A DNA stretch of 64,000 nucleotides, from assembly GCF_007997135.1 (NCBI RefSeq), contig NZ_VORU01000005.1:62001-126000 (forward strand). Reading direction: 5' to 3'. The translations under genes and the position numbers were made by a program. This DNA comes from Aequorivita lipolytica. GTDB lineage: Bacteria > Bacteroidota > Bacteroidia > Flavobacteriales > Flavobacteriaceae. The notes beneath the pieces are model-generated. The model was not told where the DNA came from. It was given only the letters and a program-made list of their open reading frames with translations, and ran no database searches. This document shows positions 1 through 64,000 of this stretch, piece by piece (within the stretch, counting starts at the first letter, position 1; the number at the start of each line of letters is the position of its first letter).

Positions 1-1
1 T

Positions 2-847
2 TACAAATACGGAAACGAAGAACAACGCAAAAAATACCTACCAAAACTCGCTTCTGGCGAATGGATGGGCTGTTTCGGTTTGACCGAGCCAGACCACGGC
101 AGTAATCCCGCCGGAATGACCACCAGCTTTAAAGACAAGGGCGACCACTATCTTTTAAATGGTGCTAAAATGTGGATCAGCAACGCTCCTTTCGCACAAG
201 TTGCCGTAGTTTGGGCGAAAAACGAAGAAGGTAGAATTCACGGTTTAATTGTAGAGCGTGGCATGGAAGGCTTCTCAACTCCTGAAACTCACAATAAATG
301 GTCGCTTCGTGCTTCGGCAACTGGCGAACTTATTTTTGACAACGTGAAAGTTCCGAAGGAAAACTTACTTCCGAATAAATCAGGCTTGGGCGCGCCACTT
401 GGCTGCCTTGATTCTGCACGTTACGGAATTGCTTGGGGCGCAATTGGCGCTGCGATGGATTGTTATGATACAGCGCTTCGTTATTCAAAAGAAAGAATGC
501 AGTTTGGAAAGCCTATTGGTCAATTCCAACTTCAGCAGAAAAAACTTGCCGAAATGATTACCGAAATCACCAAAGCACAATTACTAGCTTGGCGCGTGGG
601 TGTAATGCGAAATGCAGGAACCGCAACAAGCGCACAAATCTCTATGGCGAAACGAAATAATGTAGATATGGCGATAAATATTGCCCGAGAAGCAAGACAA
701 ATACTCGGCGGAATGGGCATCACTGGTGAATACAGCATTATGCGCCACAGTATGAACCTTGAAAGCGTAATCACGTATGAAGGCACTCACGATATCCATT
801 TGTTAATTACCGGATTAGATATTACTGGGCTGAACGCGTTTCAATAA
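2..847 (+). CDS. gcdH: Glutaryl-CoA dehydrogenase, 5'-truncated by window edge
   Basis: An acyl-CoA dehydrogenase-family flavoenzyme that would oxidise and decarboxylate glutaryl-CoA to crotonyl-CoA in lysine/tryptophan breakdown. The frame is open from base 2, so the N-terminal part (roughly a quarter to a third of a protein of about 390 residues) is outside the window; 281 codons remain. Seen here: the FAD/substrate motif CFGLTEPDHGSNP near the start, the flavin-binding segment RMQFGKPIGQFQ, and the C-terminal YEGTHDIH, whose Glu is the catalytic base position of glutaryl-CoA dehydrogenases. TEPDHGSN and YEGTHDIH favour this subfamily over short-chain acyl-CoA dehydrogenases. It is followed by a strong hairpin, so it probably ends its transcription unit. 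Confidence 0.88.
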   Translation, partial: YKYGNEEQRKKYLPKLASGEWMGCFGLTEPDHGSNPAGMTTSFKDKGDHYLLNGAKMWISNAPFAQVAVVWAKNEEGRIHGLIVERGMEGFSTPETHNKWSLRASATGELIFDNVKVPKENLLPNKSGLGAPLGCLDSARYGIAWGAIGAAMDCYDTALRYSKERMQFGKPIGQFQLQQKKLAEMITEITKAQLLAWRVGVMRNAGTATSAQISMAKRNNVDMAINIAREARQILGGMGITGEYSIMRHSMNLESVITYEGTHDIHLLITGLDITGLNAFQ

Positions 848-866
848 AACAAAACACATCCCATAG

Positions 867-920
867 AAAAGCCACGAATTCATGAATATTTTATACTATA
901 TTCGTGAATTCGTGGCTTTT
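867..920. terminator. Long imperfect hairpin terminator after gcdH
   Basis: Two 22-base arms (867-888 and 899-920) are complementary with one mismatch around a 10-base loop, starting with AAAA and ending with TTTT, so it could act in both directions. It lies between gcdH and the metallophosphoesterase gene, whose ATG follows 11 bases later. Confidence 0.75.
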
Positions 921-931
921 AATTTTTGACA

Positions 932-1828
932 ATGTCTTCTTTCAAAAGAATTTCCAGAGCTTACCAATCTGCACGCCGGATTTCTTTTAACGATACTTCT
1001 AAATTTATAATTTTCAGTGATTGCCATCGCGGCGACAACAGTTTTGCAGACGATTTTGCCAATAATCGAAACATATACTTTCACGCCCTTCAGGATTACT
1101 ACAAGAACGGTTTTACGTATTGTGAATTAGGAGATGGCGATGAGCTTTGGGAAAATATTTTTTTTAAAGATGTTTTTGAAGCGCATCATAATGTGTATGA
1201 ACTGATGAAACTTTTTTATGCGGAAAACCGGCTTTATAGATTGGTCGGGAATCACGATATGGCGTATATGAACCAAAAATTTGTAGAGAAAACACTCTCT
1301 ACCTATTTTGATAAAATAACAGGAAAGGACGCACCTCTTTTCCCAGGAATTGAATTTACAGAAGGTTTGATTTTGGAGCACGAAGAAACCAAACAGGAAA
1401 TTTTTATGATGCACGGCCACCAAGCAGATTGGATGAATTATGTTGGTTGGAAATTTAATAGATTTATGGTGCGTGCACTGTGGCGACAATTACAAATTTT
1501 TGGCATTGGCGACCCAACAAGCCCTGCGAAAAACTACAAAGAACTTATAAAAGTTGAAAGAAGAACAAAACGCTGGATTGTTGAAAACAAAAACGTTTTT
1601 ACTATTATAGGTCACACGCATAGACCACGTTTTCCAGAGCCCGGCGACATAGCTTTTTTTAATGATGGAAGTTGCGTTCACCCTAGAAGTATTACAGGAA
1701 TAGAAATTAAAAATGGTGAGATTTCATTAATAAAATGGCAGATTGACACCACTGAAGACGGAACGTTGAAAGTTGTAAAAATGCTTTTGGAAGGACCTCA
1801 AAAATTGATCGATTACAAAACCAAATAA
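932..1828 (+). CDS. Metallophosphoesterase (calcineurin-like)
   Basis: A 298-residue calcineurin-like phosphoesterase. The metal-binding blocks appear in order: DCHRGDN (about residue 30), GDGDELWE, VGNHDMAY, HGHQADW and IGHTHRP, which together ligate a dinuclear metal centre. The order and spacing resemble LpxH/UDP-diacylglucosamine pyrophosphatase-like enzymes, but the substrate cannot be assigned. No signal peptide, so cytoplasmic. An in-frame TTG lies two codons upstream at 926; the ATG at 932 is preferred because 926 directly abuts the terminator hairpin. The next gene follows after 18 bases and may be cotranscribed. Confidence 0.85.
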   Translation: MSSFKRISRAYQSARRISFNDTSKFIIFSDCHRGDNSFADDFANNRNIYFHALQDYYKNGFTYCELGDGDELWENIFFKDVFEAHHNVYELMKLFYAENRLYRLVGNHDMAYMNQKFVEKTLSTYFDKITGKDAPLFPGIEFTEGLILEHEETKQEIFMMHGHQADWMNYVGWKFNRFMVRALWRQLQIFGIGDPTSPAKNYKELIKVERRTKRWIVENKNVFTIIGHTHRPRFPEPGDIAFFNDGSCVHPRSITGIEIKNGEISLIKWQIDTTEDGTLKVVKMLLEGPQKLIDYKTK

Positions 1829-1846
1829 AAATATATTCCGTAAGAA

Positions 1847-2536
1847 ATGAAAATTATAAAAATCACACTCCTTTTCGTCTCTCTTTCTCTATTATCATGC
1901 GGAGTTTCCAGAAAAAACAATTCTTCGGAAGCCACTTATAAATATCTGGCGCTTGGCGATAGTTACACAATAGGCGAAAGCGTTTGTAGCGACTGCAATT
2001 ATCCGAAACAATTGACGGATAGTTTAAACAATACTTCAAAAGAAAAAACTTCGGTAAAAATTATTGCAAAAACTGGTTGGACAACAACAGATCTGATTTC
2101 GGCAATTGCTGCTGAAAACCCTTCAAAAGATTATGATTTGGTTACGTTGCTTATTGGCGTTAACAACCAATACCAAGGAAAGCCTTTTTCGCTTTACGAA
2201 GAAGAATTCCCAAAACTACTGGATATGGCGATTGATTTTGCCAAAGGAAAAAAGGAAAATGTAATTGTACTTTCCATTCCGGACTATGCTTTTACGCGTT
2301 TCGGACAAAAATCTGGCAAAGCAGAGAAAATAACTTCAGATTTAATAAGATACAATGCTTTCGCTGAAAGGATTTCAAAAGAAAAAGGGGTTCATTTTGA
2401 AAACATCACGCCAATTACACAAGAAGGTTTGGAAAACCTGAAACTCGTTGCTTCAGATGGATTGCACCCTTCAGAAGTTGCTTATAAAAAATTTGTTGAG
2501 CTGATGTTTGACAGTGTTTTAAAAATACTCCGCTAA
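1847..2536 (+). CDS. SGNH/GDSL hydrolase lipoprotein
   Basis: A 229-residue lipoprotein of the SGNH hydrolase superfamily (esterase/lipase fold). The signal peptide ends in lipobox LLSC-G, predicting lipidation of Cys18. Block I is GDSYTIGES with the nucleophilic Ser; block III is IGVNNQYQG with the catalytic-oxyanion Asn; block V is DGLHPS with the Asp/His pair. The catalytic set is therefore complete. The natural substrate is unknown. It follows the metallophosphoesterase by 18 bases and converges with the ferredoxin gene, overlapping its stop by 4 bases. Confidence 0.85.
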   Translation: MKIIKITLLFVSLSLLSCGVSRKNNSSEATYKYLALGDSYTIGESVCSDCNYPKQLTDSLNNTSKEKTSVKIIAKTGWTTTDLISAIAAENPSKDYDLVTLLIGVNNQYQGKPFSLYEEEFPKLLDMAIDFAKGKKENVIVLSIPDYAFTRFGQKSGKAEKITSDLIRYNAFAERISKEKGVHFENITPITQEGLENLKLVASDGLHPSEVAYKKFVELMFDSVLKILR

Positions 2537-2862
2537 ACTTCGGGAGCTAATTCTATTTCTAAACCGTCCAGTTCTTCCTTTATAAAAATCTGACAGCCAA
2601 GACGGCTGTTTTCTTTCACATTAAAAGCTTCGGCAAGCATTAAATCTTCATCGTAGCTCATTTCAGGAAGCTCGTGATTGCTTAAAACATAACACTGGCA
2701 AGAGGCGCACATGGCCATTCCGCCGCAGATACCGATAGTACCTTCGGGAGCCAATTCGTATGATCGAACTATTTCCATAAGGTTCATATTCATATCTGTT
2801 GGAGCATCAACTTCGTGTTTAACTCCTTGGCGATCAATAATCGTTACTTTTATATCAGTCAT
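2533..2862 (-). CDS. [2Fe-2S] ferredoxin (adrenodoxin-like)
   Basis: A 109-residue plant/adrenodoxin-type ferredoxin. The cluster ligands are visible in CGGMAMCASCQC (C-x5-C-x2-C) plus a distal Cys in SRLGCQI, the arrangement of ISC-associated ferredoxins. It lies 3 bases downstream of the flavoprotein reductase gene, so the two likely form an electron-transfer pair. The acidic C-terminus fits interaction with a reductase. Context with NifU and Mrp suggests a role in Fe-S assembly (inference). Confidence 0.9.
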   Translation of the reverse strand: MTDIKVTIIDRQGVKHEVDAPTDMNMNLMEIVRSYELAPEGTIGICGGMAMCASCQCYVLSNHELPEMSYDEDLMLAEAFNVKENSRLGCQIFIKEELDGLEIELAPEV

Positions 2863-2865
2863 TTG

Positions 2866-3918
2866 TTAATTGATTGACCTAATAACAGCCTTTGGGGCTT
2901 CTTTTTTACTTCCATCAAAACCTTCTACACCACCAACGGTAGTATATTTCATTACATAGCGTTTATCGGGGAAAATACGCTGGTAGGCACTTTGGCACAT
3001 TAATGTTGCCTCGTGAAAACCACAAAGTATCAGCTTCAGTTTTCCGGGATATGTGTTTACGTCGCCAATGGCATAGATACCAGGAATGTTAGTCTGATAG
3101 TCTAAAGTATTATCAACTTTTATTGCATTTTTTTCAATTTCAAGTCCCCAATCTGCAATTGGACCAAGCTTTGGCGACAATCCGAACAGCGGAATAAAAT
3201 GGTCGCATTCACGGTTGAAAACCTCAGCACCTTGTTTTATTACTACTTCTTCTAAACCATTATTACCAACCAAACCAATTACTTCGGCAGGAGTTATCAA
3301 TTCAATTTTTCCAAGGTTTTTTAGTTCCTGAACTTTATCAACACTGTCCAAGGCACCGCGAAATTCGTTTCTGCGGTGGATAAGCGTAACACTCTTTGCT
3401 ACATCTGTCAAGAAAATACTCCAATCTAGGGCAGAATCACCACCTCCAGAAATAACCACATTTTTGTCGCGGTATAATTCAGGGTCGCGAATAATGTATT
3501 CAACACCTTTGTCTTCAAAGTCAGAAAGGTTTGTAATTGGCGGTTTGCGTGGTTCAAAACTTCCCAATCCGCCGGCTATAGCAACAATTGGCGCATGGTG
3601 TTTCGTGCCTTTCTCTGTGGTGACTATAAAAGAGCCGTCATCTAATTTTTCAATAGTATCAGCACGTTCGCCCAAGGTGAAGCCAGGCTGAAAGGGTTCA
3701 ATCTGCTTCATTAAATTATTCACTAAATCACCAGCAAGTACTTCCGGAAAACCTGGAATATCATAAATAGGTTTTTTAGGATATATTTCGGTACACTGCC
3801 CTCCAGCTTGCGGAAGGGCATCTATTAAGTGACATTTCAGTTTTAGCAATCCTGCCTCAAAAACAGCAAAAAGACCTGTGGGCCCTGCACCGATTATGAG
3901 AATATCTGTTTTTATCAT
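2866..3918 (-). CDS. NAD(P)/FAD-dependent oxidoreductase, ferredoxin-NADP reductase type
   Basis: A 350-residue thioredoxin-reductase-like flavoprotein of the YumC/type 2 ferredoxin-NADP+ reductase family. The FAD motif GAGPTGLFA is at residues 9-17, the NAD(P) motif VISGGGDSALDW near residue 160, and the C-terminal FAD contact GIYAIGDVNTYPG is present. There is no CxxC redox disulfide, which separates it from thioredoxin reductases. The ferredoxin gene follows directly, strongly suggesting that ferredoxin is the partner. NifU and Mrp genes lie just upstream on the same strand. Confidence 0.87.
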   Translation of the reverse strand: MIKTDILIIGAGPTGLFAVFEAGLLKLKCHLIDALPQAGGQCTEIYPKKPIYDIPGFPEVLAGDLVNNLMKQIEPFQPGFTLGERADTIEKLDDGSFIVTTEKGTKHHAPIVAIAGGLGSFEPRKPPITNLSDFEDKGVEYIIRDPELYRDKNVVISGGGDSALDWSIFLTDVAKSVTLIHRRNEFRGALDSVDKVQELKNLGKIELITPAEVIGLVGNNGLEEVVIKQGAEVFNRECDHFIPLFGLSPKLGPIADWGLEIEKNAIKVDNTLDYQTNIPGIYAIGDVNTYPGKLKLILCGFHEATLMCQSAYQRIFPDKRYVMKYTTVGGVEGFDGSKKEAPKAVIRSIN

Positions 3919-3988
3919 GAAAGACTATTTCTTAATTACGTTCAAAAATAGTTTTGAAATTGAGTTAAAAAAATGACGGTTGTCATTA

Positions 3989-4228
3989 CTATGAAATGCT
4001 TACAACTTTTTCAATCTGAGGGGCATGTTTTTTTATAGTCATTTCTACACCGCTCTTGAGTGTCATTTGGTTTACGGAACAGCCCACGCAAGCACCTTGC
4101 AGCTGAACATTCACCACTTTTCCATCTTCAATGGACAGAAGCGCAATGTCGCCGCCGTCATTCTGCAAAAATGGACGTATCTCGTCTAATGCTTCCTCTA
4201 TTTTTGTTGTAAGTTCTTGGGTTGTCAT
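3989..4228 (-). CDS. NifU-like (Nfu) Fe-S scaffold/carrier domain protein
   Basis: A 79-residue protein consisting of a single C-terminal-type NifU domain. The CVGCSVNQMTLKSGVE segment holds the conserved CxxC that binds a bridging 4Fe-4S cluster between two monomers. It carries only this domain, as Nfu carriers often do. It lies one base downstream of the Mrp ATPase gene on the same strand, so the two are probably cotranslated Fe-S delivery factors. Confidence 0.9.
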   Translation of the reverse strand: MTTQELTTKIEEALDEIRPFLQNDGGDIALLSIEDGKVVNVQLQGACVGCSVNQMTLKSGVEMTIKKHAPQIEKVVSIS

Positions 4229-4229
4229 A

Positions 4230-5369
4230 TTATTTTTTTACGGCGCTGCAACCTGCCATTGTTGTAATTTTTATAGCTTCCGTAGGCGGAAGGTTTTCGT
4301 TTCTACGAACGGTTTCTTCTACCACGTTTCTTGTAATTGCTTCAAATGCTTCTTCAATTTGCGTTGCCGTTTGAAGAGCTGCTGGTCTTCCCGCATCACC
4401 CGCTTCACGAATGCTTTGAACTAAAGGAATTTCGCCCAAAAATGGAACATCTAAATCTTCAGCCAAATGTTTTGCACCCTCTTTCCCAAAGATATAATAT
4501 TTATTTTCAGGAAGTTCAGCTGGCGTAAAATAGGCCATATTCTCAATAATTCCCAAAACGGGAACGTCGATATTTTCTTGACGGAACATTGCCACTCCTT
4601 TTCTGGCATCGGCCAAGGCCACATTTTGCGGGGTGCTAACAACAACCGCTCCTGTGATTGGCAAGGATTGCATAATACTTAAATGTATATCTCCCGTTCC
4701 CGGAGGAAGATCGATTAACATAAAATCCAACTCTCCCCAAGCGGCATCAAAAATTAATTGATTTAAAGCTTTTGCAGCCATCGGTCCACGCCAAATTACA
4801 GCCTGGTCTGCTTGTGTGAAAAAACCTATAGAAAGAATTTTTATTCCGTAATTTTCAACGGGCTTCATTTTGCTTTTACCATCAATGTTCACGGAAAGTG
4901 GCTTCTCCATTGCAACGTCAAACATTATGGGGATTGATGGACCATAAATATCCGCATCCAAAATCCCTACTTTGAAACCCATTTTAGAAAGTGTAACCGC
5001 CAAATTTGCCGTTACGGTAGATTTTCCAACGCCGCCTTTACCGGAAGCTACGGCAACAATATTCTGAATCCCAGGAATTGCTTTTCCTTTTATAAGATTC
5101 GGGTTTTGAGGTTTTGCGGGTGCTTCAACTTTAATGTTCACTTGCACTTTAGCATTTGCATCCACTTTCTCGTGAATGGTTTTTATTACATCTGCTTCCG
5201 CGCGTTTTTTTATGTGAAGTGCTGGTGTGGAAAGTTTCAAATCCACGATAATTTCGTCTGCAAAGGTCATAACATTCTGAACGGCTCCGCTCTCCACCAT
5301 ATTTTTTCCTTCACCTGAAACTGTAATAGTCTCGAGGGCTTTCAGGATATCTTGTTTTGAAATGCTCAT
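4230..5369 (-). CDS. Mrp/NBP35-family ATP-binding Fe-S carrier
   Basis: A 379-residue Mrp (ApbC) P-loop ATPase that carries and transfers Fe-S clusters. An N-terminal DUF59/MIP18-like domain (about residues 1-90) precedes the deviant Walker A motif ASGKGGVGKST and the switch motif DLPPGTGD. A longer reading from 5408 is possible, but MSISKQDIL at 5369 matches family starts and the upstream residues are lysine/asparagine-rich noise. It is the first gene of the apparent Mrp-NifU-reductase-ferredoxin run. Confidence 0.9.
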   Translation of the reverse strand: MSISKQDILKALETITVSGEGKNMVESGAVQNVMTFADEIIVDLKLSTPALHIKKRAEADVIKTIHEKVDANAKVQVNIKVEAPAKPQNPNLIKGKAIPGIQNIVAVASGKGGVGKSTVTANLAVTLSKMGFKVGILDADIYGPSIPIMFDVAMEKPLSVNIDGKSKMKPVENYGIKILSIGFFTQADQAVIWRGPMAAKALNQLIFDAAWGELDFMLIDLPPGTGDIHLSIMQSLPITGAVVVSTPQNVALADARKGVAMFRQENIDVPVLGIIENMAYFTPAELPENKYYIFGKEGAKHLAEDLDVPFLGEIPLVQSIREAGDAGRPAALQTATQIEEAFEAITRNVVEETVRRNENLPPTEAIKITTMAGCSAVKK

Positions 5370-5589
5370 TTTTTTATTCTTAATATTTAGACTGATTCTA
5401 AAGTACAAATATAGTGGGAAAACTTCGGAAAATGAAGCTGTAAGATTGAAATGATTTATAGTGTGATAACTGGAATATTAGATGACTGGATTGTAAGAAA
5501 TTCGTCACCTAGCTATTTCCAAAAATTTGTTAATTTTTGAATAATTGGGAAATAAATTAAACAATCACTTATATCATAATAGCACATTT

Positions 5590-5913
5590 TCAAAGCTCAT
5601 TCTTAGGATCCCAAAAATGCTTTTCAAAATTTTGGATTTTGTTGTCAACCACTAAAATTCCTTCGCTTTCCAAAAGCTGTTGCATTAAGTTTGTACCCTG
5701 AAAATGATGCTTACCAGTAAGCAGTCCATTTCTGTTAACAACCCGATGTGCGGGAACGTCTTTATTATTACTTCCATTCATTGCCCAGCCCACCATTCTG
5801 GCACTTCCGGCTGCACCCAAATGCTTAGCTATTGCTCCGTAAGATGTAACCCTTCCGTGAGGAATAAGTTTTGCTACCCGATAGACTTTTTCAAAAAAAC
5901 CTTCATTGGACAT
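5590..5913 (-). CDS. Alkyltransferase-like (ATL) protein, MGMT family
   Basis: A 107-residue protein with the DNA-binding domain of O6-alkylguanine-DNA alkyltransferases. Family residues GRVTSYGAIA and ARMVGWAMN (Arg-finger and helix region) are present. The active-site motif PCHRV reads PAHRV here, so the alkyl-accepting Cys is Ala55. ATL proteins bind and flip O6-alkylguanine without repairing it, and hand the lesion to nucleotide excision repair. It lies one base from the LysE exporter gene on the same strand. Confidence 0.87.
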   Translation of the reverse strand: MSNEGFFEKVYRVAKLIPHGRVTSYGAIAKHLGAAGSARMVGWAMNGSNNKDVPAHRVVNRNGLLTGKHHFQGTNLMQQLLESEGILVVDNKIQNFEKHFWDPKNEL

Positions 5914-5914
5914 A

Positions 5915-6541
5915 TTATATCTCCCTTAAAATTTTGAAAAGCGTAATTACCGATATAATAGCAGTTACAATTCCAATTACGTAATTCATATTCAGTTTTA
6001 GCTTGCGTGACTGCTCTTTCGGTCTAAAAAACTGAACATATAATGCTAGGCTCGCGAATGTGCCAAGGCCCGATGCTAATACAGCAATCCAAAGTTCTGG
6101 CTGCGAAAAAGAAAAAGCTCCAAAGGCCGAAAAAGTAATACCGAGATACATCCAGTAAGGTATTGGAAGCAGGTTGAGCATCGCAATAAAAACACCTAAA
6201 AAGAATCTATTTTTTTTTGAATGCTCTCCACGATCGCGCAATTCCCTGCGTGTATCCTTTGCAATAAAGATGAAGTAAATGGTAAGGCTAATAAATATTC
6301 CCAGAGCCACCTTTTGAAGCATGCTCACAATTTCCGGATGCTTGCCTATATATCGCGCAAAAATCAGGGCAATATATGTTTGCAGCATGACAGTAATACA
6401 AACACCAATTGAAAAAAGAAAGCCTTTTTTTCGGCCCTCCTTCATACTTATTTTGGCTGCATACATGTTTATTAAACCAGGCGGCAACACCCCAATAAAT
6501 GACCCAAGTAAACCTATAAGTAAGTTGTAAAAAATCGCCAT
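5915..6541 (-). CDS. LysE-family transporter
   Basis: A 208-residue, six-helix inner-membrane protein of the LysE/RhtB exporter superfamily. The N-terminal segment LIGLLGSFIGVLPPGLINM carries the conserved Gly/Pro-rich first helix of the family, and GRKKGFLFSIG follows. A charged loop (KDTRRELRDRGEHSKKN) divides two sets of three helices. The substrate (amino acid or other small metabolite) cannot be told from sequence. It is tightly coupled to the ATL gene downstream. Confidence 0.82.
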   Translation of the reverse strand: MAIFYNLLIGLLGSFIGVLPPGLINMYAAKISMKEGRKKGFLFSIGVCITVMLQTYIALIFARYIGKHPEIVSMLQKVALGIFISLTIYFIFIAKDTRRELRDRGEHSKKNRFFLGVFIAMLNLLPIPYWMYLGITFSAFGAFSFSQPELWIAVLASGLGTFASLALYVQFFRPKEQSRKLKLNMNYVIGIVTAIISVITLFKILREI

Positions 6542-6579
6542 TTAGGGCCTTTATTTCTGTGAATATACTGAATTTTTAA

Positions 6580-7254
6580 CTAACGGAATTTAAACCGAAT
6601 GTAGGTTATTTTTTTACCCACTTCTAGATATTGTTGTTCATAAAAAGTTTGAATATTAGTCACAGCTTCCGGCGCACCTTGGCTACCATAAACATCGTGA
6701 TGGGCATATTCAATTTCTTCATCCAAGCCGTGCAGAAGTCCGAGTGTATAGCCGTGCATAAATTCGCTATCGGTTTTTAGGTGAACAACGCCACCCGGTT
6801 TTAGTATTTTTTTATACTTCCGGAGAAAATCTCCGTTGGTTAAACGATGCTTTGTACGCTTGTATTTTATCTGTGGATCTGGGAAGGTGATCCAAATTTC
6901 ATCCACTTCGTTTTCACTAAAAATATGATCCACAAGTTCAATCTGGGTACGTAAAAAGCCAACATTACCCAGATTTTCCGCCAAAGCAATTTTTGCACCG
7001 CGCCAAAAACGGGCACCTTTAATGTCTATCCCAAGAAAATTTACATCGGGATATCCTTTTGCAAGATTTACAGAGTATTCTCCTTTTCCGCAGCCCAGTT
7101 CCAAAACCAAAGGGTTTTCATTTTTAAAGAATTTTTTTCGCCAGTTTCCTTTAAGTTTCAGCGCATCGCTTAAAACTTCTTCCCTTGATGGTTGAACTAC
7201 ATTTTCAAAAGTTTCATTTTCTTTAAAGCGTCTTAGCTTATTTTTGCTTCCCAC
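6580..7254 (-). CDS. trmB: tRNA (guanine-N7)-methyltransferase TrmB
   Basis: A 224-residue class I SAM-dependent methyltransferase that makes m7G46 in tRNA. The SAM motif LELGCGKGEYSV and the TrmB signature WITFPDPQIKYKRTKHRL are present, including the catalytic Asp of the FPDPW/FPDPQ motif. Its start codon is GTG at 7254 (MGSKNKLRRF), a typical family N-terminus. The length is normal for Bacteroidota TrmB. The next gene is divergent. Confidence 0.93.
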   Translation of the reverse strand: MGSKNKLRRFKENETFENVVQPSREEVLSDALKLKGNWRKKFFKNENPLVLELGCGKGEYSVNLAKGYPDVNFLGIDIKGARFWRGAKIALAENLGNVGFLRTQIELVDHIFSENEVDEIWITFPDPQIKYKRTKHRLTNGDFLRKYKKILKPGGVVHLKTDSEFMHGYTLGLLHGLDEEIEYAHHDVYGSQGAPEAVTNIQTFYEQQYLEVGKKITYIRFKFR

Positions 7255-7374
7255 GGTATAGTTCGATGTTTAAAATTCAATATTCAAAGTTGCAAACAAT
7301 AAAATGTTTTAAACTTCCCATTTCGTATTACGAACGACAAAATTAAGGAAATATACTCCCGCTGCAATTATTGC

Positions 7375-7382
7375 TACCTTTG
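7375..7382 (+). promoter_or_regulatory. Promoter -7 box TACCTTTG for glycosyltransferase gene
   Basis: TACCTTTG matches the Bacteroidota -7 consensus TAnnTTTG. The ATG lies 5 bases after it, implying a very short or leaderless mRNA. No clear -33 TTG/TTTG at the right spacing was found. Confidence 0.5.
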
Positions 7383-7387
7383 TTTTT

Positions 7388-8455
7388 ATGCCGAAAAACA
7401 AAACAATTCTAGTAGCACCTTTAAATTGGGGTTTAGGCCATGCCACACGCTGCATCCCAATTATTCGCGCATTACTGGAACATAATTTTAATGTTATGCT
7501 CGCTTCAGACGGAGCGGCACTGCTGTTGCTTCAGAAAGAATTTCCCGAGTTGGAATCCATTGAACTGCCTTCATATAATATAACCTACCCAAAAAAAGGA
7601 AGCCATTTTAAATATAAAATCCTCTTCAAACTTCCGCATATAAAAAAAACTATCAATTCTGAAAAGAAGATGATTAATCAATTAGCAGAAGCTGGGAAAA
7701 TTCAAGGTATCATTAACGACAACCGTTTTGGGGTTAGAAATAAAAATATTCCCTCCGTATTTATTACGCACCAGCTAAACGTTTTAACTGGTAGTACTTC
7801 TTTCTTCAGCAGTAAAATGCATCAAAAAATCATCAAAAAGTTTGATGCTTGCTGGGTGCCAGATGTAGATGATGTTGTCATGAACCTAAGCGGAAAATTA
7901 GGTCATTTAAATAAAGAAGCATTTCCCGTTAATTACATTGGCGTTTTGAGCCGAATGGTTAAAAAGGAACTACCAAAGACAATAGACATTCTACTATTGC
8001 TATCGGGTCCAGAACCTCAACGCAGCATGTTTGAAGAAAAACTGAAAACTGTTTTTAAAGGAAATGATAAAAATATATTAATGGTTCGTGGATTGGTTGA
8101 AAAGGAACAGAAATGGGAGAATTTTGAAAAAATTAGAACGGTGAACTTTATGCAAAGCACAGAACTGGAAGAAACTATCAATAAAAGCAAAATAGTTGTT
8201 TCCCGCTCTGGCTACACTACTATAATGGATTTGACAATACTGGAAAAAAAAGCCTTCTTCATTCCCACACCCGGACAATACGAGCAAGAATATTTGGCAA
8301 AACGGTTAAAAGATTTGGGAATTGCACCTTACTGCAAACAGGAAAAATTTAAATTGAAAAAACTGAATAAGGTCGCAGTTTATAAAGGATTGAAGACACT
8401 ATCACAGCAACCAGTTAAGTACCCAAAGTTATTTTCCCTTTTCCAAGGTAAATGA
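7388..8455 (+). CDS. Glycosyltransferase, GT-B/MurG-like
   Basis: A 355-residue GT-B-fold glycosyltransferase. The N-terminal Gly-rich loop APLNWGLGHATR is typical of MurG/GT28-like enzymes and the C-terminal half carries the nucleotide-sugar region VVSRSGYTTIMDL followed by PTPGQYEQEYLA. Such proteins are common in flavobacteria and usually annotated only as glycosyltransferases. No signal peptide; probably acts at the inner membrane face (inference). Its 3' end overlaps the convergent histidine kinase gene by 27 bases. Donor and acceptor are unknown. Confidence 0.75.
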   Translation: MPKNKTILVAPLNWGLGHATRCIPIIRALLEHNFNVMLASDGAALLLLQKEFPELESIELPSYNITYPKKGSHFKYKILFKLPHIKKTINSEKKMINQLAEAGKIQGIINDNRFGVRNKNIPSVFITHQLNVLTGSTSFFSSKMHQKIIKKFDACWVPDVDDVVMNLSGKLGHLNKEAFPVNYIGVLSRMVKKELPKTIDILLLLSGPEPQRSMFEEKLKTVFKGNDKNILMVRGLVEKEQKWENFEKIRTVNFMQSTELEETINKSKIVVSRSGYTTIMDLTILEKKAFFIPTPGQYEQEYLAKRLKDLGIAPYCKQEKFKLKKLNKVAVYKGLKTLSQQPVKYPKLFSLFQGK

Positions 8456-9466
8456 AAACTCAGAGCCAATGCCTAATTGGCTCTCCACATAAATTTTTTC
8501 ATTGTGGGCCTCCACAATGTGCTTTACAATAGAAAGTCCCAAACCACTCCCTCCCTCTTTGCGCGAACCGCTTTTGTCTACTCTATAAAAACGTTCAAAA
8601 ATACGCTGTAGGTTTTCTTTGGAAATACCTTCGCCATTATCTGTCACTCGCACTAAAAGTTTATTTTTTGTAATATTTTCAACGCTAACTTCCGTGGTCC
8701 CGTCCTGCTTGCCGTATTTTATTGAGTTTACTATTAAGTTAGAAAGAACTTGCTCAATTCGCTCCTTATCTGAATTTACAAGTATTTCTCCAAAATATTC
8801 CTTATCGAAAACCAGAGAAATATTCTTTTTGGCAGCTTTCATTTCAAGCAGATCAAAAACATTTTGAACCATTGTCAAGATGTTGAAATTTTCTTTATTC
8901 AGAATAAGACCACCAACTTCCAACTTGGTAATCATATCTAGATCTTTGATAATATAGATAAGCCTCTCCACTCCCTTACTGGCGCGTTGTAGATATTTTT
9001 TACGAACTTTTTTATCTTTCATCGCACCATCAAGCAATGTCAAAATATAACCTTGGACGGTAAATAAAGGAGTTTTAAGCTCGTGCGAGATATTGCCCAT
9101 AAATTCCTTTCGATAATTTTCACGGATATTCAAGGTTTCAATTTCGAGCTTTTTTACACTTACATAACGCTCTACTTCGCGTGTAAGCACTTCCATGTCT
9201 GTAGTTATGGAAGGTTTGGGAAAATCTTTCTCGTTTAGAATCCGAACGTCTTTGTAAATTTTTTTAATTCGCAGATAAATAAATTTCTCAATCCTATACT
9301 GAAGAATAAAAAACGAAAGCAGAAAGGAAACCACAAAAAAGAATAGTAGCCAAGTAGAGATTATTTCCAACAATAAGTATAAAAAAACACCCATTGCCAC
9401 TGTGGAAAACAAGGCAATGAGCAATGAGGTTGTAGCCGCAAAATTATATTTCTTTGAAAATTTCAT
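8429..9466 (-). CDS. PhoR-like sensor histidine kinase
   Basis: A 345-residue membrane histidine kinase. Two adjacent N-terminal transmembrane helices (about residues 12-35 and 38-55) leave almost no periplasmic loop. The phospho-acceptor H-box is SHELKTPLFTV (His128), followed by N-box NLIVNSIKYG, G1 VTDNGEGIS and G2 GSGLGLSIV. The tiny external region suggests it senses through a partner or within the membrane, as in PhoR of the Pst system. The gene begins 5 bases after the response regulator stop, so they form a two-gene operon. Confidence 0.9.
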   Translation of the reverse strand: MKFSKKYNFAATTSLLIALFSTVAMGVFLYLLLEIISTWLLFFFVVSFLLSFFILQYRIEKFIYLRIKKIYKDVRILNEKDFPKPSITTDMEVLTREVERYVSVKKLEIETLNIRENYRKEFMGNISHELKTPLFTVQGYILTLLDGAMKDKKVRKKYLQRASKGVERLIYIIKDLDMITKLEVGGLILNKENFNILTMVQNVFDLLEMKAAKKNISLVFDKEYFGEILVNSDKERIEQVLSNLIVNSIKYGKQDGTTEVSVENITKNKLLVRVTDNGEGISKENLQRIFERFYRVDKSGSRKEGGSGLGLSIVKHIVEAHNEKIYVESQLGIGSEFSFTLEKGK

Positions 9467-9471
9467 TTCAG

Positions 9472-10152
9472 CTAAACTACGAACTTATAGCCAACTCCTT
9501 TTACTGTTTTAAATTTATCATCACCTATTTTTTCGCGGAGCTTTCTAATGTGAACATCAATGGTGCGTCCGCCAACAATTACATCATTACCCCAAATTGT
9601 GTCCAGAATGTCTTCACGCTTAAAAACTTTTCCTGGCTTGGAAGCTAAAAGCGCCAATAATTCAAACTCTTTTCTGGGTAGCACCATTTCCTTTTTTCCC
9701 AGCAGGATTTTATATTCTTCGCGGTTTATGGTCAGGTTACCCAATTTTATTTTTTCATCTTCCTCTTCTTCCTTAAACCTGCGCAATAATGCTTTTACTT
9801 TGCTAACTAGCACTTTTGGTTTGATAGGCTTGGTGATATAATCATCAGCGCCAGCTTCAAAGCCTGCCATTTGTGAGTAGTCTTCGCCGCGAGCGGTTAA
9901 AAAGGTAATTACGGTTTCAGAGAGCTCAGGAATGTTTCTTATTTTTTCGCAGGCTTCCATACCATCCATTTTTGGCATCATCACATCCATAATTATAAGC
10001 TGGGGCTTTACGCTCTTTGCTTTTTCAATTGCTTCCAAGCCATTTTCGGCAGTTTCAATATGGTACCCTTCAGAAGTAAGGTTATATCTAACTATTTCAA
10101 GAATATCCGGTTCATCATCTACCAACAGTATTGTAATGTCCTTTTTTTTCAT
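9472..10152 (-). CDS. PhoB/OmpR-type response regulator
   Basis: A 226-residue two-component response regulator. The receiver has the acidic pair in LLVDDEP, the phosphorylation site Asp56 in DVMMPKMDG and the conserved Lys in ITKPIKPK. The OmpR/PhoB winged-helix effector ends with GRTIDVHIRKLREKIG and VKGVGYKF. It is the first gene of the pair with the PhoR-like kinase. A nearly ideal promoter lies 26 bases upstream of the ATG. A phosphate-response role is plausible but unproven. Confidence 0.92.
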   Translation of the reverse strand: MKKKDITILLVDDEPDILEIVRYNLTSEGYHIETAENGLEAIEKAKSVKPQLIIMDVMMPKMDGMEACEKIRNIPELSETVITFLTARGEDYSQMAGFEAGADDYITKPIKPKVLVSKVKALLRRFKEEEEDEKIKLGNLTINREEYKILLGKKEMVLPRKEFELLALLASKPGKVFKREDILDTIWGNDVIVGGRTIDVHIRKLREKIGDDKFKTVKGVGYKFVV

Positions 10153-10177
10153 ATTAGAATATATGTTTTCAATGGTT

Positions 10178-10206
10178 CAAAGATACTATTATTTAATGGC
10201 AGCAAA
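10178..10206 (-). promoter_or_regulatory. Bacteroidota-type promoter of the phoB/phoR-like pair
   Basis: On the minus strand TTTG (10206-10203) is followed after 17 bases by TATCTTTG (10185-10178), matching the -33 TTTG / -7 TAnnTTTG consensus. The ATG at 10152 would have a leader of about 20 bases. Confidence 0.65.
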
Positions 10207-10318
10207 TGTTTAGCACGCTTATTGGTAACCTTAAGATAACTTTTAAATAACATAGCTCTAAAACGAGAAAAGTTTGATAATTGAGTTCTTTTTATAAACG
10301 TTTATTAATTTTTAATTC

Positions 10319-10346
10319 TTTGAAAGTGAAATATTTAATATCTTTA
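10319..10346 (+). promoter_or_regulatory. Probable promoter of the T9SS cargo gene
   Basis: TTTG (10319-10322), 16 bases, then TATCTTTA (10339-10346), one base off the -7 consensus; the ATG is at 10370. Confidence 0.5.
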
Positions 10347-10369
10347 GTAAACAATCTAAACCAAATGTT

Positions 10370-11305
10370 ATGAGAAAAATTACTTCAATTGTCGCACTTT
10401 TAATTAGCGCAGTTTCTTTTGCTCAAATAGCACTAACGAGTTTTGAGGAACCAGCAGCTTTTTCCGGTCCATATACTGATACCGGCGACGCTTCCGTAGC
10501 GCATGATTTAATCAACAATCCTAATGAACCATTAGTAGATTACACAGCGTCCAACATTGAGTTAGGCTTCAATGCCTCATATATTCCTTATGATACCCCG
10601 GGTGAAGGATTAACAGACGGTGATTTTGTAGGTGTAACAGATTCTAAACCGACCTCGTCAGATCCTTATACTGATGGAGTTCAGGGTTATAAAATAAGTG
10701 ATGTAGATGGAAACTACATTTTAACTTTTGATGCAGTTGATCTTGCCGGAGTTGGATCTCCTTCCATAAGTTTAGACTATTTTATAGCAGAAACTGGCTA
10801 TGAAGGTAACGGAACCGTTAATTCATCAGGTTCAGACAGATTGCGAATCTACATTATGGACCTTACAAATAGTACGGAAATTGACATCCTCAATACTGAG
10901 GGCAGTGATATTAATGACTTAGGCATTGAAGGCTCTTGGATAACGGGATCTGTAAATTTGGCTACAAACACAAATGTGCAGCTTATTATAGAGGGCAGAA
11001 CCAATGCCGGTCCAGAGGCATTCTTCTTCGACAATATTGTTTTTGCTGGTACTTTGGGCTCGAGCCAACAGACCCTAGATCAGTTTGCAATGTATCCAAA
11101 TCCTGCCACCAAAGGCTATGTGAACATTACCTCAAGAGTAAGCGGCGCTAAAAATGTCTCAATTTTTGACGTACTTGGAAAGCAGGTTATTAAAACAACA
11201 CTTGTTGATGATAGATTAGACATTTCAAAATTGAACAGCGGTGTTTATATCCTTAAAATAGAACAAGAAAAAACTTCTACCACCAAAAAATTAGTTGTTA
11301 ATTAA
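10370..11305 (+). CDS. Secreted protein with T9SS type A sorting domain
   Basis: A 311-residue exported protein. The signal peptide is MRKITSIVALLISAVSFAQ with cleavage expected after Ala. The middle is a beta-rich, Asp/Gly/Ser-rich domain of unrecognised function (residues about 20-230). The C-terminal 75 residues form a type A sorting domain: FAMYPNPATKGYVNITS, then VSIFDVLGKQV and a final TTKKLVVN. It would cross the outer membrane by the type IX system and be anchored or released at the surface. Single gene with its own promoter and terminator. Confidence 0.85.
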   Translation: MRKITSIVALLISAVSFAQIALTSFEEPAAFSGPYTDTGDASVAHDLINNPNEPLVDYTASNIELGFNASYIPYDTPGEGLTDGDFVGVTDSKPTSSDPYTDGVQGYKISDVDGNYILTFDAVDLAGVGSPSISLDYFIAETGYEGNGTVNSSGSDRLRIYIMDLTNSTEIDILNTEGSDINDLGIEGSWITGSVNLATNTNVQLIIEGRTNAGPEAFFFDNIVFAGTLGSSQQTLDQFAMYPNPATKGYVNITSRVSGAKNVSIFDVLGKQVIKTTLVDDRLDISKLNSGVYILKIEQEKTSTTKKLVVN

Positions 11306-11326
11306 TCTATTTTAAATTTTATTTTT

Positions 11327-11355
11327 AAAGCTTCTGTTTCAGCAGGAGCTTTTTT
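11327..11355 (+). terminator. Terminator after T9SS cargo gene
   Basis: Ten-base arms 11327-11336 and 11343-11352 (one G-T wobble) around a 6-base loop, followed by a T-run; 22 bases after the stop codon. Confidence 0.7.
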
Positions 11356-11395
11356 ATTTACTTATTTTTGAAATGAAATTTCGTTGTTGAAAAAT

Positions 11396-12370
11396 ATGCT
11401 GGAAAAGAACATTTTTAATATTAAAAATTCTGAAGATTTTGAGCGAATAGCTATTGAAGTATTCCGTTTTCAATATGAAAATGTCTCGGTTTACAAAGAT
11501 TTTTGCAATCTTTTGAGTACAAATATTTCCGAAGTAAAATCAATTATTGACATCCCTTTTCTTCCTGTTCAATTCTTCAAAAACCATAAAGTTATTGCCA
11601 AAGATTTTACCGAAGAAACCATCTTTACAAGTAGCGGAACTACTGGTAGCATTACCAGCAAACATTTTGTGACCGACTTAAAAATTTACGAAGAGAGTTT
11701 TCAAAAAGCATTTACCAAACAATACGGCGAACCAAAAAATCTTAAAATTCTAGCATTGCTTCCATCTTATTTGGAACGCGAAGGCTCCTCTTTAATTTAT
11801 ATGGTTGAAAAGCTGATTGAAGAAAGCAACAATTCAAATAGCGGGTTCTATTTATATGAAATGGATGCTTTGATTGAGAAGTTGGAAATGCTAGAAAAAA
11901 GTGGCGAAAAAACATTGCTTATTGGAGTATCCTACGCGCTACTAGATTTAATTGAAAGAAGAAACTTTCAGCTAAAAAATACAATTGTAATGGAAACTGG
12001 CGGAATGAAAGGCCGCCGAAAAGAAATGATAAAAGAAGAACTGCACGAAATTTTAAAGAAAGGTTTCGGGGTTGATAAAATTCACAGTGAATACGGAATG
12101 ACCGAACTGCTCTCGCAAGCCTATTCCGGGGGTGATGGAATCTTCAAATGCCCACCGTGGATGAAGATTTTAACACGCGACACCGAAGATGCACTATCCT
12201 ATACTTTCGGAAAAACTGGTGGAATAAATGTTATTGACTTGGCAAATCTTTATTCGTGTTCCTTTATCGCCACACAAGATTTAGGAAAAACCTTTGCAGA
12301 TGGAACTTTTGAGATTTTAGGCCGTTTTGATAGTAGTGATATTCGTGGTTGTAACCTGATGGTTTTATAG
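11396..12370 (+). CDS. LuxE/PaaK-like acyl-protein synthetase (adenylate-forming)
   Basis: A 324-residue protein of the LuxE acyl-protein synthetase family, a branch of the ANL adenylating enzymes. The ATP-binding P-loop FTSSGTTGS and the aromatic-Gly motif HSEYGMTELLSQAY are visible. LuxE links a fatty acid to a Cys as thioester in bioluminescence, but no luxA/B/C/D homologue is in this window, so the role is different or unknown. A TTG start at 11384 is possible; the ATG at 11396 is preferred. It is a monocistronic gene between two terminators. Confidence 0.75.
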   Translation: MLEKNIFNIKNSEDFERIAIEVFRFQYENVSVYKDFCNLLSTNISEVKSIIDIPFLPVQFFKNHKVIAKDFTEETIFTSSGTTGSITSKHFVTDLKIYEESFQKAFTKQYGEPKNLKILALLPSYLEREGSSLIYMVEKLIEESNNSNSGFYLYEMDALIEKLEMLEKSGEKTLLIGVSYALLDLIERRNFQLKNTIVMETGGMKGRRKEMIKEELHEILKKGFGVDKIHSEYGMTELLSQAYSGGDGIFKCPPWMKILTRDTEDALSYTFGKTGGINVIDLANLYSCSFIATQDLGKTFADGTFEILGRFDSSDIRGCNLMVL

Positions 12371-12426
12371 GGAAATGTTTAACACAATGCGCTGAATTTC
12401 AACGTAAGTTATTGGATAAATGCCCG

Positions 12427-12472
12427 ACCAAACCATTATGAAAAAGTGATGATTTTTCATAATTTGGTTGGT
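12427..12472. repeat. Imperfect inverted repeat downstream of LuxE-like gene
   Basis: Arms 12427-12445 and 12453-12472 share complementary ACCAA and TTATGAAAAA blocks with one small bulge around a 7-base loop. It has no T-run on the plus strand. It may be an mRNA 3' stem, a binding site or a small repeat; no function is assigned. Confidence 0.4.
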
Positions 12473-12485
12473 TAGTTAATTGAAG

Positions 12486-12519
12486 AATCCCCGTGCAAAC
12501 TTTGCCGGGGATTTTTTTT
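12486..12519 (+). terminator. Strong terminator after LuxE-like gene
   Basis: AATCCCCG pairs with CGGGGATT, extended inward by GCAAA/TTTGC, and is followed by eight T. Oriented for plus-strand transcription; it sits between the LuxE-like gene and the converging tyrS. Confidence 0.8.
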
Positions 12520-12536
12520 GTTTATAATAGTTATGA

Positions 12537-13835
12537 CTAAACTGCTTTTATAATAAAGTAGTTCTTCTTGCCACGCTGCAACAATACAAATTGTCCATTG
12601 ATTAAATCGCTGTTTGAAACGGTAAAATCGTCAGTAACTTTTTCCTTATTTACAGAAATTGAATTTTCTTTTAAGGCACGACGGGCTTCCCCATTAGATT
12701 TCAAAAAGCCTGTTTTTTCAGCTAATGCTCCAATAATATCAACTCCTTCCTCTATTTCTTCTTTTGAAATTTCCGCTTGCGGCACTCCTTCAAAAACATC
12801 GAGAAACGTTTTTTCGTCCAGTGTTTTCAAATCTTCGGAAGTGGAATTTCCAAACAAAATTTCAGAAGCTTTTACGGCCTTTTCAAACTCTTCAGCGCTA
12901 TGGACCGTAGTTGTTACTTCCTGCGCCAAACGTTTTTGAAGCAAGCGCATATGTGGTGCTTCTTTGTGCTCTGTTACCAACTTTTCTATAGTTGTTTTAT
13001 CAAGAAAAGTAAATATCTTGATATACTTTTCAGCGTCGTCGTCGCTGGTGTTTAGCCAATATTGGTAGAATTTGTAAGGTGAAGTTCGGTTGGCATCTAG
13101 CCACACGTTTCCTCCTTCGCTTTTTCCAAACTTACTTCCGTCGCTTTTTGTAATCAAAGGGCAGGTAAGTGCATAGCCTTTTCCAGCATCAACTCTTCTT
13201 ATTAATTCGGTTCCTGTTGTAATATTTCCCCATTGATCGCTGCCGCCCATTTGTAGCGTACAGTTCAAATTTCTGTAAAGGTGAAGAAAATCGTATCCCT
13301 GAATTAATTGATAAGTAAATTCTGTAAAAGACAAACCATCCGCACTTTCGCCACTCAAACGGCTTTTCACAGAATCTTTCGCCATCATATAGTTTACAGT
13401 AATGTGCTTACCAATACTTCTGATGAAATCCAGAAAAGAGAACTCCTTCATCCAATCATAATTGTTCACTAAAACAGCCTGGTTTTCAACACCTGAAGAA
13501 AAATCCAAAAACTGTGAAAGTTGGTTTTTTACACATTCTTGGTTGTGGCGCAATGCAGCCTCATCAAGAAGGTTTCGTTCGGCACTTTTGCCTGAAGGAT
13601 CTCCAATCATTCCTGTAGCACCGCCAACCAAAGCAACTGGCCTGTGCCCACTGCGTTGATAGAATGACAGAAGCATAATAGGAACCAAATTGCCAATATG
13701 CAGCGAATCTGCCGTTGGGTCAAAACCCACATATGCAGAACGCATGGTTTCCATAAGGTGTTCTTCTGTTTCGGGCATTACATCGTGTATCATACCGCGC
13801 CATTGTAATTCTTCAACGAAATTTTTCAGCTTCAT
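12537..13835 (-). CDS. tyrS: Tyrosine--tRNA ligase
   Basis: A 432-residue class I tyrosyl-tRNA synthetase. The HIGH-type motif is HIGN at residues 46-49, the KMSKS-type motif is KFGKSEGG, and GGSDQWGN marks the tyrosine-binding region. The C-terminus is an S4 RNA-binding domain ending in [17 protein letters not shown]. An upstream in-frame extension to 13913 exists, but [10 protein letters not shown] at 13835 matches the family start and the extension would run through a leader hairpin and a promoter -7 box. Confidence 0.95.
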
Positions 13836-13850
13836 TTTTATAAAATTTTT

Positions 13851-13876
13851 ACTCCGCCTATAAGGCTTTGGAGTTT
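13851..13876 (-). promoter_or_regulatory. 5' leader hairpin of tyrS
   Basis: On the minus strand AAACTCC (13876-13870) pairs with GGAGT (13855-13851) and an inner GCC/GGC stem. It begins about 7 bases after the -7 box, so it would form the very 5' end of the tyrS mRNA. A similar hairpin precedes leuS. Confidence 0.5.
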
Positions 13877-13883
13877 GAGGATG

Positions 13884-13891
13884 CAAAGATA
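13884..13891 (-). promoter_or_regulatory. Promoter -7 box TATCTTTG for tyrS
   Basis: Exact TAnnTTTG on the minus strand, 49 bases upstream of the tyrS ATG. Confidence 0.5.
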
Positions 13892-14013
13892 GCGTTCTCC
13901 TATAAAGATTCAATAATCAATGTTCAATAATCAATCTTAAGTAGGCTTTCAATGTATTTCGATTTTGTCGAGATAGCTATCGGAATCGATTTCAATTTCA
14001 GTATTTTCGCTTT

Positions 14014-15024
14014 ATGATATTAGTAACTGGCGGCACAGGCTTGGTGGGCTCGCACCTCTTATATTTTCTGTTGAAAGAAAATGCAAGCGTGCGCGCAATT
14101 CACAGAAAAGGCAGTGACTTACAGTCTGTGAAAAAAGTTTTTTCGCTTTATACTTCTGAAGTAAATGCTCTTTTCAAAAAAATTGAATGGATTGAAGCAA
14201 ATGTTACCGATGTTACCGCACTGTCGGTAGCATTTAAGGATATTACCAAAGTATACCATTGCGCGGCATTCATCAGTTTTGACCCTTCAAAATATTCAAT
14301 CTTAAAGAAAGTAAATCAGGAAGGCACCGCAAATATTGTGAATATTTGCCTTGCGAACCGAGTTGAAAAATTATGCTATGTGAGTTCAGTTTCAACATTC
14401 GGAAATAGCCTCAACAACAAACTAATTAACGAAGAAACACCTTGGAATCCAGACCAAAAAAATAGTGTTTATGCCATTACAAAATACGGCGCCGAAATGG
14501 AAGTGTGGCGTGGTACTCAGGAAGGTCTTGATGCAGTAATTGTAAACCCGGGAGTTATTTTAGGCACATCGCCAGATGGCGGCGGAAGCGGTGTAATTAT
14601 TGCGCTAGGTGCAAGCGGCATTCCTTTTTATCCTTCGGGAGCAATGGGAATTGTGGATGTTACAGACGTTGTAAGAGCAATGATACTACTAATGGATTCT
14701 GAAATAAAAAATGAACAATTCATCTTGGTTGGTGAAAATGTAACTTACCAAGAAATACTTTCGAAATTAGCGCTACACTTCGGCAAAAAACCACCGACTA
14801 TAAAACTATCAAAAGGTTTCATGTTTTTTTTTAGCGGAATAGATTGGCTCTCGAACAAACTTTTCAATACAAAAAGAAGAATTGTAAAAGCCACGGTTCG
14901 CTCTATGTTCAAAACATCTTTTTATGAAACATCAAAGCTTAAGAAAGCTCTTGATTTTACTTTTACACCTACAACAGAAACACTCGAAAGAGTTGCCAAC
15001 GAGCGTAAAAACTCATCAAATTAA
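14014..15024 (+). CDS. NAD-dependent epimerase/dehydratase (extended SDR)
   Basis: A 336-residue extended short-chain dehydrogenase. The N-terminal Rossmann motif TGGTGLVGSHL (residues 5-15) binds NAD(P); the catalytic YxxxK is in YAITKYGAE near residue 155 with an upstream Ser in YVSSVSTFG. The C-terminal part resembles nucleoside-sugar epimerases and dihydroflavonol reductase-like proteins of flavobacteria; the substrate is unknown. Its end overlaps the convergent DUF4296 gene by 9 bases. This neighbour order recurs in flavobacteria. Confidence 0.85.
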   Translation: MILVTGGTGLVGSHLLYFLLKENASVRAIHRKGSDLQSVKKVFSLYTSEVNALFKKIEWIEANVTDVTALSVAFKDITKVYHCAAFISFDPSKYSILKKVNQEGTANIVNICLANRVEKLCYVSSVSTFGNSLNNKLINEETPWNPDQKNSVYAITKYGAEMEVWRGTQEGLDAVIVNPGVILGTSPDGGGSGVIIALGASGIPFYPSGAMGIVDVTDVVRAMILLMDSEIKNEQFILVGENVTYQEILSKLALHFGKKPPTIKLSKGFMFFFSGIDWLSNKLFNTKRRIVKATVRSMFKTSFYETSKLKKALDFTFTPTTETLERVANERKNSSN

Positions 15025-15435
15025 ACTATCTCTTATTGGCTCCACGCTTACATTTTTCTCACCAATAGTATCATTTCCAATTTTTTCCATTTCGCGAATA
15101 CTATCCATTTTTTTCTGCATTGTAGTCAATCTGGCCTCAACTTTTTGAAAAATATCCATATAACTATTTATATCAGCCGCATAGTAGGCATTGCTATTTG
15201 CAAATTGAAGACTGTCTATCCCAAAATTATTATAGATTAAAGAATCCATCTTTATGCCTTTGTCAATAATAGTTTGGTTGTTTACACTTCTGGCGGCGTT
15301 GGACATATAGGTTTCTGTGAGTATATCTACCATTTGGTCCTTCGGAATAAGGTTTTCTGGTTTTTTGGGTAGTTCAACATTTTGGCAGCCAAAAAAACTT
15401 AACATCAACATAAAAAGAAAGGCCGCGTGTTTCAT
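15016..15435 (-). CDS. DUF4296 lipoprotein
   Basis: A 139-residue lipoprotein: the signal peptide ends at lipobox FFGC, with Cys17 as the lipidation site. The body IPKDQMVDILTETYM and the following helical region match DUF4296, a Bacteroidota family of unknown function. Its start overlaps the dihydroorotase stop by one base, so it is translationally coupled to pyrC. No catalytic residues can be recognised. Confidence 0.82.
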   Translation of the reverse strand: MKHAAFLFMLMLSFFGCQNVELPKKPENLIPKDQMVDILTETYMSNAARSVNNQTIIDKGIKMDSLIYNNFGIDSLQFANSNAYYAADINSYMDIFQKVEARLTTMQKKMDSIREMEKIGNDTIGEKNVSVEPIRDSLI

Positions 15436-16775
15436 TATCTATTAAAGGTAAGTCTTTCAGGATTGCTTTTATTCGCGAATTTCGTGTTTTCATAAACCAC
15501 AACTCCGTTTACCAAAGTATGTGTAACGCGCGATTTGAAGATAGTACCTTCAAACGGCGACCATTGACATTTGTAAAGCAGGTTCTCTTTTTTTACAGTC
15601 CAGGGCGAATTTAAATCTACCAAAACCAAATCGGCTTTGTAACCTTTTCTTATGTAGCCGCGCTCCTTTATTTGAAACAAGATAGCAGGATTGTGTGCAA
15701 ACTTCTCAACAATTTTTTCCAAGGTAATTTTTCCCTTGTGGTACAATTCCAAAAGTGCAACTAAAGCGTGTTGTACCAATGGCCCTCCCGAGGGCGCATT
15801 CAAGTATTTATTGTTTTTTTCTTCCAAAGTATGCGGCGCATGGTCTGTTGCAATTACATCTATTCGGTCATCCAAAAGCGCCTTTAGCAATCCGTCTCTA
15901 TCATTTTGGGTTTTTACCGCCGGGTTCCATTTTATTTTTGACCCTTTTGTTTTGTAATCTTCGTCAGTAAACCAAAGGTGATGAATACAAACCTCTGCGG
16001 TAATCTGCTTTTCTGCTAGCGGTTTATTATTGCTGAAAAGATGCGTTTCCTTTTCTGTTGAAAGATGAAAAACGTGAAGTCGGGCACCCGTTTTTTTTGC
16101 AAGTTTTATCGCATTTGAAGAAGAAATATAACAAGCCTCCTCACTTCGTATTATTGGATGAAGCTCCATGGGTATATCTTCCCCGTATTCCGCTTTATAT
16201 TTTTCAAGATTTTGTTTTATTGTTGCTTCATCTTCGCAATGCGCTGAAATGAGTAACTTAGTTTTGCTGAAAATTTCTTCTAAAACTTTAGGGTTGTCCA
16301 CCAGCATATTTCCTGTAGAAGAACCTAAAAATAATTTTATCCCCGCAACTTTTTGTGGATCAACTTTCAGGATTTCGTCAATATTATCATTGGTTCCGCC
16401 AAACATAAAGGAGTAGTTTGCCCACGAGGTTTTGGCAGCAATGTCAAATTTATCTTCAAGCAATTCAATCGTCGTAGCTTGTGGAATGGTATTAGGCATT
16501 TCAATAAAAGAAGTAATTCCGCCTGCCACAGCAGCCTTTGACTCGGACTCAATATCAGCCTTGTGGGTAAGTCCCGGTTCGCGAAAATGAACTTGGTCAT
16601 CAATCATTCCGGGCATTAAATAGCTTCCGTCAGCATCAATAACTTTCGTGTCGGAAGATTTTGCACTAATTGTTTCGGAAATTTCTGCAATGCGACCGTC
16701 TTGTACCAAAACGTCGCCTTTTACAATTTTTCCTTCATTTACAATATTTGCGTTCTTAATTAAAACTGCTTTCAT
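15435..16775 (-). CDS. pyrC: Dihydroorotase
   Basis: A 446-residue metal-dependent amidohydrolase that closes carbamoyl-aspartate to dihydroorotate in pyrimidine synthesis. Metal ligands are seen in DQVHFREPG (HxxR variant of HxH), HCEDEA, VFHLST and the catalytic Asp in IATDHAPHT. The N-terminal KNANIVNEGKIVKGD and C-terminal segments form the beta-sandwich. It is the type I (longer) family typical of Bacteroidota and could be confused with allantoinase, but HFREPG context and gene neighbourhood favour PyrC. The polyprenol-phosphate mannosyltransferase gene lies 71 bases upstream on the same strand. Confidence 0.87.
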   Translation of the reverse strand: MKAVLIKNANIVNEGKIVKGDVLVQDGRIAEISETISAKSSDTKVIDADGSYLMPGMIDDQVHFREPGLTHKADIESESKAAVAGGITSFIEMPNTIPQATTIELLEDKFDIAAKTSWANYSFMFGGTNDNIDEILKVDPQKVAGIKLFLGSSTGNMLVDNPKVLEEIFSKTKLLISAHCEDEATIKQNLEKYKAEYGEDIPMELHPIIRSEEACYISSSNAIKLAKKTGARLHVFHLSTEKETHLFSNNKPLAEKQITAEVCIHHLWFTDEDYKTKGSKIKWNPAVKTQNDRDGLLKALLDDRIDVIATDHAPHTLEEKNNKYLNAPSGGPLVQHALVALLELYHKGKITLEKIVEKFAHNPAILFQIKERGYIRKGYKADLVLVDLNSPWTVKKENLLYKCQWSPFEGTIFKSRVTHTLVNGVVVYENTKFANKSNPERLTFNR

Positions 16776-16846
16776 TTGTCTATTATATTCTTTTTTTTAA
16801 GGACAAATGGAACATCTTGCTACAATATTCCACTCTTCATTAAAAT

Positions 16847-17596
16847 TTAATGAAATGATGTTTCATTAAATCTCTTTCTGTTAAATACACTTTTAAATTT
16901 CATTGCAATAACTCCAAAAATAGCTTCAGAAATAATGCCCGAGCTCATCTTAGATTCTCCTTTTGTGCGGTCTGTGAAGATTACCGGTACTTCTTTAATT
17001 TTGAATTTGTTGATGTAGGCCTTAAACTTCATCTCAATCTGAAAAGCGTAGCCAACAAAACGAATGTTGTCCAAGTTTATTTTCTCCAGCACATTGCGTC
17101 TGTAACAAATAAATCCAGCAGTGGTATCATAAATATCCATCCCCATTACAAACCGCACATATTTTGAAGCAAGCCACGACATTAAAACCCTGCTCATTGG
17201 CCAGTTTACCACATTTACGCCTTTCACATAGCGCGAGCCTATAGCCAAGTCATTTCCTTCTTTATGGCAGGCGTTAAACAAGCGGATAAGATCGTTTGGA
17301 TTGTGCGAAAAATCGGCATCCATTTCAAAAATGTAATCGTACTCCTTTTCTAGCGCCCACTTAAAACCGGCAATGTACGCTGTTCCCAAGCCTTTTTTTT
17401 CGGCTCTTTTCAATATGAAAAGTTTTTCGGGATATGTATCAAAATTGGCTTCAACAACAGTTGCGGTCCCGTCAGGAGAGTTATCGTCCACAACCAAAAC
17501 GTGAAACTCACGTTGCAATGAAAAAACCGTGCGCAGCAATCGCTCTATGTTTTCAATTTCATTGTAGGTTGGCACAACTACTACCGCCTTGGACAT
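16847..17596 (-). CDS. Polyprenol monophosphomannose synthase (GT2)
   Basis: A 249-residue family 2 glycosyltransferase like Dpm1, transferring mannose (or a similar sugar) from GDP-sugar to polyprenyl phosphate. The N-terminal PTYNEIENI, nucleotide-binding VVDDNSPDGT, metal-binding EMDADFSHNP and the acceptor motif FTDRTKGESKMS are all present. It has no C-terminal membrane domain, as in bacterial Ppm catalytic subunits. A TAnnTTTG box lies just upstream. Confidence 0.88.
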   Translation of the reverse strand: MSKAVVVVPTYNEIENIERLLRTVFSLQREFHVLVVDDNSPDGTATVVEANFDTYPEKLFILKRAEKKGLGTAYIAGFKWALEKEYDYIFEMDADFSHNPNDLIRLFNACHKEGNDLAIGSRYVKGVNVVNWPMSRVLMSWLASKYVRFVMGMDIYDTTAGFICYRRNVLEKINLDNIRFVGYAFQIEMKFKAYINKFKIKEVPVIFTDRTKGESKMSSGIISEAIFGVIAMKFKSVFNRKRFNETSFH

Positions 17597-17611
17597 ACTC
17601 CTATTTTAGCG

Positions 17612-17619
17612 CAAATGTA
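17612..17619 (-). promoter_or_regulatory. Promoter -7 box TACATTTG for the Dpm1-like gene
   Basis: Exact match to TAnnTTTG on the minus strand, 15 bases upstream of the ATG at 17596; it is part of a divergent promoter region. Confidence 0.5.
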
Positions 17620-17688
17620 CCCTTTTTTGAATAAATAAATGTGAAGTAAAATCTAATTCCCGTCTCAAAAAAGAAATTTATTTTACTG

Positions 17689-17696
17689 TACCTTTG
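17689..17696 (+). promoter_or_regulatory. Promoter -7 box TACCTTTG for DUF4271-hemD
   Basis: Exact TAnnTTTG on the plus strand. It overlaps the TTG at 17694 that could be read as a start codon, arguing that translation starts further downstream. Confidence 0.5.
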
Positions 17697-17711
17697 CCAA
17701 AAAAAATAAAG

Positions 17712-18365
17712 GTGGACTTCAGCCAAAGACTTATAGAATCAACCGATTGGGCTACTTATTTGTTGCTTGGCTGCTTCGTTATATTTGCGTTGGCTAAATA
17801 TTATTACCCAAAAAGATTTCAGGAATTTTCCATGCTGCCGTTAACCAACCAATACTTTTTTGTGCACGGCAAAAATGATGAATTGAACCATCCCTTCAAC
17901 ATGATGCTTTTTGTGGTGCAGATTATTTGTGTTTCCATATTTGTTTTTTTGCTTTTTCAAGTTTTTAATCCCTCTGAGGTTCAAAACAATAAATGGCTTT
18001 ACATTCAAATTTGTACCGCCTATAATGTATTCGTTTTGATAAAATTTTCTTTGGAAAAAATTGTGGCAAATATTTTTTCAATGGATGCGGTTATTAACAA
18101 CTATTTATATCAAAAATTGAGCTATCGCAACTTTCTGGGTATTTTATTTTTTGCTGGTAACCTTTTCTTTCTTTACATCTATCCTCCCAACGCATCATCA
18201 TTGATCGCTTTTGGTGGAATTTTATTGACCTTAAACGCTATTGCACTGCTTTACAGTTATAAGAAAAACGGAAAATTGATATTGAGCAATTTCTTCTATT
18301 TTATTTTGTATCTTTGCGCACTTGAAATTTCACCCTATATTATCCTTTACAAAAGCTTTGTTTAA
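17712..18365 (+). CDS. DUF4271 integral membrane protein
   Basis: A membrane protein of about 217 residues matching DUF4271, a Bacteroidota family found next to hemD. The first helix STDWATYLLLGCFVIFALA is followed by a soluble loop with YFFVHGKNDELNHPFN and about five more helices. Start choice: a TTG at 17694 gives six more residues but sits inside a -7 promoter box; the GTG at 17712 (reading MDFSQRLIES) is preferred, with moderate certainty. hemD begins 31 bases downstream. Function is unknown; pairing with hemD hints at a membrane role linked to haem synthesis. Confidence 0.75.
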   Translation: MDFSQRLIESTDWATYLLLGCFVIFALAKYYYPKRFQEFSMLPLTNQYFFVHGKNDELNHPFNMMLFVVQIICVSIFVFLLFQVFNPSEVQNNKWLYIQICTAYNVFVLIKFSLEKIVANIFSMDAVINNYLYQKLSYRNFLGILFFAGNLFFLYIYPPNASSLIAFGGILLTLNAIALLYSYKKNGKLILSNFFYFILYLCALEISPYIILYKSFV

Positions 18366-18396
18366 GTCGTAATATTTAATAAAATCAGGACTATTT

Positions 18397-19146
18397 ATGA
18401 AAGTGAAAACTATTTTGGTTTCCCAGCCCGAGCCTAAAATTGAAAATTCGCCTTATTTCGATTTAATTGAAAGACAAAAGGTAAAAATAGATTTCCGCCC
18501 TTTCATTCATGTTGAGGGCGTTTCAGGCAAAGACGTCCGGACCCAAAAGGTTGATCTTGCAAATTATACGGCCATAATTCTTACCAGCCGAAACTCTGTG
18601 GACCATTATTTTAGAATTGCTGAAGAGCTTCGTTTTAAAGTTCCGGACTCAATGAAATATTTTTGTTTAAGTGAAGCCGTTGCTTATTACCTTCAAAAGT
18701 ATGTAGTTTACAGGAAAAGAAAGATTTATGTGGGCAAGAGGACCTTTTCTGAACTTGCACCACTAATCAAAAAATACAAAAACGAAAAATTTCTGCTTCC
18801 AACTTCAGATAAACTAAAACCTGAAGTGCCACTTGTTCTTAACGAATTGAAAGTAGATTGGAAAGAAGCCACTTTTTATAGAACGGTGATAAGCGATCTT
18901 TCGGATCTTCGCGATGTTTATTACGATATCTTGGTATTTTTCAGCCCAAGCGGAATTCAATCGCTTTTAGAAAACTTTCCAAATTTTGAACAAAAAGAAA
19001 CGCGCATTGCTGTATTCGGAAACACAACGGTAAAAGCGGCTACTGACGAAGGCCTGCGCGTAGACATTCAAGCTCCAACTCCTGAAACTCCTTCTATGAC
19101 GATGGCTTTGGAAAAGTACATTAAAGAGGTGAATGGTAAAAAATAA
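18397..19146 (+). CDS. hemD: Uroporphyrinogen-III synthase
   Basis: A 249-residue HemD-family protein, which cyclises hydroxymethylbilane to uroporphyrinogen III. The family is divergent at residue level, but ILTSRNSVDHYF, CLSEAVAYYLQK, the domain-linker region and VFFSPSGIQSLLENF with IAVFGNTTVKAA match the HemD fold of two alpha/beta domains. It follows DUF4271 as in other flavobacteria and is closed by a strong terminator. Confidence 0.87.
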   Translation: MKVKTILVSQPEPKIENSPYFDLIERQKVKIDFRPFIHVEGVSGKDVRTQKVDLANYTAIILTSRNSVDHYFRIAEELRFKVPDSMKYFCLSEAVAYYLQKYVVYRKRKIYVGKRTFSELAPLIKKYKNEKFLLPTSDKLKPEVPLVLNELKVDWKEATFYRTVISDLSDLRDVYYDILVFFSPSGIQSLLENFPNFEQKETRIAVFGNTTVKAATDEGLRVDIQAPTPETPSMTMALEKYIKEVNGKK

Positions 19147-19166
19147 TATGGATTAATTGCAATTAG

Positions 19167-19198
19167 AAAAGGCTTGCCAATTGGCAAGCCTTTTTCTT
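19167..19198. terminator. Bidirectional terminator between hemD and pckA
   Basis: Perfect 14-base arms 19167-19180 and 19181-19194 with A-run and T-run on either side; serves two converging genes. Confidence 0.85.
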
Positions 19199-19216
19199 TA
19201 TGGGTATTTTCAGAAA

Positions 19217-20818
19217 CTATTCTGAAGCAGGAGCTCCTGCTAGAATTTCATCATTAGCATAAGTTTCAAACTTCGCAAAGTTCTCTTTGAAAGAGTTCGA
19301 CAATTCTTTAGCTTGAATATCATACGCTTTTTTGTTCTTCCAAGTTTCCTTTGGGTTCAATATTTCTGAAGGCACATTGGGACAGGATTTTGGCATCATC
19401 AGATTGAAAATTGGATGTCTCTCAAACTCAACGTCTTTTAGTTTTCCTTCCAAAGCAGCAGCAATCATTGCGCGGGTATATTTCAATTTCATCCGGCTAC
19501 CCACACCATAAGGACCGCCGGTCCAGCCGGTGTTTATCAACCAAACATTAACGCCAGAATCTTTCATCTTTTTACTCAACATTTCAGCATACTCCGTAGG
19601 GTGAAGCGGCATGAATGGTGCGCCGAAACAAGCTGAGAAGTTTGGCGTGGGTTCATTAATTCCTTCTTCGGTACCGGCAACTTTCGCCGTGTAACCACTA
19701 ATAAAGTGATACGCAGCTTGCCCCGGAGTCAATTTTGAAATAGGAGGCAAAACACCAAAAGCATCTGCCGTTAAAAAGAAAATATTTTTAGGGTTGTGAC
19801 CAATTGATGGCTCTTGAATATTATTGATATGGTAAATTGGGTAACTTACACGGGTATTCTGTGTGATGGAAGTATCAGCAAAATCAACTTCACCGTTTTC
19901 GTTCATTACAACATTTTCGAGAATAGCACCTTGCTTTATTGCATTGTAAATGTCTGGTTCATTTTCTTCAGAAAGGTTTATAACCTTGGCGTAACAACCG
20001 CCTTCAAAATTGAAGATTTTGTTATCTGCGGTCCATCCGTGTTCGTCATCACCTATCAATTTACGATCGGGGTCTGCAGAAAGCGTTGTTTTTCCCGTTC
20101 CCGAAAGGCCAAAGAAAATAGCTGTTTCGCCATCATCGCCCACGTTTGCGGAACAGTGCATTGGCATTGTGTTTTTATCAACAGGGAGTATAAAATTAAG
20201 CGCTGAGAAAATTCCTTTTTTAATCTCGCCCGTGTAACCAGTACCACCAATTAAAGCAATTTTTTTAGTGAAGTTCAAAATCGCGAAGTTATGCTGCCGC
20301 GTACCATCTACCTCTGGATCTGCCATAAAACCAGGAGCATTCACGATAAGCCATTCTGGATCAAAAGAAGCTAATTCTTGCTCTGTGGGACGAAGAAACA
20401 TATTATAGGCAAACATATTTGACCAAGGAGTTTCGGTAATCACTCGAATATTTAGCTTGTACTTTTCATCGGCGCAAGCATAGCTATCGCGCACGTATAT
20501 TTCTTTCTCTGAAAGATAATCAGCAACCTTGTCATAAAGCCTGTCAAACATATCTGGCGGAAACGAAATGTTTATATTCCCCCACCACACCTTGTCGCGC
20601 GTAATATCGTCTTTTACAATAAATCTATCTTTTGGGGATCTTCCGGTAAATTCTCCCGTATTTACTGCCAAGGCGCCGCTAGCGGCTTCTGTCCCCTGTC
20701 CTTTTCGCAGTGTCTCATTGTGAAGCTCTTCAGAAGAAAGTTGATATTTAACTTTTGCATTTTTGATTCCATATTCATCAACAGAAATCGTTTTCGTAGC
20801 TTGGTTTTTATCGACCAT
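19217..20818 (-). CDS. pckA: Phosphoenolpyruvate carboxykinase (ATP)
   Basis: A 533-residue ATP-dependent PEP carboxykinase, converting oxaloacetate and ATP to PEP, CO2 and ADP for gluconeogenesis. The P-loop GLSGTGKTTLSADP and the following IGDDEHGW metal-binding segment are diagnostic of the ATP type; the oxaloacetate-binding TGRSPKDRFIVKD is near the N-terminus. The start MVDKNQATKTI at 20818 is chosen over an extension from 20845 because a promoter -7 box overlaps the longer start. Confidence 0.95.
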   Translation of the reverse strand: MVDKNQATKTISVDEYGIKNAKVKYQLSSEELHNETLRKGQGTEAASGALAVNTGEFTGRSPKDRFIVKDDITRDKVWWGNINISFPPDMFDRLYDKVADYLSEKEIYVRDSYACADEKYKLNIRVITETPWSNMFAYNMFLRPTEQELASFDPEWLIVNAPGFMADPEVDGTRQHNFAILNFTKKIALIGGTGYTGEIKKGIFSALNFILPVDKNTMPMHCSANVGDDGETAIFFGLSGTGKTTLSADPDRKLIGDDEHGWTADNKIFNFEGGCYAKVINLSEENEPDIYNAIKQGAILENVVMNENGEVDFADTSITQNTRVSYPIYHINNIQEPSIGHNPKNIFFLTADAFGVLPPISKLTPGQAAYHFISGYTAKVAGTEEGINEPTPNFSACFGAPFMPLHPTEYAEMLSKKMKDSGVNVWLINTGWTGGPYGVGSRMKLKYTRAMIAAALEGKLKDVEFERHPIFNLMMPKSCPNVPSEILNPKETWKNKKAYDIQAKELSNSFKENFAKFETYANDEILAGAPASE

Positions 20819-20842
20819 ACCTTTTTTAAATTTTGTAGAGTA

Positions 20843-20850
20843 CAAAAGTA
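20843..20850 (-). promoter_or_regulatory. Promoter -7 box TACTTTTG for pckA
   Basis: Exact TAnnTTTG on the minus strand, 24 bases upstream of the chosen pckA ATG and overlapping an alternative upstream start. Confidence 0.5.
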
Positions 20851-20888
20851 GGAAATCTTAGAGAGATTGAGGAAAATATAAAAAACAT

Positions 20889-21287
20889 TTATTGCTTCTT
20901 TAACGAAAGCAATGAATACGCCAGCCAAATCCAGCCTATTATGAACAAGAATCCCCCTATTGGGGTTATAAAACCAATTTTCGCCGAGTTAAATGGTAAG
21001 ACAGCATTTAGTGCGAGCAAATAAATAGATCCTGAAAAAAGAATTATGCCCGCTATAAAAAGCCAAAACACGGTTTTCTTTATCTTTTCTGAAATTAAAG
21101 GCGCCATTCCCAAAACCAAAATACCAAGGCAGTGATACATTTGGTAACGCACTCCAGTTTCGAAAGTTATGAGTGCAGAAGCATCTACGATATTCTTTAA
21201 ACCGTGTGCTCCAAAAGCACCAATTGCTATAGTAACAGCTGTAAGAAAAGAAGCCGTTGTGACCATATTTTTATCAAAAACCGTCAT
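20889..21287 (-). CDS. DUF423 small membrane protein
   Basis: A 132-residue protein with four predicted transmembrane helices matching DUF423 (YgdD-like). The signature AIGAFGAHGLKN near residue 25 and the later FSGSIYLLAL and FITPIGGFLFIIGW segments are typical. Function unknown. It lies 70 bases upstream of pckA on the same strand, but pckA appears to have its own promoter. Confidence 0.85.
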   Translation of the reverse strand: MTVFDKNMVTTASFLTAVTIAIGAFGAHGLKNIVDASALITFETGVRYQMYHCLGILVLGMAPLISEKIKKTVFWLFIAGIILFSGSIYLLALNAVLPFNSAKIGFITPIGGFLFIIGWIWLAYSLLSLKKQ

Positions 21288-21358
21288 TTTTAAAATTTGG
21301 AATTAGTAATTTCGTCCTTTACAAAATCTATCCTCAAAGTTAACAAAAAACTCTCCCA

Positions 21359-22732
21359 ATGAGAAACATATTAATTATAGGCGCAGGAAGATCTGCCACA
21401 AGTTTAATCCGTTATTTACTGGACAAAAGTGAAAAGGAAGACCTCTTTATAACCATTGGCGATATTTCAATACAATCTGCTCAAAAATTCACCGCAGACC
21501 ACCCAAATGCCCGTGGCATTATGCTCGACGTTTTTAATGATTTGCAAAGAAAGGAAGCTGTTGAAAATAGTGATTTGGTTATTTCTATGCTACCCGCGCG
21601 CTATCATATTGAAGTGGCTCGAGATTGTCTCGAGTTTGGAAAGCATATGGTTACAGCATCTTATGTGAGCAACGAAATGCAAGCGCTTAACCACAAAGCA
21701 GAATCAAAAGGACTGATTTTTATGAATGAAATTGGCCTTGACCCCGGAGTAGATCATATGAGCGCGATGCAAGTAATAGACAGAATACGGGCGAAAGGTG
21801 GCAAAATGCTACTTTTTGAATCTTTCTGCGGTGGTTTGATCGCCCCGGAAAGTGATGACAATCTGTGGAATTATAAATTTACTTGGAATCCCCGTAACGT
21901 GATCTTGGCTGGGCAGGGTGGTGCTGCCGAATTTATACAGGAAGGGAAATTTAAATACATTCCTTATCACAGACTTTTCCGAAGAACTGAGTTTATCAAC
22001 ATTGAAGGTTATGGCAAATTTGAAGTATTAGCAAATAGAAACTCCCTACAATACCAATCCGTTTACGGACTCGAAAATATTCTTACCCTATATCGTGGAA
22101 CCATCAGAAGAGTCGGCTTTAGCAAGGCTTGGAATATGTTTGTTCAATTGGGAATGACCGATGACACCTATACCATCCCAGATTCTGAAAACCTTACGTA
22201 TCGTGAGTTCGTAAACTTATTTTTGGCCTATTCCCCAACGGATTCTGTTGAGCTTAAACTTCGCTATGCCCTAAAAATCGATCAAGATGATTTGATGTGG
22301 GAAAAATTGGAGGAACTAGATCTTTTTAATACGCAAAAAACCATTGGCGTTAAGAATGCAACACCAGCCATGGCACTTCAGAAAATACTGGAAGACAAAT
22401 GGACATTAGCGTCAGAAGATAAGGATATGATAGTAATGTACCACAAATTTGGTTACGAATTGGATGGAAAAAAACACCAAATTGATAGCCATATGGCATT
22501 GATTGGGGAGGACCAGACCCACACCGCTATGGCAAAAACCGTTGGACTGCCAGTGGCCATTGCATCTATAAAAATTCTAAATGGTGAAATTACAACGCCT
22601 GGAGTACAACGTCCAATCGCTAAAGAGGTTTATGAGCCTATTCTAAAAGAACTTGAAGAAAACGGAGTAATTTTCAGGGAAGAAGAAGTGGAATATTTGG
22701 GATATAATCCGGAGAATCTTCATCTTGGTTAG
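21359..22732 (+). CDS. Saccharopine dehydrogenase family protein
   Basis: A 457-residue protein of the saccharopine dehydrogenase/Lys9-like family. The N-terminal Rossmann motif IIGAGRSATSLI binds NAD(P); NEIGLDPGVDHMSAMQ and FESFCGGLIAPESDDN are conserved substrate-side motifs of saccharopine reductases. It could take part in lysine metabolism, in keeping with glutaryl-CoA dehydrogenase elsewhere in the window, but no other gene of that pathway is adjacent. Monocistronic, followed by a strong terminator. Confidence 0.85.
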   Translation: MRNILIIGAGRSATSLIRYLLDKSEKEDLFITIGDISIQSAQKFTADHPNARGIMLDVFNDLQRKEAVENSDLVISMLPARYHIEVARDCLEFGKHMVTASYVSNEMQALNHKAESKGLIFMNEIGLDPGVDHMSAMQVIDRIRAKGGKMLLFESFCGGLIAPESDDNLWNYKFTWNPRNVILAGQGGAAEFIQEGKFKYIPYHRLFRRTEFINIEGYGKFEVLANRNSLQYQSVYGLENILTLYRGTIRRVGFSKAWNMFVQLGMTDDTYTIPDSENLTYREFVNLFLAYSPTDSVELKLRYALKIDQDDLMWEKLEELDLFNTQKTIGVKNATPAMALQKILEDKWTLASEDKDMIVMYHKFGYELDGKKHQIDSHMALIGEDQTHTAMAKTVGLPVAIASIKILNGEITTPGVQRPIAKEVYEPILKELEENGVIFREEEVEYLGYNPENLHLG

Positions 22733-22744
22733 ATGTTAGAATTT

Positions 22745-22775
22745 AAAAAAGCCCGCGAATTTGCGGGCTTTTTTA
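22745..22775 (+). terminator. Terminator after saccharopine dehydrogenase gene
   Basis: GCCCGC (22751-22756) pairs with GCGGGC (22763-22768), extended by A6/T6; 13 bases after the stop. It may also serve the converging metallopeptidase gene. Confidence 0.85.
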
Positions 22776-22797
22776 TATCAGAAATTGTCAATTTTTT

Positions 22798-23487
22798 TTA
22801 TCTTCTTCCCAAGAATATGGAGATGAAATATAATAAGGTAGCTAAAGAGCCGAGCGCTGCAACCACATAGGTTCTAGCTGCCCATTTTAGTGCGTCCTTT
22901 GCTCCTTCATGCTCCTGTGGCGTAACCATGTTACTGCTTTCCAACCAGACTAATGCGCGTTTGCTAGCATCAAATTCTACAGGTAGTGTAATAAAGGCAA
23001 AGGCGGTTGTTACTGCAAAAAGTATAATTCCAACTCCGAAAATCCAAGTACCAATAGCCGTTCCCATTGCGAATAGAATGATACCTGCCATTATCACAAA
23101 ATTGGAGAGTTTACTGGAAACGCTTACCGCCGGAACAATAGTGGAACGTAATTTCAACCAACTGTAAGCTGTAGCGTGCTGTACCGCGTGTCCACATTCG
23201 TGGGCAGCAACGGCTGCAGCTGCGGCGTTGCGTTGCATATAAACGGGTTCGCTCAAATTCACTGTTTTCTTTGTAGGGTCGTAATGATCCGTCAGTTGGC
23301 CAGGAACGGAAATCACCTGAACATCGGTAATGCCATTATCTGCCAGCATCTTTTCTGCAATTTCCTTTCCGCTCATTCCATTCTGAAGGTGGATTTTGCT
23401 GTACTCTTTAAACTTTTTCTTTAGTTTGTTGCTTACGTACCAACTCACCAAAAAGATAATTCCTGCAACTATATAGTATCCAAACAT
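22798..23487 (-). CDS. YugP-type zinc metallopeptidase
   Basis: A 229-residue membrane-bound putative neutral zinc metallopeptidase. The zinc motif AHECGHAVQHA (HExxH-type) follows the conserved NLSEPVYMQRNAAAAAVA region. One N-terminal and two or three central/C-terminal transmembrane helices are visible, with VEFDASKRALVWLE between them, as in YugP. Substrate unknown. A TAnnTTTG box is found at 23513-23520 on the same strand. Confidence 0.88.
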   Translation of the reverse strand: MFGYYIVAGIIFLVSWYVSNKLKKKFKEYSKIHLQNGMSGKEIAEKMLADNGITDVQVISVPGQLTDHYDPTKKTVNLSEPVYMQRNAAAAAVAAHECGHAVQHATAYSWLKLRSTIVPAVSVSSKLSNFVIMAGIILFAMGTAIGTWIFGVGIILFAVTTAFAFITLPVEFDASKRALVWLESSNMVTPQEHEGAKDALKWAARTYVVAALGSLATLLYFISIFLGRR

Positions 23488-23540
23488 GTTTTTTATTTTA
23501 AAATTCTTACTTCAAATTTAATCAAAAAGTGTGCAAGTTT

Positions 23541-26500
23541 TTAGCCTACGATATTTACAATTTTTCCAGGCACAATAATTACCTTTTTCGGCGTGCGTCC
23601 CTCCAAATACTGGGCTGTTTTCTCGTGTGCCATTACGGCAGTTTCTATTTCATCTTTGTTTAAATCAAGCGGAAGTTCGAGCGTAAAACGCATTTTTCCG
23701 TTAAAAGAGATTGGATATTCCTTGCTGCTCTCCACTAAATACTTCTCCTCAAATTTTGGGAAAGGTGCTGTGGAAATACTTTCTGAATGTCCCAGTTTCC
23801 GCCAAAGTTCCTCAGCAATGTGTGGCGCATAAGGCGAAATAAGAATTGCCAACGGCTCCAAAACATCTTTTGAATTACATTTTTGCGCAGTAAGTTCATT
23901 TACCGCAATCATAAAAGACGAAACCGAAGTATTGAAACTGAAATTCTCAATATCTTCCTGCGTTTTTTTAATTGTTTTATGAAGCGTTTTCAAGTCCTCC
24001 CCCTGCCCCTCCGAAGGAGGGGAGTCAGTTACGTAAAAACTTTCATCCGGTCCAGAATGATAGAGTTTCCAAAGTTTTTTTAGGAAACCGTGCACGCCCG
24101 TAATTCCGGCGGTATTCCAAGGTTTTGCTTGCTCCAGTGGACCGAGAAACATTTCGTATAATCTTAAAGTATCGGCTCCGTATTGCTCGCAAATATCGTC
24201 GGGATTTACCACATTGTATTTGCTTTTGGACATTTTTTCTACTTCGCGGGAAACAATATATTTTTCATTATTATTATTTATTTCTATTCCTTTTTCTGAA
24301 ATAAAAATAGCCTCTTTATATTCTTCTCTTGAATTTCGAAATGCTTCAATATCTAATTCATTATGAATATTTACCAAAGACACATCTACATGCAAATCAT
24401 TAATAAAGGGTACTAATTGGCTTAAAAAATCTTCCGAAACATCTCTTGATTGTTCGCGTATAATACTTAATAATTTATTTCGTAAACTAATTGTGGACAA
24501 TAGTCCATTTTGAACTTGTCCTTTTTCCCTTAAAATATTATATGATATAAAGAAATTTGGAATTTTTTTTAATATTTCAATAGTTTCAGAATTATCTTCT
24601 TTTACATTTCCGGAGGCCAAAGTAACTCGATAAACAAAAGCACTCTCCCCCAAAATCATCCCTTGATTTATCAGCTTTTTGAAAGGTTCTTCCACTGGCG
24701 CAAAACCGCGGTCGTGCATAAATTTTACCCAAAAACGGCTGTACAACAAATGGCCGGTGGCGTGCTCGCTTCCACCAATGTATAAATCCACATTTTTCCA
24801 ATAGTTTAACGCTTCTTTTGAAGCAAAAACTTCGTCGCGCTTGCTATCACTTTCAGTTTTTCCGGATTCCATATATCGGAAAAAGTACCAACTACTTCCA
24901 GCCCAACCTGGCATTGTGTTTAGTTCAAGAGGAAAAATGTCCTCCCCCGACCCCTCCAAAGGAGGGGAGACAACCTCCCTAGTTCTTTCATCCCAGTGCC
25001 ATTTTTCAGCTCGGCCCAAAGGTGGTTCGCCTTCTTCGGTTGGTAAATATTTTTCAACATCGGGAAGTCGCAATGGCAAACATTCCGTGGGGATTGCGTG
25101 CGGCATTCCGTCTTTGTAATAAATCGGGAACGGCTCGCCCCAATAACGCTGGCGACTAAAAACGGCATCGCGCAAACGGTAATTTATTTTGCCTTCGCCA
25201 ACACCTTTTTCTTCAAAGGCAGCGATTATTTTTTCGGTAGCTGCGGAATAGCTTAGGTCATTTAAAAAATCGCTGTTCGTGATGGTTGTATTTTCCTTAT
25301 CGGAATATGCTTCCTCAGAAATATCTGCATCCTTAAATATATTCGGAATTGGTATCTTAAAATGTTTTGCAAAATCATAATCACGCTGATCGCCGCAGGG
25401 AACGCTCATTACTGCGCCCGTTCCGTAGCCAGCCAAAACGTAATCGCCAATCCAAACCGGAAGGGAATCACCCGTAAAAGGATGTTCCGCATAAGCACCT
25501 GTGAAAACGCCAGTAATGGTTTTTACATCGGCCATTCTTTCGCGCTCGCTTCGTTTTGCGGTGGCTTCCACATAATTTTCAACAGCTTCTTTTTGTTCCG
25601 AAGTTGTGATTTTTGAAACTAAATCGTGCTCTGGCGCCAAAACCATAAAACTTACCCCGAAGATAGTATCGGGACGTGTTGTAAAAACTGGGATTGTCCC
25701 CCTTGCCCCCAAAGGGGGGATTGAGACCTGTTCTAAATGCTCTAAAAAGTCCCCACCTAAATCCTCCCCCGTAGGGAGGACTTTTAATGTTGATTCAATT
25801 TTTGATACTACTTTTTGTAAATTATTTATGACCTCATTATTAGTAAATCGTAGAATTTTAAACCCTTTTTTTTCTTTTAAAAGCAATTCCCGTTCTCCAT
25901 CTTTTTCAAGTTGATATTGATGAATTTCGCCGTCAACTTCAATAATTAATCTTTTGGAAAGACAAACAAAATCAACGATATAATTATCGATTGGATGTTG
26001 TTGGCGGAATTTATAGCCTACTTTTTTTGTGCGTAATTCGTTCCATAATATAGATTCCGCTTTTGTTGGATTTTTACGCATCTCCTTAGCACGGGAAAGC
26101 AATGTTCCGATTATAGCAGAATTTCCCGTCAAATAACCCGCGCTCTCAGCTCCTCTTCCTTTGGAATCTGTTGAGACGTTCACATCTCCCCTTCCTTTGG
26201 AAGGGGCCGGGGGTAGGACTTTGAATTCTACTATCGCTCCCTTCGAGCGCCCAATCCAGTTGGTCTGCGAATCTTTAAGCGGTTGCGGCCAGTCTATTTT
26301 ATCAAGTCCATCTAGCAAGCGTTGGGCGTAGGCGGTAATGCGCATACTCCACTGTTTCATCTTTTTTCGGATCACGGGATAGCCACCGCGTTCGGAAACG
26401 CCATTTACTATTTCGTCATTTGCCAAAACGGTGCCTAATTGTGCACACCAATTCACTTCGGTTTCGGCTAAATAGGTTAATCTGTATTTTAAAAGGATTT

Positions 26501-27128
26501 CTTGTTTTTGGATTTCTGAAAACTCAAGCCATTCGGAAGCAGTAAAATGTGCAATTCCTTCATCGCAGGCTGCGTTTATGTGGATATTTCCTTCCGAAGA
26601 AAAAATACTTCGCAGCTCTTCAATGGAGCGTGCTTTATCAGAGTCTTTATCGTACCAACTTTCAAAAAGCTGTAAGAAAATCCACTGCGTCCATTTATAA
26701 TATTCGGGATTTGAAGTTCGCACTTCGCGGCTCCAATCAAATGAAAACCCAATTCTATCCAATTGTTTACGGTAGCCTTCTATCTCGTTTCCGTTTTTAT
26801 CCACGCCGCCTTCAATATTCACCTTTGTGGTTTCGGCTGGGTGTTGCCCAGTTTGGATTGCATATTGTTCCGCAGGAAGTCCGAAAGAGTCATAACCCAT
26901 GGGGTGCAAAACATTGAAACCTTGATGGCGTTTAAATCTTGCATAAACATCACTAGCAATATAACCAAGCGGATGCCCAACGTGTAGACCGGCTCCGGAG
27001 GGATATGGAAACATATCCAACACGTAATATTTTGGTTTTTCGCTTAAATTTTCAGCTTTAAAAGTATGGTTTTTGGCCCAATGCTTTTGCCACTTTGCTT
27101 CTATTTCGTTGAAGTGATATTTGCTCAT
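23541..27128 (-). CDS. leuS: Leucine--tRNA ligase with in-frame DUF559 insertion and palindromic repeats
   Basis: An uninterrupted 1195-codon leucyl-tRNA synthetase, about 250 residues longer than usual Bacteroidota LeuRS. The class I motif HVGH is near residue 50, [13 protein letters not shown] near 964, editing-domain TTRPDTIFG just after the main insert, and [14 protein letters not shown] in the catalytic core. Three kinds of extra sequence are seen: a DUF559 nuclease-like domain at about residues 304-479 between GAIVEFKV and VFTTRPDT (CP1 editing region); short insertions encoding [10 protein letters not shown] and [10 protein letters not shown]; and a roughly 75-residue expansion ahead of the KMSKS loop. 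All are in frame and no stop interrupts the gene, so the enzyme is presumably functional. It starts [14 protein letters not shown] as normal. Confidence 0.93.
23994..24026. repeat. 33-bp GC-rich palindromic element in leuS, copy A
   Basis: The core CCCCTCC-GAA-GGAGGGG (24006-24022) is a perfect hairpin flanked by a C-rich arm. It matches copy B at 29 of 33 positions. In the leuS frame it encodes [12 protein letters not shown], extra to normal LeuRS. It contrasts sharply with the AT-rich surroundings. Confidence 0.8.
24939..24971. repeat. 33-bp GC-rich palindromic element in leuS, copy B
   Basis: Hairpin CCCCTCC-AAA-GGAGGGG with the same C-rich flank and orientation as copy A. It is read in the leuS frame as [11 protein letters not shown], just before the conserved LELNTMPGW segment. 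Confidence 0.8.
25690..26217 (-). mobile_element. DUF559 (Vsr-like fold) cassette inserted in leuS
   Basis: About 176 in-frame codons that are foreign to LeuRS. The core (LeuRS residues about 336-446) matches DUF559: [45 protein letters not shown] and [12 protein letters not shown]. The VDF...EVDG arrangement is the PD-(D/E)xK/Vsr-like active site. It is flanked by GC-rich palindromes: 25696-25727 and 25749-25781 on one side, and 26184-26219 in opposite orientation on the other, with a degenerate partial copy near 26149-26168. There is no intein splice motif or intron feature. Interpretation as a mobile cassette is inference. Confidence 0.7.
25696..25781. repeat. Two tandem GC-rich palindromic elements at one edge of the DUF559 cassette
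   Basis: 25696-25727 contains GCCCCC-AAA-GGGGGG and 25749-25781 contains CCTCCC-CCGTA-GGGAGG with terminal AAGTCC/GGACTT complementarity. They belong to the same family as copies A and B (shared GTCC start and GAC end), although diverged. Confidence 0.65.
26184..26219. repeat. GC-rich palindromic element at the other edge of the DUF559 cassette, inverted
   Basis: Hairpin CCCCTTCC-TTT-GGAAGGGG followed by CCGGGGGTAGGAC. Read on the minus strand it begins GTCCTACCCCC like copies A and B on the plus strand, so it is in inverted orientation relative to 25696-25781. Confidence 0.7.
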
Positions 27129-27142
27129 TATGGATATTTCAA

Positions 27143-27181
27143 GTAAAAAAAATGAACTCCTTCGCTGAAGCCTCGGAGTTT
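27143..27181 (-). terminator. Hairpin plus T-run in the leuS leader / after the UbiA gene
   Basis: On the minus strand AAACTCC (27181-27175) pairs with GGAGTT (27160-27155), followed by CATTTTTTTT (27154-27145). It could terminate the upstream UbiA transcript or act as an attenuator, since it starts about 5 bases after a -7 box and ends 15 bases before the leuS ATG. It resembles the tyrS leader hairpin. Confidence 0.6.
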
Positions 27182-27186
27182 GGGGA

Positions 27187-27194
27187 CAAATTTA
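27187..27194 (-). promoter_or_regulatory. Promoter -7 box TAAATTTG for leuS
   Basis: Exact TAnnTTTG on the minus strand, 58 bases upstream of the leuS ATG and directly ahead of the leader hairpin. Confidence 0.45.
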
Positions 27195-27224
27195 AGGTTT
27201 ATTGAAGAAGTAAAACCCTATAAT

Positions 27225-28103
27225 TTAAAAATTTGGATGTAATAAATTTCCAGAATAAAGTACCCAAATCATTGAAAGGATTGCTGAAATATTAATAGCG
27301 ATCCCGAAGAGTTTCATTTGCGCTACGGTATAAGGTTTGTTTTTGAAAAAAACGAAAATATCCAAAATAAGCCACAAGGAAAAAGCAAACAAAAAACCCG
27401 ACAGCACCCAATCATCAAACCAAAATTTTAAGATGTACACTTCAAATAAAAGCAGAAAAAGCATAAGAAACTTTGCCTTTTTTCTTCCTATTAAAACTGC
27501 TGTAGTTTTCTTTCTGGCCAATTTATCCGGTTCTATGTCCATTATTTCCCCAGCAATGTGGGCCTGAAATGCAAATAGTGAAAGATAAAGCAATGTTTGC
27601 CACGGAATCATTTCCAAATCGTTCAAAAGAATACTGAAAAGTGCGGTAAAAACGTAACCAACCTGCATTAAAATCTCGAATGGTGGGCGCTCTTTAATGC
27701 GAAAAGGTTTGTAATTATAAATGATATTAATAACAATCATAAACAAAAGCAAAATAAACAATTCACCACCCCCAACATATGAGAAATAGGCTAGAAAAGG
27801 TACCATTACAATAAAAATATTGCGCGGCACGCTTGCCAATTTTTCTTTGCTTAGTTTGGCTCCAAATAGATAATTTCCTTTCCTTGGGTTTAATGAATCT
27901 GCCTTTCCATCGGTAAAGTCATTCAAGCCATAAACTAAGAAATTCAATGGAAATGTTACAAAGAAGAGGCCAACCCAGAAAAGTGGCTTCTCCCAAAAAT
28001 TTGAAGATAGTCCAAAAGGGACTAAATAAATCCAAATTGTTGGAAACCATAGTCCCGGCCGGGAGATTTTTAGGGCTTTCAGTAGATTCTTGATAGTAGC
28101 AAT
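27225..28103 (-). CDS. UbiA-family prenyltransferase with non-standard start codon
   Basis: A polytopic UbiA prenyltransferase with both Asp-rich motifs: NDFTDGKAD (first) and DIEPDKLARKKT (second), separated by membrane helices. A reading from the TTG at 27947 would lose the first helix. The frame is open upstream to 28118 and encodes LKALKISRPGLWFPTIWIYL, the expected family N-terminus. No ATG, GTG or TTG precedes that segment; candidates are ATT at 28103 or CTG at 28082. The ATT start (about 292 residues) is given here. The prenyl acceptor is unknown; such proteins in flavobacteria act on quinones or carotenoid-like lipids. It is divergent from ftsX. Confidence 0.72.
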   Translation of the reverse strand: MATIKNLLKALKISRPGLWFPTIWIYLVPFGLSSNFWEKPLFWVGLFFVTFPLNFLVYGLNDFTDGKADSLNPRKGNYLFGAKLSKEKLASVPRNIFIVMVPFLAYFSYVGGGELFILLLFMIVINIIYNYKPFRIKERPPFEILMQVGYVFTALFSILLNDLEMIPWQTLLYLSLFAFQAHIAGEIMDIEPDKLARKKTTAVLIGRKKAKFLMLFLLLFEVYILKFWFDDWVLSGFLFAFSLWLILDIFVFFKNKPYTVAQMKLFGIAINISAILSMIWVLYSGNLLHPNF

Positions 28104-28217
28104 TAAATTTAAGGCGCTTCAAATTTAATCTTATTATAACAAATCGGAAACTTTCAGCGTTGTTTAACACAAGATGCAAAATTACTTGTATTTTTACGCC
28201 AAAATTTAGCAAACCTT

Positions 28218-29096
28218 ATGAGTTCTTCTTTTGAAAAATACCAAAAACGCAGGTTGATTTCTTCCTATTTTTCAGTGGTCATTAGTATTTCTTTGGTACT
28301 TTTTCTCTTGGGATTGTTGGGATTGTTGGTATTGAATTCAAAAAAAGTAGCCGATTATTTTAAGGAACAAATAGCAATTACCGTCTTTCTGAAAGACACT
28401 GCAAAAGAGGTTGAAATTACACAACTCAAGCAAAGTCTCGCGTTGGCAGAGTTTACAAAATCTGCAAATTTTGTTTCGAAAGAAGACGCAGCGAAGGAGC
28501 ACCAAGAAACTTTGGGCGAGAATTTTATTGAATATTTGGGCGATAATCCACTGCAAAACAGCATAGACGTTTATATTTTGGCAGATTACGTTACGCCACA
28601 AAAAATGGAGGAAATAACTAACGAACTGAAAAACAAGAATTTTGTTGATGATGTAATTTATGACAAACCTTTAATCGCGCAGCTTACTGAAAATGTACAA
28701 AGAATAAGTTTTTGGGTTTTAGTAATTAGCGGAATTTTTACCTTTATCGCTGTGTTGCTTATAAACAGCAGTATTCGACTTTCTATTTATTCAAAACGAT
28801 TTACTATAAAAACGATGCAAATGGTTGGCGCAACTAAAAAATTTATTCGCAAACCCTTTGTTTGGAAAAGTGTCCGCCTGGGGATAGTAGGAGCAATTGT
28901 AGCTATGATTGGGATGGGCATAGTTCTTTATTACTTAAACGAAAGCTTTCCACAACTTCAATTATTAAGCGATCCTGTATTGTTGGGAGTGCTCTTTGCA
29001 ATTATATTTTTGATGGGCGTTTTAATAACCTGGATCAGCACTTTTATTGCTACACAACGTTTTTTAAATTTGCGCACCGATGATTTGTATTATTAA
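28218..29096 (+). CDS. ftsX: Cell division protein FtsX
   Basis: A 292-residue ABC-transporter-type permease of the FtsEX complex, which controls peptidoglycan hydrolases at the septum. One N-terminal transmembrane helix (about 20-42) precedes an extracytoplasmic domain, then three helices with the FtsX signature RLSIYSKRFTIKTMQMVGAT in the cytoplasmic loop. ftsE is not in the window. It is followed by DUF3098, uppP and truB, a conserved flavobacterial order. Confidence 0.92.
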   Translation: MSSSFEKYQKRRLISSYFSVVISISLVLFLLGLLGLLVLNSKKVADYFKEQIAITVFLKDTAKEVEITQLKQSLALAEFTKSANFVSKEDAAKEHQETLGENFIEYLGDNPLQNSIDVYILADYVTPQKMEEITNELKNKNFVDDVIYDKPLIAQLTENVQRISFWVLVISGIFTFIAVLLINSSIRLSIYSKRFTIKTMQMVGATKKFIRKPFVWKSVRLGIVGAIVAMIGMGIVLYYLNESFPQLQLLSDPVLLGVLFAIIFLMGVLITWISTFIATQRFLNLRTDDLYY

Positions 29097-29122
29097 CCGT
29101 TCATCTAGGTACTAGAAACCTG

Positions 29123-29130
29123 TAACTTTG
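29123..29130 (+). promoter_or_regulatory. Promoter -7 box TAACTTTG for DUF3098-uppP-truB
   Basis: Exact TAnnTTTG, 26 bases upstream of the DUF3098 ATG, in a short region with repeated CTGTAAC words. Suggests an internal promoter after ftsX. Confidence 0.45.
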
Positions 29131-29156
29131 AACTTGTAACCTGTAACCTTTTTATA

Positions 29157-29420
29157 ATGGGAGAGAAAAAACGAAAAGAGGATTTTAAACCAGAATTTGT
29201 TTTTGAGAGAAAAAATTACACTTTTATGCTCATAGGCGTCGTTTTTATTGCGCTTGGTTTTATTTTGATGACTGGAGGAGGAAGCGACGATCCAAACGTT
29301 TTCAATCCTGAAATTTACAATTGGCGCCGCATTCGTTTAGCTCCAGCCCTCGTGCTTTTAGGCTTTGCAATTGAAGTGTATGCCATTTTATTGAAACCCG
29401 ATAGCAAAGAAGAAAATTAG
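29157..29420 (+). CDS. DUF3098 small membrane protein
   Basis: An 87-residue protein with two transmembrane helices: [19 protein letters not shown] and a C-terminal [19 protein letters not shown]. The loop [17 protein letters not shown] is the DUF3098 signature. Function unknown; it is almost always found between ftsX and uppP in Bacteroidota, suggesting a link to envelope synthesis. Its stop overlaps the uppP GTG start by one base. Confidence 0.85.
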
Positions 29421-30205
29421 TGGATACATTACAAGCCGTCGTTCTTGCAATTATTGAAGGACTTACCGAATTTTTACCCGTTTCTTCAACGGGACATATG
29501 ATAATCGCCTCTTCCTTTTTTGGAATTGCTGGCGATGATTTTACCAAGCTTTTTACCATCGTTATCCAGCTGGGAACCATTATGAGCGTTGTGGTGTTAT
29601 ACTTTAAACGTTTTTTTCAGAGTATGGATTTTTACTACAAGCTTTTTGTAGCTTTTCTTCCTGCGGTATTTTTAGGACTTCTTTTAAGCGATTTTATTGA
29701 TAGTCTTTTAGAAAACCCAATTACCGTTGCGGTTTCTTTAATTATTGGCGGATTTATTCTCTTAAAAGTGGACGATTGGTTTGGCGATGGAGAAGAAACT
29801 GAAATTTCATATTTAACAGCTTTAAAAATTGGTTTCTTTCAATGTTTGGCAATGATCCCTGGCGTTTCGCGAAGTGGTGCGAGCATTGTAGGTGGTATGA
29901 GCCAGAAACTTTCAAGAACTGTGGCTGCAGAATTTTCTTTCTTTTTGGCAATTCCAACAATGTTGGGAGCTACGGTAAAGAAAAGTTATGACTATTACGA
30001 AGCAGGATTTCAGCTTTCTTCAGAACAAGTTAATTTACTGATAATTGGGAACGTTATTGGTTTTATCGTGGCTTTAGTCGCTATCAAATCTTTCATAAAC
30101 TACTTGAGCAAACACGGTTTTAAGATATTCGGCTACTATCGCATTATTGCTGGAATCGCTGTTTTATTAATTCACTTTTTCATTCAAGAACTTACAGTAA
30201 TTTAA
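29420..30205 (+). CDS. uppP: Undecaprenyl-diphosphate phosphatase
   Basis: A 261-residue integral membrane phosphatase (BacA/UppP) that recycles undecaprenyl pyrophosphate to the monophosphate carrier for cell wall synthesis; it also gives bacitracin tolerance in known homologues. Motif 1 [15 protein letters not shown] with catalytic Glu and motif 2 [10 protein letters not shown] with catalytic Arg/Ser are intact. The start is GTG overlapping the DUF3098 stop (TAGTG), and the stop overlaps the truB ATG (TAATG), so translation is coupled along the operon. Confidence 0.95.
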
Positions 30206-30894
30206 TGACTGCGGAAGACTACAAAGAAGGCCAAGTAATTTTGATAGACAAGCCATTGGAGTGGACTTCATTCCAAGCAGTGAATAAAGTGCGTTGGTTA
30301 ATCAGAAAATCTTTCGGAATTAATAAAATAAAAGTGGGTCACGCAGGTACTCTCGATCCTTTAGCTACCGGGCTTTTGATTATTTGTTCCGGAAAATTGA
30401 CAAAAAAAATAGATACTTTTCAAGCGCAGGAAAAGGAATATACGGGAACATTCACTTTGGGCGCAACCACGCCCAGTTACGATTTGGAAACTGAAGTTGA
30501 TAAAACTTTTGACATTTCAAAAATTACTTCAGAAAAAATACATGAAGCTACAAAACTATTTTTGGGCGAAATAAAACAACAGCCCCCAATTTTTTCAGCT
30601 TTGAAAAAAGATGGAAAACGCTTGTATGAATTCGCCCGAAGCGGTGAAGAAGTTGAAATTCCCTTTAGAACCGTCACCATTTCAGAATTTGAAATAACGA
30701 AAATTGAGCTTCCAAATGTTGCTTTCAGAGTGGTTTGCAGTAAAGGGACGTACATTCGCTCGCTAGCAAATGATTTTGGAAAAGCTTTAGAAAGTGGTGC
30801 CCATCTTTCTGCTTTGCGAAGAACCCGAATTGGAAAATTTTCTGTGCAAAATGCTATTGGGATTGATGCTTTTGAAGCCTCACTCCCAAGTTAA
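30205..30894 (+). CDS. truB: tRNA pseudouridine(55) synthase TruB
   Basis: A 229-residue pseudouridine synthase that modifies U55 of the T-loop. The catalytic Asp lies in GHAGTLDPLATGLL, with conserved KEYTGTFTLG, QQPPIFSALKKDGKRLYE and RVVCSKGTYIRSLA. The start ATG overlaps the uppP stop. It lacks a long C-terminal PUA extension, as in many Bacteroidota. Confidence 0.95.
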   Translation: MTAEDYKEGQVILIDKPLEWTSFQAVNKVRWLIRKSFGINKIKVGHAGTLDPLATGLLIICSGKLTKKIDTFQAQEKEYTGTFTLGATTPSYDLETEVDKTFDISKITSEKIHEATKLFLGEIKQQPPIFSALKKDGKRLYEFARSGEEVEIPFRTVTISEFEITKIELPNVAFRVVCSKGTYIRSLANDFGKALESGAHLSALRRTRIGKFSVQNAIGIDAFEASLPS

Positions 30895-30965
30895 AATAAC
30901 GCCAATACCCTCCTAATTTTCAACAGTTTTGTGGAATTTTGCTGAAAATTTCGGTACTTGCAATA

Positions 30966-31688
30966 ATGAATTTAAATTATTCATACAGAGCTTTCCTCAT
31001 AACTTCCCTACTTACGGGCTGTTTGGTGCTTTTACTTTTCAGTGTAAAACTTTCCAAAGAACAGGAAGAAAGCAACGAAGAAACCTATGACGTTGTTATG
31101 GCAACTGAGGAATTACTGCCCGAAGATCTTGCCATTGCTGAGCTTACCCCAGAAAAAGTAAAAATTGAAACCAACCGTGCTTATAACGAAGCTGAAAACT
31201 TCATCTCTTCCGTAGAAAATGACGACCAAGAAATAACTGAGACCACCGAGGGCAAACTTCAGGAAATGAACGATGCCATGGAAGATTCAAAAAATGATAA
31301 CGGCACGGGAACTTCGGTTATAACAAAACCCGTAAAGGAAAAAAAGAAGAAATTCTCTAATAGCGAAAGCGGTAAAGAGAACGATGCAGTTGTGAAAAGT
31401 GGCAATAGGAATACAACGATAAGCTATCAATTAATAAACCGAAAAGATATAGAGCTTCCCAACCCTGTGTATACATGTTATGGTTTTGGAAAGGTGGTGA
31501 TAAACATTGAAGTAAGCAATCTAGGGAAAATAGTTAAAAGTTCATACAACAAAACTGCTTCCTCCACTTCCAATGAATGCTTGATTGATGCGGCTTTAGA
31601 TTATGCCGAACAAGCACGGTTTAATACAGATGCTTCAAAAGGCAAACAATTGGGAACTATTACTTTTAACTTTCCAGGCCAACAATAA
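30966..31688 (+). CDS. Membrane-anchored protein, TonB-like organisation
   Basis: A 240-residue protein of uncertain family. One N-terminal membrane helix (FLITSLLTGCLVLLLFSV) is followed by an acidic and then Lys/Ser-rich low-complexity linker (residues about 35-150), and a C-terminal domain with GFGKVVINIEVSNLGKIVKS and a late ECLIDAALDYA pair. This layout resembles TonB-family energy transducers or their relatives, but the usual YP motif is not present. The ATG at 30966 is chosen over a TTG-type start at 30939 because it directly precedes the membrane helix. It may be cotranscribed with truB. Confidence 0.6.
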   Translation: MNLNYSYRAFLITSLLTGCLVLLLFSVKLSKEQEESNEETYDVVMATEELLPEDLAIAELTPEKVKIETNRAYNEAENFISSVENDDQEITETTEGKLQEMNDAMEDSKNDNGTGTSVITKPVKEKKKKFSNSESGKENDAVVKSGNRNTTISYQLINRKDIELPNPVYTCYGFGKVVINIEVSNLGKIVKSSYNKTASSTSNECLIDAALDYAEQARFNTDASKGKQLGTITFNFPGQQ

Positions 31689-31748
31689 TAAGTACGCAGT
31701 AATCAGTAGGCTCGAGATTTATCGCGTGCATTATTTAAAATACTAATT

Positions 31749-32318
31749 ATGATTTCAGAAAAAGTGCGCTGTGGTTGGTGCGGAACCGATGAGCTTTATG
31801 TGAAATACCACGATCAGGAATGGGGTTTGCCCGTTAAGGATGACGCAACTTTTTTTGAATTTCTGCTTTTGGAAACCTTTCAAGCTGGATTGAGCTGGCT
31901 AACGATTCTTCGAAAACGTGAAAATTTCAGAAAAGCTTTTGATAATTTCAACTATAAAGAAATCGCCAAATACGACCAAGCCAAAATTGATGCGCTACTT
32001 CAAGATGAAGGAATTATTCGCAACAAATTGAAAGTTCATTCTACAGTTACAAATGCAACGCTTTTTATGGAAATCCAAAAAGAATTTGGCAGTTTCAGTA
32101 ATTATATTTGGCGTTTTGTAGACAATAAGCCTCTTAAAAGTGTTTGGAAAACCTATAAAGAAGCACCAGCAACAATAGCTGAAAGTGATGCTTTGAGCAA
32201 AGATTTAAAAAAACGAGGGTTCAAATTTGTGGGCAGTACGGTGGTGTATGCATTTATGCAAGCCACAGGTTTAGTAAATGACCACGTAACAGATTGCTTC
32301 CGTTATAACGAGGTTTAA
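31749..32318 (+). CDS. tag: DNA-3-methyladenine glycosylase I
   Basis: A 189-residue Tag-family base-excision glycosylase removing 3-methyladenine. The N-terminal zinc-binding and lesion-recognition segment CGWCGTDELYVKYHDQEWG and the C-terminal FVGSTVVYAFMQATGLVNDH with the zinc His are intact. LETFQAGLSWLTILRKRE is the helix-hairpin-helix region. It acts in alkylation repair, like the ATL protein at 5.6 kb. It overlaps nothing but abuts the convergent TPR gene. Confidence 0.95.
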   Translation: MISEKVRCGWCGTDELYVKYHDQEWGLPVKDDATFFEFLLLETFQAGLSWLTILRKRENFRKAFDNFNYKEIAKYDQAKIDALLQDEGIIRNKLKVHSTVTNATLFMEIQKEFGSFSNYIWRFVDNKPLKSVWKTYKEAPATIAESDALSKDLKKRGFKFVGSTVVYAFMQATGLVNDHVTDCFRYNEV

Positions 32319-32687
32319 TTATTTTAGAAATGAAATGCTCTGTAAACTTCGCGAATTAGTTACTGCCACGGCTTTTAAGGCTTGATTGTATTGATTTTCA
32401 ATTTCGGGATCTGTATTTTTCTCTTCAGAAAATAATTTCTGAAACCAAGCAACCGCTTTACCATATTCACTTTTGAAATAATATGTCGTAGCCAATTTTT
32501 TATAAATAAGAGGGGTTCCGTAGCCTTCCTCTACCACTTGTTCATACACCCGAGCCACGTCAATGTCTTTATTGACATCAGTTTTGTGAAGTTTCGATTG
32601 CGAAAAGGAAATTGCAGAAATACCAGTAAATAAAAAACAAAAAAGCAGTTTTCGTTTAGTAATCATATGGGATAATGAGTTTTTCAC
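32319..32687 (-). CDS. Small exported TPR-like protein
   Basis: A 122-residue protein with a signal peptide (KLLFCFLFTGISAISFSQS) and a tetratricopeptide-like segment: ARVYEQVVEEGYGTPLIYKK then YFKSEYGKAVAWFQKLF. Similar segments form the N-terminal TPR part of flavobacterial OmpA-like T9SS-associated proteins, but here no further domain follows. The start could also be the internal MITKRKLLF eight residues on. Function unknown. Confidence 0.6.
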   Translation of the reverse strand: MKNSLSHMITKRKLLFCFLFTGISAISFSQSKLHKTDVNKDIDVARVYEQVVEEGYGTPLIYKKLATTYYFKSEYGKAVAWFQKLFSEEKNTDPEIENQYNQALKAVAVTNSRSLQSISFLK

Positions 32688-32879
32688 GAATAATTATGTT
32701 TATGGGGATGCAGTTATTCGCGAGGTTTGTTATCCAAAAGAACTAAAAATCTTCCAATTTATTGCCGTCAGCGAAGAATTTAACACATTCTGAGTAGCTT
32801 TTCGCTCTAATAAAATTGTGTTTTCAGTAGTTCTTCTTCGTTGATATTGAGCTTTTTAAAGTTTAGGTCATTAAGTTTT

Positions 32880-32915
32880 ATTGAAAAAGCCACAAGAGAT
32901 TATGGCTTTTTCAAT
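32880..32915. terminator. Bidirectional terminator after the deiminase gene
   Basis: Perfect 13-base arms (32880-32892 and 32903-32915) around a 10-base loop, with A- and T-runs at the stem base. It lies 23 bases beyond the deiminase stop on the minus strand. Confidence 0.8.
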
Positions 32916-32938
32916 AAAATTATATTTTAAAAATTGGA

Positions 32939-34687
32939 TTACAACTTAATGACCTTTTTATGAATTTTTCCGAAGTCGCCTTCAAAAGAAACTAATAGTG
33001 TTCCTCGCCAATTTTGGTTAAGGTCCAACGTTATTTTTCCGTTGCCGTTTTCAATATTTGCATCATACAATTTCTGACCCAAAAGGTTATGGATTTTTAC
33101 ATTTACTGGACCTTGAATGGCATTCATATTAAAAGAGACCTTGCCATTTGTTGGGTTTGGATAGGCCGCTGAAATATGATTTTGCGCCCAGTCGTCTGCC
33201 GATAAGTTTTCCACTTGAATAGTCCAATAACCCGCAGGCGCTACGATGGGGCGGTTCAATTCTTTTCCTGAAAGAGCCTTGGCCCATATATAATATTCTA
33301 TATTAACGGGGGAATTTGGAATAGTCAAATCTGCAGTCCAATTATCAGAATTGGATGGTTTCATTTCAATTTCGTTATAAGTCGTTGAACCCTCTTCTCT
33401 CCAAAAAACTTTGGCTTCTGACACAATTGAAATATGCCTCATATATGCATCAATAGTTACTGTACTTCCGGCATTAGCCTCGTCAATAGGTTGATGCACA
33501 ATCCAAAGTGGATCTGCAACGCCGATAGTATGTGTAATACAATGAATAGCGCCTTTGGAATTAATCAAGTTTTCCCCTGGATTATCCACATCTATCCCAA
33601 CAATATTGTAACCCGGTAACATTTCTTGATATTTTGCCAATGCCGGTGCATCTACTTCTGCACGATATGTGGGAACCATAATGGTTTTGTTTACAAAAAC
33701 AGCATTGCTGAATGTATTGTATGGCCCGCCAGTGTTGGGGTAGTTTCCACCTGTACTGGGCGGTGCATCAATCCATTCAATATTATACGGTGTGCCAAAA
33801 GGCGATTGAAAATTATCTAAAACATATTGAATGTTTGCTTCAATCTGCGGGCCGTCTGCTACTCCAGGAGGATATTTGCTCACAAGGATTGTTTCTTCGT
33901 CCAGCAATTTCATATGCATATCAATATGATGGATAACATCATAGGGAAGTGTATTCATCTTCACAAAACGGTTAATACCCATATATTCCTGCATAATAGC
34001 ATCTATTTGCGATTCGGTTTTTACGCTTACTCCATAAGGATTTCCGGGAGCATTTTCATCCAAAATTAAGTTTGACGCAAAAGCATTTCCCAAACCGTCA
34101 CTCATATAGTTACCTCCTGTATTCACTAAATCGTTAGTGCCAGAGTTGGTAGTATAAAGAGGAATACCGGCTTGTGCAGCGTGTGCAATAGGCATCACGT
34201 CGTCATTCGGTCGCGGACGGTTGTAGATCCAATCTGTAAGTGCGAGCTCGCCCACATCATCTGAGTATACTGTGTTTCCGGCATAATCGCGAATCCAGAT
34301 ACTATCCCAATCTACGTCCAAGAAAATTACATTGGTAAGATCTACACCATTGGTGGTCAGGTAATTTGCAACTGAAGCCTCGTTTTGGGTGGTGATAATT
34401 ACTTTACACTCCTGTACGCCTGCCTGCACTATTTGTCGGAGAATAATTGGGTATGAAGGATTCCAAGTAACCAAAAGATACTCTACTTCTTCCCATTCCG
34501 CAGCAGCGCGCACAGGGCCAGAAGGCGGTGGTGAAAATCTAGGGCTTGTAAACTGAAATTCCGAAACCAGCGCTTTCTCGGTTTCGGTGAGATTGTGCGG
34601 AAGATTTGGTTTTTCCTGTGAAATGGCGAAAGCGGTCTGCAATGCCATCAACAATACCAGAAGGTATTTTGTGTTGTTATTTTTCAT
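32939..34687 (-). CDS. Secreted agmatine/peptidylarginine-deiminase-like protein with T9SS sorting domain
   Basis: A 582-residue exported protein. A signal peptide (LLVLLMALQTAFAISQ) precedes a guanidino-modifying (PAD_porph/agmatine deiminase) domain over about residues 60-410. Likely catalytic residues: Asp in WIRDYAG (about 134), His and Asp in HIDMHMK (about 254-256) and Cys in GAIHCITHTIG (about 382), the same order as in Porphyromonas peptidylarginine deiminase. A beta domain follows, then a type A sorting domain with AYPNPTNGKVSFNM and terminal KKVIKL. It would be secreted by T9SS. Whether it acts on protein arginine or agmatine is unresolved. Confidence 0.85.
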   Translation of the reverse strand: MKNNNTKYLLVLLMALQTAFAISQEKPNLPHNLTETEKALVSEFQFTSPRFSPPPSGPVRAAAEWEEVEYLLVTWNPSYPIILRQIVQAGVQECKVIITTQNEASVANYLTTNGVDLTNVIFLDVDWDSIWIRDYAGNTVYSDDVGELALTDWIYNRPRPNDDVMPIAHAAQAGIPLYTTNSGTNDLVNTGGNYMSDGLGNAFASNLILDENAPGNPYGVSVKTESQIDAIMQEYMGINRFVKMNTLPYDVIHHIDMHMKLLDEETILVSKYPPGVADGPQIEANIQYVLDNFQSPFGTPYNIEWIDAPPSTGGNYPNTGGPYNTFSNAVFVNKTIMVPTYRAEVDAPALAKYQEMLPGYNIVGIDVDNPGENLINSKGAIHCITHTIGVADPLWIVHQPIDEANAGSTVTIDAYMRHISIVSEAKVFWREEGSTTYNEIEMKPSNSDNWTADLTIPNSPVNIEYYIWAKALSGKELNRPIVAPAGYWTIQVENLSADDWAQNHISAAYPNPTNGKVSFNMNAIQGPVNVKIHNLLGQKLYDANIENGNGKITLDLNQNWRGTLLVSFEGDFGKIHKKVIKL

Positions 34688-34820
34688 AATATTAGCGGAT
34701 TGTGGAATACGAAGATAGAGTTTTAAATTATTTTATAATCAACTAACTAAGCGAAAAAATCAATAGTATCTAAAAGGAAATTTAATTTAAATAGAGTAAT
34801 TAGAGAATAATCGTTTTACT

Positions 34821-35224
34821 CTAAGACCCTTTCAATTGTTGGAGAAGAACCATCTTTTCTTCAGTTTTAAAAAAATTAAATCTTTTGTGTCCATCATCAA
34901 TATTGAATTCAATTCTTCCGAAATCATTATACCACTTTTTATAGAAAATTTTAAGGTTAGAAATTTTTTTCATTTCAAATTGACGATTACTACTTTTCAA
35001 AAACGCATTAGTATAATCTATATGAAGAATATCATTTTCAATCCAGATTTTATCAATGTATGAAAATCTGAAAGTAAATAGGCTATATGCGGTTCCAATA
35101 AAAATCCCATCAAACCAGCAATAAGCACGGAGAGTTCGGAAAACAGACCAATTATAATTACTATAATTGGAACCGCAACAAAAGGAAAATAGCAGTTAAA
35201 GAGTATTTTAAAAGGTCTATTCAT
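34821..35224 (-). pseudogene. Frameshifted small membrane protein gene (PH-domain-like)
   Basis: Two minus-strand frames together make one plausible protein of about 134 residues. The first (from ATG at 35224) gives MNRPFKILFNCYFPFVAVP and two membrane helices up to LIAGLMG. The second, after a one-base shift near 35101-35108 (a short G-run next to a T-run), gives FSYIDKIWIENDILHIDYTN, then MKKISNLKIFYKKWYNDFG and ends VLLQQLKGS at a TAG (34821-34823). The helical hairpin followed by a basic/aromatic beta domain resembles bacterial PH-like proteins. It is either a pseudogene or a one-base sequence error. Confidence 0.6.
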
Positions 35225-35276
35225 AATGCACTTTCAGATATAGCCTTTTTAGAAAATAAGAAAAATTCATTCAGTC

Positions 35277-35921
35277 TTAAAGTTTTAGCATCCCCAAAAA
35301 CTCCCCTCTGCCAATCTCCTCCGCTCCCAGACTTTCCAAATGCTCATTATAAAGTTGGCAATCGATAAATTTATAATTTTTAATCTTTACATATTCCGAA
35401 AGATGATAAAAAGCCACTTTTGAAGCATCGCTCACCAAGCTGAACATGCTCTCGCCACAAAAAACTTTTTTGTGAGGTAGCTCTATCACGTAGAGGCCGC
35501 CCACTAATTTATCGTTTTCCCAAACCTCAATAGAGACAGCGTATCCAGCTTTGTGTAAAGCTGTATAGGCCTCTTGCATTTCTTTGGTTATCCACGTTCC
35601 TGCTTCACCTTTCCGTGGGACTGTGGCACAATAATCTATGACCTCAGCAAAATTTTTATTGAAAGTAATTTGGAACTTTTCACTTTTCAAGGTCTTCCGA
35701 AGACTTTTGGAAACCTTGAATTTTTCGGGAAACAAAACCATCCGTGGATCTGGGCTCCACCAAAGAATGGGCTGATCATCTTCAAACCACGGAAAGATTC
35801 CAGAGTTGTAAGCAAGCAGCAAGCGCTGCACCGAAAGATCGCCTCCAAGGGCTAGCAGTCCATCGAAAGTAGCTTCTTTAGGATTGGGAAACCAAAGCTG
35901 TTCAGTTAAATAATGCATCAT
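35277..35921 (-). CDS. aat: Leucyl/phenylalanyl-tRNA--protein transferase
   Basis: A 214-residue Aat enzyme of the N-end rule pathway, adding Leu or Phe to proteins with N-terminal Arg or Lys. The family motifs LLALGGDLSVQRLLLAYNSG, GIFPWFE, WWSPDPRMVL, GEAGTWITKEM and CGESMFSLVSDASKVA are all present. The length is normal. It follows a minus-strand terminator, so it probably has its own promoter. Confidence 0.95.
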   Translation of the reverse strand: MMHYLTEQLWFPNPKEATFDGLLALGGDLSVQRLLLAYNSGIFPWFEDDQPILWWSPDPRMVLFPEKFKVSKSLRKTLKSEKFQITFNKNFAEVIDYCATVPRKGEAGTWITKEMQEAYTALHKAGYAVSIEVWENDKLVGGLYVIELPHKKVFCGESMFSLVSDASKVAFYHLSEYVKIKNYKFIDCQLYNEHLESLGAEEIGRGEFLGMLKL

Positions 35922-35946
35922 CCAAAATTGGTAAAAATTTTCACAT

Positions 35947-35981
35947 AAAAAAACCTCGAAGAAATTGGTATTTCTTCGAGG
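35947..35981 (-). terminator. Terminator of the DUF3127 gene
   Basis: Perfect 11-base arms 35954-35964 and 35971-35981, loop of 6; on the minus strand followed by a T-run (complement of A-run 35947-35953). Confidence 0.8.
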
Positions 35982-36015
35982 CCATTTTAACCATAGGAAT
36001 GGTTACCATCCTTAA

Positions 36016-36393
36016 TTAAAAGGGAAGATCGTCGTGTTCTTCTTCGTTAAAATCATTAGCCGGCTCAAAAGCATCAGCGGGTGGCATTGGAGGCATATCG
36101 CCACTTGGGGATGCCTGTGATGCATTTTCAACACGCCATCCTTGAATGCTATTAAAATATTTGGTTTCGCCCTGTGGGTTTACCCACTCGCGACCGCGAA
36201 CATTAATGCTAACTTTCACATCCTGCCCCACTTTATAGTTGTTCAGCAAGTCTGTTTTGTCCTGCACAAATTCAATCATTATATGCTGCGGATATTGCTC
36301 TTCGGTAGTAATTACCATCTCACGTTTCCTAAAACCATTGTTTCCGTAGGTCTTGGTTTCATCTATCATTTTTATTTTTCCCTGTAATTCCAT
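36016..36393 (-). CDS. DUF3127 protein with SSB-like acidic tail
   Basis: A 125-residue protein: an N-terminal OB-fold-like domain (MELQGKIKMIDETKTYGNNG, then ISINVRGREW-type strand with WVNPQGETKYFNSIQGWRVE) matching DUF3127, followed by a Pro/Met linker and the acidic tip NEEEHDDLPF. That tip mimics the C-terminal DDIPF of single-stranded DNA-binding proteins, which docks repair and replication partners. A nucleic-acid-binding role is likely but not established. Single gene with its own terminator. Confidence 0.82.
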   Translation of the reverse strand: MELQGKIKMIDETKTYGNNGFRKREMVITTEEQYPQHIMIEFVQDKTDLLNNYKVGQDVKVSINVRGREWVNPQGETKYFNSIQGWRVENASQASPSGDMPPMPPADAFEPANDFNEEEHDDLPF

Positions 36394-36454
36394 TTCTAAT
36401 TTTTTATTCTTAATTATTATTTTTGATTAAATATGCACGCGATGAATCGCGAGC

Positions 36455-37330
36455 CTACAACTTGCTTAGCAAAAGCTTCCATGCTTCTTCGATTTTTCCA
36501 TCGCAAAGAAACGTTTGTGCTTTTTTATGGATCAATTCTGAATTGTTTGAAGCAACAATTTTTTTAAGTTCGTCCGAAGCATTTATAAAGATATTAATTT
36601 CTTCTGAATTTGGGAAATTTTCTACGTTACCCAACATTCCCAAATCGTTCCCAGTCAATACCTTGCTGTTGCGGATTTTTTCGGGAAGTGCATCTACACC
36701 TATTCCCAAACTTGATAATGGTTTTGGCACTTCAAAAAGACCAGCTTTGGCGCGGCTGTACCAATTACCGCCAAGACGCGAAACCGTATCAATCTTAAAA
36801 GGATCTATTGCGCCGTTTTCATCCAAGATTTCTTCTTTTATGTGGATTTTTACTACTTCGCAAATCACTAAATTTCCTGCACCGCCTTCTGTACCTAGTG
36901 CGATAACTTCATTCACTTTACATTCCAATTGTACGGGAGCTTCAGCAACACGTGGTGGTTTAATCATTTCTGACGCTAATTCTGTAAATCCGGCTTTTGC
37001 AAATTCGTTTACACCTTTGGCATATTCCGTTGAGGAAAGGGACATTTGCTGCACCATTTCAAAACTAACAATGTTTATAACCACTTCGGGCACTTCCAAA
37101 ACATTTTCATAAGTATGTTTCGTTGTATTATCGCGCCCGCGCCTTGCGGGTGAAAATACCAAAATGGGTGGCTTTGCGCTAAAAACATTAAAAAAACTGA
37201 AAGGCGAAAGGTTTACATTGCCATTTTTATCTACAGTACTTGCAAATGCAATAGGTCTGGGCGAAACTGCGCCCAGTAGATAACCGTGTAATTTTCCGGT
37301 GGATAATTCGTGTGGTTCAATAGAGATCAT
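36455..37330 (-). CDS. Flavin reductase family protein
   Basis: A 291-residue FMN-binding split-barrel protein. The N-terminal MISIEPHELSTGKLHGYLLG is followed by SPRPIAFASTVDKNGNVNLSPFSFFN, the FMN-binding signature, and PPILVFSPARRGRDNTTKHT. Such proteins reduce FMN or act as flavoprotein oxygenase partners; the substrate is unknown. Start ATG at 37330 is preferred over an extension from 37393 since a promoter -7 box (37337-37344) lies directly upstream. It diverges from the histidine kinase gene. Confidence 0.85.
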   Translation of the reverse strand: MISIEPHELSTGKLHGYLLGAVSPRPIAFASTVDKNGNVNLSPFSFFNVFSAKPPILVFSPARRGRDNTTKHTYENVLEVPEVVINIVSFEMVQQMSLSSTEYAKGVNEFAKAGFTELASEMIKPPRVAEAPVQLECKVNEVIALGTEGGAGNLVICEVVKIHIKEEILDENGAIDPFKIDTVSRLGGNWYSRAKAGLFEVPKPLSSLGIGVDALPEKIRNSKVLTGNDLGMLGNVENFPNSEEINIFINASDELKKIVASNNSELIHKKAQTFLCDGKIEEAWKLLLSKL

Positions 37331-37336
37331 TGCTTG

Positions 37337-37344
37337 CAAATGTA
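37337..37344 (-). promoter_or_regulatory. Promoter -7 box TACATTTG for the flavin reductase gene
   Basis: Exact TAnnTTTG on the minus strand, only 6 bases before the ATG at 37330, implying a leaderless or nearly leaderless mRNA. Confidence 0.5.
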
Positions 37345-37469
37345 CCCAAAGATTATAGCTTGTAAAAACTTGATTGTACAATAATATCAACATATTTGCT
37401 TTATATTTAAACCTGCTTTTGGAATGTAGGTCTACTTTTAAAGTTCAATCTGCTATTAACTTTTTTTAT

Positions 37470-38624
37470 ATGCTTCGCAACAAATCACTCTCCCGTTGGG
37501 GTTTTATTTTGGCTTCCCTTATTGTAATCAGTCTTATTTTGTGGAATACGTACATTTTTTTTAGTCAATTGAAGGAAAACGAACGTGCCAAAATGGAGAT
37601 TTGGGCAGTAGCGCAAGAGGAGTTGGCGCAAAGCCAAGAAGACGAAGGAAGCCCAATAAGCGAAACCGCCCTTACTATAATAAGAAGCAACAGCTCTACC
37701 CCAATGATCCTGCATACTTTAAAAGAGGATAGCTATACTGGAAGAAATATTGATGAAGAAATACTGGACAATGAAAAAGACCGAAAAAAGAAAATAGAAC
37801 AGTTTATTTCGGAATACAAACCGCTTGAGGTAACTTATAACGACCAAGTGCTTTCTGTAATTTATTTTGGAAATTCTCCGTTAATCAATAAACTTAAATA
37901 TTACCCAGCTGCATTAATTTTGATAATATTTCTTTTCATTCTAGCAGTTTACCTTTTTTACAAAACTTCCAAATCTGCCGAGCAGAATAAGCTTTGGGCA
38001 GGAATGGCTAAAGAAACAGCGCACCAAATAGGCACACCGCTATCTTCATTAATTGGTTGGACAGAAATTTTAAAAAGCGAAAATGTAAATCCAGAATATA
38101 TTTTAGAAATGGAGAAAGATGTTTCCAGATTAGAAACAATTACAGAACGTTTTTCAAAAATAGGCTCGATGCCGAAACTGGAACGCTGTGATTTGGTTGA
38201 AGAGACAAAAGCAACATTTCAGTATTTACAAAAACGAACTTCAAAACTTATACATTTTCAACTAAACATTCCGGAAGATCCTGTATTTGTTCAATTAAAC
38301 CCGCAGCTCTTCAGCTGGACCATAGAGAATCTTGTGAAGAACGGCATTGATGCGATGAAAGGAAAAGGAACCATAACCATTTCCATAGAAGAAAATCCTA
38401 AATATGCGCTAGTTCACATTACCGATACAGGAAAAGGTTTGACCAAAAGTGAATTTAGAAGAATATTCACACCAGGCCACACTACCAAAAAACGTGGCTG
38501 GGGCTTAGGTCTTTCACTTGCTAAACGAATTATAGAGGAATACCATAATGGAAAAATCCGTGTTCTTAAAAGTGTCCCAAACCAAGGCACAATTATGGAA
38601 ATAGCACTAAAAACTGAAAACTGA
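37470..38624 (+). CDS. Membrane sensor histidine kinase
   Basis: A 384-residue histidine kinase. Two transmembrane helices (about residues 11-31 and 142-165) enclose a periplasmic sensor region of about 110 residues rich in Glu and Lys. The phospho-acceptor is in ETAHQIGTPLSSLIGW (His in AHQIGTPL), a variant H-box common in Bacteroidota. N-box NLVKNGIDAM, G1 ITDTGKGL and G2 GWGLGLSLAKRI are present. No response regulator is adjacent, so it is an orphan kinase here. The start MLRNKSLSRW at 37470 is chosen; an upstream extension to 37374 looks non-coding. Confidence 0.87.
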   Translation: MLRNKSLSRWGFILASLIVISLILWNTYIFFSQLKENERAKMEIWAVAQEELAQSQEDEGSPISETALTIIRSNSSTPMILHTLKEDSYTGRNIDEEILDNEKDRKKKIEQFISEYKPLEVTYNDQVLSVIYFGNSPLINKLKYYPAALILIIFLFILAVYLFYKTSKSAEQNKLWAGMAKETAHQIGTPLSSLIGWTEILKSENVNPEYILEMEKDVSRLETITERFSKIGSMPKLERCDLVEETKATFQYLQKRTSKLIHFQLNIPEDPVFVQLNPQLFSWTIENLVKNGIDAMKGKGTITISIEENPKYALVHITDTGKGLTKSEFRRIFTPGHTTKKRGWGLGLSLAKRIIEEYHNGKIRVLKSVPNQGTIMEIALKTEN

Positions 38625-38626
38625 CA

Positions 38627-38971
38627 ATGAAACATAAAACCCACACGCTGCACACAGCGCGCTTGAAAAATAATTGTCCAACGTGTTTTGGAACAGATGG
38701 GCTTGAAATCACTTTTACACAGGAAGAGAAAGAAACGCCATTCTTTAAAACACCAGATACAGCGGTAGCTGAAAAACTTTATTGTAGCACCTGTAATAAC
38801 AATATCTACCCCGTAAATTGGACCGAAGACATTGAACGCGTTTTTGATTACAACAAAAAAATAGCGGAAACCAATAAGCAATATTTAAAGGTAAAACCAC
38901 TATTCTATATTTTAATTGTTACAGCTATTGTTCTCGTAGCGGCCGTAATATATATTTTAATCCCAGCTTAG
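38627..38971 (+). CDS. Zinc-ribbon protein with C-terminal membrane anchor
   Basis: A 114-residue protein with four Cys in two CxxC knuckles, NNCPTCFGTDG and YCSTCNNN, about 45 residues apart, which would bind one zinc ion. A single C-terminal helix (FYILIVTAIVLVAAVIYILI) anchors it in the membrane. It starts 2 bases after the histidine kinase stop, so it is probably cotranslated. Family and function not recognised. Confidence 0.68.
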   Translation: MKHKTHTLHTARLKNNCPTCFGTDGLEITFTQEEKETPFFKTPDTAVAEKLYCSTCNNNIYPVNWTEDIERVFDYNKKIAETNKQYLKVKPLFYILIVTAIVLVAAVIYILIPA

Positions 38972-39363
38972 GCTTTCAATTTTTCTGAAATTGCTTCAGC
39001 CAAAAATTTAAATTCCTCAGAAGTCATTTTTACTTTTTTGGTGAAACGCATGTCATCCATTTCATTTAGCGGAATAAGATGAACGTGCACGTGCGGCACT
39101 TCCAAACCAACTACAGCCATACCAACCCGTTTGCAGGGAACAGTTTTTTCCAAAGCTCGGGCTACTTTTCTGGAAAACTGCATTAATTGCAAATACATAT
39201 GTTCACCCATATCGAAAACTTTATCGATTTCATCTTTCGGAACACATAACGTGTGCCCCTTTGCGTTCGGGTTTATATCCAAAAAAGCGATGAAATTATC
39301 GTCTTCTGCAATTTTGTAACAAGGAATTTCACCCTCGATTATTTGTGTGAAAATAGATGCCAT
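38968..39363 (-). CDS. HIT family protein (nucleotide hydrolase)
   Basis: A 131-residue histidine-triad protein. The catalytic motif VPHVHVHLIPL (HxHxH) lies near residue 100, and FLDINPNAKGHTLCVPK is the nucleotide-binding segment. HIT proteins hydrolyse AMP-linked nucleotides such as aminoacyl-AMP by-products. It is 2 bases downstream of greA on the same strand and overlaps the convergent zinc-ribbon gene by 4 bases. Confidence 0.93.
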   Translation of the reverse strand: MASIFTQIIEGEIPCYKIAEDDNFIAFLDINPNAKGHTLCVPKDEIDKVFDMGEHMYLQLMQFSRKVARALEKTVPCKRVGMAVVGLEVPHVHVHLIPLNEMDDMRFTKKVKMTSEEFKFLAEAISEKLKA

Positions 39364-39365
39364 AT

Positions 39366-39842
39366 TTAATCTCTTGTAATTTCCAATATTTCGAATTTAA
39401 GCACACCATTGGGCACTTTTATCTCTGCAACCTCGCCTACCTCTTTACCCAGCAAGCCGTGACCAATTGGAGAATCTACGGAAATCTTTCCGGATTTAAG
39501 ATCGGCTTCGCTTTGTGCTACCAACTTATAAACCATTTCCATACCGTTGTTTTGGTTTTTAATCTTAACCTTAGAATGTACCAAAACTTTACTCAAATCC
39601 AATTGCGATTCATCTATCAAACGGGCATTTGCTAAAACCTCCTCCATTTTGGCGATGCGCATTTCAAGCATTCCCTGCGCTTCTTTGGCGGCGTCATATT
39701 CAGCGTTTTCACTCAAATCGCCTTTATCGCGGGCTTCAGCAATTGCATTGGAGGCTTTTGGACGCTCCACATCACGTAGCTGATCTACTTCATCCCGTAA
39801 TTTTTTTAATCCTTCAGCGCTATAATAAGATACTTTACTCAT
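39366..39842 (-). CDS. greA: Transcription elongation factor GreA
   Basis: A 158-residue GreA/GreB family factor that rescues backtracked RNA polymerase. The N-terminal coiled coil carries the basic patch and acidic tip region DKGDLSENAEYDAAKEAQG, the signature of GreA; the C-terminal FKBP-like domain ends with SPIGHGLLGKEVGEVAEIKV. Two tandem hairpins lie in its upstream leader. HIT follows in an operon. Confidence 0.95.
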   Translation of the reverse strand: MSKVSYYSAEGLKKLRDEVDQLRDVERPKASNAIAEARDKGDLSENAEYDAAKEAQGMLEMRIAKMEEVLANARLIDESQLDLSKVLVHSKVKIKNQNNGMEMVYKLVAQSEADLKSGKISVDSPIGHGLLGKEVGEVAEIKVPNGVLKFEILEITRD

Positions 39843-39893
39843 AACTTCATCGTTTGTGTATGCAGAACATACATATTCTTTAATATAACAAAA

Positions 39894-39954
39894 TCCCGAC
39901 TCGTGGCGGGACTCACTTTAATAAATTGAAAAAATCCCATACGCTGACGGGATT
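39894..39954 (-). promoter_or_regulatory. Two tandem hairpins in the greA leader
   Basis: On the minus strand AATCCC...GGGATT followed by T6 (39954-39928) and then TCCCG...CGGGA followed by T4 (39911-39890). They lie between a -7 box and the greA ATG. They look like terminators but no minus-strand gene lies upstream to end, so they may be attenuators or a small RNA. Confidence 0.5.
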
Positions 39955-39962
39955 GTGTTTAA

Positions 39963-39970
39963 CAAATATA
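39963..39970 (-). promoter_or_regulatory. Promoter -7 box TATATTTG upstream of greA
   Basis: Exact TAnnTTTG on the minus strand, directly ahead of the tandem hairpins and 120 bases before the greA ATG. Confidence 0.4.
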
Positions 39971-40025
39971 CTAAAAATTTACTTGTTCTGTAATTTGTTG
40001 TAATTTCGGCCTTAAAATTATTTTG

Positions 40026-40463
40026 ATGAAAAATATAATTCTTCTTCTATTGACTGTTTTAATAACGCTTTCTTGCTCAAAGAATGATGATAAAAAAGAA
40101 CGCAATCCCTTTTTAACTGACCCTGTTGTAAGCTTAAACTTGAACCTTAATTTGCCAGAATACAATCCGTTGAAATTTCCCGGCAATTTCGTACTAACTT
40201 CGCAAGGAATAAAAGGAATTGTAGTTTTCTGCGTAAGTGAAACCCAATATTTTGCATTTGATCTTACAGATCCAAATCACGTTCCCAGCGATTGTTCGCG
40301 AATGGAAGTGAACGGCCCAATAGCCAGTTGTCCTTGTACAAATGATGACAATGAGTATAATATTATTAATTTCGGAAGGCATACTACTGAGCCAGATGCA
40401 AAATACCCTATGCAGCAATATCGTGCGGAGCGCAACGGCAATAACATTGTAATTAGTAATTAA
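40026..40463 (+). CDS. Flavobacterial lipoprotein, possible Rieske-like fold
   Basis: A 145-residue lipoprotein with lipobox ITLSC, lipidated at about Cys16. The body includes LKFPGNFVLTSQGIKGIVVF, then CSRMEVNGPIASCPC and a final MQQYRAERNGNNIVISN. Similar flavobacterial lipoproteins look like Rieske-type folds, but the C-x-H ligand pair of a real 2Fe-2S Rieske centre is not seen, so no cluster should be assumed. A TTG one codon earlier is ignored in favour of the ATG at 40026. Confidence 0.6.
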   Translation: MKNIILLLLTVLITLSCSKNDDKKERNPFLTDPVVSLNLNLNLPEYNPLKFPGNFVLTSQGIKGIVVFCVSETQYFAFDLTDPNHVPSDCSRMEVNGPIASCPCTNDDNEYNIINFGRHTTEPDAKYPMQQYRAERNGNNIVISN

Positions 40464-40525
40464 CTTTCAAAATATGCTTCAATAGAATTTAGTAGTTAGT
40501 TACATTACAAATATATTAGTCTAAA

Positions 40526-41056
40526 ATGAAAATCTTAATTAGCATGCTTATTTTATTTTCTTCAATCACTTCAAAAGTAATTTTTGATTTTAACGAAAAA
40601 TCCAACATCAAAGACTGGCTTATAGTTGATGATGTGGTAATGGGCGGTAAATCTTCAGGAACCTTTAGTTTAAGTAAAGAAGGTTTTGGTGTTTTTGAAG
40701 GAAACATACTGTTAGATAATAATGGAGGATTCTCTTCTGTGCGATATGGTTTTCAGAAAATTCAAGTAAAAAATCACACTAAAATTGTTATTAAACTAAG
40801 AGGCGACGGCAAAGAATATCAATTTAGGATTAAAGCAAATTCCGATGACTATTATTCGTATATCGCACCTTTTAAAACCTCGGGGGAATGGGAAGAAATA
40901 GAAATTCCTTTAAAAGAAATGTATCCTTCATTTAGAGGAAAAAAACTTGACAAACCAAATTTTACCGAAAACTATATTGAAGAAATTACCTTTTTAATAG
41001 GAAACAAAAAAAAGGAAAAGTTTAAACTTTTGATTGATAAAATAGAAGTGAAGTGA
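40526..41056 (+). CDS. CIA30 family protein
   Basis: A 176-residue protein matching the CIA30 (complex I intermediate-associated protein 30) family: DWLIVDDVVMGGKSSGTFSL, then NGGFSSVRYGF and a C-terminal ITFLIGNKKKEKFKLLIDKI. The fold is a galactose-binding-like beta sandwich. The first 15 residues form a short signal-like helix, so it may be exported. Bacterial members have no proven link to complex I; the role here is unknown. Confidence 0.82.
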   Translation: MKILISMLILFSSITSKVIFDFNEKSNIKDWLIVDDVVMGGKSSGTFSLSKEGFGVFEGNILLDNNGGFSSVRYGFQKIQVKNHTKIVIKLRGDGKEYQFRIKANSDDYYSYIAPFKTSGEWEEIEIPLKEMYPSFRGKKLDKPNFTENYIEEITFLIGNKKKEKFKLLIDKIEVK

Positions 41057-41212
41057 CACCCTTAAGGCATCACCAATGAAGTCTATTTCGGTGCTTATTC
41101 AAAAAAAACAGTGAAAAATAATTCTTAACTTATATCAAGAAAATGAAAACTCGGACCTAAAAAGACCCAAGCCTTCATTTATAAGAGATAGAGACAATTC
41201 AGCATAATTTCT

Positions 41213-43405
41213 TTAAAACTTCACAGTAGCCCCCACCAGAAAATTAATAGTAGCCTGCGGATAATAGCCAGCGCCTTCAACAGTAGTTACAGTTCCCGGA
41301 TTACTGAAATCATCATCATACGTATAAAAATAGCCGTTGGAAATATATTTCACATTAAAAATATTGTTCACCAAAGCTGAAAAAACCACTTCTTTTATCA
41401 ACGGAAGCGAATCCAAAGTGTAAACTATATTCAAATCATTGATGAAGTAGCTGTCCAGTTTTGAAGCTTCGCTATCAATATTCCCCATATATTGTTCACC
41501 CACAAATTTTGAAAGAAAGCCTAATTGTAATTTTTTTATTGGTGTATATTCCAGCATATTTCCTGCAACTACAGAAGGCGAAAATGAAATATTTGTGTTG
41601 CCCAAATTAACCAATCCACCATCGCGAGAGGCAACAAAATCTACGTTTTTATTAGTGCTCAAAGCTATATTTGGAATAGTTCTCAAATTTTTCAAAAGTT
41701 GTATTTCTGCATCAACCTCTAATCCCAAACGGTAGCTTTTTCCACTGCTCGTTCGTAAACCCGCACCCACATCGTTCAATTCTCCTGAAAGCACTAATTG
41801 GTCTTTATAATTCATATAAAAAATATTGGTATTTACCTTTGTCTTCTCGGAAGCAAAACGCCAGCCTAGTTCAAAATCGTCTAATTTTTCAGGGGTAATA
41901 ATTCCCTGCTCGTAATCGTTCCGAGATGGCTCGCGATGCGCTTTTCCGTAAGAAAAATAGAATTGATTTGAAAGATTTAATTTATAAGTCAATCCGGCTT
42001 TTGGGTTGAAAAATGAATAGTTTTCATCCACATTTAAGGGCACCAAATCTGACGTAATCCCCGAAGTTTTATAATTCAAAAACCTGCCCTGCAAATCGCC
42101 GAAAATGCTCCATTTTTCATCAGTTCTATAAGTGGCTTTTGAGAAAACAGTAAACTCGCTTTTCTCACCATTTCCATTATAATAACGATCGCGGATTTCA
42201 GAATTACTGGCGTAACGCGCCCAAATTACTTCCCCATAATGATCGCCCGTGTAATAGCTGTAAAAAGCTCCACCCGTAAAATCTATCTTATTGTTTTTAT
42301 AATTCACGTTTGCATTAGCTGCATAAAAATGGTTGTCTAACCAACGGCGTCTGATTAAATCTGTAGTATTTATAGTATCTCCGCCAATTTCAATTGGTTC
42401 AAAACCATAGGTTTCAAAATCCTCATCTTCTTTGTATTGCTCAAAATACCCCTTTCCTTTTGTGTAATTGAAAGAAACATTCGTGCTCCAGTTGTTGTTG
42501 AAACGTTGGTTCCAAAGTAATTGATAGTGATCCTGCGCATAATTATCAACTTCATTATCATAAAATTGAATATTTCCCTCTTCATCGGTATATTCTCCAA
42601 CAGTATTGTAGGTTCTGTCATTTTTAAGTTTTTCGGGATCTTCCAAACCGTTCCAAGATTGGTAAGTTATATTTTTACCACCAAAAGCTAATGCTTTAAT
42701 TAGCGTATTTCTATTCACAAACGCTCCCTGCAAAAAATACGATTTCAAGTCTGAACTGGCTCTGTCAATATATCCGTCGGATTGAATGGTTGACAATCTT
42801 CCTGCTAATTCAAAATGATTAGAAAGCAATCCAGTACTGAACTTAACGTTATGTTTACTCGTATTATAACTGCCAAAGGAATTCGCAATTTCACCGTAAG
42901 CTTCGTTAGAAACGGCATCGCTCAACAAATTTAAACTTGCACCAAAAGCTCCAGAACCATTGGTGGAAGTTCCCACGCCGCGTTGCAATTGCAAGCTTTG
43001 CACCGAAGAAGTAAAATCGGGCAAATTCACCCAAAACGTCCCTTGGCTTTCAGAATCGTTATACGGAATTCCATTGAGCGTAACATTCACGCGCGATGCG
43101 TCGCTTCCTCGAACACGAATGTAGGTATAACCCACGCCCGCACCCGCATCGCTCGTGGTAACAACGGATGGCAGATAGTTTAGCATATACGGAATATCCT
43201 GCCCAAGGTTTCGTTTTTCAAGTTCCTCTTTGTCGAGGTTTGAGTGGGTAATTGGTGAATCTGCATCAACGCGGACGGCTTGCACCAAAACTTCATCTAA
43301 AGTTTCAACTTTTGTTGTGTCTTGTAATTTTCCCTGTGGCGTTTCCTGAGCGGAAACCGTACAAAATAGTGAAGTAAATACTGCGGAAATCAATAACTTT
43401 TTCAT
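41213..43405 (-). CDS. TonB-dependent outer membrane receptor, TPP-riboswitch controlled
   Basis: A 730-residue TonB-dependent receptor. After the signal peptide (KLLISAVFTSLFCTVSAQ) comes a TonB-box-like ETLDEVLVQAVRV, the plug domain with YIRVRGSDASRVNVTLNGIP and LQLQRGVGTSTNGSGAFGAS, and a 22-strand barrel ending in a C-terminal aromatic strand (GATVKF). The TPP riboswitch with terminator in its leader implies uptake of thiamine or a precursor, as proposed for Bacteroidota Omr1-type receptors. It is well suited to supply the PnuC-like inner-membrane carrier encoded upstream. Confidence 0.92.
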   Translation of the reverse strand: MKKLLISAVFTSLFCTVSAQETPQGKLQDTTKVETLDEVLVQAVRVDADSPITHSNLDKEELEKRNLGQDIPYMLNYLPSVVTTSDAGAGVGYTYIRVRGSDASRVNVTLNGIPYNDSESQGTFWVNLPDFTSSVQSLQLQRGVGTSTNGSGAFGASLNLLSDAVSNEAYGEIANSFGSYNTSKHNVKFSTGLLSNHFELAGRLSTIQSDGYIDRASSDLKSYFLQGAFVNRNTLIKALAFGGKNITYQSWNGLEDPEKLKNDRTYNTVGEYTDEEGNIQFYDNEVDNYAQDHYQLLWNQRFNNNWSTNVSFNYTKGKGYFEQYKEDEDFETYGFEPIEIGGDTINTTDLIRRRWLDNHFYAANANVNYKNNKIDFTGGAFYSYYTGDHYGEVIWARYASNSEIRDRYYNGNGEKSEFTVFSKATYRTDEKWSIFGDLQGRFLNYKTSGITSDLVPLNVDENYSFFNPKAGLTYKLNLSNQFYFSYGKAHREPSRNDYEQGIITPEKLDDFELGWRFASEKTKVNTNIFYMNYKDQLVLSGELNDVGAGLRTSSGKSYRLGLEVDAEIQLLKNLRTIPNIALSTNKNVDFVASRDGGLVNLGNTNISFSPSVVAGNMLEYTPIKKLQLGFLSKFVGEQYMGNIDSEASKLDSYFINDLNIVYTLDSLPLIKEVVFSALVNNIFNVKYISNGYFYTYDDDFSNPGTVTTVEGAGYYPQATINFLVGATVKF

Positions 43406-43477
43406 TCGTGATAATGTTTAAATTATACGAATAAAAGGGGCTTTATTCTATGTTAGTTAACTGTTTAAATAAAAAAT

Positions 43478-43515
43478 CCCTGAAAATAATACGTCGTGCA
43501 TTATTACAGGGGGTT
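43478..43515 (-). terminator. Riboswitch expression platform terminator
   Basis: On the minus strand CCCTGTAATAATGC pairs with GTATTATTTTCAGGG around a 5-base loop, followed by ATTTTTTATTT. It sits between the TPP aptamer and the receptor ATG, the position of a ligand-controlled terminator. Confidence 0.75.
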
Positions 43516-43523
43516 TCTATTTA

Positions 43524-43662
43524 GTGTCCCTTGGCAGCATTACCCGCCCAGGTTCTTTGGGTATAATCTCAGCCTTTTGAAGTTCGAATTTTGAGCGACG
43601 AGCGACGAAATAATTTCGTATCTCGTATTTCTAATTTCCTATTTCAAAAAGCACCCCTTTGA
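43524..43662 (-). ncRNA. TPP riboswitch (THI element)
   Basis: Minus-strand leader RNA of the receptor gene. It begins AAAGGGGTGC, then GGCTGAGATTATACCC, CAAAGAACCTGGGCGGGTAAT and GCTGCCAAGGGACAC, matching the conserved core (GGGGUGC / CUGAGA / ACCC / GAACCUG / GGUAAUGCC / GAAGGGA) in order and spacing, with a long variable P3 stem. Riboswitch and terminator occupy most of the 340-base gap between arfB and the receptor gene; the rest (43663-43745) is AT-rich with no feature seen. Confidence 0.93.
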
Positions 43663-43745
43663 GATGTTCGGCAAAGATACCTCTTTTAAATCTCAAATTG
43701 CAAATAACAAATTCCAAATAATTGCAAACAATAAAAATTAGTACA

Positions 43746-44150
43746 TCAATCAAGTGTTGGAGGTTTTCGGTTGGATTTTTTGAAAGCGTTTTCCTTTTTA
43801 GATTTTAAACGTCTTTCAATCGCCCCTTTTGAAGGTTTTGTTTTTTTTCGTGGCTTTGCTACTTTCAAATTTTTCTGAAGCAGTTCAACCAACCTTTCAA
43901 TAACGATGGCTTTGTTGCGGTGTTGGCTTCTTGTTTCGCCACATTGAAGCGTAATAATTCCTTCGGAAGAAATTTTTGAAGATAGTTTGTTGCGAAGTCT
44001 TTCCTTTTCAGTTTCCGAAAGTGCTTGCGAAGCTTCCAAATTAAATGAAACCTCAACTTTTGAGGCAGTTTTGTTTACGTGCTGTCCGCCCGGACCGCTG
44101 CTGCGGATGGCTTTAAAAGAAAGTTCTGATATTAAAATTTCTGTGTTCAC
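43746..44150 (-). CDS. arfB: Peptidyl-tRNA hydrolase ArfB (ribosome rescue)
   Basis: A 134-residue class I release-factor-like protein that frees peptides from stalled ribosomes. The GGQ motif is in RSSGPGGQHVNKTASKV, and the C-terminal tail is very basic (KPRKKTKPSKGAIERRLKSK), as needed to enter the empty mRNA channel. The start is GTG at 44150, overlapping the stop of the DUF4301 gene (GTGA), which indicates coupled translation; a longer upstream reading lies wholly within DUF4301. Confidence 0.92.
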   Translation of the reverse strand: MNTEILISELSFKAIRSSGPGGQHVNKTASKVEVSFNLEASQALSETEKERLRNKLSSKISSEGIITLQCGETRSQHRNKAIVIERLVELLQKNLKVAKPRKKTKPSKGAIERRLKSKKENAFKKSNRKPPTLD

Positions 44151-45670
44151 TTGGGTTGGTGTACTTCGTTCAAAAGATCGTTTACGGTTTTTACAGGATT
44201 GAAAGTGATGAGCGGCACTTCTACAAAAACCGTTATCCAATTTGCCATTGCGCCGTTCCAAAGTCCGGGAAGCTCCAATGCTTTAATAGGTTTTCCTTGA
44301 TAGGATTTATGTGAAATGAAACCTGCATCCGGATCTGAAAATTTTAGCAAATCATATTTTTCACCTTTATAATTACGCATCCCACAAACCAAATCTACCG
44401 GATTGAAATGCGTGGCCTTGTCAACCAAAGCTTTTTGTTGCGGGTTGTTAGTGTCAATTTGTGACATTTCTACAATTTGATACGAAAGATTTCCATTTTT
44501 ATCTTTTACAAGAAATGGTCCGCCGCCGGGAGCCCCAGTATTTTCAACAACACCACAAATGCGGATTGGGCGTTCCAGAATTTTTAAAAGATCTTCCTTA
44601 AATATAGGAGTGTTTTTTATACTTAAATCTACCGAAATAAATTCAGCAACATTTTTTATAATTTCTTCGGAAGGATTTTCGAGGTGAAGCTTTTCAATGA
44701 AACTGAAAATTTTCTTCTGAAGGGAAATCAATTTTCCGGCCAATACTTTTTTCTGAAAAGCGATTGTTTCCACATAATTTTCAGAAACAACATTATCTAT
44801 ATTTTTGATGAAAATAATATCCGCATCCACATCGTTCAAGTTTTCCAATAACGCTCCGTGGCCGGAAGGACGTAAAAGCAGATCGCCGTTTTCATCTAAA
44901 AACAATTCGTTTTCGGGGGTTGCTGCAACTGTATCTGTCTCATTTTTCTGAAACGAATAGGATATATTAAAACGCACCCCTGTTTTCTTTTCAACAAGAT
45001 GTTTTACTTCGTCGAAGCGTTTTTTGAATTTTTTTTCATGACCTTCGGAAACTGTAAAATGCAAATTAGCCACGCCGTTTGTAGCTGCGTAAAATGCCGC
45101 TTCATACAATTGTTCGCCAAAAGCAGTAACGTAATTTTCGCCGTATGTATGAAAAGGAACGAGTCCTTTCGGGGTATTGCTAAAATTTAATCCAGTTTCC
45201 TCCAACATTTCCTGAACAAACAGAAAGTATCTTTTCCCCTGTTCAAAATTTTCAAGTTCAGAATATTTTTCTTCTAATTTATCTTTTACCAAAAAAGAAA
45301 ATGCAAAATTATCAATTGACTCAAAGAATATTTTTAAATTCCTGTTTTCTTCTTTTTGAAGAAATGATTCGATATTATCTTTTGGATTATAGCTTTCCAA
45401 AAACTGATGCAAAAACTTAAACATTCGAGTAGCCGCACCCGATGCCGGAACAAATTTCAGTATATCGAGCTTATCTTTTTCGGTTTCGAAAAGAGTGGCA
45501 AAGTGCTGTTGTTCTTTTTCTGAAAACACTTCAATTCCTTTATCGGCTGAAGCAGGTTCCATGACATTGGCGAAGGGAATTCCCTCCTTAAAAATTTCAA
45601 GTTGGTGTTTAACTTTAGCCTCGGAAAGCCCGTGATTCTTTATTTGTTGCAGGTTTTTTTCTGTAAACAT
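44147..45670 (-). CDS. DUF4301 family protein
   Basis: A 507-residue protein of the Bacteroidota DUF4301 family. Conserved stretches include FVPASGAATRMFKFLHQFL near residue 95, LLRPSGHGALLENLNDVDAD and ICGVVENTGAPGGGPFLVKD. The pattern of Gly-rich loops and SGAATRM resembles nucleotidyltransferase-like (UDP-sugar pyrophosphorylase) folds, but no activity is established. It begins one base after the kinase gene and overlaps arfB, so it belongs to the same transcription unit. Confidence 0.85.
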   Translation of the reverse strand: MFTEKNLQQIKNHGLSEAKVKHQLEIFKEGIPFANVMEPASADKGIEVFSEKEQQHFATLFETEKDKLDILKFVPASGAATRMFKFLHQFLESYNPKDNIESFLQKEENRNLKIFFESIDNFAFSFLVKDKLEEKYSELENFEQGKRYFLFVQEMLEETGLNFSNTPKGLVPFHTYGENYVTAFGEQLYEAAFYAATNGVANLHFTVSEGHEKKFKKRFDEVKHLVEKKTGVRFNISYSFQKNETDTVAATPENELFLDENGDLLLRPSGHGALLENLNDVDADIIFIKNIDNVVSENYVETIAFQKKVLAGKLISLQKKIFSFIEKLHLENPSEEIIKNVAEFISVDLSIKNTPIFKEDLLKILERPIRICGVVENTGAPGGGPFLVKDKNGNLSYQIVEMSQIDTNNPQQKALVDKATHFNPVDLVCGMRNYKGEKYDLLKFSDPDAGFISHKSYQGKPIKALELPGLWNGAMANWITVFVEVPLITFNPVKTVNDLLNEVHQPK

Positions 45671-45671
45671 C

Positions 45672-46265
45672 TTAGTTCTTCTTCAGCAATACATCAATAA
45701 TCTCGACTGCTTTTTTAAATCGTTCTTTTTGGTTTCCCTTTAAAATTTTATACGGAAAACCCTGTTCTTTCAATTCAGCCTCAAAAATACGAAACATTTC
45801 CTCTCGATTGTTGGGTCTGTCGCGCAAGTCGTCCACTTCCCAAGGCGTGTCAATATAGGTTAAAAGGTAGATGCTGTAATTGTTCCCCCCCACGGCGGAC
45901 AGGTTGGTTGCTTCGTTTTTTATTTCCGAAGGGCAAAATCCGTTGTAATAATATTCGGAATATACTTTCAGTTCGAGCAAATTTGTATCGCAAATCAACA
46001 GATTTTCAACTTGTTGCGAAGCCTCATTTTCAAGTTTCAACTGTCCTTTGGCGATGGGAATTAAATCTTCTCTAGCAACCAATTCTTTCTTGGAATCCCA
46101 CTTTTTTTGAAGGTATTCACGCATAAATTCCGGAACCCAAAGCGTGTTATAATGTTCCGCCAACTGTTTTGCAAGCGTTGTTTTTCCAGTAGATTCGGGT
46201 CCGTATAAAACTACTTTTATCAATTGAGCAGACTGGTTTCGGGTTTGTTCAGGTTTTTCTTCCAC
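45672..46265 (-). CDS. NadR-like nucleoside kinase (AAA/P-loop)
   Basis: A 197-residue P-loop kinase like the ribosylnicotinamide kinase domain of NadR. Walker A is LYGPESTGKTTLAKQL; VPEFMREYL and LLTYIDTPWEVDDLRDRP are typical lid and base-binding segments. It overlaps the 3' end of the pnuC-like gene by 46 bases if the ATG at 46265 is used; a TTG at 46223 overlapping the pnuC stop is an alternative. A GC-rich insert near 45880 encodes about ten extra residues (TNLSAVGGNN). It likely phosphorylates the vitamin brought in by PnuC: nicotinamide riboside, or thiamine in this context (inference). Confidence 0.8.
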   Translation of the reverse strand: MEEKPEQTRNQSAQLIKVVLYGPESTGKTTLAKQLAEHYNTLWVPEFMREYLQKKWDSKKELVAREDLIPIAKGQLKLENEASQQVENLLICDTNLLELKVYSEYYYNGFCPSEIKNEATNLSAVGGNNYSIYLLTYIDTPWEVDDLRDRPNNREEMFRIFEAELKEQGFPYKILKGNQKERFKKAVEIIDVLLKKN

Positions 46266-46858
46266 GCGCGGTATCCGTAAATTGAAATGATTACAAAAAG
46301 CAAAAATTGAAACGATGTAAAAATCAAACCTTTGTAAAAATACAAGGGTAGCGAAATTATATTACCAATCAGTAAAAAAGACCAGTTTTCCAGTTTTTTT
46401 CGCGCCAAAAGCCACATTGCCACAAAAAATATGGCTGTAGTAAGTGTGTCAACATAAGCTGTCCAACTATTCCATTTGTCGAAAAATTTATAAATGGCAA
46501 AAATGAAAATCAAAGTTGCTACAAAAATGAAAACGCAGATTTGCTTCTCTTTTAAACTTGTTGTGGTTATGGGCGTATAATGTTCGGCATCAATCTTTCG
46601 TGTCCAAATATACCAGCCGTAAATGCTCATTGAAAAATAATAGGCGTTGATTACCAAATCGCCCAAGAGCCCGTAGAAAGCTAAAATATAAACAAAAATT
46701 GCGGTGCTCAAAATTCCTGTAGGATAGATTAAAATATTGTCCTGTTTGGAAAACCAAGCACTAAGCAGACCTAACACAACACCAATTATTTCAAGGATTA
46801 TAATGTGTGTGGGAACGCCTTGGTATTGCTGAAAAAACCAATCAAAAATGGGGCTCAT
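46220..46858 (-). CDS. PnuC/PnuT-family vitamin transporter
   Basis: A 212-residue membrane protein with seven to eight helices of the PnuC family. Signature stretches are YPTGILSTAIFVYILAFYG, INAYYFSMSIYGWYIWTRK and WLLARKKLENWSFLLIGN. PnuC members carry nicotinamide riboside, but Bacteroidota members beside thiamine genes are thought to be the thiamine carrier PnuT. Here a thiamine-binding protein overlaps its start and a TPP-controlled receptor is nearby, which supports PnuT; the adjacent NadR-like kinase supports nicotinamide riboside. Unresolved. Confidence 0.82.
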   Translation of the reverse strand: MSPIFDWFFQQYQGVPTHIIILEIIGVVLGLLSAWFSKQDNILIYPTGILSTAIFVYILAFYGLLGDLVINAYYFSMSIYGWYIWTRKIDAEHYTPITTTSLKEKQICVFIFVATLIFIFAIYKFFDKWNSWTAYVDTLTTAIFFVAMWLLARKKLENWSFLLIGNIISLPLYFYKGLIFTSFQFLLFVIISIYGYRAWKKNLNKPETSLLN

Positions 46859-47102
46859 AATCGCTTCTATCCGATTTTACAATTTTTATATAAAGCAAAC
46901 CTCTTTCCACGGCTTCCAAAGCAACTTTAATTTCTTTTTGAAGCAGGTCCATTACCGTATCATAATCGCCATAAACCTGTGTACTCAGCGGATTTTCCAA
47001 AACTGTGAGGCCAGAATTTCGTAAACTTTTTATGAAATTGATAATTGCGGGTTCGTAATCGTCTTGTATTGGTGTGAGGGTAAGTTCAACTGAAATTTTC
47101 AT
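46842..47102 (-). CDS. Thiamine-binding protein (YkoF/MTH1187-like)
   Basis: An 86-residue protein of the Thiamine_BP family (PF01910 type), small ferredoxin-like folds that bind thiamine or hydroxymethylpyrimidine. MKISVELTLTPIQDDYEP at the start and VYGDYDTVMDLLQKEIKVAL in the middle fit the family. It overlaps the PnuC gene start by 17 bases and heads the vitamin/arfB transcription unit. A TAnnTTTG box lies 19 bases upstream. Confidence 0.8.
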   Translation of the reverse strand: MKISVELTLTPIQDDYEPAIINFIKSLRNSGLTVLENPLSTQVYGDYDTVMDLLQKEIKVALEAVERGLLYIKIVKSDRSDYEPHF

Positions 47103-47121
47103 TGCTTTAAAATTTTTGTTT

Positions 47122-47129
47122 CAAAGTTA
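47122..47129 (-). promoter_or_regulatory. Promoter -7 box TAACTTTG for the thiamine-BP/PnuC unit
   Basis: Exact TAnnTTTG on the minus strand, 19 bases ahead of the ATG. No TPP riboswitch is present between it and the gene. Confidence 0.45.
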
Positions 47130-47221
47130 CGATTATAAAAGTATTCAGTTAACAGTAGCATTTGGCAGTTTTTGGAATTTGGATTTTTGAGATTTGGAAT
47201 TTATTTGGAGTTTGTTTTTTG

Positions 47222-47929
47222 TTATTTGGTGCTTTCGATTTCGAAGGCCGTTCCCATAACTATCATATCGGCACCCGATCTGTAAGCTGTTTCTTTTTGT
47301 ACTTCTGTTTTTATTCCCCCACCAACAATTAAAGGAATATTGATAGCTTTTTTTACTTCAGAAATAATTTCAGGTTTTACAGGAATTTTTGCGCCGCTTC
47401 CTGCTTCCAAATAAATAAGTTTTGCTCCCATAAATTGTCCGGCCAAAGCTGTATTCACAATCAACTCAATATTTTCCTGCGGCAGTGGTTCCGTTTTTGT
47501 CACTTTTGAAACCGATGAATTATTTCCACCATCAATCAAAATATAGCCAGTGGAAATAATTTCCAAAGCCAAATTTTTCAATTTCGAAATGGATTTTATT
47601 TGTTGGCCAACTAAGTATTCCGCATTTCTTCCCGAAAGCAACGTCAAAAATAAAAGAGCATCTGCAAGCGGTGTAATGTGCGAATGATCGCCCGGAAAAA
47701 GAAAAATGGGAAGTTTCGATTCAGCTTTCAAAGCTTTTACCGTTTCTTCGGTTTCTCCATTTGCCACTGTACTTCCGCCCACAAAAAGATGTGTTGTTTC
47801 CTTTGGAATTTTATTTAGAAATGATTTCGTTGCAGAAATATCAAATTTATCTGGGTCGATCAAAATAGCGAGTTGCTTTTCTTTTCCGGCAACCAACTTT
47901 AGAAAAGATTTATAAAAAATTCCTTCCAT
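47222..47929 (-). CDS. Geranylgeranylglyceryl/heptaprenylglyceryl phosphate synthase
   Basis: A 235-residue TIM-barrel prenyltransferase of the GGGPS/PcrB family, joining a long polyprenyl chain to glycerol-1-phosphate. Diagnostic stretches are LAILIDPDKFD, LFVGGSTVANG, FPGDHSHITP, YLEAGSGAKIPV and LIVGGGIKT (phosphate-binding). Archaeal-type ether lipid chemistry occurs in several bacterial lineages through this family; the bacterial product in flavobacteria is not settled. It begins directly at the end of the PPTase gene, so they are cotranscribed. Confidence 0.9.
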   Translation of the reverse strand: MEGIFYKSFLKLVAGKEKQLAILIDPDKFDISATKSFLNKIPKETTHLFVGGSTVANGETEETVKALKAESKLPIFLFPGDHSHITPLADALLFLTLLSGRNAEYLVGQQIKSISKLKNLALEIISTGYILIDGGNNSSVSKVTKTEPLPQENIELIVNTALAGQFMGAKLIYLEAGSGAKIPVKPEIISEVKKAINIPLIVGGGIKTEVQKETAYRSGADMIVMGTAFEIESTK

Positions 47930-48568
47930 CTATTTTTCTTCAGAAATAAGTGCATAAGCACAAGTGAACTCTTCAAATTCCAGAAAATCCACATCATATT
48001 GCACTTGTTTGTCTTCGTAAGTTACGGTTGCAGTTGTTTTGGTTTCATCGAGCCTAAAATCTTCAACATAAATATTTTCCAAAAAACTCACTCCTTTTTC
48101 GGCAAAACTTTTATAAAGTGATTCTTTCGCACACCAAACAATGGTGAGTTTGCGCATCATTGCATCTTCATTTGCGATGGTTCGGTATTCTTCAACCGGT
48201 GTGAATTTATGAGCTATTCTAAGGATTTTGGTGCGTTGCATTTCAATATCGATACCCACTTCGGTATCGCTAATAATTATCGCAGAAAAGTTGTAGGAAT
48301 GGGTAATTGAAATGTGTTTATCGCCAGTTAAATGCGGCTTGCCGTTTTCATCATAATATAAATCGTGATCCGTAAATCCTTCCAAAGCCATCAAATGCCG
48401 AATGCTCATAAACCCGCGACGGTGAAGGTCGCTTTTCATATTCAGCACCCTATTGGTACAATTTTGTGTTAGATCTATCACTGCTGAAAGCGTTTCAAAA
48501 GATTCTTCAATCTTCCAAATGAAAACTTTAGTGTTTGGGTTTACTGTTATAGTTTTGTAAAGTGGCAT
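47930..48568 (-). CDS. 4'-phosphopantetheinyl transferase superfamily protein
   Basis: A 212-residue Sfp-type phosphopantetheinyl transferase that would activate acyl or peptidyl carrier proteins. Motifs: KPHLTGDKHISITHS (with His), VGIDIEMQRT (metal-binding Asp/Glu) and WCAKESLYK (catalytic Glu/Lys). The length fits the two-domain Sfp type. Carrier protein partner unknown; no NRPS or PKS is in the window, so it may serve a general role. It diverges from ahcY. Confidence 0.87.
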   Translation of the reverse strand: MPLYKTITVNPNTKVFIWKIEESFETLSAVIDLTQNCTNRVLNMKSDLHRRGFMSIRHLMALEGFTDHDLYYDENGKPHLTGDKHISITHSYNFSAIIISDTEVGIDIEMQRTKILRIAHKFTPVEEYRTIANEDAMMRKLTIVWCAKESLYKSFAEKGVSFLENIYVEDFRLDETKTTATVTYEDKQVQYDVDFLEFEEFTCAYALISEEK

Positions 48569-48589
48569 AAACTTTCAAAGGATATTTCG

Positions 48590-48597
48590 TAGTTTTG
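48590..48597 (+). promoter_or_regulatory. Promoter -7 box TAGTTTTG for ahcY
   Basis: Exact TAnnTTTG on the plus strand, 66 bases upstream of the chosen ahcY ATG. The short leader shows no recognisable SAH riboswitch. Confidence 0.45.
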
Positions 48598-48663
48598 CAG
48601 ACTTAAAACCAGAAAATTAATTTTAAATAAATGTCCGCTTTTGCGGGTATAAATATAACAAAT

Positions 48664-49980
48664 ATGTCAACGAAAACTGTGCCTTACACGGCGTTTAAAG
48701 TAAAAGATATTTCCCTAGCAGACTGGGGAAGAAAAGAAATTGAGCTTGCCGAAGCTGAAATGCCCGGGCTTATGAGCTTGCGTGAAGAATACGGAAATGA
48801 GCAGCCTTTGAAGGGCGCACGTATTGCTGGGTGTCTTCACATGACCATTCAAACTGCCGTGCTTATTGAAACATTAAAGGCACTGGGAGCAGAAGTTACT
48901 TGGAGCTCATGTAACATTTTCTCAACCCAAGACCATGCAGCTGCTGCAATTGCTGCTGCTGGATTTCCGGTCTATGCTTGGAAAGGAATGAATGAAGAGG
49001 AATTTGAATGGTGTATTGAGCAAACACTTTTCTTTGGCGAAGACCGCAAACCCTTGAACATGATTCTTGACGATGGTGGCGATTTAACGAATATGGTTTT
49101 GGACAAATATCCAGAGCTTGCCGATGGCGTTAAAGGTATTTCTGAAGAAACTACTACTGGTGTTCACCGTCTTTACGAGCGTATGAAAAAAGGAACATTG
49201 CCAATGCCGGCTATCAACATTAACGATAGCGTTACCAAAAGTAAATTCGATAATAAATATGGTTGTCGTGAGAGTGCTGTGGATGCAGTGCGCCGTGCAA
49301 CAGATATAATGATGGCTGGAAAGCGTGTTGTTGTTTGTGGTTATGGTGATGTTGGTAAAGGAACTGCCGCTTCTTTTAAAGGTGCGGGAAGTATCGTTAC
49401 AGTTACTGAAATTGATCCAATCTGTGCGCTACAAGCTGCAATGGACGGTTTTGAAGTGAAAAAATTGGAAACCGTTGTTGGAAATGCAGATATCGTAATT
49501 ACAACTACTGGAAATAAAGACATTGTTCGCGGAGAACATTTTGAAGCGATGAAAGATAAAACCATCGTTTGTAATATTGGCCATTTTGATAACGAAATTG
49601 CAGTTTCTTGGTTAAAGACCAATCACGGAAAGACCCACGTTGAGATTAAGCCACAAGTTGACAAATACACAATTGACGGAAAAGATATTATTCTTTTGGC
49701 CGAAGGTCGTTTGGTAAACCTTGGTTGCGCCACCGGCCACCCAAGTTTTGTGATGAGTAACAGTTTCACCAACCAAACTTTAGCGCAAATAGAGCTTTGG
49801 AAAAATGGTGAAAACTATGAAAACGAAGTGTATATGCTTCCAAAGCACTTGGATGAAAAAGTAGCGAAACTACACCTTGAAAAAATTGGGGTTGAACTTA
49901 CTGAACTTCGCCAAGACCAAGCTGAATATATTGGCGTGGAAGTTCAAGGACCGTTTAAGCCTGAGTATTACAGATACTAA
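48664..49980 (+). CDS. ahcY: Adenosylhomocysteinase
   Basis: A 438-residue S-adenosylhomocysteine hydrolase that splits SAH to adenosine and homocysteine, removing the by-product of methylation. NAD-binding [12 protein letters not shown], the substrate segments [14 protein letters not shown] and [10 protein letters not shown], and the C-terminal PFKPEYYRY (Lys/Tyr that completes the NAD site) are intact. An upstream ATG at 48631 adds 11 residues, but [13 protein letters not shown] at 48664 is the usual flavobacterial start. A terminator follows. Confidence 0.95.
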
Positions 49981-50024
49981 TGATTTACGATTGTAGATTT
50001 TAGATTTACGATTTTTTGAAATTG

Positions 50025-50055
50025 AAACCCTTGCAGATTTGCGAGGGTTTTTTTT
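50025..50055 (+). terminator. Terminator after ahcY
   Basis: AAACCCTTGC (50025-50034) pairs with GCGAGGGTTT (50041-50050) with one wobble, followed by a T-run; 45 bases after the stop. Confidence 0.8.
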
Positions 50056-50080
50056 GTTGTGAATAAGTTTCAAAATATTT

Positions 50081-50103
50081 TATACAGAATTAAATTCTGT
50101 ATA
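50081..50103. promoter_or_regulatory. Perfect 23-bp palindrome upstream of the HTH-methyltransferase gene
   Basis: Arms TATACAGAATT and AATTCTGTATA around a single central A. It lies 44 bases upstream of the methyltransferase ATG, at the edge of the ahcY terminator. It has no T-run. An operator for the HTH domain of the methyltransferase is the favoured reading; a second imperfect dyad (ATAACC...GGTTGTAT, 50123-50144) follows. Confidence 0.6.
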
Positions 50104-50147
50104 AGAAAAAAAATATATATTTATAACCATATATAAGGTTGTATAAC

Positions 50148-51425
50148 ATGGTTATTAAAGAATTTTATTCTGTTTCAGAAGCAGCAGAAATACTTGGTAA
50201 AAATCCGGAAACTTTACGTCGATGGGATAATGACGGAAAGCTGCAAGCTGTTCGGGAACCGATGAGCAATTACCGGGTTTATAAAAAAGAAAATCTTGAA
50301 ATATTTCCTGAGTTTAAATCATATTTTGAAAGAATCGACGAAAGTAATTATGTTGAACCAATAAATAATTATTCTGTTTTAGAACTTTTTGCGGGTGCTG
50401 GCGGTCTTGCAATTGGAATGGAAGAGGCAGGTATAAAATGCAAAGCTTTAAATGAAATTGACAAATGGGCTTGCCAAACATTACGTAAAAATCGTCCAAA
50501 CTGGAATGTACTTGAAGGAGATATTAGAGAAATGGACTTCTATGAATTCAAAGATAATATTGACGTAGTCACGGGAGGATTTCCTTGCCAAGCGTTTAGT
50601 TATGCAGGTAAAAAATTAGGACTTGAAGATGCTCGCGGAACACTCTTTTATGAATTTGCCCGTGTTGTAAAAGAGACAAAACCTAAAATCTGTATAGGTG
50701 AAAATGTTAGAGGTCTGCTCAGCCACGACAATGGGAAAACATTGGAGGGAATGATTTCTATTTTAGATGAAATTGGCTATAATGTAGTTTCACCAGTTAG
50801 AGTATTAAAAGCTATAAATTATAATGTTCCGCAGAAACGTGAACGATTGATTTTGGTTGCAATACGAAAGGATATTAATACTGAATACGAATATCCAAAA
50901 CCTTATTCTGAAATATATAATTTAAAGGATGCACTGAAAAAGGGAAAATTATTTGATTCCAATGTTCCAAAATCCAAAGGCGCGAAATATCCACAACACA
51001 AAATGGATGTTCTGGACTTAGTTCCACCAAAAGGATATTGGCGAGATTTACCGCTTGATATTCAAAAGGAATATATGCAGAAAAGTTTTTTCTTAGGCGG
51101 AGGAAAAACGGGTATGGCGAGAAGAATTGGATGGGATGAACCTTGTTTGACTTTAACTTGCAGTCCTGCACAAAAACAGACCGAGCGTTGTCACCCCGAA
51201 GAAACTAGACCCTTTACGGTTCGAGAATATGCACGAATTCAAACTTTTCCCGATGAATGGAAATTCGAGGGTTCGGTTTCGCAACAATATAAGCAGATTG
51301 GGAATGCAGTTCCGGTTAATTTGGCGAAGGAAATTGGATACTCGATTATTAAATTTTTGAATAACATTCAGTTAAATGAAAAACCTAAAATTAATGATGA
51401 AATTGAAGTAATTTCAACTTTTTAA
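50148..51425 (+). CDS. DNA (cytosine-5) methyltransferase with N-terminal HTH domain
   Basis: A 425-residue fusion. Residues 1-60 form a MerR/excisionase-like HTH: FYSVSEAAEILGKNPETLRR then REPMSNYRVYKKENL. The rest is a complete C5-methyltransferase: motif I LELFAGAGGLAIG, catalytic motif IV GGFPCQAF (Cys147), motif VI GENVRGL, motif VIII QKRERLILVA and motif X QIGNAVPVNLA. The neighbouring Eco47II-like nuclease suggests target GGNCC. The HTH probably represses the gene itself through the upstream palindrome, as N-terminal HTHs do in some known C5-methyltransferases. Start ATG at 50148; a TTG three codons earlier is less likely. Confidence 0.9.
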   Translation: MVIKEFYSVSEAAEILGKNPETLRRWDNDGKLQAVREPMSNYRVYKKENLEIFPEFKSYFERIDESNYVEPINNYSVLELFAGAGGLAIGMEEAGIKCKALNEIDKWACQTLRKNRPNWNVLEGDIREMDFYEFKDNIDVVTGGFPCQAFSYAGKKLGLEDARGTLFYEFARVVKETKPKICIGENVRGLLSHDNGKTLEGMISILDEIGYNVVSPVRVLKAINYNVPQKRERLILVAIRKDINTEYEYPKPYSEIYNLKDALKKGKLFDSNVPKSKGAKYPQHKMDVLDLVPPKGYWRDLPLDIQKEYMQKSFFLGGGKTGMARRIGWDEPCLTLTCSPAQKQTERCHPEETRPFTVREYARIQTFPDEWKFEGSVSQQYKQIGNAVPVNLAKEIGYSIIKFLNNIQLNEKPKINDEIEVISTF

Positions 51426-52199
51426 TTTTTCAAACCCATTATAGTATAGAAAGTTTTCAAAAGTAATTTCATCGAGAATCGTTCTTCCATTCTTATTTGC
51501 ACTTTCAGAAATGTCTGAAAGAATATTGTTTTCGTTTTGTTTTTCCTCGGAAACGCTTTTTATAAAATCATTTACTGCTTTAGGCAGAGATTTATACAAA
51601 TCATAAAAAGCATTTTCTTTCCTAGTTATCATTTCATAAAATTGATCTCCCGATATCATATAAACTCTACTGTGACTATATTCTTTTCTATTTATAATTC
51701 CTTCCCACTTTTTACAAAAACTTTTCTTTGCCAGTATCTGTACTAAATAGCATTTAGAATTTCTATTATCATCGGCAAATCTAGCAAGTTTCTGAAAAGC
51801 ACTTTCAGCAGAACTACTATTCATTGTATTATGTTTGTTTTTTATTTCGGCAAAAAGAGAACCATCATCCGCTTTCAAATCATATCCCATCAAGCGACCA
51901 CTGCTAAAACCTTTTACACCGCCCAATACCTCTTCGTGGAAAGTGCCAATTGCATTATTTACAGATTTATCTATTTGTCGGGACATTTCAAGCTTTATCA
52001 ATTCTTCTTCGGAAAGCTCATTAAATTTCGAATCGAAAGTCAATTTAAAAATATCGACTTTATTATTATAAAATTTCTCTTTGGTAAATTCCTTTTTAGC
52101 CGAAAGATAAGAGTCATATAGTTTCGAAATGCACTGCAATAAATGTTTATCTGTGATAAAATCAACATAATTGTTTTCCATTTCGCCAAGATTATTCAT
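51414..52199 (-). CDS. Eco47II/Sau96I-family type II restriction endonuclease (GGNCC)
   Basis: A 261-residue restriction enzyme of the Eco47II family. FHEEVLGGVKGFSSGRLMGYDL and FAEIKNKHNTMNSSSAESAF (with the PD-(D/E)xK-like D...ExK residues) are the visible family segments. Family members recognise GGNCC; the exact site here is inference. It is convergent with the methyltransferase gene, overlapping it by 12 bases, and divergent from vsr with 17 bases between. The start MNNLGEMENN at 52199 is chosen; MENNYVDF at 52181 is an alternative, and a longer reading to 52250 would overlap vsr. Confidence 0.85.
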   Translation of the reverse strand: MNNLGEMENNYVDFITDKHLLQCISKLYDSYLSAKKEFTKEKFYNNKVDIFKLTFDSKFNELSEEELIKLEMSRQIDKSVNNAIGTFHEEVLGGVKGFSSGRLMGYDLKADDGSLFAEIKNKHNTMNSSSAESAFQKLARFADDNRNSKCYLVQILAKKSFCKKWEGIINRKEYSHSRVYMISGDQFYEMITRKENAFYDLYKSLPKAVNDFIKSVSEEKQNENNILSDISESANKNGRTILDEITFENFLYYNGFEKLKS

Positions 52200-52216
52200 A
52201 ATTTGTATAGTAAGAC

Positions 52217-52687
52217 ATGAACTACGAAGATAACAAAATAAAAGTCCCAAGATTCAACGAAGAATCAGGTTTCTACACCACAAAAAAGCGCTCAAAAATG
52301 ATGAGTAAGATACGTGGGAAGAACACCAAACCCGAATTGCTTTTCAGAAAAGCGCTTTGGAAAAAAGGAATTCGTTATCGTGTGGACAGCAAAAAACTTC
52401 CCGGAAAACCTGCTGTTTCCATTCAAAAATATAAACTTGCTGTTTTTATTGATGGTGAATTTTGGCACGGTTACAATTGGCCAGAACGAAAAGAAACCCT
52501 AAAAAGCAATCGCGCTTTTTGGATTCCAAAAATTGAACGGAATATGCAACGCGACCGCGAAGTGAACAAACAGCTAGAAGAAATGGGCTACACCGTTTTC
52601 CGTTTTTGGGCTAATGAAATAAAACATAATTTACACAAATACATCAACGACGTTTTGGTGTACATAAATACAAGACAAAATGATTAA
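52217..52687 (+). CDS. vsr: Very short patch repair (Vsr) endonuclease, active-site Asp replaced
   Basis: A 156-residue Vsr homologue, which would nick at T:G mismatches formed by deamination of 5-methylcytosine. SKMMSKIRGKNTKPELLFRK, GIRYRV, FIDGEFWHGYNW (with catalytic-region His84) and FWIPKIERNMQRDREVNK are typical of Bacteroidota Vsr. The family motif LPGKPD, whose Asp is the metal-binding catalytic residue (Asp51 of E. coli Vsr), reads LPGKPAVS here (Ala66). Activity is therefore doubtful. It completes the R-M island and overlaps the aminotransferase start by 8 bases. Confidence 0.87.
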   Translation: MNYEDNKIKVPRFNEESGFYTTKKRSKMMSKIRGKNTKPELLFRKALWKKGIRYRVDSKKLPGKPAVSIQKYKLAVFIDGEFWHGYNWPERKETLKSNRAFWIPKIERNMQRDREVNKQLEEMGYTVFRFWANEIKHNLHKYINDVLVYINTRQND

Positions 52688-53819
52688 TTCAAAACTACCC
52701 AATATTGAAACTTCCATTTTCGCCACAATGAGCAAAATGGCCGCAGACCACAACGCCCTAAACCTCTCCCAAGGCTTTCCGAATTTTCCCAGCGATTCCG
52801 CTTTAAATGCATTGGTAGATCAAGCAATGAGCGATGGTTTTAACCAATACGCACCAATGCCCGGCGATTTTGAGCTTCGCATGGAAATTTCAAAAAAGAT
52901 TGAAAACCTTCACAACCACTTTTACAATCCCGAAACTGAAATCACGATAACGGCTGGCGCTACGCAGGCTATTTTCACCATAATTGCTGCTACCATTAGC
53001 AAAAACGACGAAGTAATTATTTTCACTCCAGCGTATGATTGTTATGCGCCTACTGTGGAATTGTTCGGTGGAAAAGTTATTCCCATTCAACTAAAACCTC
53101 CTTTTTACAAAGTGGATTGGCAAGAAGTTGCTGATAAAATTTCTTCGAAAACAAAAATGATAATCATCAATAGTCCGCACAATCCAAGTGGAATGTTATT
53201 TTCTAAAGAAGATATGCTCCTGTTGCAGGATTTGGTGGAGAAAAATGATTTGTTGGTTTTGAGCGATGAAGTTTACGAACATATCATTTTTGATGGAAAT
53301 GTTCATCAAAGCGCCTCAAAATTTGAAGCCTTGGCAGCGCGAAGTTTTATTACGGCTTCCTTCGGAAAAACATTTCACAATACAGGTTGGAAAATGGGGT
53401 ATTGTGCCGCGCCGGAACGATTGATGAAAGAATTTCAAAAAGTGCATCAATTCGTGGTTTTCTGTGTAAACCATCCCATCCAAAAAGCATTGGCCACCTA
53501 TTTGAAAGATCCGGATCACTATTTAAAACTTTCAAATTTCTATCAGCAAAAGCGGGATTTCTTTTTGAATTTGATGGAAGGCTCCAACTTCAAAATCATT
53601 CCTTCAAAAGCAACTTATTTTCAAATGCTTGATTTTTCAGAGATTTCGAATGAAAGTGATATCGCTTTCGCGGAAAGGCTTACAAAGGAATTTAAGATTG
53701 CAACAATTCCAACTTCCGTTTTTAATGAAGGAAAAAAAGACTTTAGGCAAATACGCGTTTGCTTCGCCAAAACAGATGAAACTTTGGCTCAAGCAGCCCA
53801 AATTCTGAAACAATTTTGA
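52680..53819 (+). CDS. PLP-dependent aminotransferase (methionine aminotransferase type)
   Basis: A 379-residue class I/II aminotransferase close to YbdL/methionine aminotransferases. Residues: LNLSQGFPNFP near the start, NSPHNPSGMLFS, VLSDEVYEHIIFDG (PLP Asp/Tyr), and SFGKTFHNTGWKMGYC with the Schiff-base Lys. It would transaminate methionine or similar amino acids with keto acids. Its start lies within the last codons of vsr, but it is a normal chromosomal gene; the R-M island may have inserted just upstream. Confidence 0.87.
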   Translation: MINSKLPNIETSIFATMSKMAADHNALNLSQGFPNFPSDSALNALVDQAMSDGFNQYAPMPGDFELRMEISKKIENLHNHFYNPETEITITAGATQAIFTIIAATISKNDEVIIFTPAYDCYAPTVELFGGKVIPIQLKPPFYKVDWQEVADKISSKTKMIIINSPHNPSGMLFSKEDMLLLQDLVEKNDLLVLSDEVYEHIIFDGNVHQSASKFEALAARSFITASFGKTFHNTGWKMGYCAAPERLMKEFQKVHQFVVFCVNHPIQKALATYLKDPDHYLKLSNFYQQKRDFFLNLMEGSNFKIIPSKATYFQMLDFSEISNESDIAFAERLTKEFKIATIPTSVFNEGKKDFRQIRVCFAKTDETLAQAAQILKQF

Positions 53820-53941
53820 TTACTGAAACTTATTCAACCTCCAACTCGCAATAAGTTTTACCAATTAAAACATTAAAACAACCGATTGCTTTTTAATGTA
53901 TTAGTGGTTTTAATTGGTATTTTCGTAGAGCTTACCCTTAA

Positions 53942-56233
<2,292 letters not shown>

Positions 56234-56242
56234 TTTTGTATT

Positions 56243-56292
56243 TAACCTGCAAGGTATTCCCGCTTTTTCAGTGGGTTCCTTGTAGGTTTTTC
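56243..56292 (+). terminator. Terminator after katG
   Basis: AACCTGCAAGG (56243-56253) pairs with CCTTGTAGGTT (56278-56288), with an inner imperfect stem, followed by T5. Confidence 0.65.
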
Positions 56293-56326
56293 AATATAAA
56301 TCACTTTCTTTTCTTAATTTTAAAGG

Positions 56327-56803
56327 ATGAAGGAACAACTTTTTAACGCCATAAGACAGGAAAACTTTTCAGAACTTGAAAAACTTCTGACAAATAATCC
56401 TGAATTGGTTTCCACGAAAGATTTACGTGGCTCCACCCCTTTGCTGCTCGCAACTTATTATGGTTTATATGAAATTTCAGAAGTTATTTTAAAATTTCCG
56501 CAAAATATTGACGAACAAGATGCTTCTGGCAATACCGCTTTGATGGGAGTTTGTTTTAAGGGCTTTGACCATATTGCAAAACTATTGTTGGAAAACGGTG
56601 CCAATCCAAACATTACAAATTTCAACGGTGCTACGGCTTTAATATTTGCTGCCACTTTTGGCCGAAAAGGAATAGCGGGGTTGCTTATGGAAAAAAGCGC
56701 AAACACTTCTTTAAAAGACGATAAAGGCCTAACCGCCGCAGATCACGCAAAAATGCAGGGATTACGGGAAATGGTGGAATTGCTTGAAAATAAAAAACAC
56801 TAG
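56327..56803 (+). CDS. Ankyrin-repeat protein
   Basis: A 158-residue cytoplasmic protein made of about four ankyrin repeats: DLRGSTPLLLATYYGLYEIS, DASGNTALMGVCFKGFDHIA, NFNGATALIFAATFGRKGIA and a final DDKGLTAADHAKMQG. There is no signal peptide. In several bacteria an ankyrin protein next to a catalase gene is needed for full catalase activity (AnkB-KatB), so a role as KatG partner is plausible. A terminator separates the two genes. Confidence 0.87.
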   Translation: MKEQLFNAIRQENFSELEKLLTNNPELVSTKDLRGSTPLLLATYYGLYEISEVILKFPQNIDEQDASGNTALMGVCFKGFDHIAKLLLENGANPNITNFNGATALIFAATFGRKGIAGLLMEKSANTSLKDDKGLTAADHAKMQGLREMVELLENKKH

Positions 56804-56824
56804 CTAATAAAGAAAATAGATAAT

Positions 56825-57601
56825 TTGAAAGAAAATCTTAAAATAACAATCATTCAAAGCGAATTGCACTGGGAAAATGCAACAGCGAATCGCGCTATGT
56901 TTTCCGTGAAAATTCAAAATATTGAAGGCGAAACAGATTTGATTGTTCTTCCCGAAATGTTTTCCACAGGTTTTTCAATGAATGCTGAAAAACTTGCCGA
57001 ACCAAACGATGGAGAAACATTAAATTGGATGATTTCCGAAGCACAGAAAAATAATTGCGCAATCACCGGAAGTGTTATTATTTCTGAAAACGGTAAATTT
57101 TACAATCGGATGTTTTTTGTATTTCCCGACGGGAGTTACAAAAAATATGACAAAAAACACACCTTCACTTTAGCGAAAGAAAACGAAACTTATACCGCCG
57201 GAACCGAGCGTATAATTGTAAATTACAATGGCTGGAAAATTTGCCCCTTGGTTTGTTATGACCTGCGTTTCCCCGTTTGGGCAAGGAATACAGAAAACTA
57301 TGATGTGCTGATTTATGTTGCAAATTGGCCAAAAGTGCGCACCCTTGCTTGGGATACGCTACTACGTGCAAGAGCGATTGAAAATATGACCTATTGCATT
57401 GGGGTAAACCGTGTGGGCTTCGACGGAAATGACCATGAATATATTGGTCATTCTGCGGTTTACGATGTTTTGGGAAAACAGATTACCTCTTCAGCATTTG
57501 ATGAGTTTACCGAAACGGTGATCTTGGAAAAAGAACACATTGAAAGCAACCGCAAGCACCTTCAATTTTTGAATGATCGCGATCATTTTACTTTAAAATA
57601 A
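56825..57601 (+). CDS. Nitrilase-family amidohydrolase (omega-amidase type)
   Basis: A 258-residue carbon-nitrogen hydrolase of the YafV/omega-amidase group, which hydrolyses alpha-ketoglutaramate-like omega-amides formed by transamination. Catalytic triad: Glu in LPEMFSTGFSM, Lys in KKHTF and Cys in VCYDLRFP. The start is TTG at 56825 (no ATG is available before the conserved ITIIQSELHWE). It begins 21 bases after the ankyrin gene and overlaps the convergent lipoprotein gene by 14 bases. The methionine aminotransferase nearby would supply typical substrates. Confidence 0.87.
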   Translation: MKENLKITIIQSELHWENATANRAMFSVKIQNIEGETDLIVLPEMFSTGFSMNAEKLAEPNDGETLNWMISEAQKNNCAITGSVIISENGKFYNRMFFVFPDGSYKKYDKKHTFTLAKENETYTAGTERIIVNYNGWKICPLVCYDLRFPVWARNTENYDVLIYVANWPKVRTLAWDTLLRARAIENMTYCIGVNRVGFDGNDHEYIGHSAVYDVLGKQITSSAFDEFTETVILEKEHIESNRKHLQFLNDRDHFTLK

Positions 57602-59192
57602 AGGTTTCGTTCAAGCTCCAGTTGGCACGTACTTCAATCTGTTTTGGATAGTAAATTATTTTTTCGGGCGCCATTCGGTTTAGGAAGCTTCCTGTATCCC
57701 ATCTTCGGTTTTGGTTTGTGTCGTAAATAATCCGTAAGAAATATTTATCTGGTGATAGCGCATCAAAAAACACATTTTTGTTTTCCGTAATATATTCTTC
57801 GGCCACAATATTATACTTGCCATCCAGCATTTGCACAATTACAGGAAATTGCTCCACATTTACCAGAGTGAGGTTGAGCGTTCCATAATCTGATGAAAGC
57901 CTCGTTTTTACATTGAATAAAATTGTGTCATTGCTTTTTTCAAAAAAATCAGTCAAGGCACCGGGCAATAGTTTTATTGAATAGCTTTCATCTTCCTTTT
58001 TCGGAAAAAATACTTCGGCCCAATTATATTCTTTATTCAGTTTTACGGTGGCCTCAACTAAAGTAGAATCTTTCGCCATTATTTCAAATTTTTCAGCATC
58101 AAGAGAAATAAGTGGCGTATTAGCTCGCAGTTTAAAAGTATCTTTTAATTTAAGGGTTCCGGTTTTCAACGCTGAAATATTCAATGAGTCTTTAAAAAGT
58201 TCGCGCATTCTTACCGTGGCCGTATCTATAATAGCTCCATTGGTAATTTTAAAAATCAGGGAATCCGTTTCAATAGCTGGCTTAAACCAATAGTGTAGCG
58301 TGTCTTTTTTTTCATCTTTAAAAACTGTGGAAATATAATCTTCGGGCACTTCTGAAAGCATCTCTATATTTAAACTATCCGCACGACCTTCATAACCAAA
58401 AAGAATATGGTTTTTGCCGACTTGGCTTGGGCGAACAAATTTATAACTTGGTGTTTCCTTAAAAAGAGTCAAGGTATATGTGGAATCTGTGGGGATTGTA
58501 ATTAATTCTTTTTCAAAACCTATTTTATCGTTTTGCGGCTGAAAAATGTAGTCGCTATTTTTTTCCTTCAAAGCTAAAAGCAGATATTTTCCTTCCTTTA
58601 AATTGCTCAGCTCAAAGATTCCCGTGCTGTCTTTGGTAACGGTTATATAGGTTGGCTTTTCAGAATAAATTATTGAATCCGTAAAGGTTTCATTTGCTTC
58701 ATAAAGCATTACTGTAGTTGGAACTTCTGGCGCTATAAGCTGTGCGTCCTTTACTCTTCCTGATAGTTTTAAACTGTCAATATAACTTCCTGTGGAGAAA
58801 ATATACTTAAAATACTCAAACTTATTTTCCTCATTATTGTCCACAATGCTATTTCCGAAATTGAAGGAATAGGTTGTATTTGGCTTTAAAGTATCGAGGA
58901 TTTTAATTTTTAAGGTTTTGGAAGTGCTCAAAGGAGTTATAATTGGCGCAAACTTCATTGGTGGCGAAATGATGAGCTCTTTGTTTACCTCTTTCAATTT
59001 TATAAACTCATCAAACCTAATTTCTATTTCGTTGCCCGTAAAGTTAGTAGAATAATTTTCGGGACTGCTTTTCACAATCACTGGCGGAATAGTATCCCGC
59101 AAGCCACCCGAAGGCGTTCCTTTTTTTGCGCAATCTGTAAAAGAAAGCAAAAATAAAAATGCGATTGGTATATAAAGAAGGCGGTGTTTCAA
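57588..59192 (-). CDS. Ig-like domain lipoprotein (Big_5 type)
   Basis: A 534-residue outer-membrane or periplasmic lipoprotein: signal helix LLYIPIAFLFLLSFTDC with Cys lipidation, then GTPSGGLRDTIPPVIVKSSP, the start of a bacterial Ig-like (Big_5) domain (NEIEIRFDEFIKLKEV). Several more beta domains follow, ending FDALSPDKYFLRIIYDTNQN and WSLNETFILK. This architecture is widespread in flavobacteria; function unknown. The TTG start at 59192 is chosen because it places a normal signal peptide; an ATG at 59270 would add 26 unlikely residues. Confidence 0.78.
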   Translation of the reverse strand: MKHRLLYIPIAFLFLLSFTDCAKKGTPSGGLRDTIPPVIVKSSPENYSTNFTGNEIEIRFDEFIKLKEVNKELIISPPMKFAPIITPLSTSKTLKIKILDTLKPNTTYSFNFGNSIVDNNEENKFEYFKYIFSTGSYIDSLKLSGRVKDAQLIAPEVPTTVMLYEANETFTDSIIYSEKPTYITVTKDSTGIFELSNLKEGKYLLLALKEKNSDYIFQPQNDKIGFEKELITIPTDSTYTLTLFKETPSYKFVRPSQVGKNHILFGYEGRADSLNIEMLSEVPEDYISTVFKDEKKDTLHYWFKPAIETDSLIFKITNGAIIDTATVRMRELFKDSLNISALKTGTLKLKDTFKLRANTPLISLDAEKFEIMAKDSTLVEATVKLNKEYNWAEVFFPKKEDESYSIKLLPGALTDFFEKSNDTILFNVKTRLSSDYGTLNLTLVNVEQFPVIVQMLDGKYNIVAEEYITENKNVFFDALSPDKYFLRIIYDTNQNRRWDTGSFLNRMAPEKIIYYPKQIEVRANWSLNETFILK

Positions 59193-59270
59193 GTTATAGT
59201 GTTTGGTAAAAGATGGAAGTTCAAAATTAAGCAATACAAAAGAACTAATAACAATTAAAACTATTAACAA

Positions 59271-59933
59271 TTAAACAAAGGCAATTGTGGCTATGCTAAT
59301 TTTTACATTTTCACTTTTCAGCAATTGGAGCGCACATTTTTCAAGCGTTGCACCCGTGGTTATAATATCGTCTACCAATAATATATGCTTGTTTTCTATA
59401 GCTTCCAGATTTTGAATTGTGAAAACTTCTTCAGCCTCAAAACGCAGTATTCTTGTCTTGAAAACTTGCGAGCCAGATTTTGAAACTTTTATTAAGACAT
59501 CATTGCGATACGGCACTTTTAGGGACTTTGCAATTTCCTTCCCAAATCCTTCTACTTGATTATAGCCGCGCTTTTTCAGTTTTTGTTTGTGAAGCGGTAC
59601 AGGAATCACCAAATCTATTTCCTTATAAGGATTCAATTCTGAAAGTTCGGCTCCAAGCCATTTTCCGAAGAAAAAACTTATCTCCTGTCTTCCTCGGTAT
59701 TTTAGGTTGTGGAGCAATTCCTGCGTCAAGCCGCGCTTCTGAAAGTAAATAAGTGCTGTGGCATTTTCTACTAGAAATCTTCCATAAAATTTATTCTTCA
59801 GCATATTATTGTCCGTTTTGTGAAATGCTGCTATAGGAAGCGAATGAATACATTCTGCACAAAGCACGTCTTCTCCTTGTAATAACTGCTGTTTACAGCC
59901 TGCACAGACTTTTGGAAAGAGAAGATTTAACAT
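59271..59933 (-). CDS. ComF-family phosphoribosyltransferase-like protein
   Basis: A 220-residue ComF protein. An N-terminal zinc ribbon has CAGCKQQL and CAECIHSL; the C-terminal PRTase fold has the PRPP motif ILLVDDIITTGATL. RKRGYNQVEGFGKEIAKS is the family signature. ComF is required for DNA uptake in competent bacteria, apparently in handling incoming single strands; no other competence genes are in the window. Confidence 0.9.
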   Translation of the reverse strand: MLNLLFPKVCAGCKQQLLQGEDVLCAECIHSLPIAAFHKTDNNMLKNKFYGRFLVENATALIYFQKRGLTQELLHNLKYRGRQEISFFFGKWLGAELSELNPYKEIDLVIPVPLHKQKLKKRGYNQVEGFGKEIAKSLKVPYRNDVLIKVSKSGSQVFKTRILRFEAEEVFTIQNLEAIENKHILLVDDIITTGATLEKCALQLLKSENVKISIATIAFV

Positions 59934-59963
59934 ATTTTAAGAATTTTTACCATTTTGTAAACG

Positions 59964-59992
59964 TTTGTTAAAGAATTACGTGCCTACATTTA
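59964..59992 (+). promoter_or_regulatory. Probable promoter of the coiled-coil gene
   Basis: TTTG (59964-59967), 17 bases, then TACATTTA (59985-59992), one base off the -7 consensus, 24 bases ahead of the ATG. Confidence 0.5.
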
Positions 59993-60016
59993 CCGCCTAA
60001 ACTTAACTTCTTAATT

Positions 60017-60904
60017 ATGAGTACAGAAAACGAAAATAACAGTGGCAAATTCAAGATACTGATAGGAGTGCTATCGGTACTTCTAATTGCCTTGGCTGTA
60101 TATACAGTAACACTATTCAATGATAGTAAAAATACGGTATCAAATCTTGAAATGCAAAAAGCTGATATTGAGCAGGAGTTAGAAGGCCTAATTGCAAACT
60201 ATGACGAGGTTATCAAAGACAACGAACTAAAAGATAAAGACTTACTAGCTGCACGCGAAAGAATTACTGTTCTTTTAGATTCAGTAAAGGACGCTCAAGC
60301 TAATGTATCTTTGATTGCAAGATATAAAGCTGAAGTTGGTAGACTGAAACAAGAGCGCATATTGCTCTTTAGACGTGCTGACAGTTTGATTTCAGCCAAC
60401 AAGCAACTTGCTATGGAACGCGACAGTACATCAACAGAACTTCAAAATACACGTATGGTTGTTGATTCCGTTAGCCAAGAAAATGTGGCAATGAACGAAA
60501 CTATTAAAAAAGGATCTGTCGTTAAGGCTACAGATTTGCGCGGTGAAGCCGTTATTATTAGAAACAGTGGAAAAGTTGTGGATACCAAACGTGCCAGCCG
60601 TGCTGACAAAATAAGAGCCTGCTTTACCTTAGCGCCCAACGCAATTGCACCAAGAGGTGATAGAACGCTTTATGTACAAGTTTTAAATCCTCGTAACAAA
60701 ATGATGGGTGATGATGCTGTTAAACAGTTTGAAGACAAGAATATAAATTACAGTAGTTCTACAAATGTTTTCTATGAAAATGACGAACTTGATGTATGTA
60801 TTTTAGTAAATTCTTCCGAAATGGATCTTGTGGAAGGTCGTTATACAATCAATCTTTTTGATGGTCCAAACCAAATTGCGACTACATCTATGGAGCTTAA
60901 ATAA
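60017..60904 (+). CDS. Membrane-anchored coiled-coil protein
   Basis: A 295-residue protein of unrecognised function. One N-terminal helix (ILIGVLSVLLIALAVYTVTL) is followed by a long coiled coil (about residues 35-165, many Leu/Glu/Lys heptads) and a C-terminal beta domain containing RACFTLAPNAIAPRGDRTLY and YTINLFDGPN. No signal cleavage site: probably anchored in the inner membrane with the coil outside. Such proteins recur upstream of glyS in flavobacteria. Single gene with its own promoter. Confidence 0.7.
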   Translation: MSTENENNSGKFKILIGVLSVLLIALAVYTVTLFNDSKNTVSNLEMQKADIEQELEGLIANYDEVIKDNELKDKDLLAARERITVLLDSVKDAQANVSLIARYKAEVGRLKQERILLFRRADSLISANKQLAMERDSTSTELQNTRMVVDSVSQENVAMNETIKKGSVVKATDLRGEAVIIRNSGKVVDTKRASRADKIRACFTLAPNAIAPRGDRTLYVQVLNPRNKMMGDDAVKQFEDKNINYSSSTNVFYENDELDVCILVNSSEMDLVEGRYTINLFDGPNQIATTSMELK

Positions 60905-60945
60905 ACGTATTTGAAAATTTCAGATGCGTAATTTCAAAATAAATG

Positions 60946-60978
60946 AAACCGCCGTGAACTTATCACGGCGGTTTTTTT
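60946..60978 (+). terminator. Terminator between coiled-coil gene and glyS
   Basis: Perfect 12-base arms 60946-60957 and 60963-60974 around a 5-base loop, followed by T-run. It overlaps the glyS -7 box region. Confidence 0.85.
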
Positions 60979-60985
60979 ATTTTTG
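60978..60985 (+). promoter_or_regulatory. Promoter -7 box TATTTTTG for glyS
   Basis: Exact TAnnTTTG at the end of the terminator T-run; the glyS ATG is 4 bases later, implying a leaderless mRNA. Confidence 0.5.
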
Positions 60986-60989
60986 CGCT

Positions 60990-62528
60990 ATGGCAAACAA
61001 CGACGATCAATTTAAAAAAGTAGTCTCCCACGCAAAGGAGTACGGTTATATATTCGCTTCAAGTGAAATCTATGACGGGCTAAGCGCTGTTTATGACTAC
61101 GCGCAGAACGGTGTAGAACTTAAGAAAAACATTCGTGAATATTGGTGGCGCAGCATGGTGTACATGCACCAGAATATTGTAGGTATTGATTCCGCAATAT
61201 TAATGCACCCCACAACTTGGAAGGCTTCCGGCCACGTTGATGCATTCAACGATCCGTTAATAGACAACAAAGATTCCAAAAAGCGCTACCGCGCAGATGT
61301 GCTGATTGAAGATTATGCTGAAAAGCTCTACCAAAAAGCACAAAAGGAAATTGAAAAAGCAAAAGGTCGTTTTGGCGATGCTTTTGATGAACAAGAATTT
61401 ATAACAACAAATCCGCGTGTTGTAAAATATCTTGAAGAACGGCGCACCGTTTTGGAACGCATGGCGCGTTCACTTGAAAAAGAAGATTTGGCAGATGTAA
61501 AAGCTTTGATTGAAGAGCTGGGCATTGCAGATCCGGAAACTGGTTCTAAAAATTGGACAGACGTTCGTCAATTCAATTTAATGTTTGGGACCAAATTGGG
61601 TGCTTCTGTAGAAAGCGCGATGGATCTTTACCTTCGCCCAGAAACTGCACAGGGTATTTTTGTAAACTTTTTAAACGTTCAAAAAAGCGGAAGGATGAAA
61701 ATTCCTTTCGGAATTGCTCAGACTGGAAAAGCGTTCCGTAATGAAATTGTTGCACGACAGTTTATCTTTCGTATGCGGGAGTTTGAGCAGATGGAAATGC
61801 AATTCTTTGTTCGCCCCGGTGAAGAGCTTAAATATTACGAACAGTGGAAAGAAACCCGTTTAAAATGGCATCTTTCCTTGGGAATGGGCGCAGAAAACTA
61901 CCGCTTCCACGATCACGAAAAACTTGCGCATTATGCTAATGCGGCAACAGATATTGAATTCAATTTTCCTTTCGGTTTTAAGGAATTGGAAGGAATACAT
62001 TCCAGAACCGATTTCGACTTAAAAGCGCACGAAAAATTCTCAGGGAAAAAGCTGCAATTCTTTGATCCAGAACTCAACGAAAGCTACGTACCCTATGTTG
62101 TTGAAACCTCTATTGGTCTAGACAGAATGTTTCTTGCCGTGTTAAGCAATTCACTACAAGATGAAACTTTGGAAGATGGCAGTATTAGAACCGTTCTGAA
62201 ATTACCTGCAATTTTAGCGCCCGTAAAAGCAGCCGTTCTGCCGTTGATTAAAAGAGACGGTTTACCCGAAATTGCACAACAAATTATTGACGATCTTCAG
62301 TGGGATTACAACGTAATTTATGACGAAAAAGATGCCGTGGGAAGACGCTACCGTCGCCAAGACGCCGTGGGCACGCCTTTCTGTATTACTGTGGATCATC
62401 AAACTATCGAAGACAATACCGTAACAATCCGCTATAGAGATACAATGGAGCAGGAACGCATTAAAATTGAAGAAATTTCAGAAAAGATGAAGGAGACCAT
62501 TTCATATAAAAACTGGCTTTCTGAATAA
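60990..62528 (+). CDS. glyS: Glycine--tRNA ligase (eukaryote-like alpha2 type)
   Basis: A 512-residue class II glycyl-tRNA synthetase of the dimeric alpha2 type (not the alpha2beta2 GlyQS). FASSEIYDGLSAVYDYAQNG, motif 2 region FRMREFEQMEMQFF, YVPYVVETSIGLDRMFLAVL and the anticodon-binding C-terminus with YRRQDAVGTPFCITVD are typical. An upstream in-frame start at 60924 runs through a terminator hairpin; MANNDDQFKK at 60990 is chosen. Confidence 0.95.
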   Translation: MANNDDQFKKVVSHAKEYGYIFASSEIYDGLSAVYDYAQNGVELKKNIREYWWRSMVYMHQNIVGIDSAILMHPTTWKASGHVDAFNDPLIDNKDSKKRYRADVLIEDYAEKLYQKAQKEIEKAKGRFGDAFDEQEFITTNPRVVKYLEERRTVLERMARSLEKEDLADVKALIEELGIADPETGSKNWTDVRQFNLMFGTKLGASVESAMDLYLRPETAQGIFVNFLNVQKSGRMKIPFGIAQTGKAFRNEIVARQFIFRMREFEQMEMQFFVRPGEELKYYEQWKETRLKWHLSLGMGAENYRFHDHEKLAHYANAATDIEFNFPFGFKELEGIHSRTDFDLKAHEKFSGKKLQFFDPELNESYVPYVVETSIGLDRMFLAVLSNSLQDETLEDGSIRTVLKLPAILAPVKAAVLPLIKRDGLPEIAQQIIDDLQWDYNVIYDEKDAVGRRYRRQDAVGTPFCITVDHQTIEDNTVTIRYRDTMEQERIKIEEISEKMKETISYKNWLSE

Positions 62529-62554
62529 TTTTTTAGGTGATTAATTCTATTTCG

Positions 62555-62590
62555 AAAAAGGAGGATATTAATTTATTCTCCTTTTTTATT
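62555..62590. terminator. Bidirectional terminator between glyS and lipoprotein gene
   Basis: AAAAAGGAG (62555-62563) pairs with CTCCTTTTT (62578-62586), with A/T-runs on both sides; serves the two converging genes. Confidence 0.75.
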
Positions 62591-62601
62591 GAACTATAAA
62601 T

Positions 62602-62979
62602 TTATTCATCCCGATTTTTTATTTCAGTAAGTTCTACCGGAGCGGCATTTTCACATCTATTCATTCTTCGAAGTCCATTAAATTTTACCCAAACTGTTTG
62701 GTTATCTCTCCTAAAAGTTTCTTCCAAATTGATAGGATCTACATAATAAAACTCCCTCTCTCCCTGCTTTAACTGGATAGTATATTCACAATCTCCAACT
62801 ATATCTGAATAAATTATTCTACCTGGCAAATAACCATCATCCATCATTTTTTCCGCGGCTATTTTCTTGGCTTCTATTTCAGCTGCGCTATTGGTTTCAA
62901 GATTTTGCGATTTATTTTGAGAGGAAATACAGGAAAGGATGAAAATTGAAAAGATAGCGAAAGTGACTTTTAAAACCAT
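62602..62979 (-). CDS. Small lipoprotein of unknown function
   Basis: A 125-residue lipoprotein with lipobox FILSC-I, lipidated at about Cys18. After a Gln/Asn/Ala-rich linker the body has GYLPGRIIYSDIVGDCEYTI and two more features: REFYYVDPINLEETF and LRRMNRCENAAPVELTEI, giving a conserved-looking Cys pair. The start MVLKVTFAIF at 62979 is preferred over 63012, which would add 11 residues before the signal peptide. Not matched to a named family. Confidence 0.68.
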   Translation of the reverse strand: MVLKVTFAIFSIFILSCISSQNKSQNLETNSAAEIEAKKIAAEKMMDDGYLPGRIIYSDIVGDCEYTIQLKQGEREFYYVDPINLEETFRRDNQTVWVKFNGLRRMNRCENAAPVELTEIKNRDE

Positions 62980-63110
62980 TTTTATAAAGTTTAATGATGG
63001 ATGAAGATACAAAAAGTATGCAGCTAGATTCTACGCTAATTCCTTAATTATAAAAAAAATTAAAATTTTAAAATCGAATATTTCAGAAAATAATAATAAT
63101 ATTTTTGTAT

Positions 63111-63190
63111 ATGTCGAAATTATAAGCATATTTCGACATATATTTGCAACGTGTCGATTTTGTCGACATATTACAAATATATGTCGATAT
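63111..63190. promoter_or_regulatory. Array of TGTCGA motifs (operators) ahead of fic
   Basis: Five related sites: ATGTCGAAAT (63111-63120), its inverse ATTTCGACAT (63130-63139), GTGTCGATTT (63151-63160), TTGTCGACAT (63160-63169, inverse) and ATGTCGATAT (63181-63190) just before the ATG. They flank a -7 box TATATTTG at 63139-63146. The arrangement of two inverted pairs plus a single site suggests cooperative repressor binding. Confidence 0.6.
63139..63146 (+). promoter_or_regulatory. Promoter -7 box TATATTTG for fic
   Basis: Exact TAnnTTTG embedded between TGTCGA motifs, 45 bases upstream of the fic ATG. Confidence 0.45.
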
Positions 63191-63191
63191 T

Positions 63192-64000
63192 ATGTACAAT
63201 CCTGAAAAACCATACAACGAACTCCCGTTGCTTCCACTTCATAAAGAGTTAGAAACGAAAGCGATACTTAAACAAGCCATTTCATCCAATAAAATACTGG
63301 CAGAATTGAAGGGACGAGCAGATGAAATCCCTAACCAATCGATGCTTGTTAATGCCATAACGCTACAAGAAGCAAAAGATAGTTCCGAAATTGAAAATAT
63401 TGTAACTACTCAAGATACCCTATACAAAGCTTTTTCGTCTAATATATCAGAAACGGATGCCCAAACAAAGGAAGTTTTAAGATATCGGCAAGCACTTTGG
63501 GAGGGCTTTAATGAATTGAAAAATAGGCCACTCGCAACCAATTCATTCATAAAAATTGTGCAGACCATTAAAGAAAATAGCTCGGGAATTAGAAATGCAC
63601 CGGGAACAGTTATAACCAGTAATAACAAGACAATATATACCCCACCCGAAGGGGAAAACACAATTCGAAACCTTCTTAAAAATCTAGAAGATTTTATGCA
63701 CGCCGATGATGACTTGGACTACCTTGTAAAATTGGCAATTATTCACTATCAGTTTGAAGCCATACATCCCTTTTTTGACGGAAACGGCAGAACGGGAAGG
63801 GTGCTAAACATTCTTTATATTGTTGAGAAAGGTTTATTGGAGAGTCCTATTTTATATTTAAGTAAATATATTATTGAAAATAAAAATGACTATTATAAAA
63901 ACCTCAGAAATGTAACTGAAAATGCTGCGTGGGAAGCTTGGATCCTATTTATGCTAAAAGGTGTTGAAGAAACTGCCAGATACACTTTGAATAAAATAAA
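63192..64000 (+). CDS. Fic family protein (AMPylator/de-AMPylator), 3' end outside window
   Basis: The first 269 codons of a Fic protein, cut by the window end. An N-terminal alpha domain begins YNELPLLPLHKELETK; the inhibitory-helix motif SSEIEN (residues 64-69) fits (S/T)xxxE(G/N) of class II Fic proteins. The active site HPFFDGNGRTGR (192-203) has the catalytic His and the metal/phosphate loop, so AMP transfer activity is expected. The order matches Shewanella SoFic-type proteins, which carry a C-terminal winged helix; that part is not visible. The TGTCGA array upstream suggests autoregulation. The surrounding gene-poor AT-rich stretch is typical of accessory genes. Confidence 0.88.
   Translation, partial: MYNPEKPYNELPLLPLHKELETKAILKQAISSNKILAELKGRADEIPNQSMLVNAITLQEAKDSSEIENIVTTQDTLYKAFSSNISETDAQTKEVLRYRQALWEGFNELKNRPLATNSFIKIVQTIKENSSGIRNAPGTVITSNNKTIYTPPEGENTIRNLLKNLEDFMHADDDLDYLVKLAIIHYQFEAIHPFFDGNGRTGRVLNILYIVEKGLLESPILYLSKYIIENKNDYYKNLRNVTENAAWEAWILFMLKGVEETARYTLNKI

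What the first reader, a model, noticed from the sequence alone, without database searches (positions are those of the whole stretch)
63111..64000. fic gene headed by a five-site TGTCGA operator array
Five copies of (A/G)TGTCGA(A/T) words in both orientations surround the -7 box within 80 bases, the last directly before the ATG. Such density is far above chance in this AT-rich DNA. SoFic-type proteins carry a C-terminal winged helix; self-binding would make Fic an autorepressor, linking AMPylation state to its own transcription.
Basis: partly seen in the sequence, partly recalled or inferred. Interest (0 to 1): 0.55.

Follow-up and report, generated by a model that had tools for sequence, protein, structure and literature searches.

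The report
Self-operator lattice of SoFic defence toxin
A bacterial anti-phage toxin gene is headed by an evenly spaced array of DNA words that its own protein most likely reads to switch itself off, and many unrelated bacterial viruses carry copies of that array without the gene, perhaps to disarm the toxin.

Summary
Six exact TGTCGA words lie in 76 bp before a SoFic-type fic gene; five form a conserved array, one is an overlap. The complete gene (63192-64265) has the predicted C-terminal winged helix. The array is a fixed lattice of alternating orientation (gaps 15, 13, 5, 13) with the -7 box inside it. The same gaps recur upstream of SoFic genes in several phyla, and other SoFic lineages keep the gaps but use other words. 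Words covary with residues 315-322, at the start of the recognition helix, better than with any other 6-residue stretch. So the toxin most likely binds and represses its own promoter. CccR, a distant Fic protein, is a proven precedent; my searches found no report of SoFic operators. In the own genome the word pair occurs only here; a congener lacks array and gene together. Unexpectedly, the lattice occurs in at least 218 stretches of viral contigs, only 2 of them before a SoFic ORF, against 0-2 hits for four control patterns, and with the flanking bases of bacterial SoFic arrays. My boldest reading, that operator DNA holds SoFic harmless and phages carry decoys, is inference (0.33).

The parts
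63112..63117 (+). operator word 1 (TGTCGA)
   Evidence: conserved place in relatives
63133..63138 (-). operator word 2, convergent with word 1, gap 15; abuts the -7 box
63139..63146 (+). probable promoter -7 box TATATTTG (TAnnTTTG type, consensus recalled)
   Evidence: 97.7% mean conservation over 16 flavobacterial loci, own included
63152..63157 (+). operator word 3, divergent from word 2, gap 13
63161..63166 (+). sixth exact TGTCGA, overlaps word 4; probably incidental
63163..63168 (-). operator word 4, convergent with word 3, gap 5
63182..63187 (+). operator word 5, divergent from word 4, gap 13 (14 in most flavobacterial relatives); ends 4 nt before the ATG
63192..64000 (+). SoFic-type fic gene; continues past the window to 64265 (357 aa); winged-helix domain (residues 275-351) lies past the window end
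63381..63398 (+). codons of the class II inhibitory motif SSEIEN
   Evidence: translation; motif definition recalled and as described in PMC9755527
63765..63800 (+). codons of the catalytic Fic motif HPFFDGNGRTGR
   Evidence: translation and alignment to solved SoFic
63019..64000 (.). accessory block (to about 64256) holding array and gene, absent as one piece from a same-genus genome

Best explanation
The array is the self-operator of a SoFic-type anti-phage toxin. SoFic dimers bind pairs of TGTCGA words through their C-terminal winged helices; the divergent pair TCGACA-N13-TGTCGA is probably the basic dimer site. Bound dimers cover the -7 box, the start of transcription and the leader and so shut off fic, which holds the toxin at about the amount the operator can bind. 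Shown by sequence: intact catalytic motif, winged-helix domain, conserved lattice, covariation of word and recognition helix, no second site pair in the own genome, array and gene moving as one block. Inferred: DNA binding, repression, one dimer per pair. A further, weaker inference is given as the novel case.
For: Winged-helix domain. Lattice gaps D13 46, C15 31, C5 23 and D14 16 times among adjacent exact words in 104 upstream regions. Word-blind lattice score above all 200 shuffles in 107 of 230 regions: 72 of 75 with two or more TGTCGA, 35 of 155 others where 0.8 is expected; control segments 2 of 452 above 100 shuffles, 4.5 expected. Words 99.6% and spacers 73.5% conserved in 16 flavobacterial loci. 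Residues 317-322 are the first of 352 windows for covariation with the word, also when all TGTCGA loci are left out. The label TGTCGA needs at least 6 changes on a tree of the Fic part. Own genome: the convergent pair occurs only here. Precedent: CccR autorepression (PMC9755527, passages).
Against: No binding experiment exists for SoFic (PMC10628234). 123 of 230 regions show no significant lattice. RQ at 319-320 is not sufficient: 25 of 95 loci with RQ lack two TGTCGA words and 4 of 132 without RQ have them. Single columns outside the helix (L52, N206; in a subset I269, T139) also covary strongly. L141 has the AKRQTA helix but no array and no upstream gene to explain it. PMC12249575 gives the C-terminal domain a role in enzyme activity, so it is not only a DNA-binding part.
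Confidence: 0.87

Rival explanations
1. Another host regulator binds the array and controls fic; the winged helix of SoFic serves only enzyme control or protein contacts.
For: The C-terminal domain is needed for toxicity and contacts the AMPylase domain (PMC12249575). Some array-less fic genes have a Cro/CI-type regulator gene next to them (L073, L109).
Against: Word changes track the recognition helix of the same gene's product. Array and gene are gained as one block of about 1.2 kb with no other regulator in it. No other site pair in the own genome.
Confidence: 0.08
2. The inverted repeats act as RNA hairpins in the leader, not as DNA operators.
For: Words 3-5 should be transcribed, and UGUCGA-N5-UCGACA could form a hairpin.
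Against: Words 1 and 2 lie upstream of or against the -7 box; the same lattice stands at different distances from the ATG (4 to 57 nt after the last word); the word changes with the DNA-recognition helix. No RNA folding was run.
Confidence: 0.03
3. The arrays and the viral copies are chance or shared ancestry without function.
For: Many loci are related. Some viral D13-C5 hits look incidental or repeat-derived (for example the clusters of L386 and L380).
Against: Spacers have diverged while words have not. Flanks that the patterns left free match bacterial SoFic sites.
Confidence: 0.02
4. For the viral copies: they are operators through which host SoFic, or an unseen phage protein of the same specificity, regulates phage genes, not decoys.
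For: 60 of 218 lie between ORFs by mechanical calls, some just before a gene (L281).
Against: 129 of 218 lie inside an ORF and 29 overlap one (many of these ORFs may be spurious). 47 of 50 records searched have no SoFic C-terminal domain match, but records may be fragments.
Confidence: 0.35

Closest known systems
CccR of Yersinia pseudotuberculosis (PMC9755527; abstract start and passages seen)
   Same: Fic toxin with C-terminal HTH domain that represses its own promoter through inverted repeats; dimer with recognition helices about 70 A apart.
   Different: T6SS effector; low identity to SO_4266 (29% over 45% in that paper); one operator of two 10-bp repeats 26 bp apart, not a lattice of 13/15/5 gaps; no phage copies described in the passages seen.
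SoFic defence protein of E. coli and Shewanella (PMC12249575; abstract, results and discussion read)
   Same: Same three Pfam domains and catalytic and inhibitory motifs; E. coli SoFic genes also carry the lattice (L252, L253, L254).
   Different: The paper treats the C-terminal domain as an enzyme regulator, reports an antitoxin AS1 downstream in E. coli, and my term search of it shows no operator or DNA binding.
CbFic2 of Coxiella burnetii (PMC10628234; abstract, passages and part of one section read)
   Same: Class II Fic with a winged HTH; DNA of about 20 bp induces dimers, close to the 19 and 21 bp between words here.
   Different: Random DNA was used and no operator is known; acts on histone H3. 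The paper says DNA binding of SoFic has not been shown.

Membership tests
SoFic-type adenylyltransferase | Fic_N, Fic and SoFic-like_C domains over Pfam cut-offs | tested here: met
   86, 58.4 and 104.6 bits against cut-offs 26.7, 24 and 27
SoFic-type adenylyltransferase | NCBIfam equivalog cut-off of NF046030 (used for naming) | tested here: not met
   492.2 bits against 550; hence 'SoFic-type', not SoFic equivalog
SoFic-type adenylyltransferase | match to the PADLOC SoFic defence model | tested here: met
   E 6.4e-116 over residues 12-356
SoFic-type adenylyltransferase | protection against phage | not testable with these tools
   needs an experiment
SoFic-AS1 toxin-antitoxin pair | small antitoxin gene downstream | tested here: inconclusive
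   a convergent 1156-aa ORF ends at the fic stop (ORFs of 80 aa or more); smaller or distant ORFs were not sought
Fic autorepressor (CccR-like mode) | C-terminal winged helix able to bind DNA | tested here: inconclusive
   fold present; binding not testable here
Fic autorepressor (CccR-like mode) | inverted repeats over the own promoter | tested here: met
Fic autorepressor (CccR-like mode) | CccR's own operator layout, 10-bp repeats 26 bp apart | tested here: not met
   gaps here are 15, 13, 5, 13 with word TGTCGA; CccR layout. Works like CccR, not a CccR

The most novel reading that the evidence does not exclude
Operator DNA is the antitoxin of SoFic. Autorepression matches toxin number to operator sites; DNA-bound dimers do not AMPylate; loss of host DNA or of host transcription during infection frees them to kill the cell. 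Phages answer with operator decoys: TGTCGA lattices carried in many unrelated viral genomes, within or between genes, that recapture the toxin. This would be an anti-defence made of DNA alone.
Probability: 0.33. Interest if true: 0.95.

Novelty: new variant of a known kind. Interest (0 to 1): 0.86.

Why it matters
SoFic is regarded as a single-gene abortive-infection system. PMC12249575 (discussion) says that its toxicity must be tightly held back, that auto-inhibition does not suffice, and that activation during infection is unexplained. A conserved self-operator explains how the gene is kept quiet and makes the trigger testable. The pairs of word and recognition helix form a natural code for winged-helix specificity. 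If the viral lattices are decoys, phages counter this defence with DNA alone, and such phages can be recognised from sequence.

Tried and rejected
Chance clustering: rejected. A wider SoFic regulon: none in the own genome (two places, both in this array). In 16 other genomes TGTCGA-N4..25-TCGACA occurs 2 to 56 times, in many of them near the reversed-pattern control; the excess in G594 (56 against 3) and G595 (14 against 2) is unexplained; one of the 17 genomes asked for (L056) was not held. RNA hairpin reading: set aside without a folding run. Absence of arrays explained by other genes in front: fits the three operon cases L028, L137, L139, but overall same-strand ORFs close upstream are only somewhat commoner without a lattice (34 of 103 against 23 of 106, many spurious). 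Named phages with a lattice: not found; L281 gave no match and L258 one 81-base match, while L377's gene matched 352 records that I did not check for lattices. Literature: ten searches listed no paper on SoFic operators or phage operator decoys; no preprints and few subscription journals are held. PMC3667792 was only term-searched and is not used.

Limits. The two main viral scans stopped at 120 rows each, so totals are lower bounds. 30 of the 216 viral lattices without a SoFic ORF beside them lie within 400 bp of the end of the stretch. Viral gene calls are my own mechanical longest-ORF calls. Words from lattices of type 13-15-13 were oriented by preferring a TG start, which could bias the covariation test. 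One of 231 dereplicated regions was dropped as short or with N; L094 was dropped because its match begins at residue 127; rows above 85% identity were dropped before the covariation test (76 of 107 kept); viral clusters represented by L305 and L293 were left out of the flank test (112 of 113 used). In the open scan of gap triples only lattices starting with a forward word were tried; the triple 15-13-5 itself reached the score limit in 0 of 35 representatives and 5-13-15 in 4.

Full report
WHAT IS THERE. The window ends inside a fic gene; the rest was taken from the own genome. The complete gene is 63192-64265, 357 aa, with Fic_N, Fic and SoFic-like C-terminal domains, an intact catalytic motif and a class II inhibitory motif. 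It matches the PADLOC SoFic model (E 6e-116); its best solved relatives are 9vjc and SoFic. It misses the stricter NCBIfam equivalog cut-off (492 of 550 bits), so I call it SoFic-type. The same-genus genome G027 has no match, and the alignment of both places shows one missing block, about 63019-64256, that holds array and gene together.

THE ARRAY. Six exact TGTCGA words lie in 76 bp; five are conserved. In order they alternate in orientation: convergent gap 15 (C15), divergent gap 13 (D13), convergent gap 5 (C5), divergent gap 13. Centre to centre this is 21, 19, 11 and 19 bp. Word 2 touches the -7 box, word 3 lies about where transcription should start, and word 5 ends 4 nt before the ATG. 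In 16 flavobacterial loci, own included, the words are 99.6% and the spacers 73.5% conserved.

THE LATTICE IN RELATIVES. Among 104 dereplicated upstream regions, adjacent exact words are D13 46 times, C15 31, C5 23 and D14 16; the rarer gaps 24, 34 and 45 are what missing lattice words would leave. The gaps 15, 13 and 5 in a row, in either direction, occur in Bacteroidota, Balneolaceae, a melioribacterium, Proteobacteria and a planctomycete; Prosthecomicrobium (L059) has six words, C5-D13-C15-D13-C5. A score that ignores what the word is exceeds all 200 shuffles in 107 of 230 regions, among them 35 of 155 that lack two TGTCGA words, where 0.8 is expected. Segments elsewhere in the same loci give 2 of 452 above 100 shuffles. 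In an open scan of 6859 gap triples on 35 representatives without TGTCGA, the two best triples by number of high scores, and most of the next ones, are frame-shifted forms of this lattice; 9-7-21 and 13-16-13 are near misses, and 15-13-5 itself scored high in none. So other SoFic lineages keep the spacing and change the word (AGGGTA, TGTAAA, TGATAA, TGTTCG and others). In 123 of 230 regions no lattice passed.

WHO READS IT. If the fic product reads the words, word and recognition helix should change together. On 76 loci I regressed out overall identity and ranked every column and every 6-residue window by association with word similarity. Residues 317-322, AKRQTA, are the first of 352 windows; R319 is the first single column and Q320 the fourth. 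Without the GGTAA clade, or with TG-words only, window 315-320 leads and 317-322 ranks 4 and 8; without any TGTCGA locus 317-322 is first again. Against this, single columns such as L52 and N206, or I269 and T139 in a subset, also rank high; I take them for clade markers. Over 227 loci, RQ at 319-320 goes with two or more TGTCGA words in 70, RQ without them in 25, words without RQ in 4, neither in 128. In the model of an orthologue's C-terminal domain (L008, pLDDT 94.6) a helix begins at the residues equivalent to R319 and Q320; the fold matches SoFic (Z 15.9) and then winged helices such as TFE and PerR (Z 9 to 10). A tree of the Fic part alone needs at least six changes of the TGTCGA label. 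L102, with AKRQTA and TGTCGA, falls beside L142 (support 99/88) and less firmly (84/77) beside the GGTAA clade. The actinobacterial L084 and L244, with VSRPTA or VSRQTA and words TGCAAA or TGTTAA, fall within the group of otherwise nearly all TGTCGA loci, echoing a separate clade of VSR-type helices with TGTAAA-like words. Three loci with the right helix but no array (L028, L137, L139) have fic overlapping by 11 bp an ORF with an N6-methylase or HsdM domain, as expected if another promoter drives them. L141 has no such excuse.

MECHANISM. The simplest reading is that SoFic dimers bind the words and shut their own promoter. CccR, a distant Fic protein of the same layout, was shown to do this; its recognition helices lie about 70 A apart, near 21 bp (PMC9755527, passages). 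CbFic2 dimerises on DNA of about 20 bp (PMC10628234, section 15 in part). D13 (19 bp) and C15 (21 bp) would fit such a dimer. D13 is the commonest pair, and successive D13 pairs lie 30 or 40 bp apart, nearly on one face of the DNA. For SoFic itself DNA binding had not been demonstrated (PMC10628234). The 2025 structure paper treats the C-terminal domain as an enzyme regulator, reports that leaky expression of wild-type SoFic is toxic, and calls its control in uninfected cells and its activation open (PMC12249575). Three E. coli SoFic genes that I fetched carry the lattice (L252, L253, L254).

THE UNEXPECTED PART. I scanned the viral contig collection expecting phage-borne SoFic genes. Only two, L293 and L305, lie beside a SoFic ORF. 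Controls over the same collection: gaps D12-C14 gave 2 stretches, D14-C6 gave 1, the anagram word TCGTGA at the true gaps 0, and the true gaps with flipped orientation 0. The four-word lattice C15-D13-C5 occurs in 28 stretches. The flanking bases, which the patterns left free, resemble those of bacterial SoFic arrays: R-TGTCGA-W makes up 88% of 324 bacterial sites, 69% of 353 viral lattice sites and 30% of 613 other TGTCGA in the same viral stretches; 46 of 112 clusters match at every site where 2.6 are expected. By mechanical of 218 lie inside an ORF, 60 between ORFs and 29 overlap one. Genes that contain a lattice include an SbcC-like endonuclease, a major head protein, a peptide deformylase and a DNA endonuclease V family match. 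Of 50 whole records searched, 47 have no SoFic C-terminal match, two have a full one (those of L293 and L305) and one a weak one; records may be fragments. The AGGGTA word at D13-C15 occurs in four stretches with the same local sequence, again with no SoFic found in the stretches. Some D13-C5 hits are probably incidental.

READING. Phage genomes appear to carry working copies of the SoFic operator. If free SoFic is the toxin and bound SoFic is harmless, autorepression would stock just enough toxin to fill the operators, infection would free it, and viral copies would recapture it. CbFic2, proposed to switch from an AMPylating monomer to a deAMPylating dimer on DNA (abstract), points that way, although DNA is also reported to stimulate its activity (section heading). 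EcSofic, whose toxicity needs dimers, points the other way. Titration alone would also derepress fic, which would harm the phage unless host transcription is already off. Phage genes repressed by host SoFic remain possible. I hold self-binding and self-repression at 0.87 and the decoy-antitoxin reading at 0.33.

Noticed in passing
L256-L473 (viral contigs), for example L258:10672-10728, L271:10671-10727, L328:4298-4354: TGTCGA lattices of the SoFic geometry in viral stretches; 216 of 218 have no SoFic ORF beside them.
   Followed up: partly
L479:2138-2183, and L480, L481, L482: The same lattice with the AGGGTA word of another SoFic lineage in four viral stretches of one local sequence, no SoFic found in them.
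   Followed up: partly
L305:1617-1713: Viral contig with its own SoFic gene and a symmetric six-word lattice C15-D13-C5-D13-C15.
   Followed up: partly
L028, L137, L139, L222, L134 (upstream of fic): SoFic-type genes directly behind type I restriction-modification ORFs (HsdM, N6-methylase or specificity-subunit domains), without an array.
   Followed up: partly
L073, L109 (upstream of fic); L072 similar by eye: Cro/CI-type regulator genes directly upstream of array-less SoFic-type genes.
   Followed up: partly
L246:2601-3536 and L249:2583-3482: On two alphaproteobacterial plasmids a recombinase family gene overlaps the end of fic, next to repC.
   Followed up: no
G594 and G595 (genomes of L059 and L084): More TGTCGA-N4..25-TCGACA pairs than the reversed-pattern control (56 against 3, 14 against 2).
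   Followed up: no
L007 (own genome, contig C27): A second Fic-domain gene in the own genome; no convergent TGTCGA pair near it.
   Followed up: no
window 47160-47229: ATTTGG (either strand) five times in 70 bp, the only other 6-mer cluster of that density in the window.
   Followed up: no
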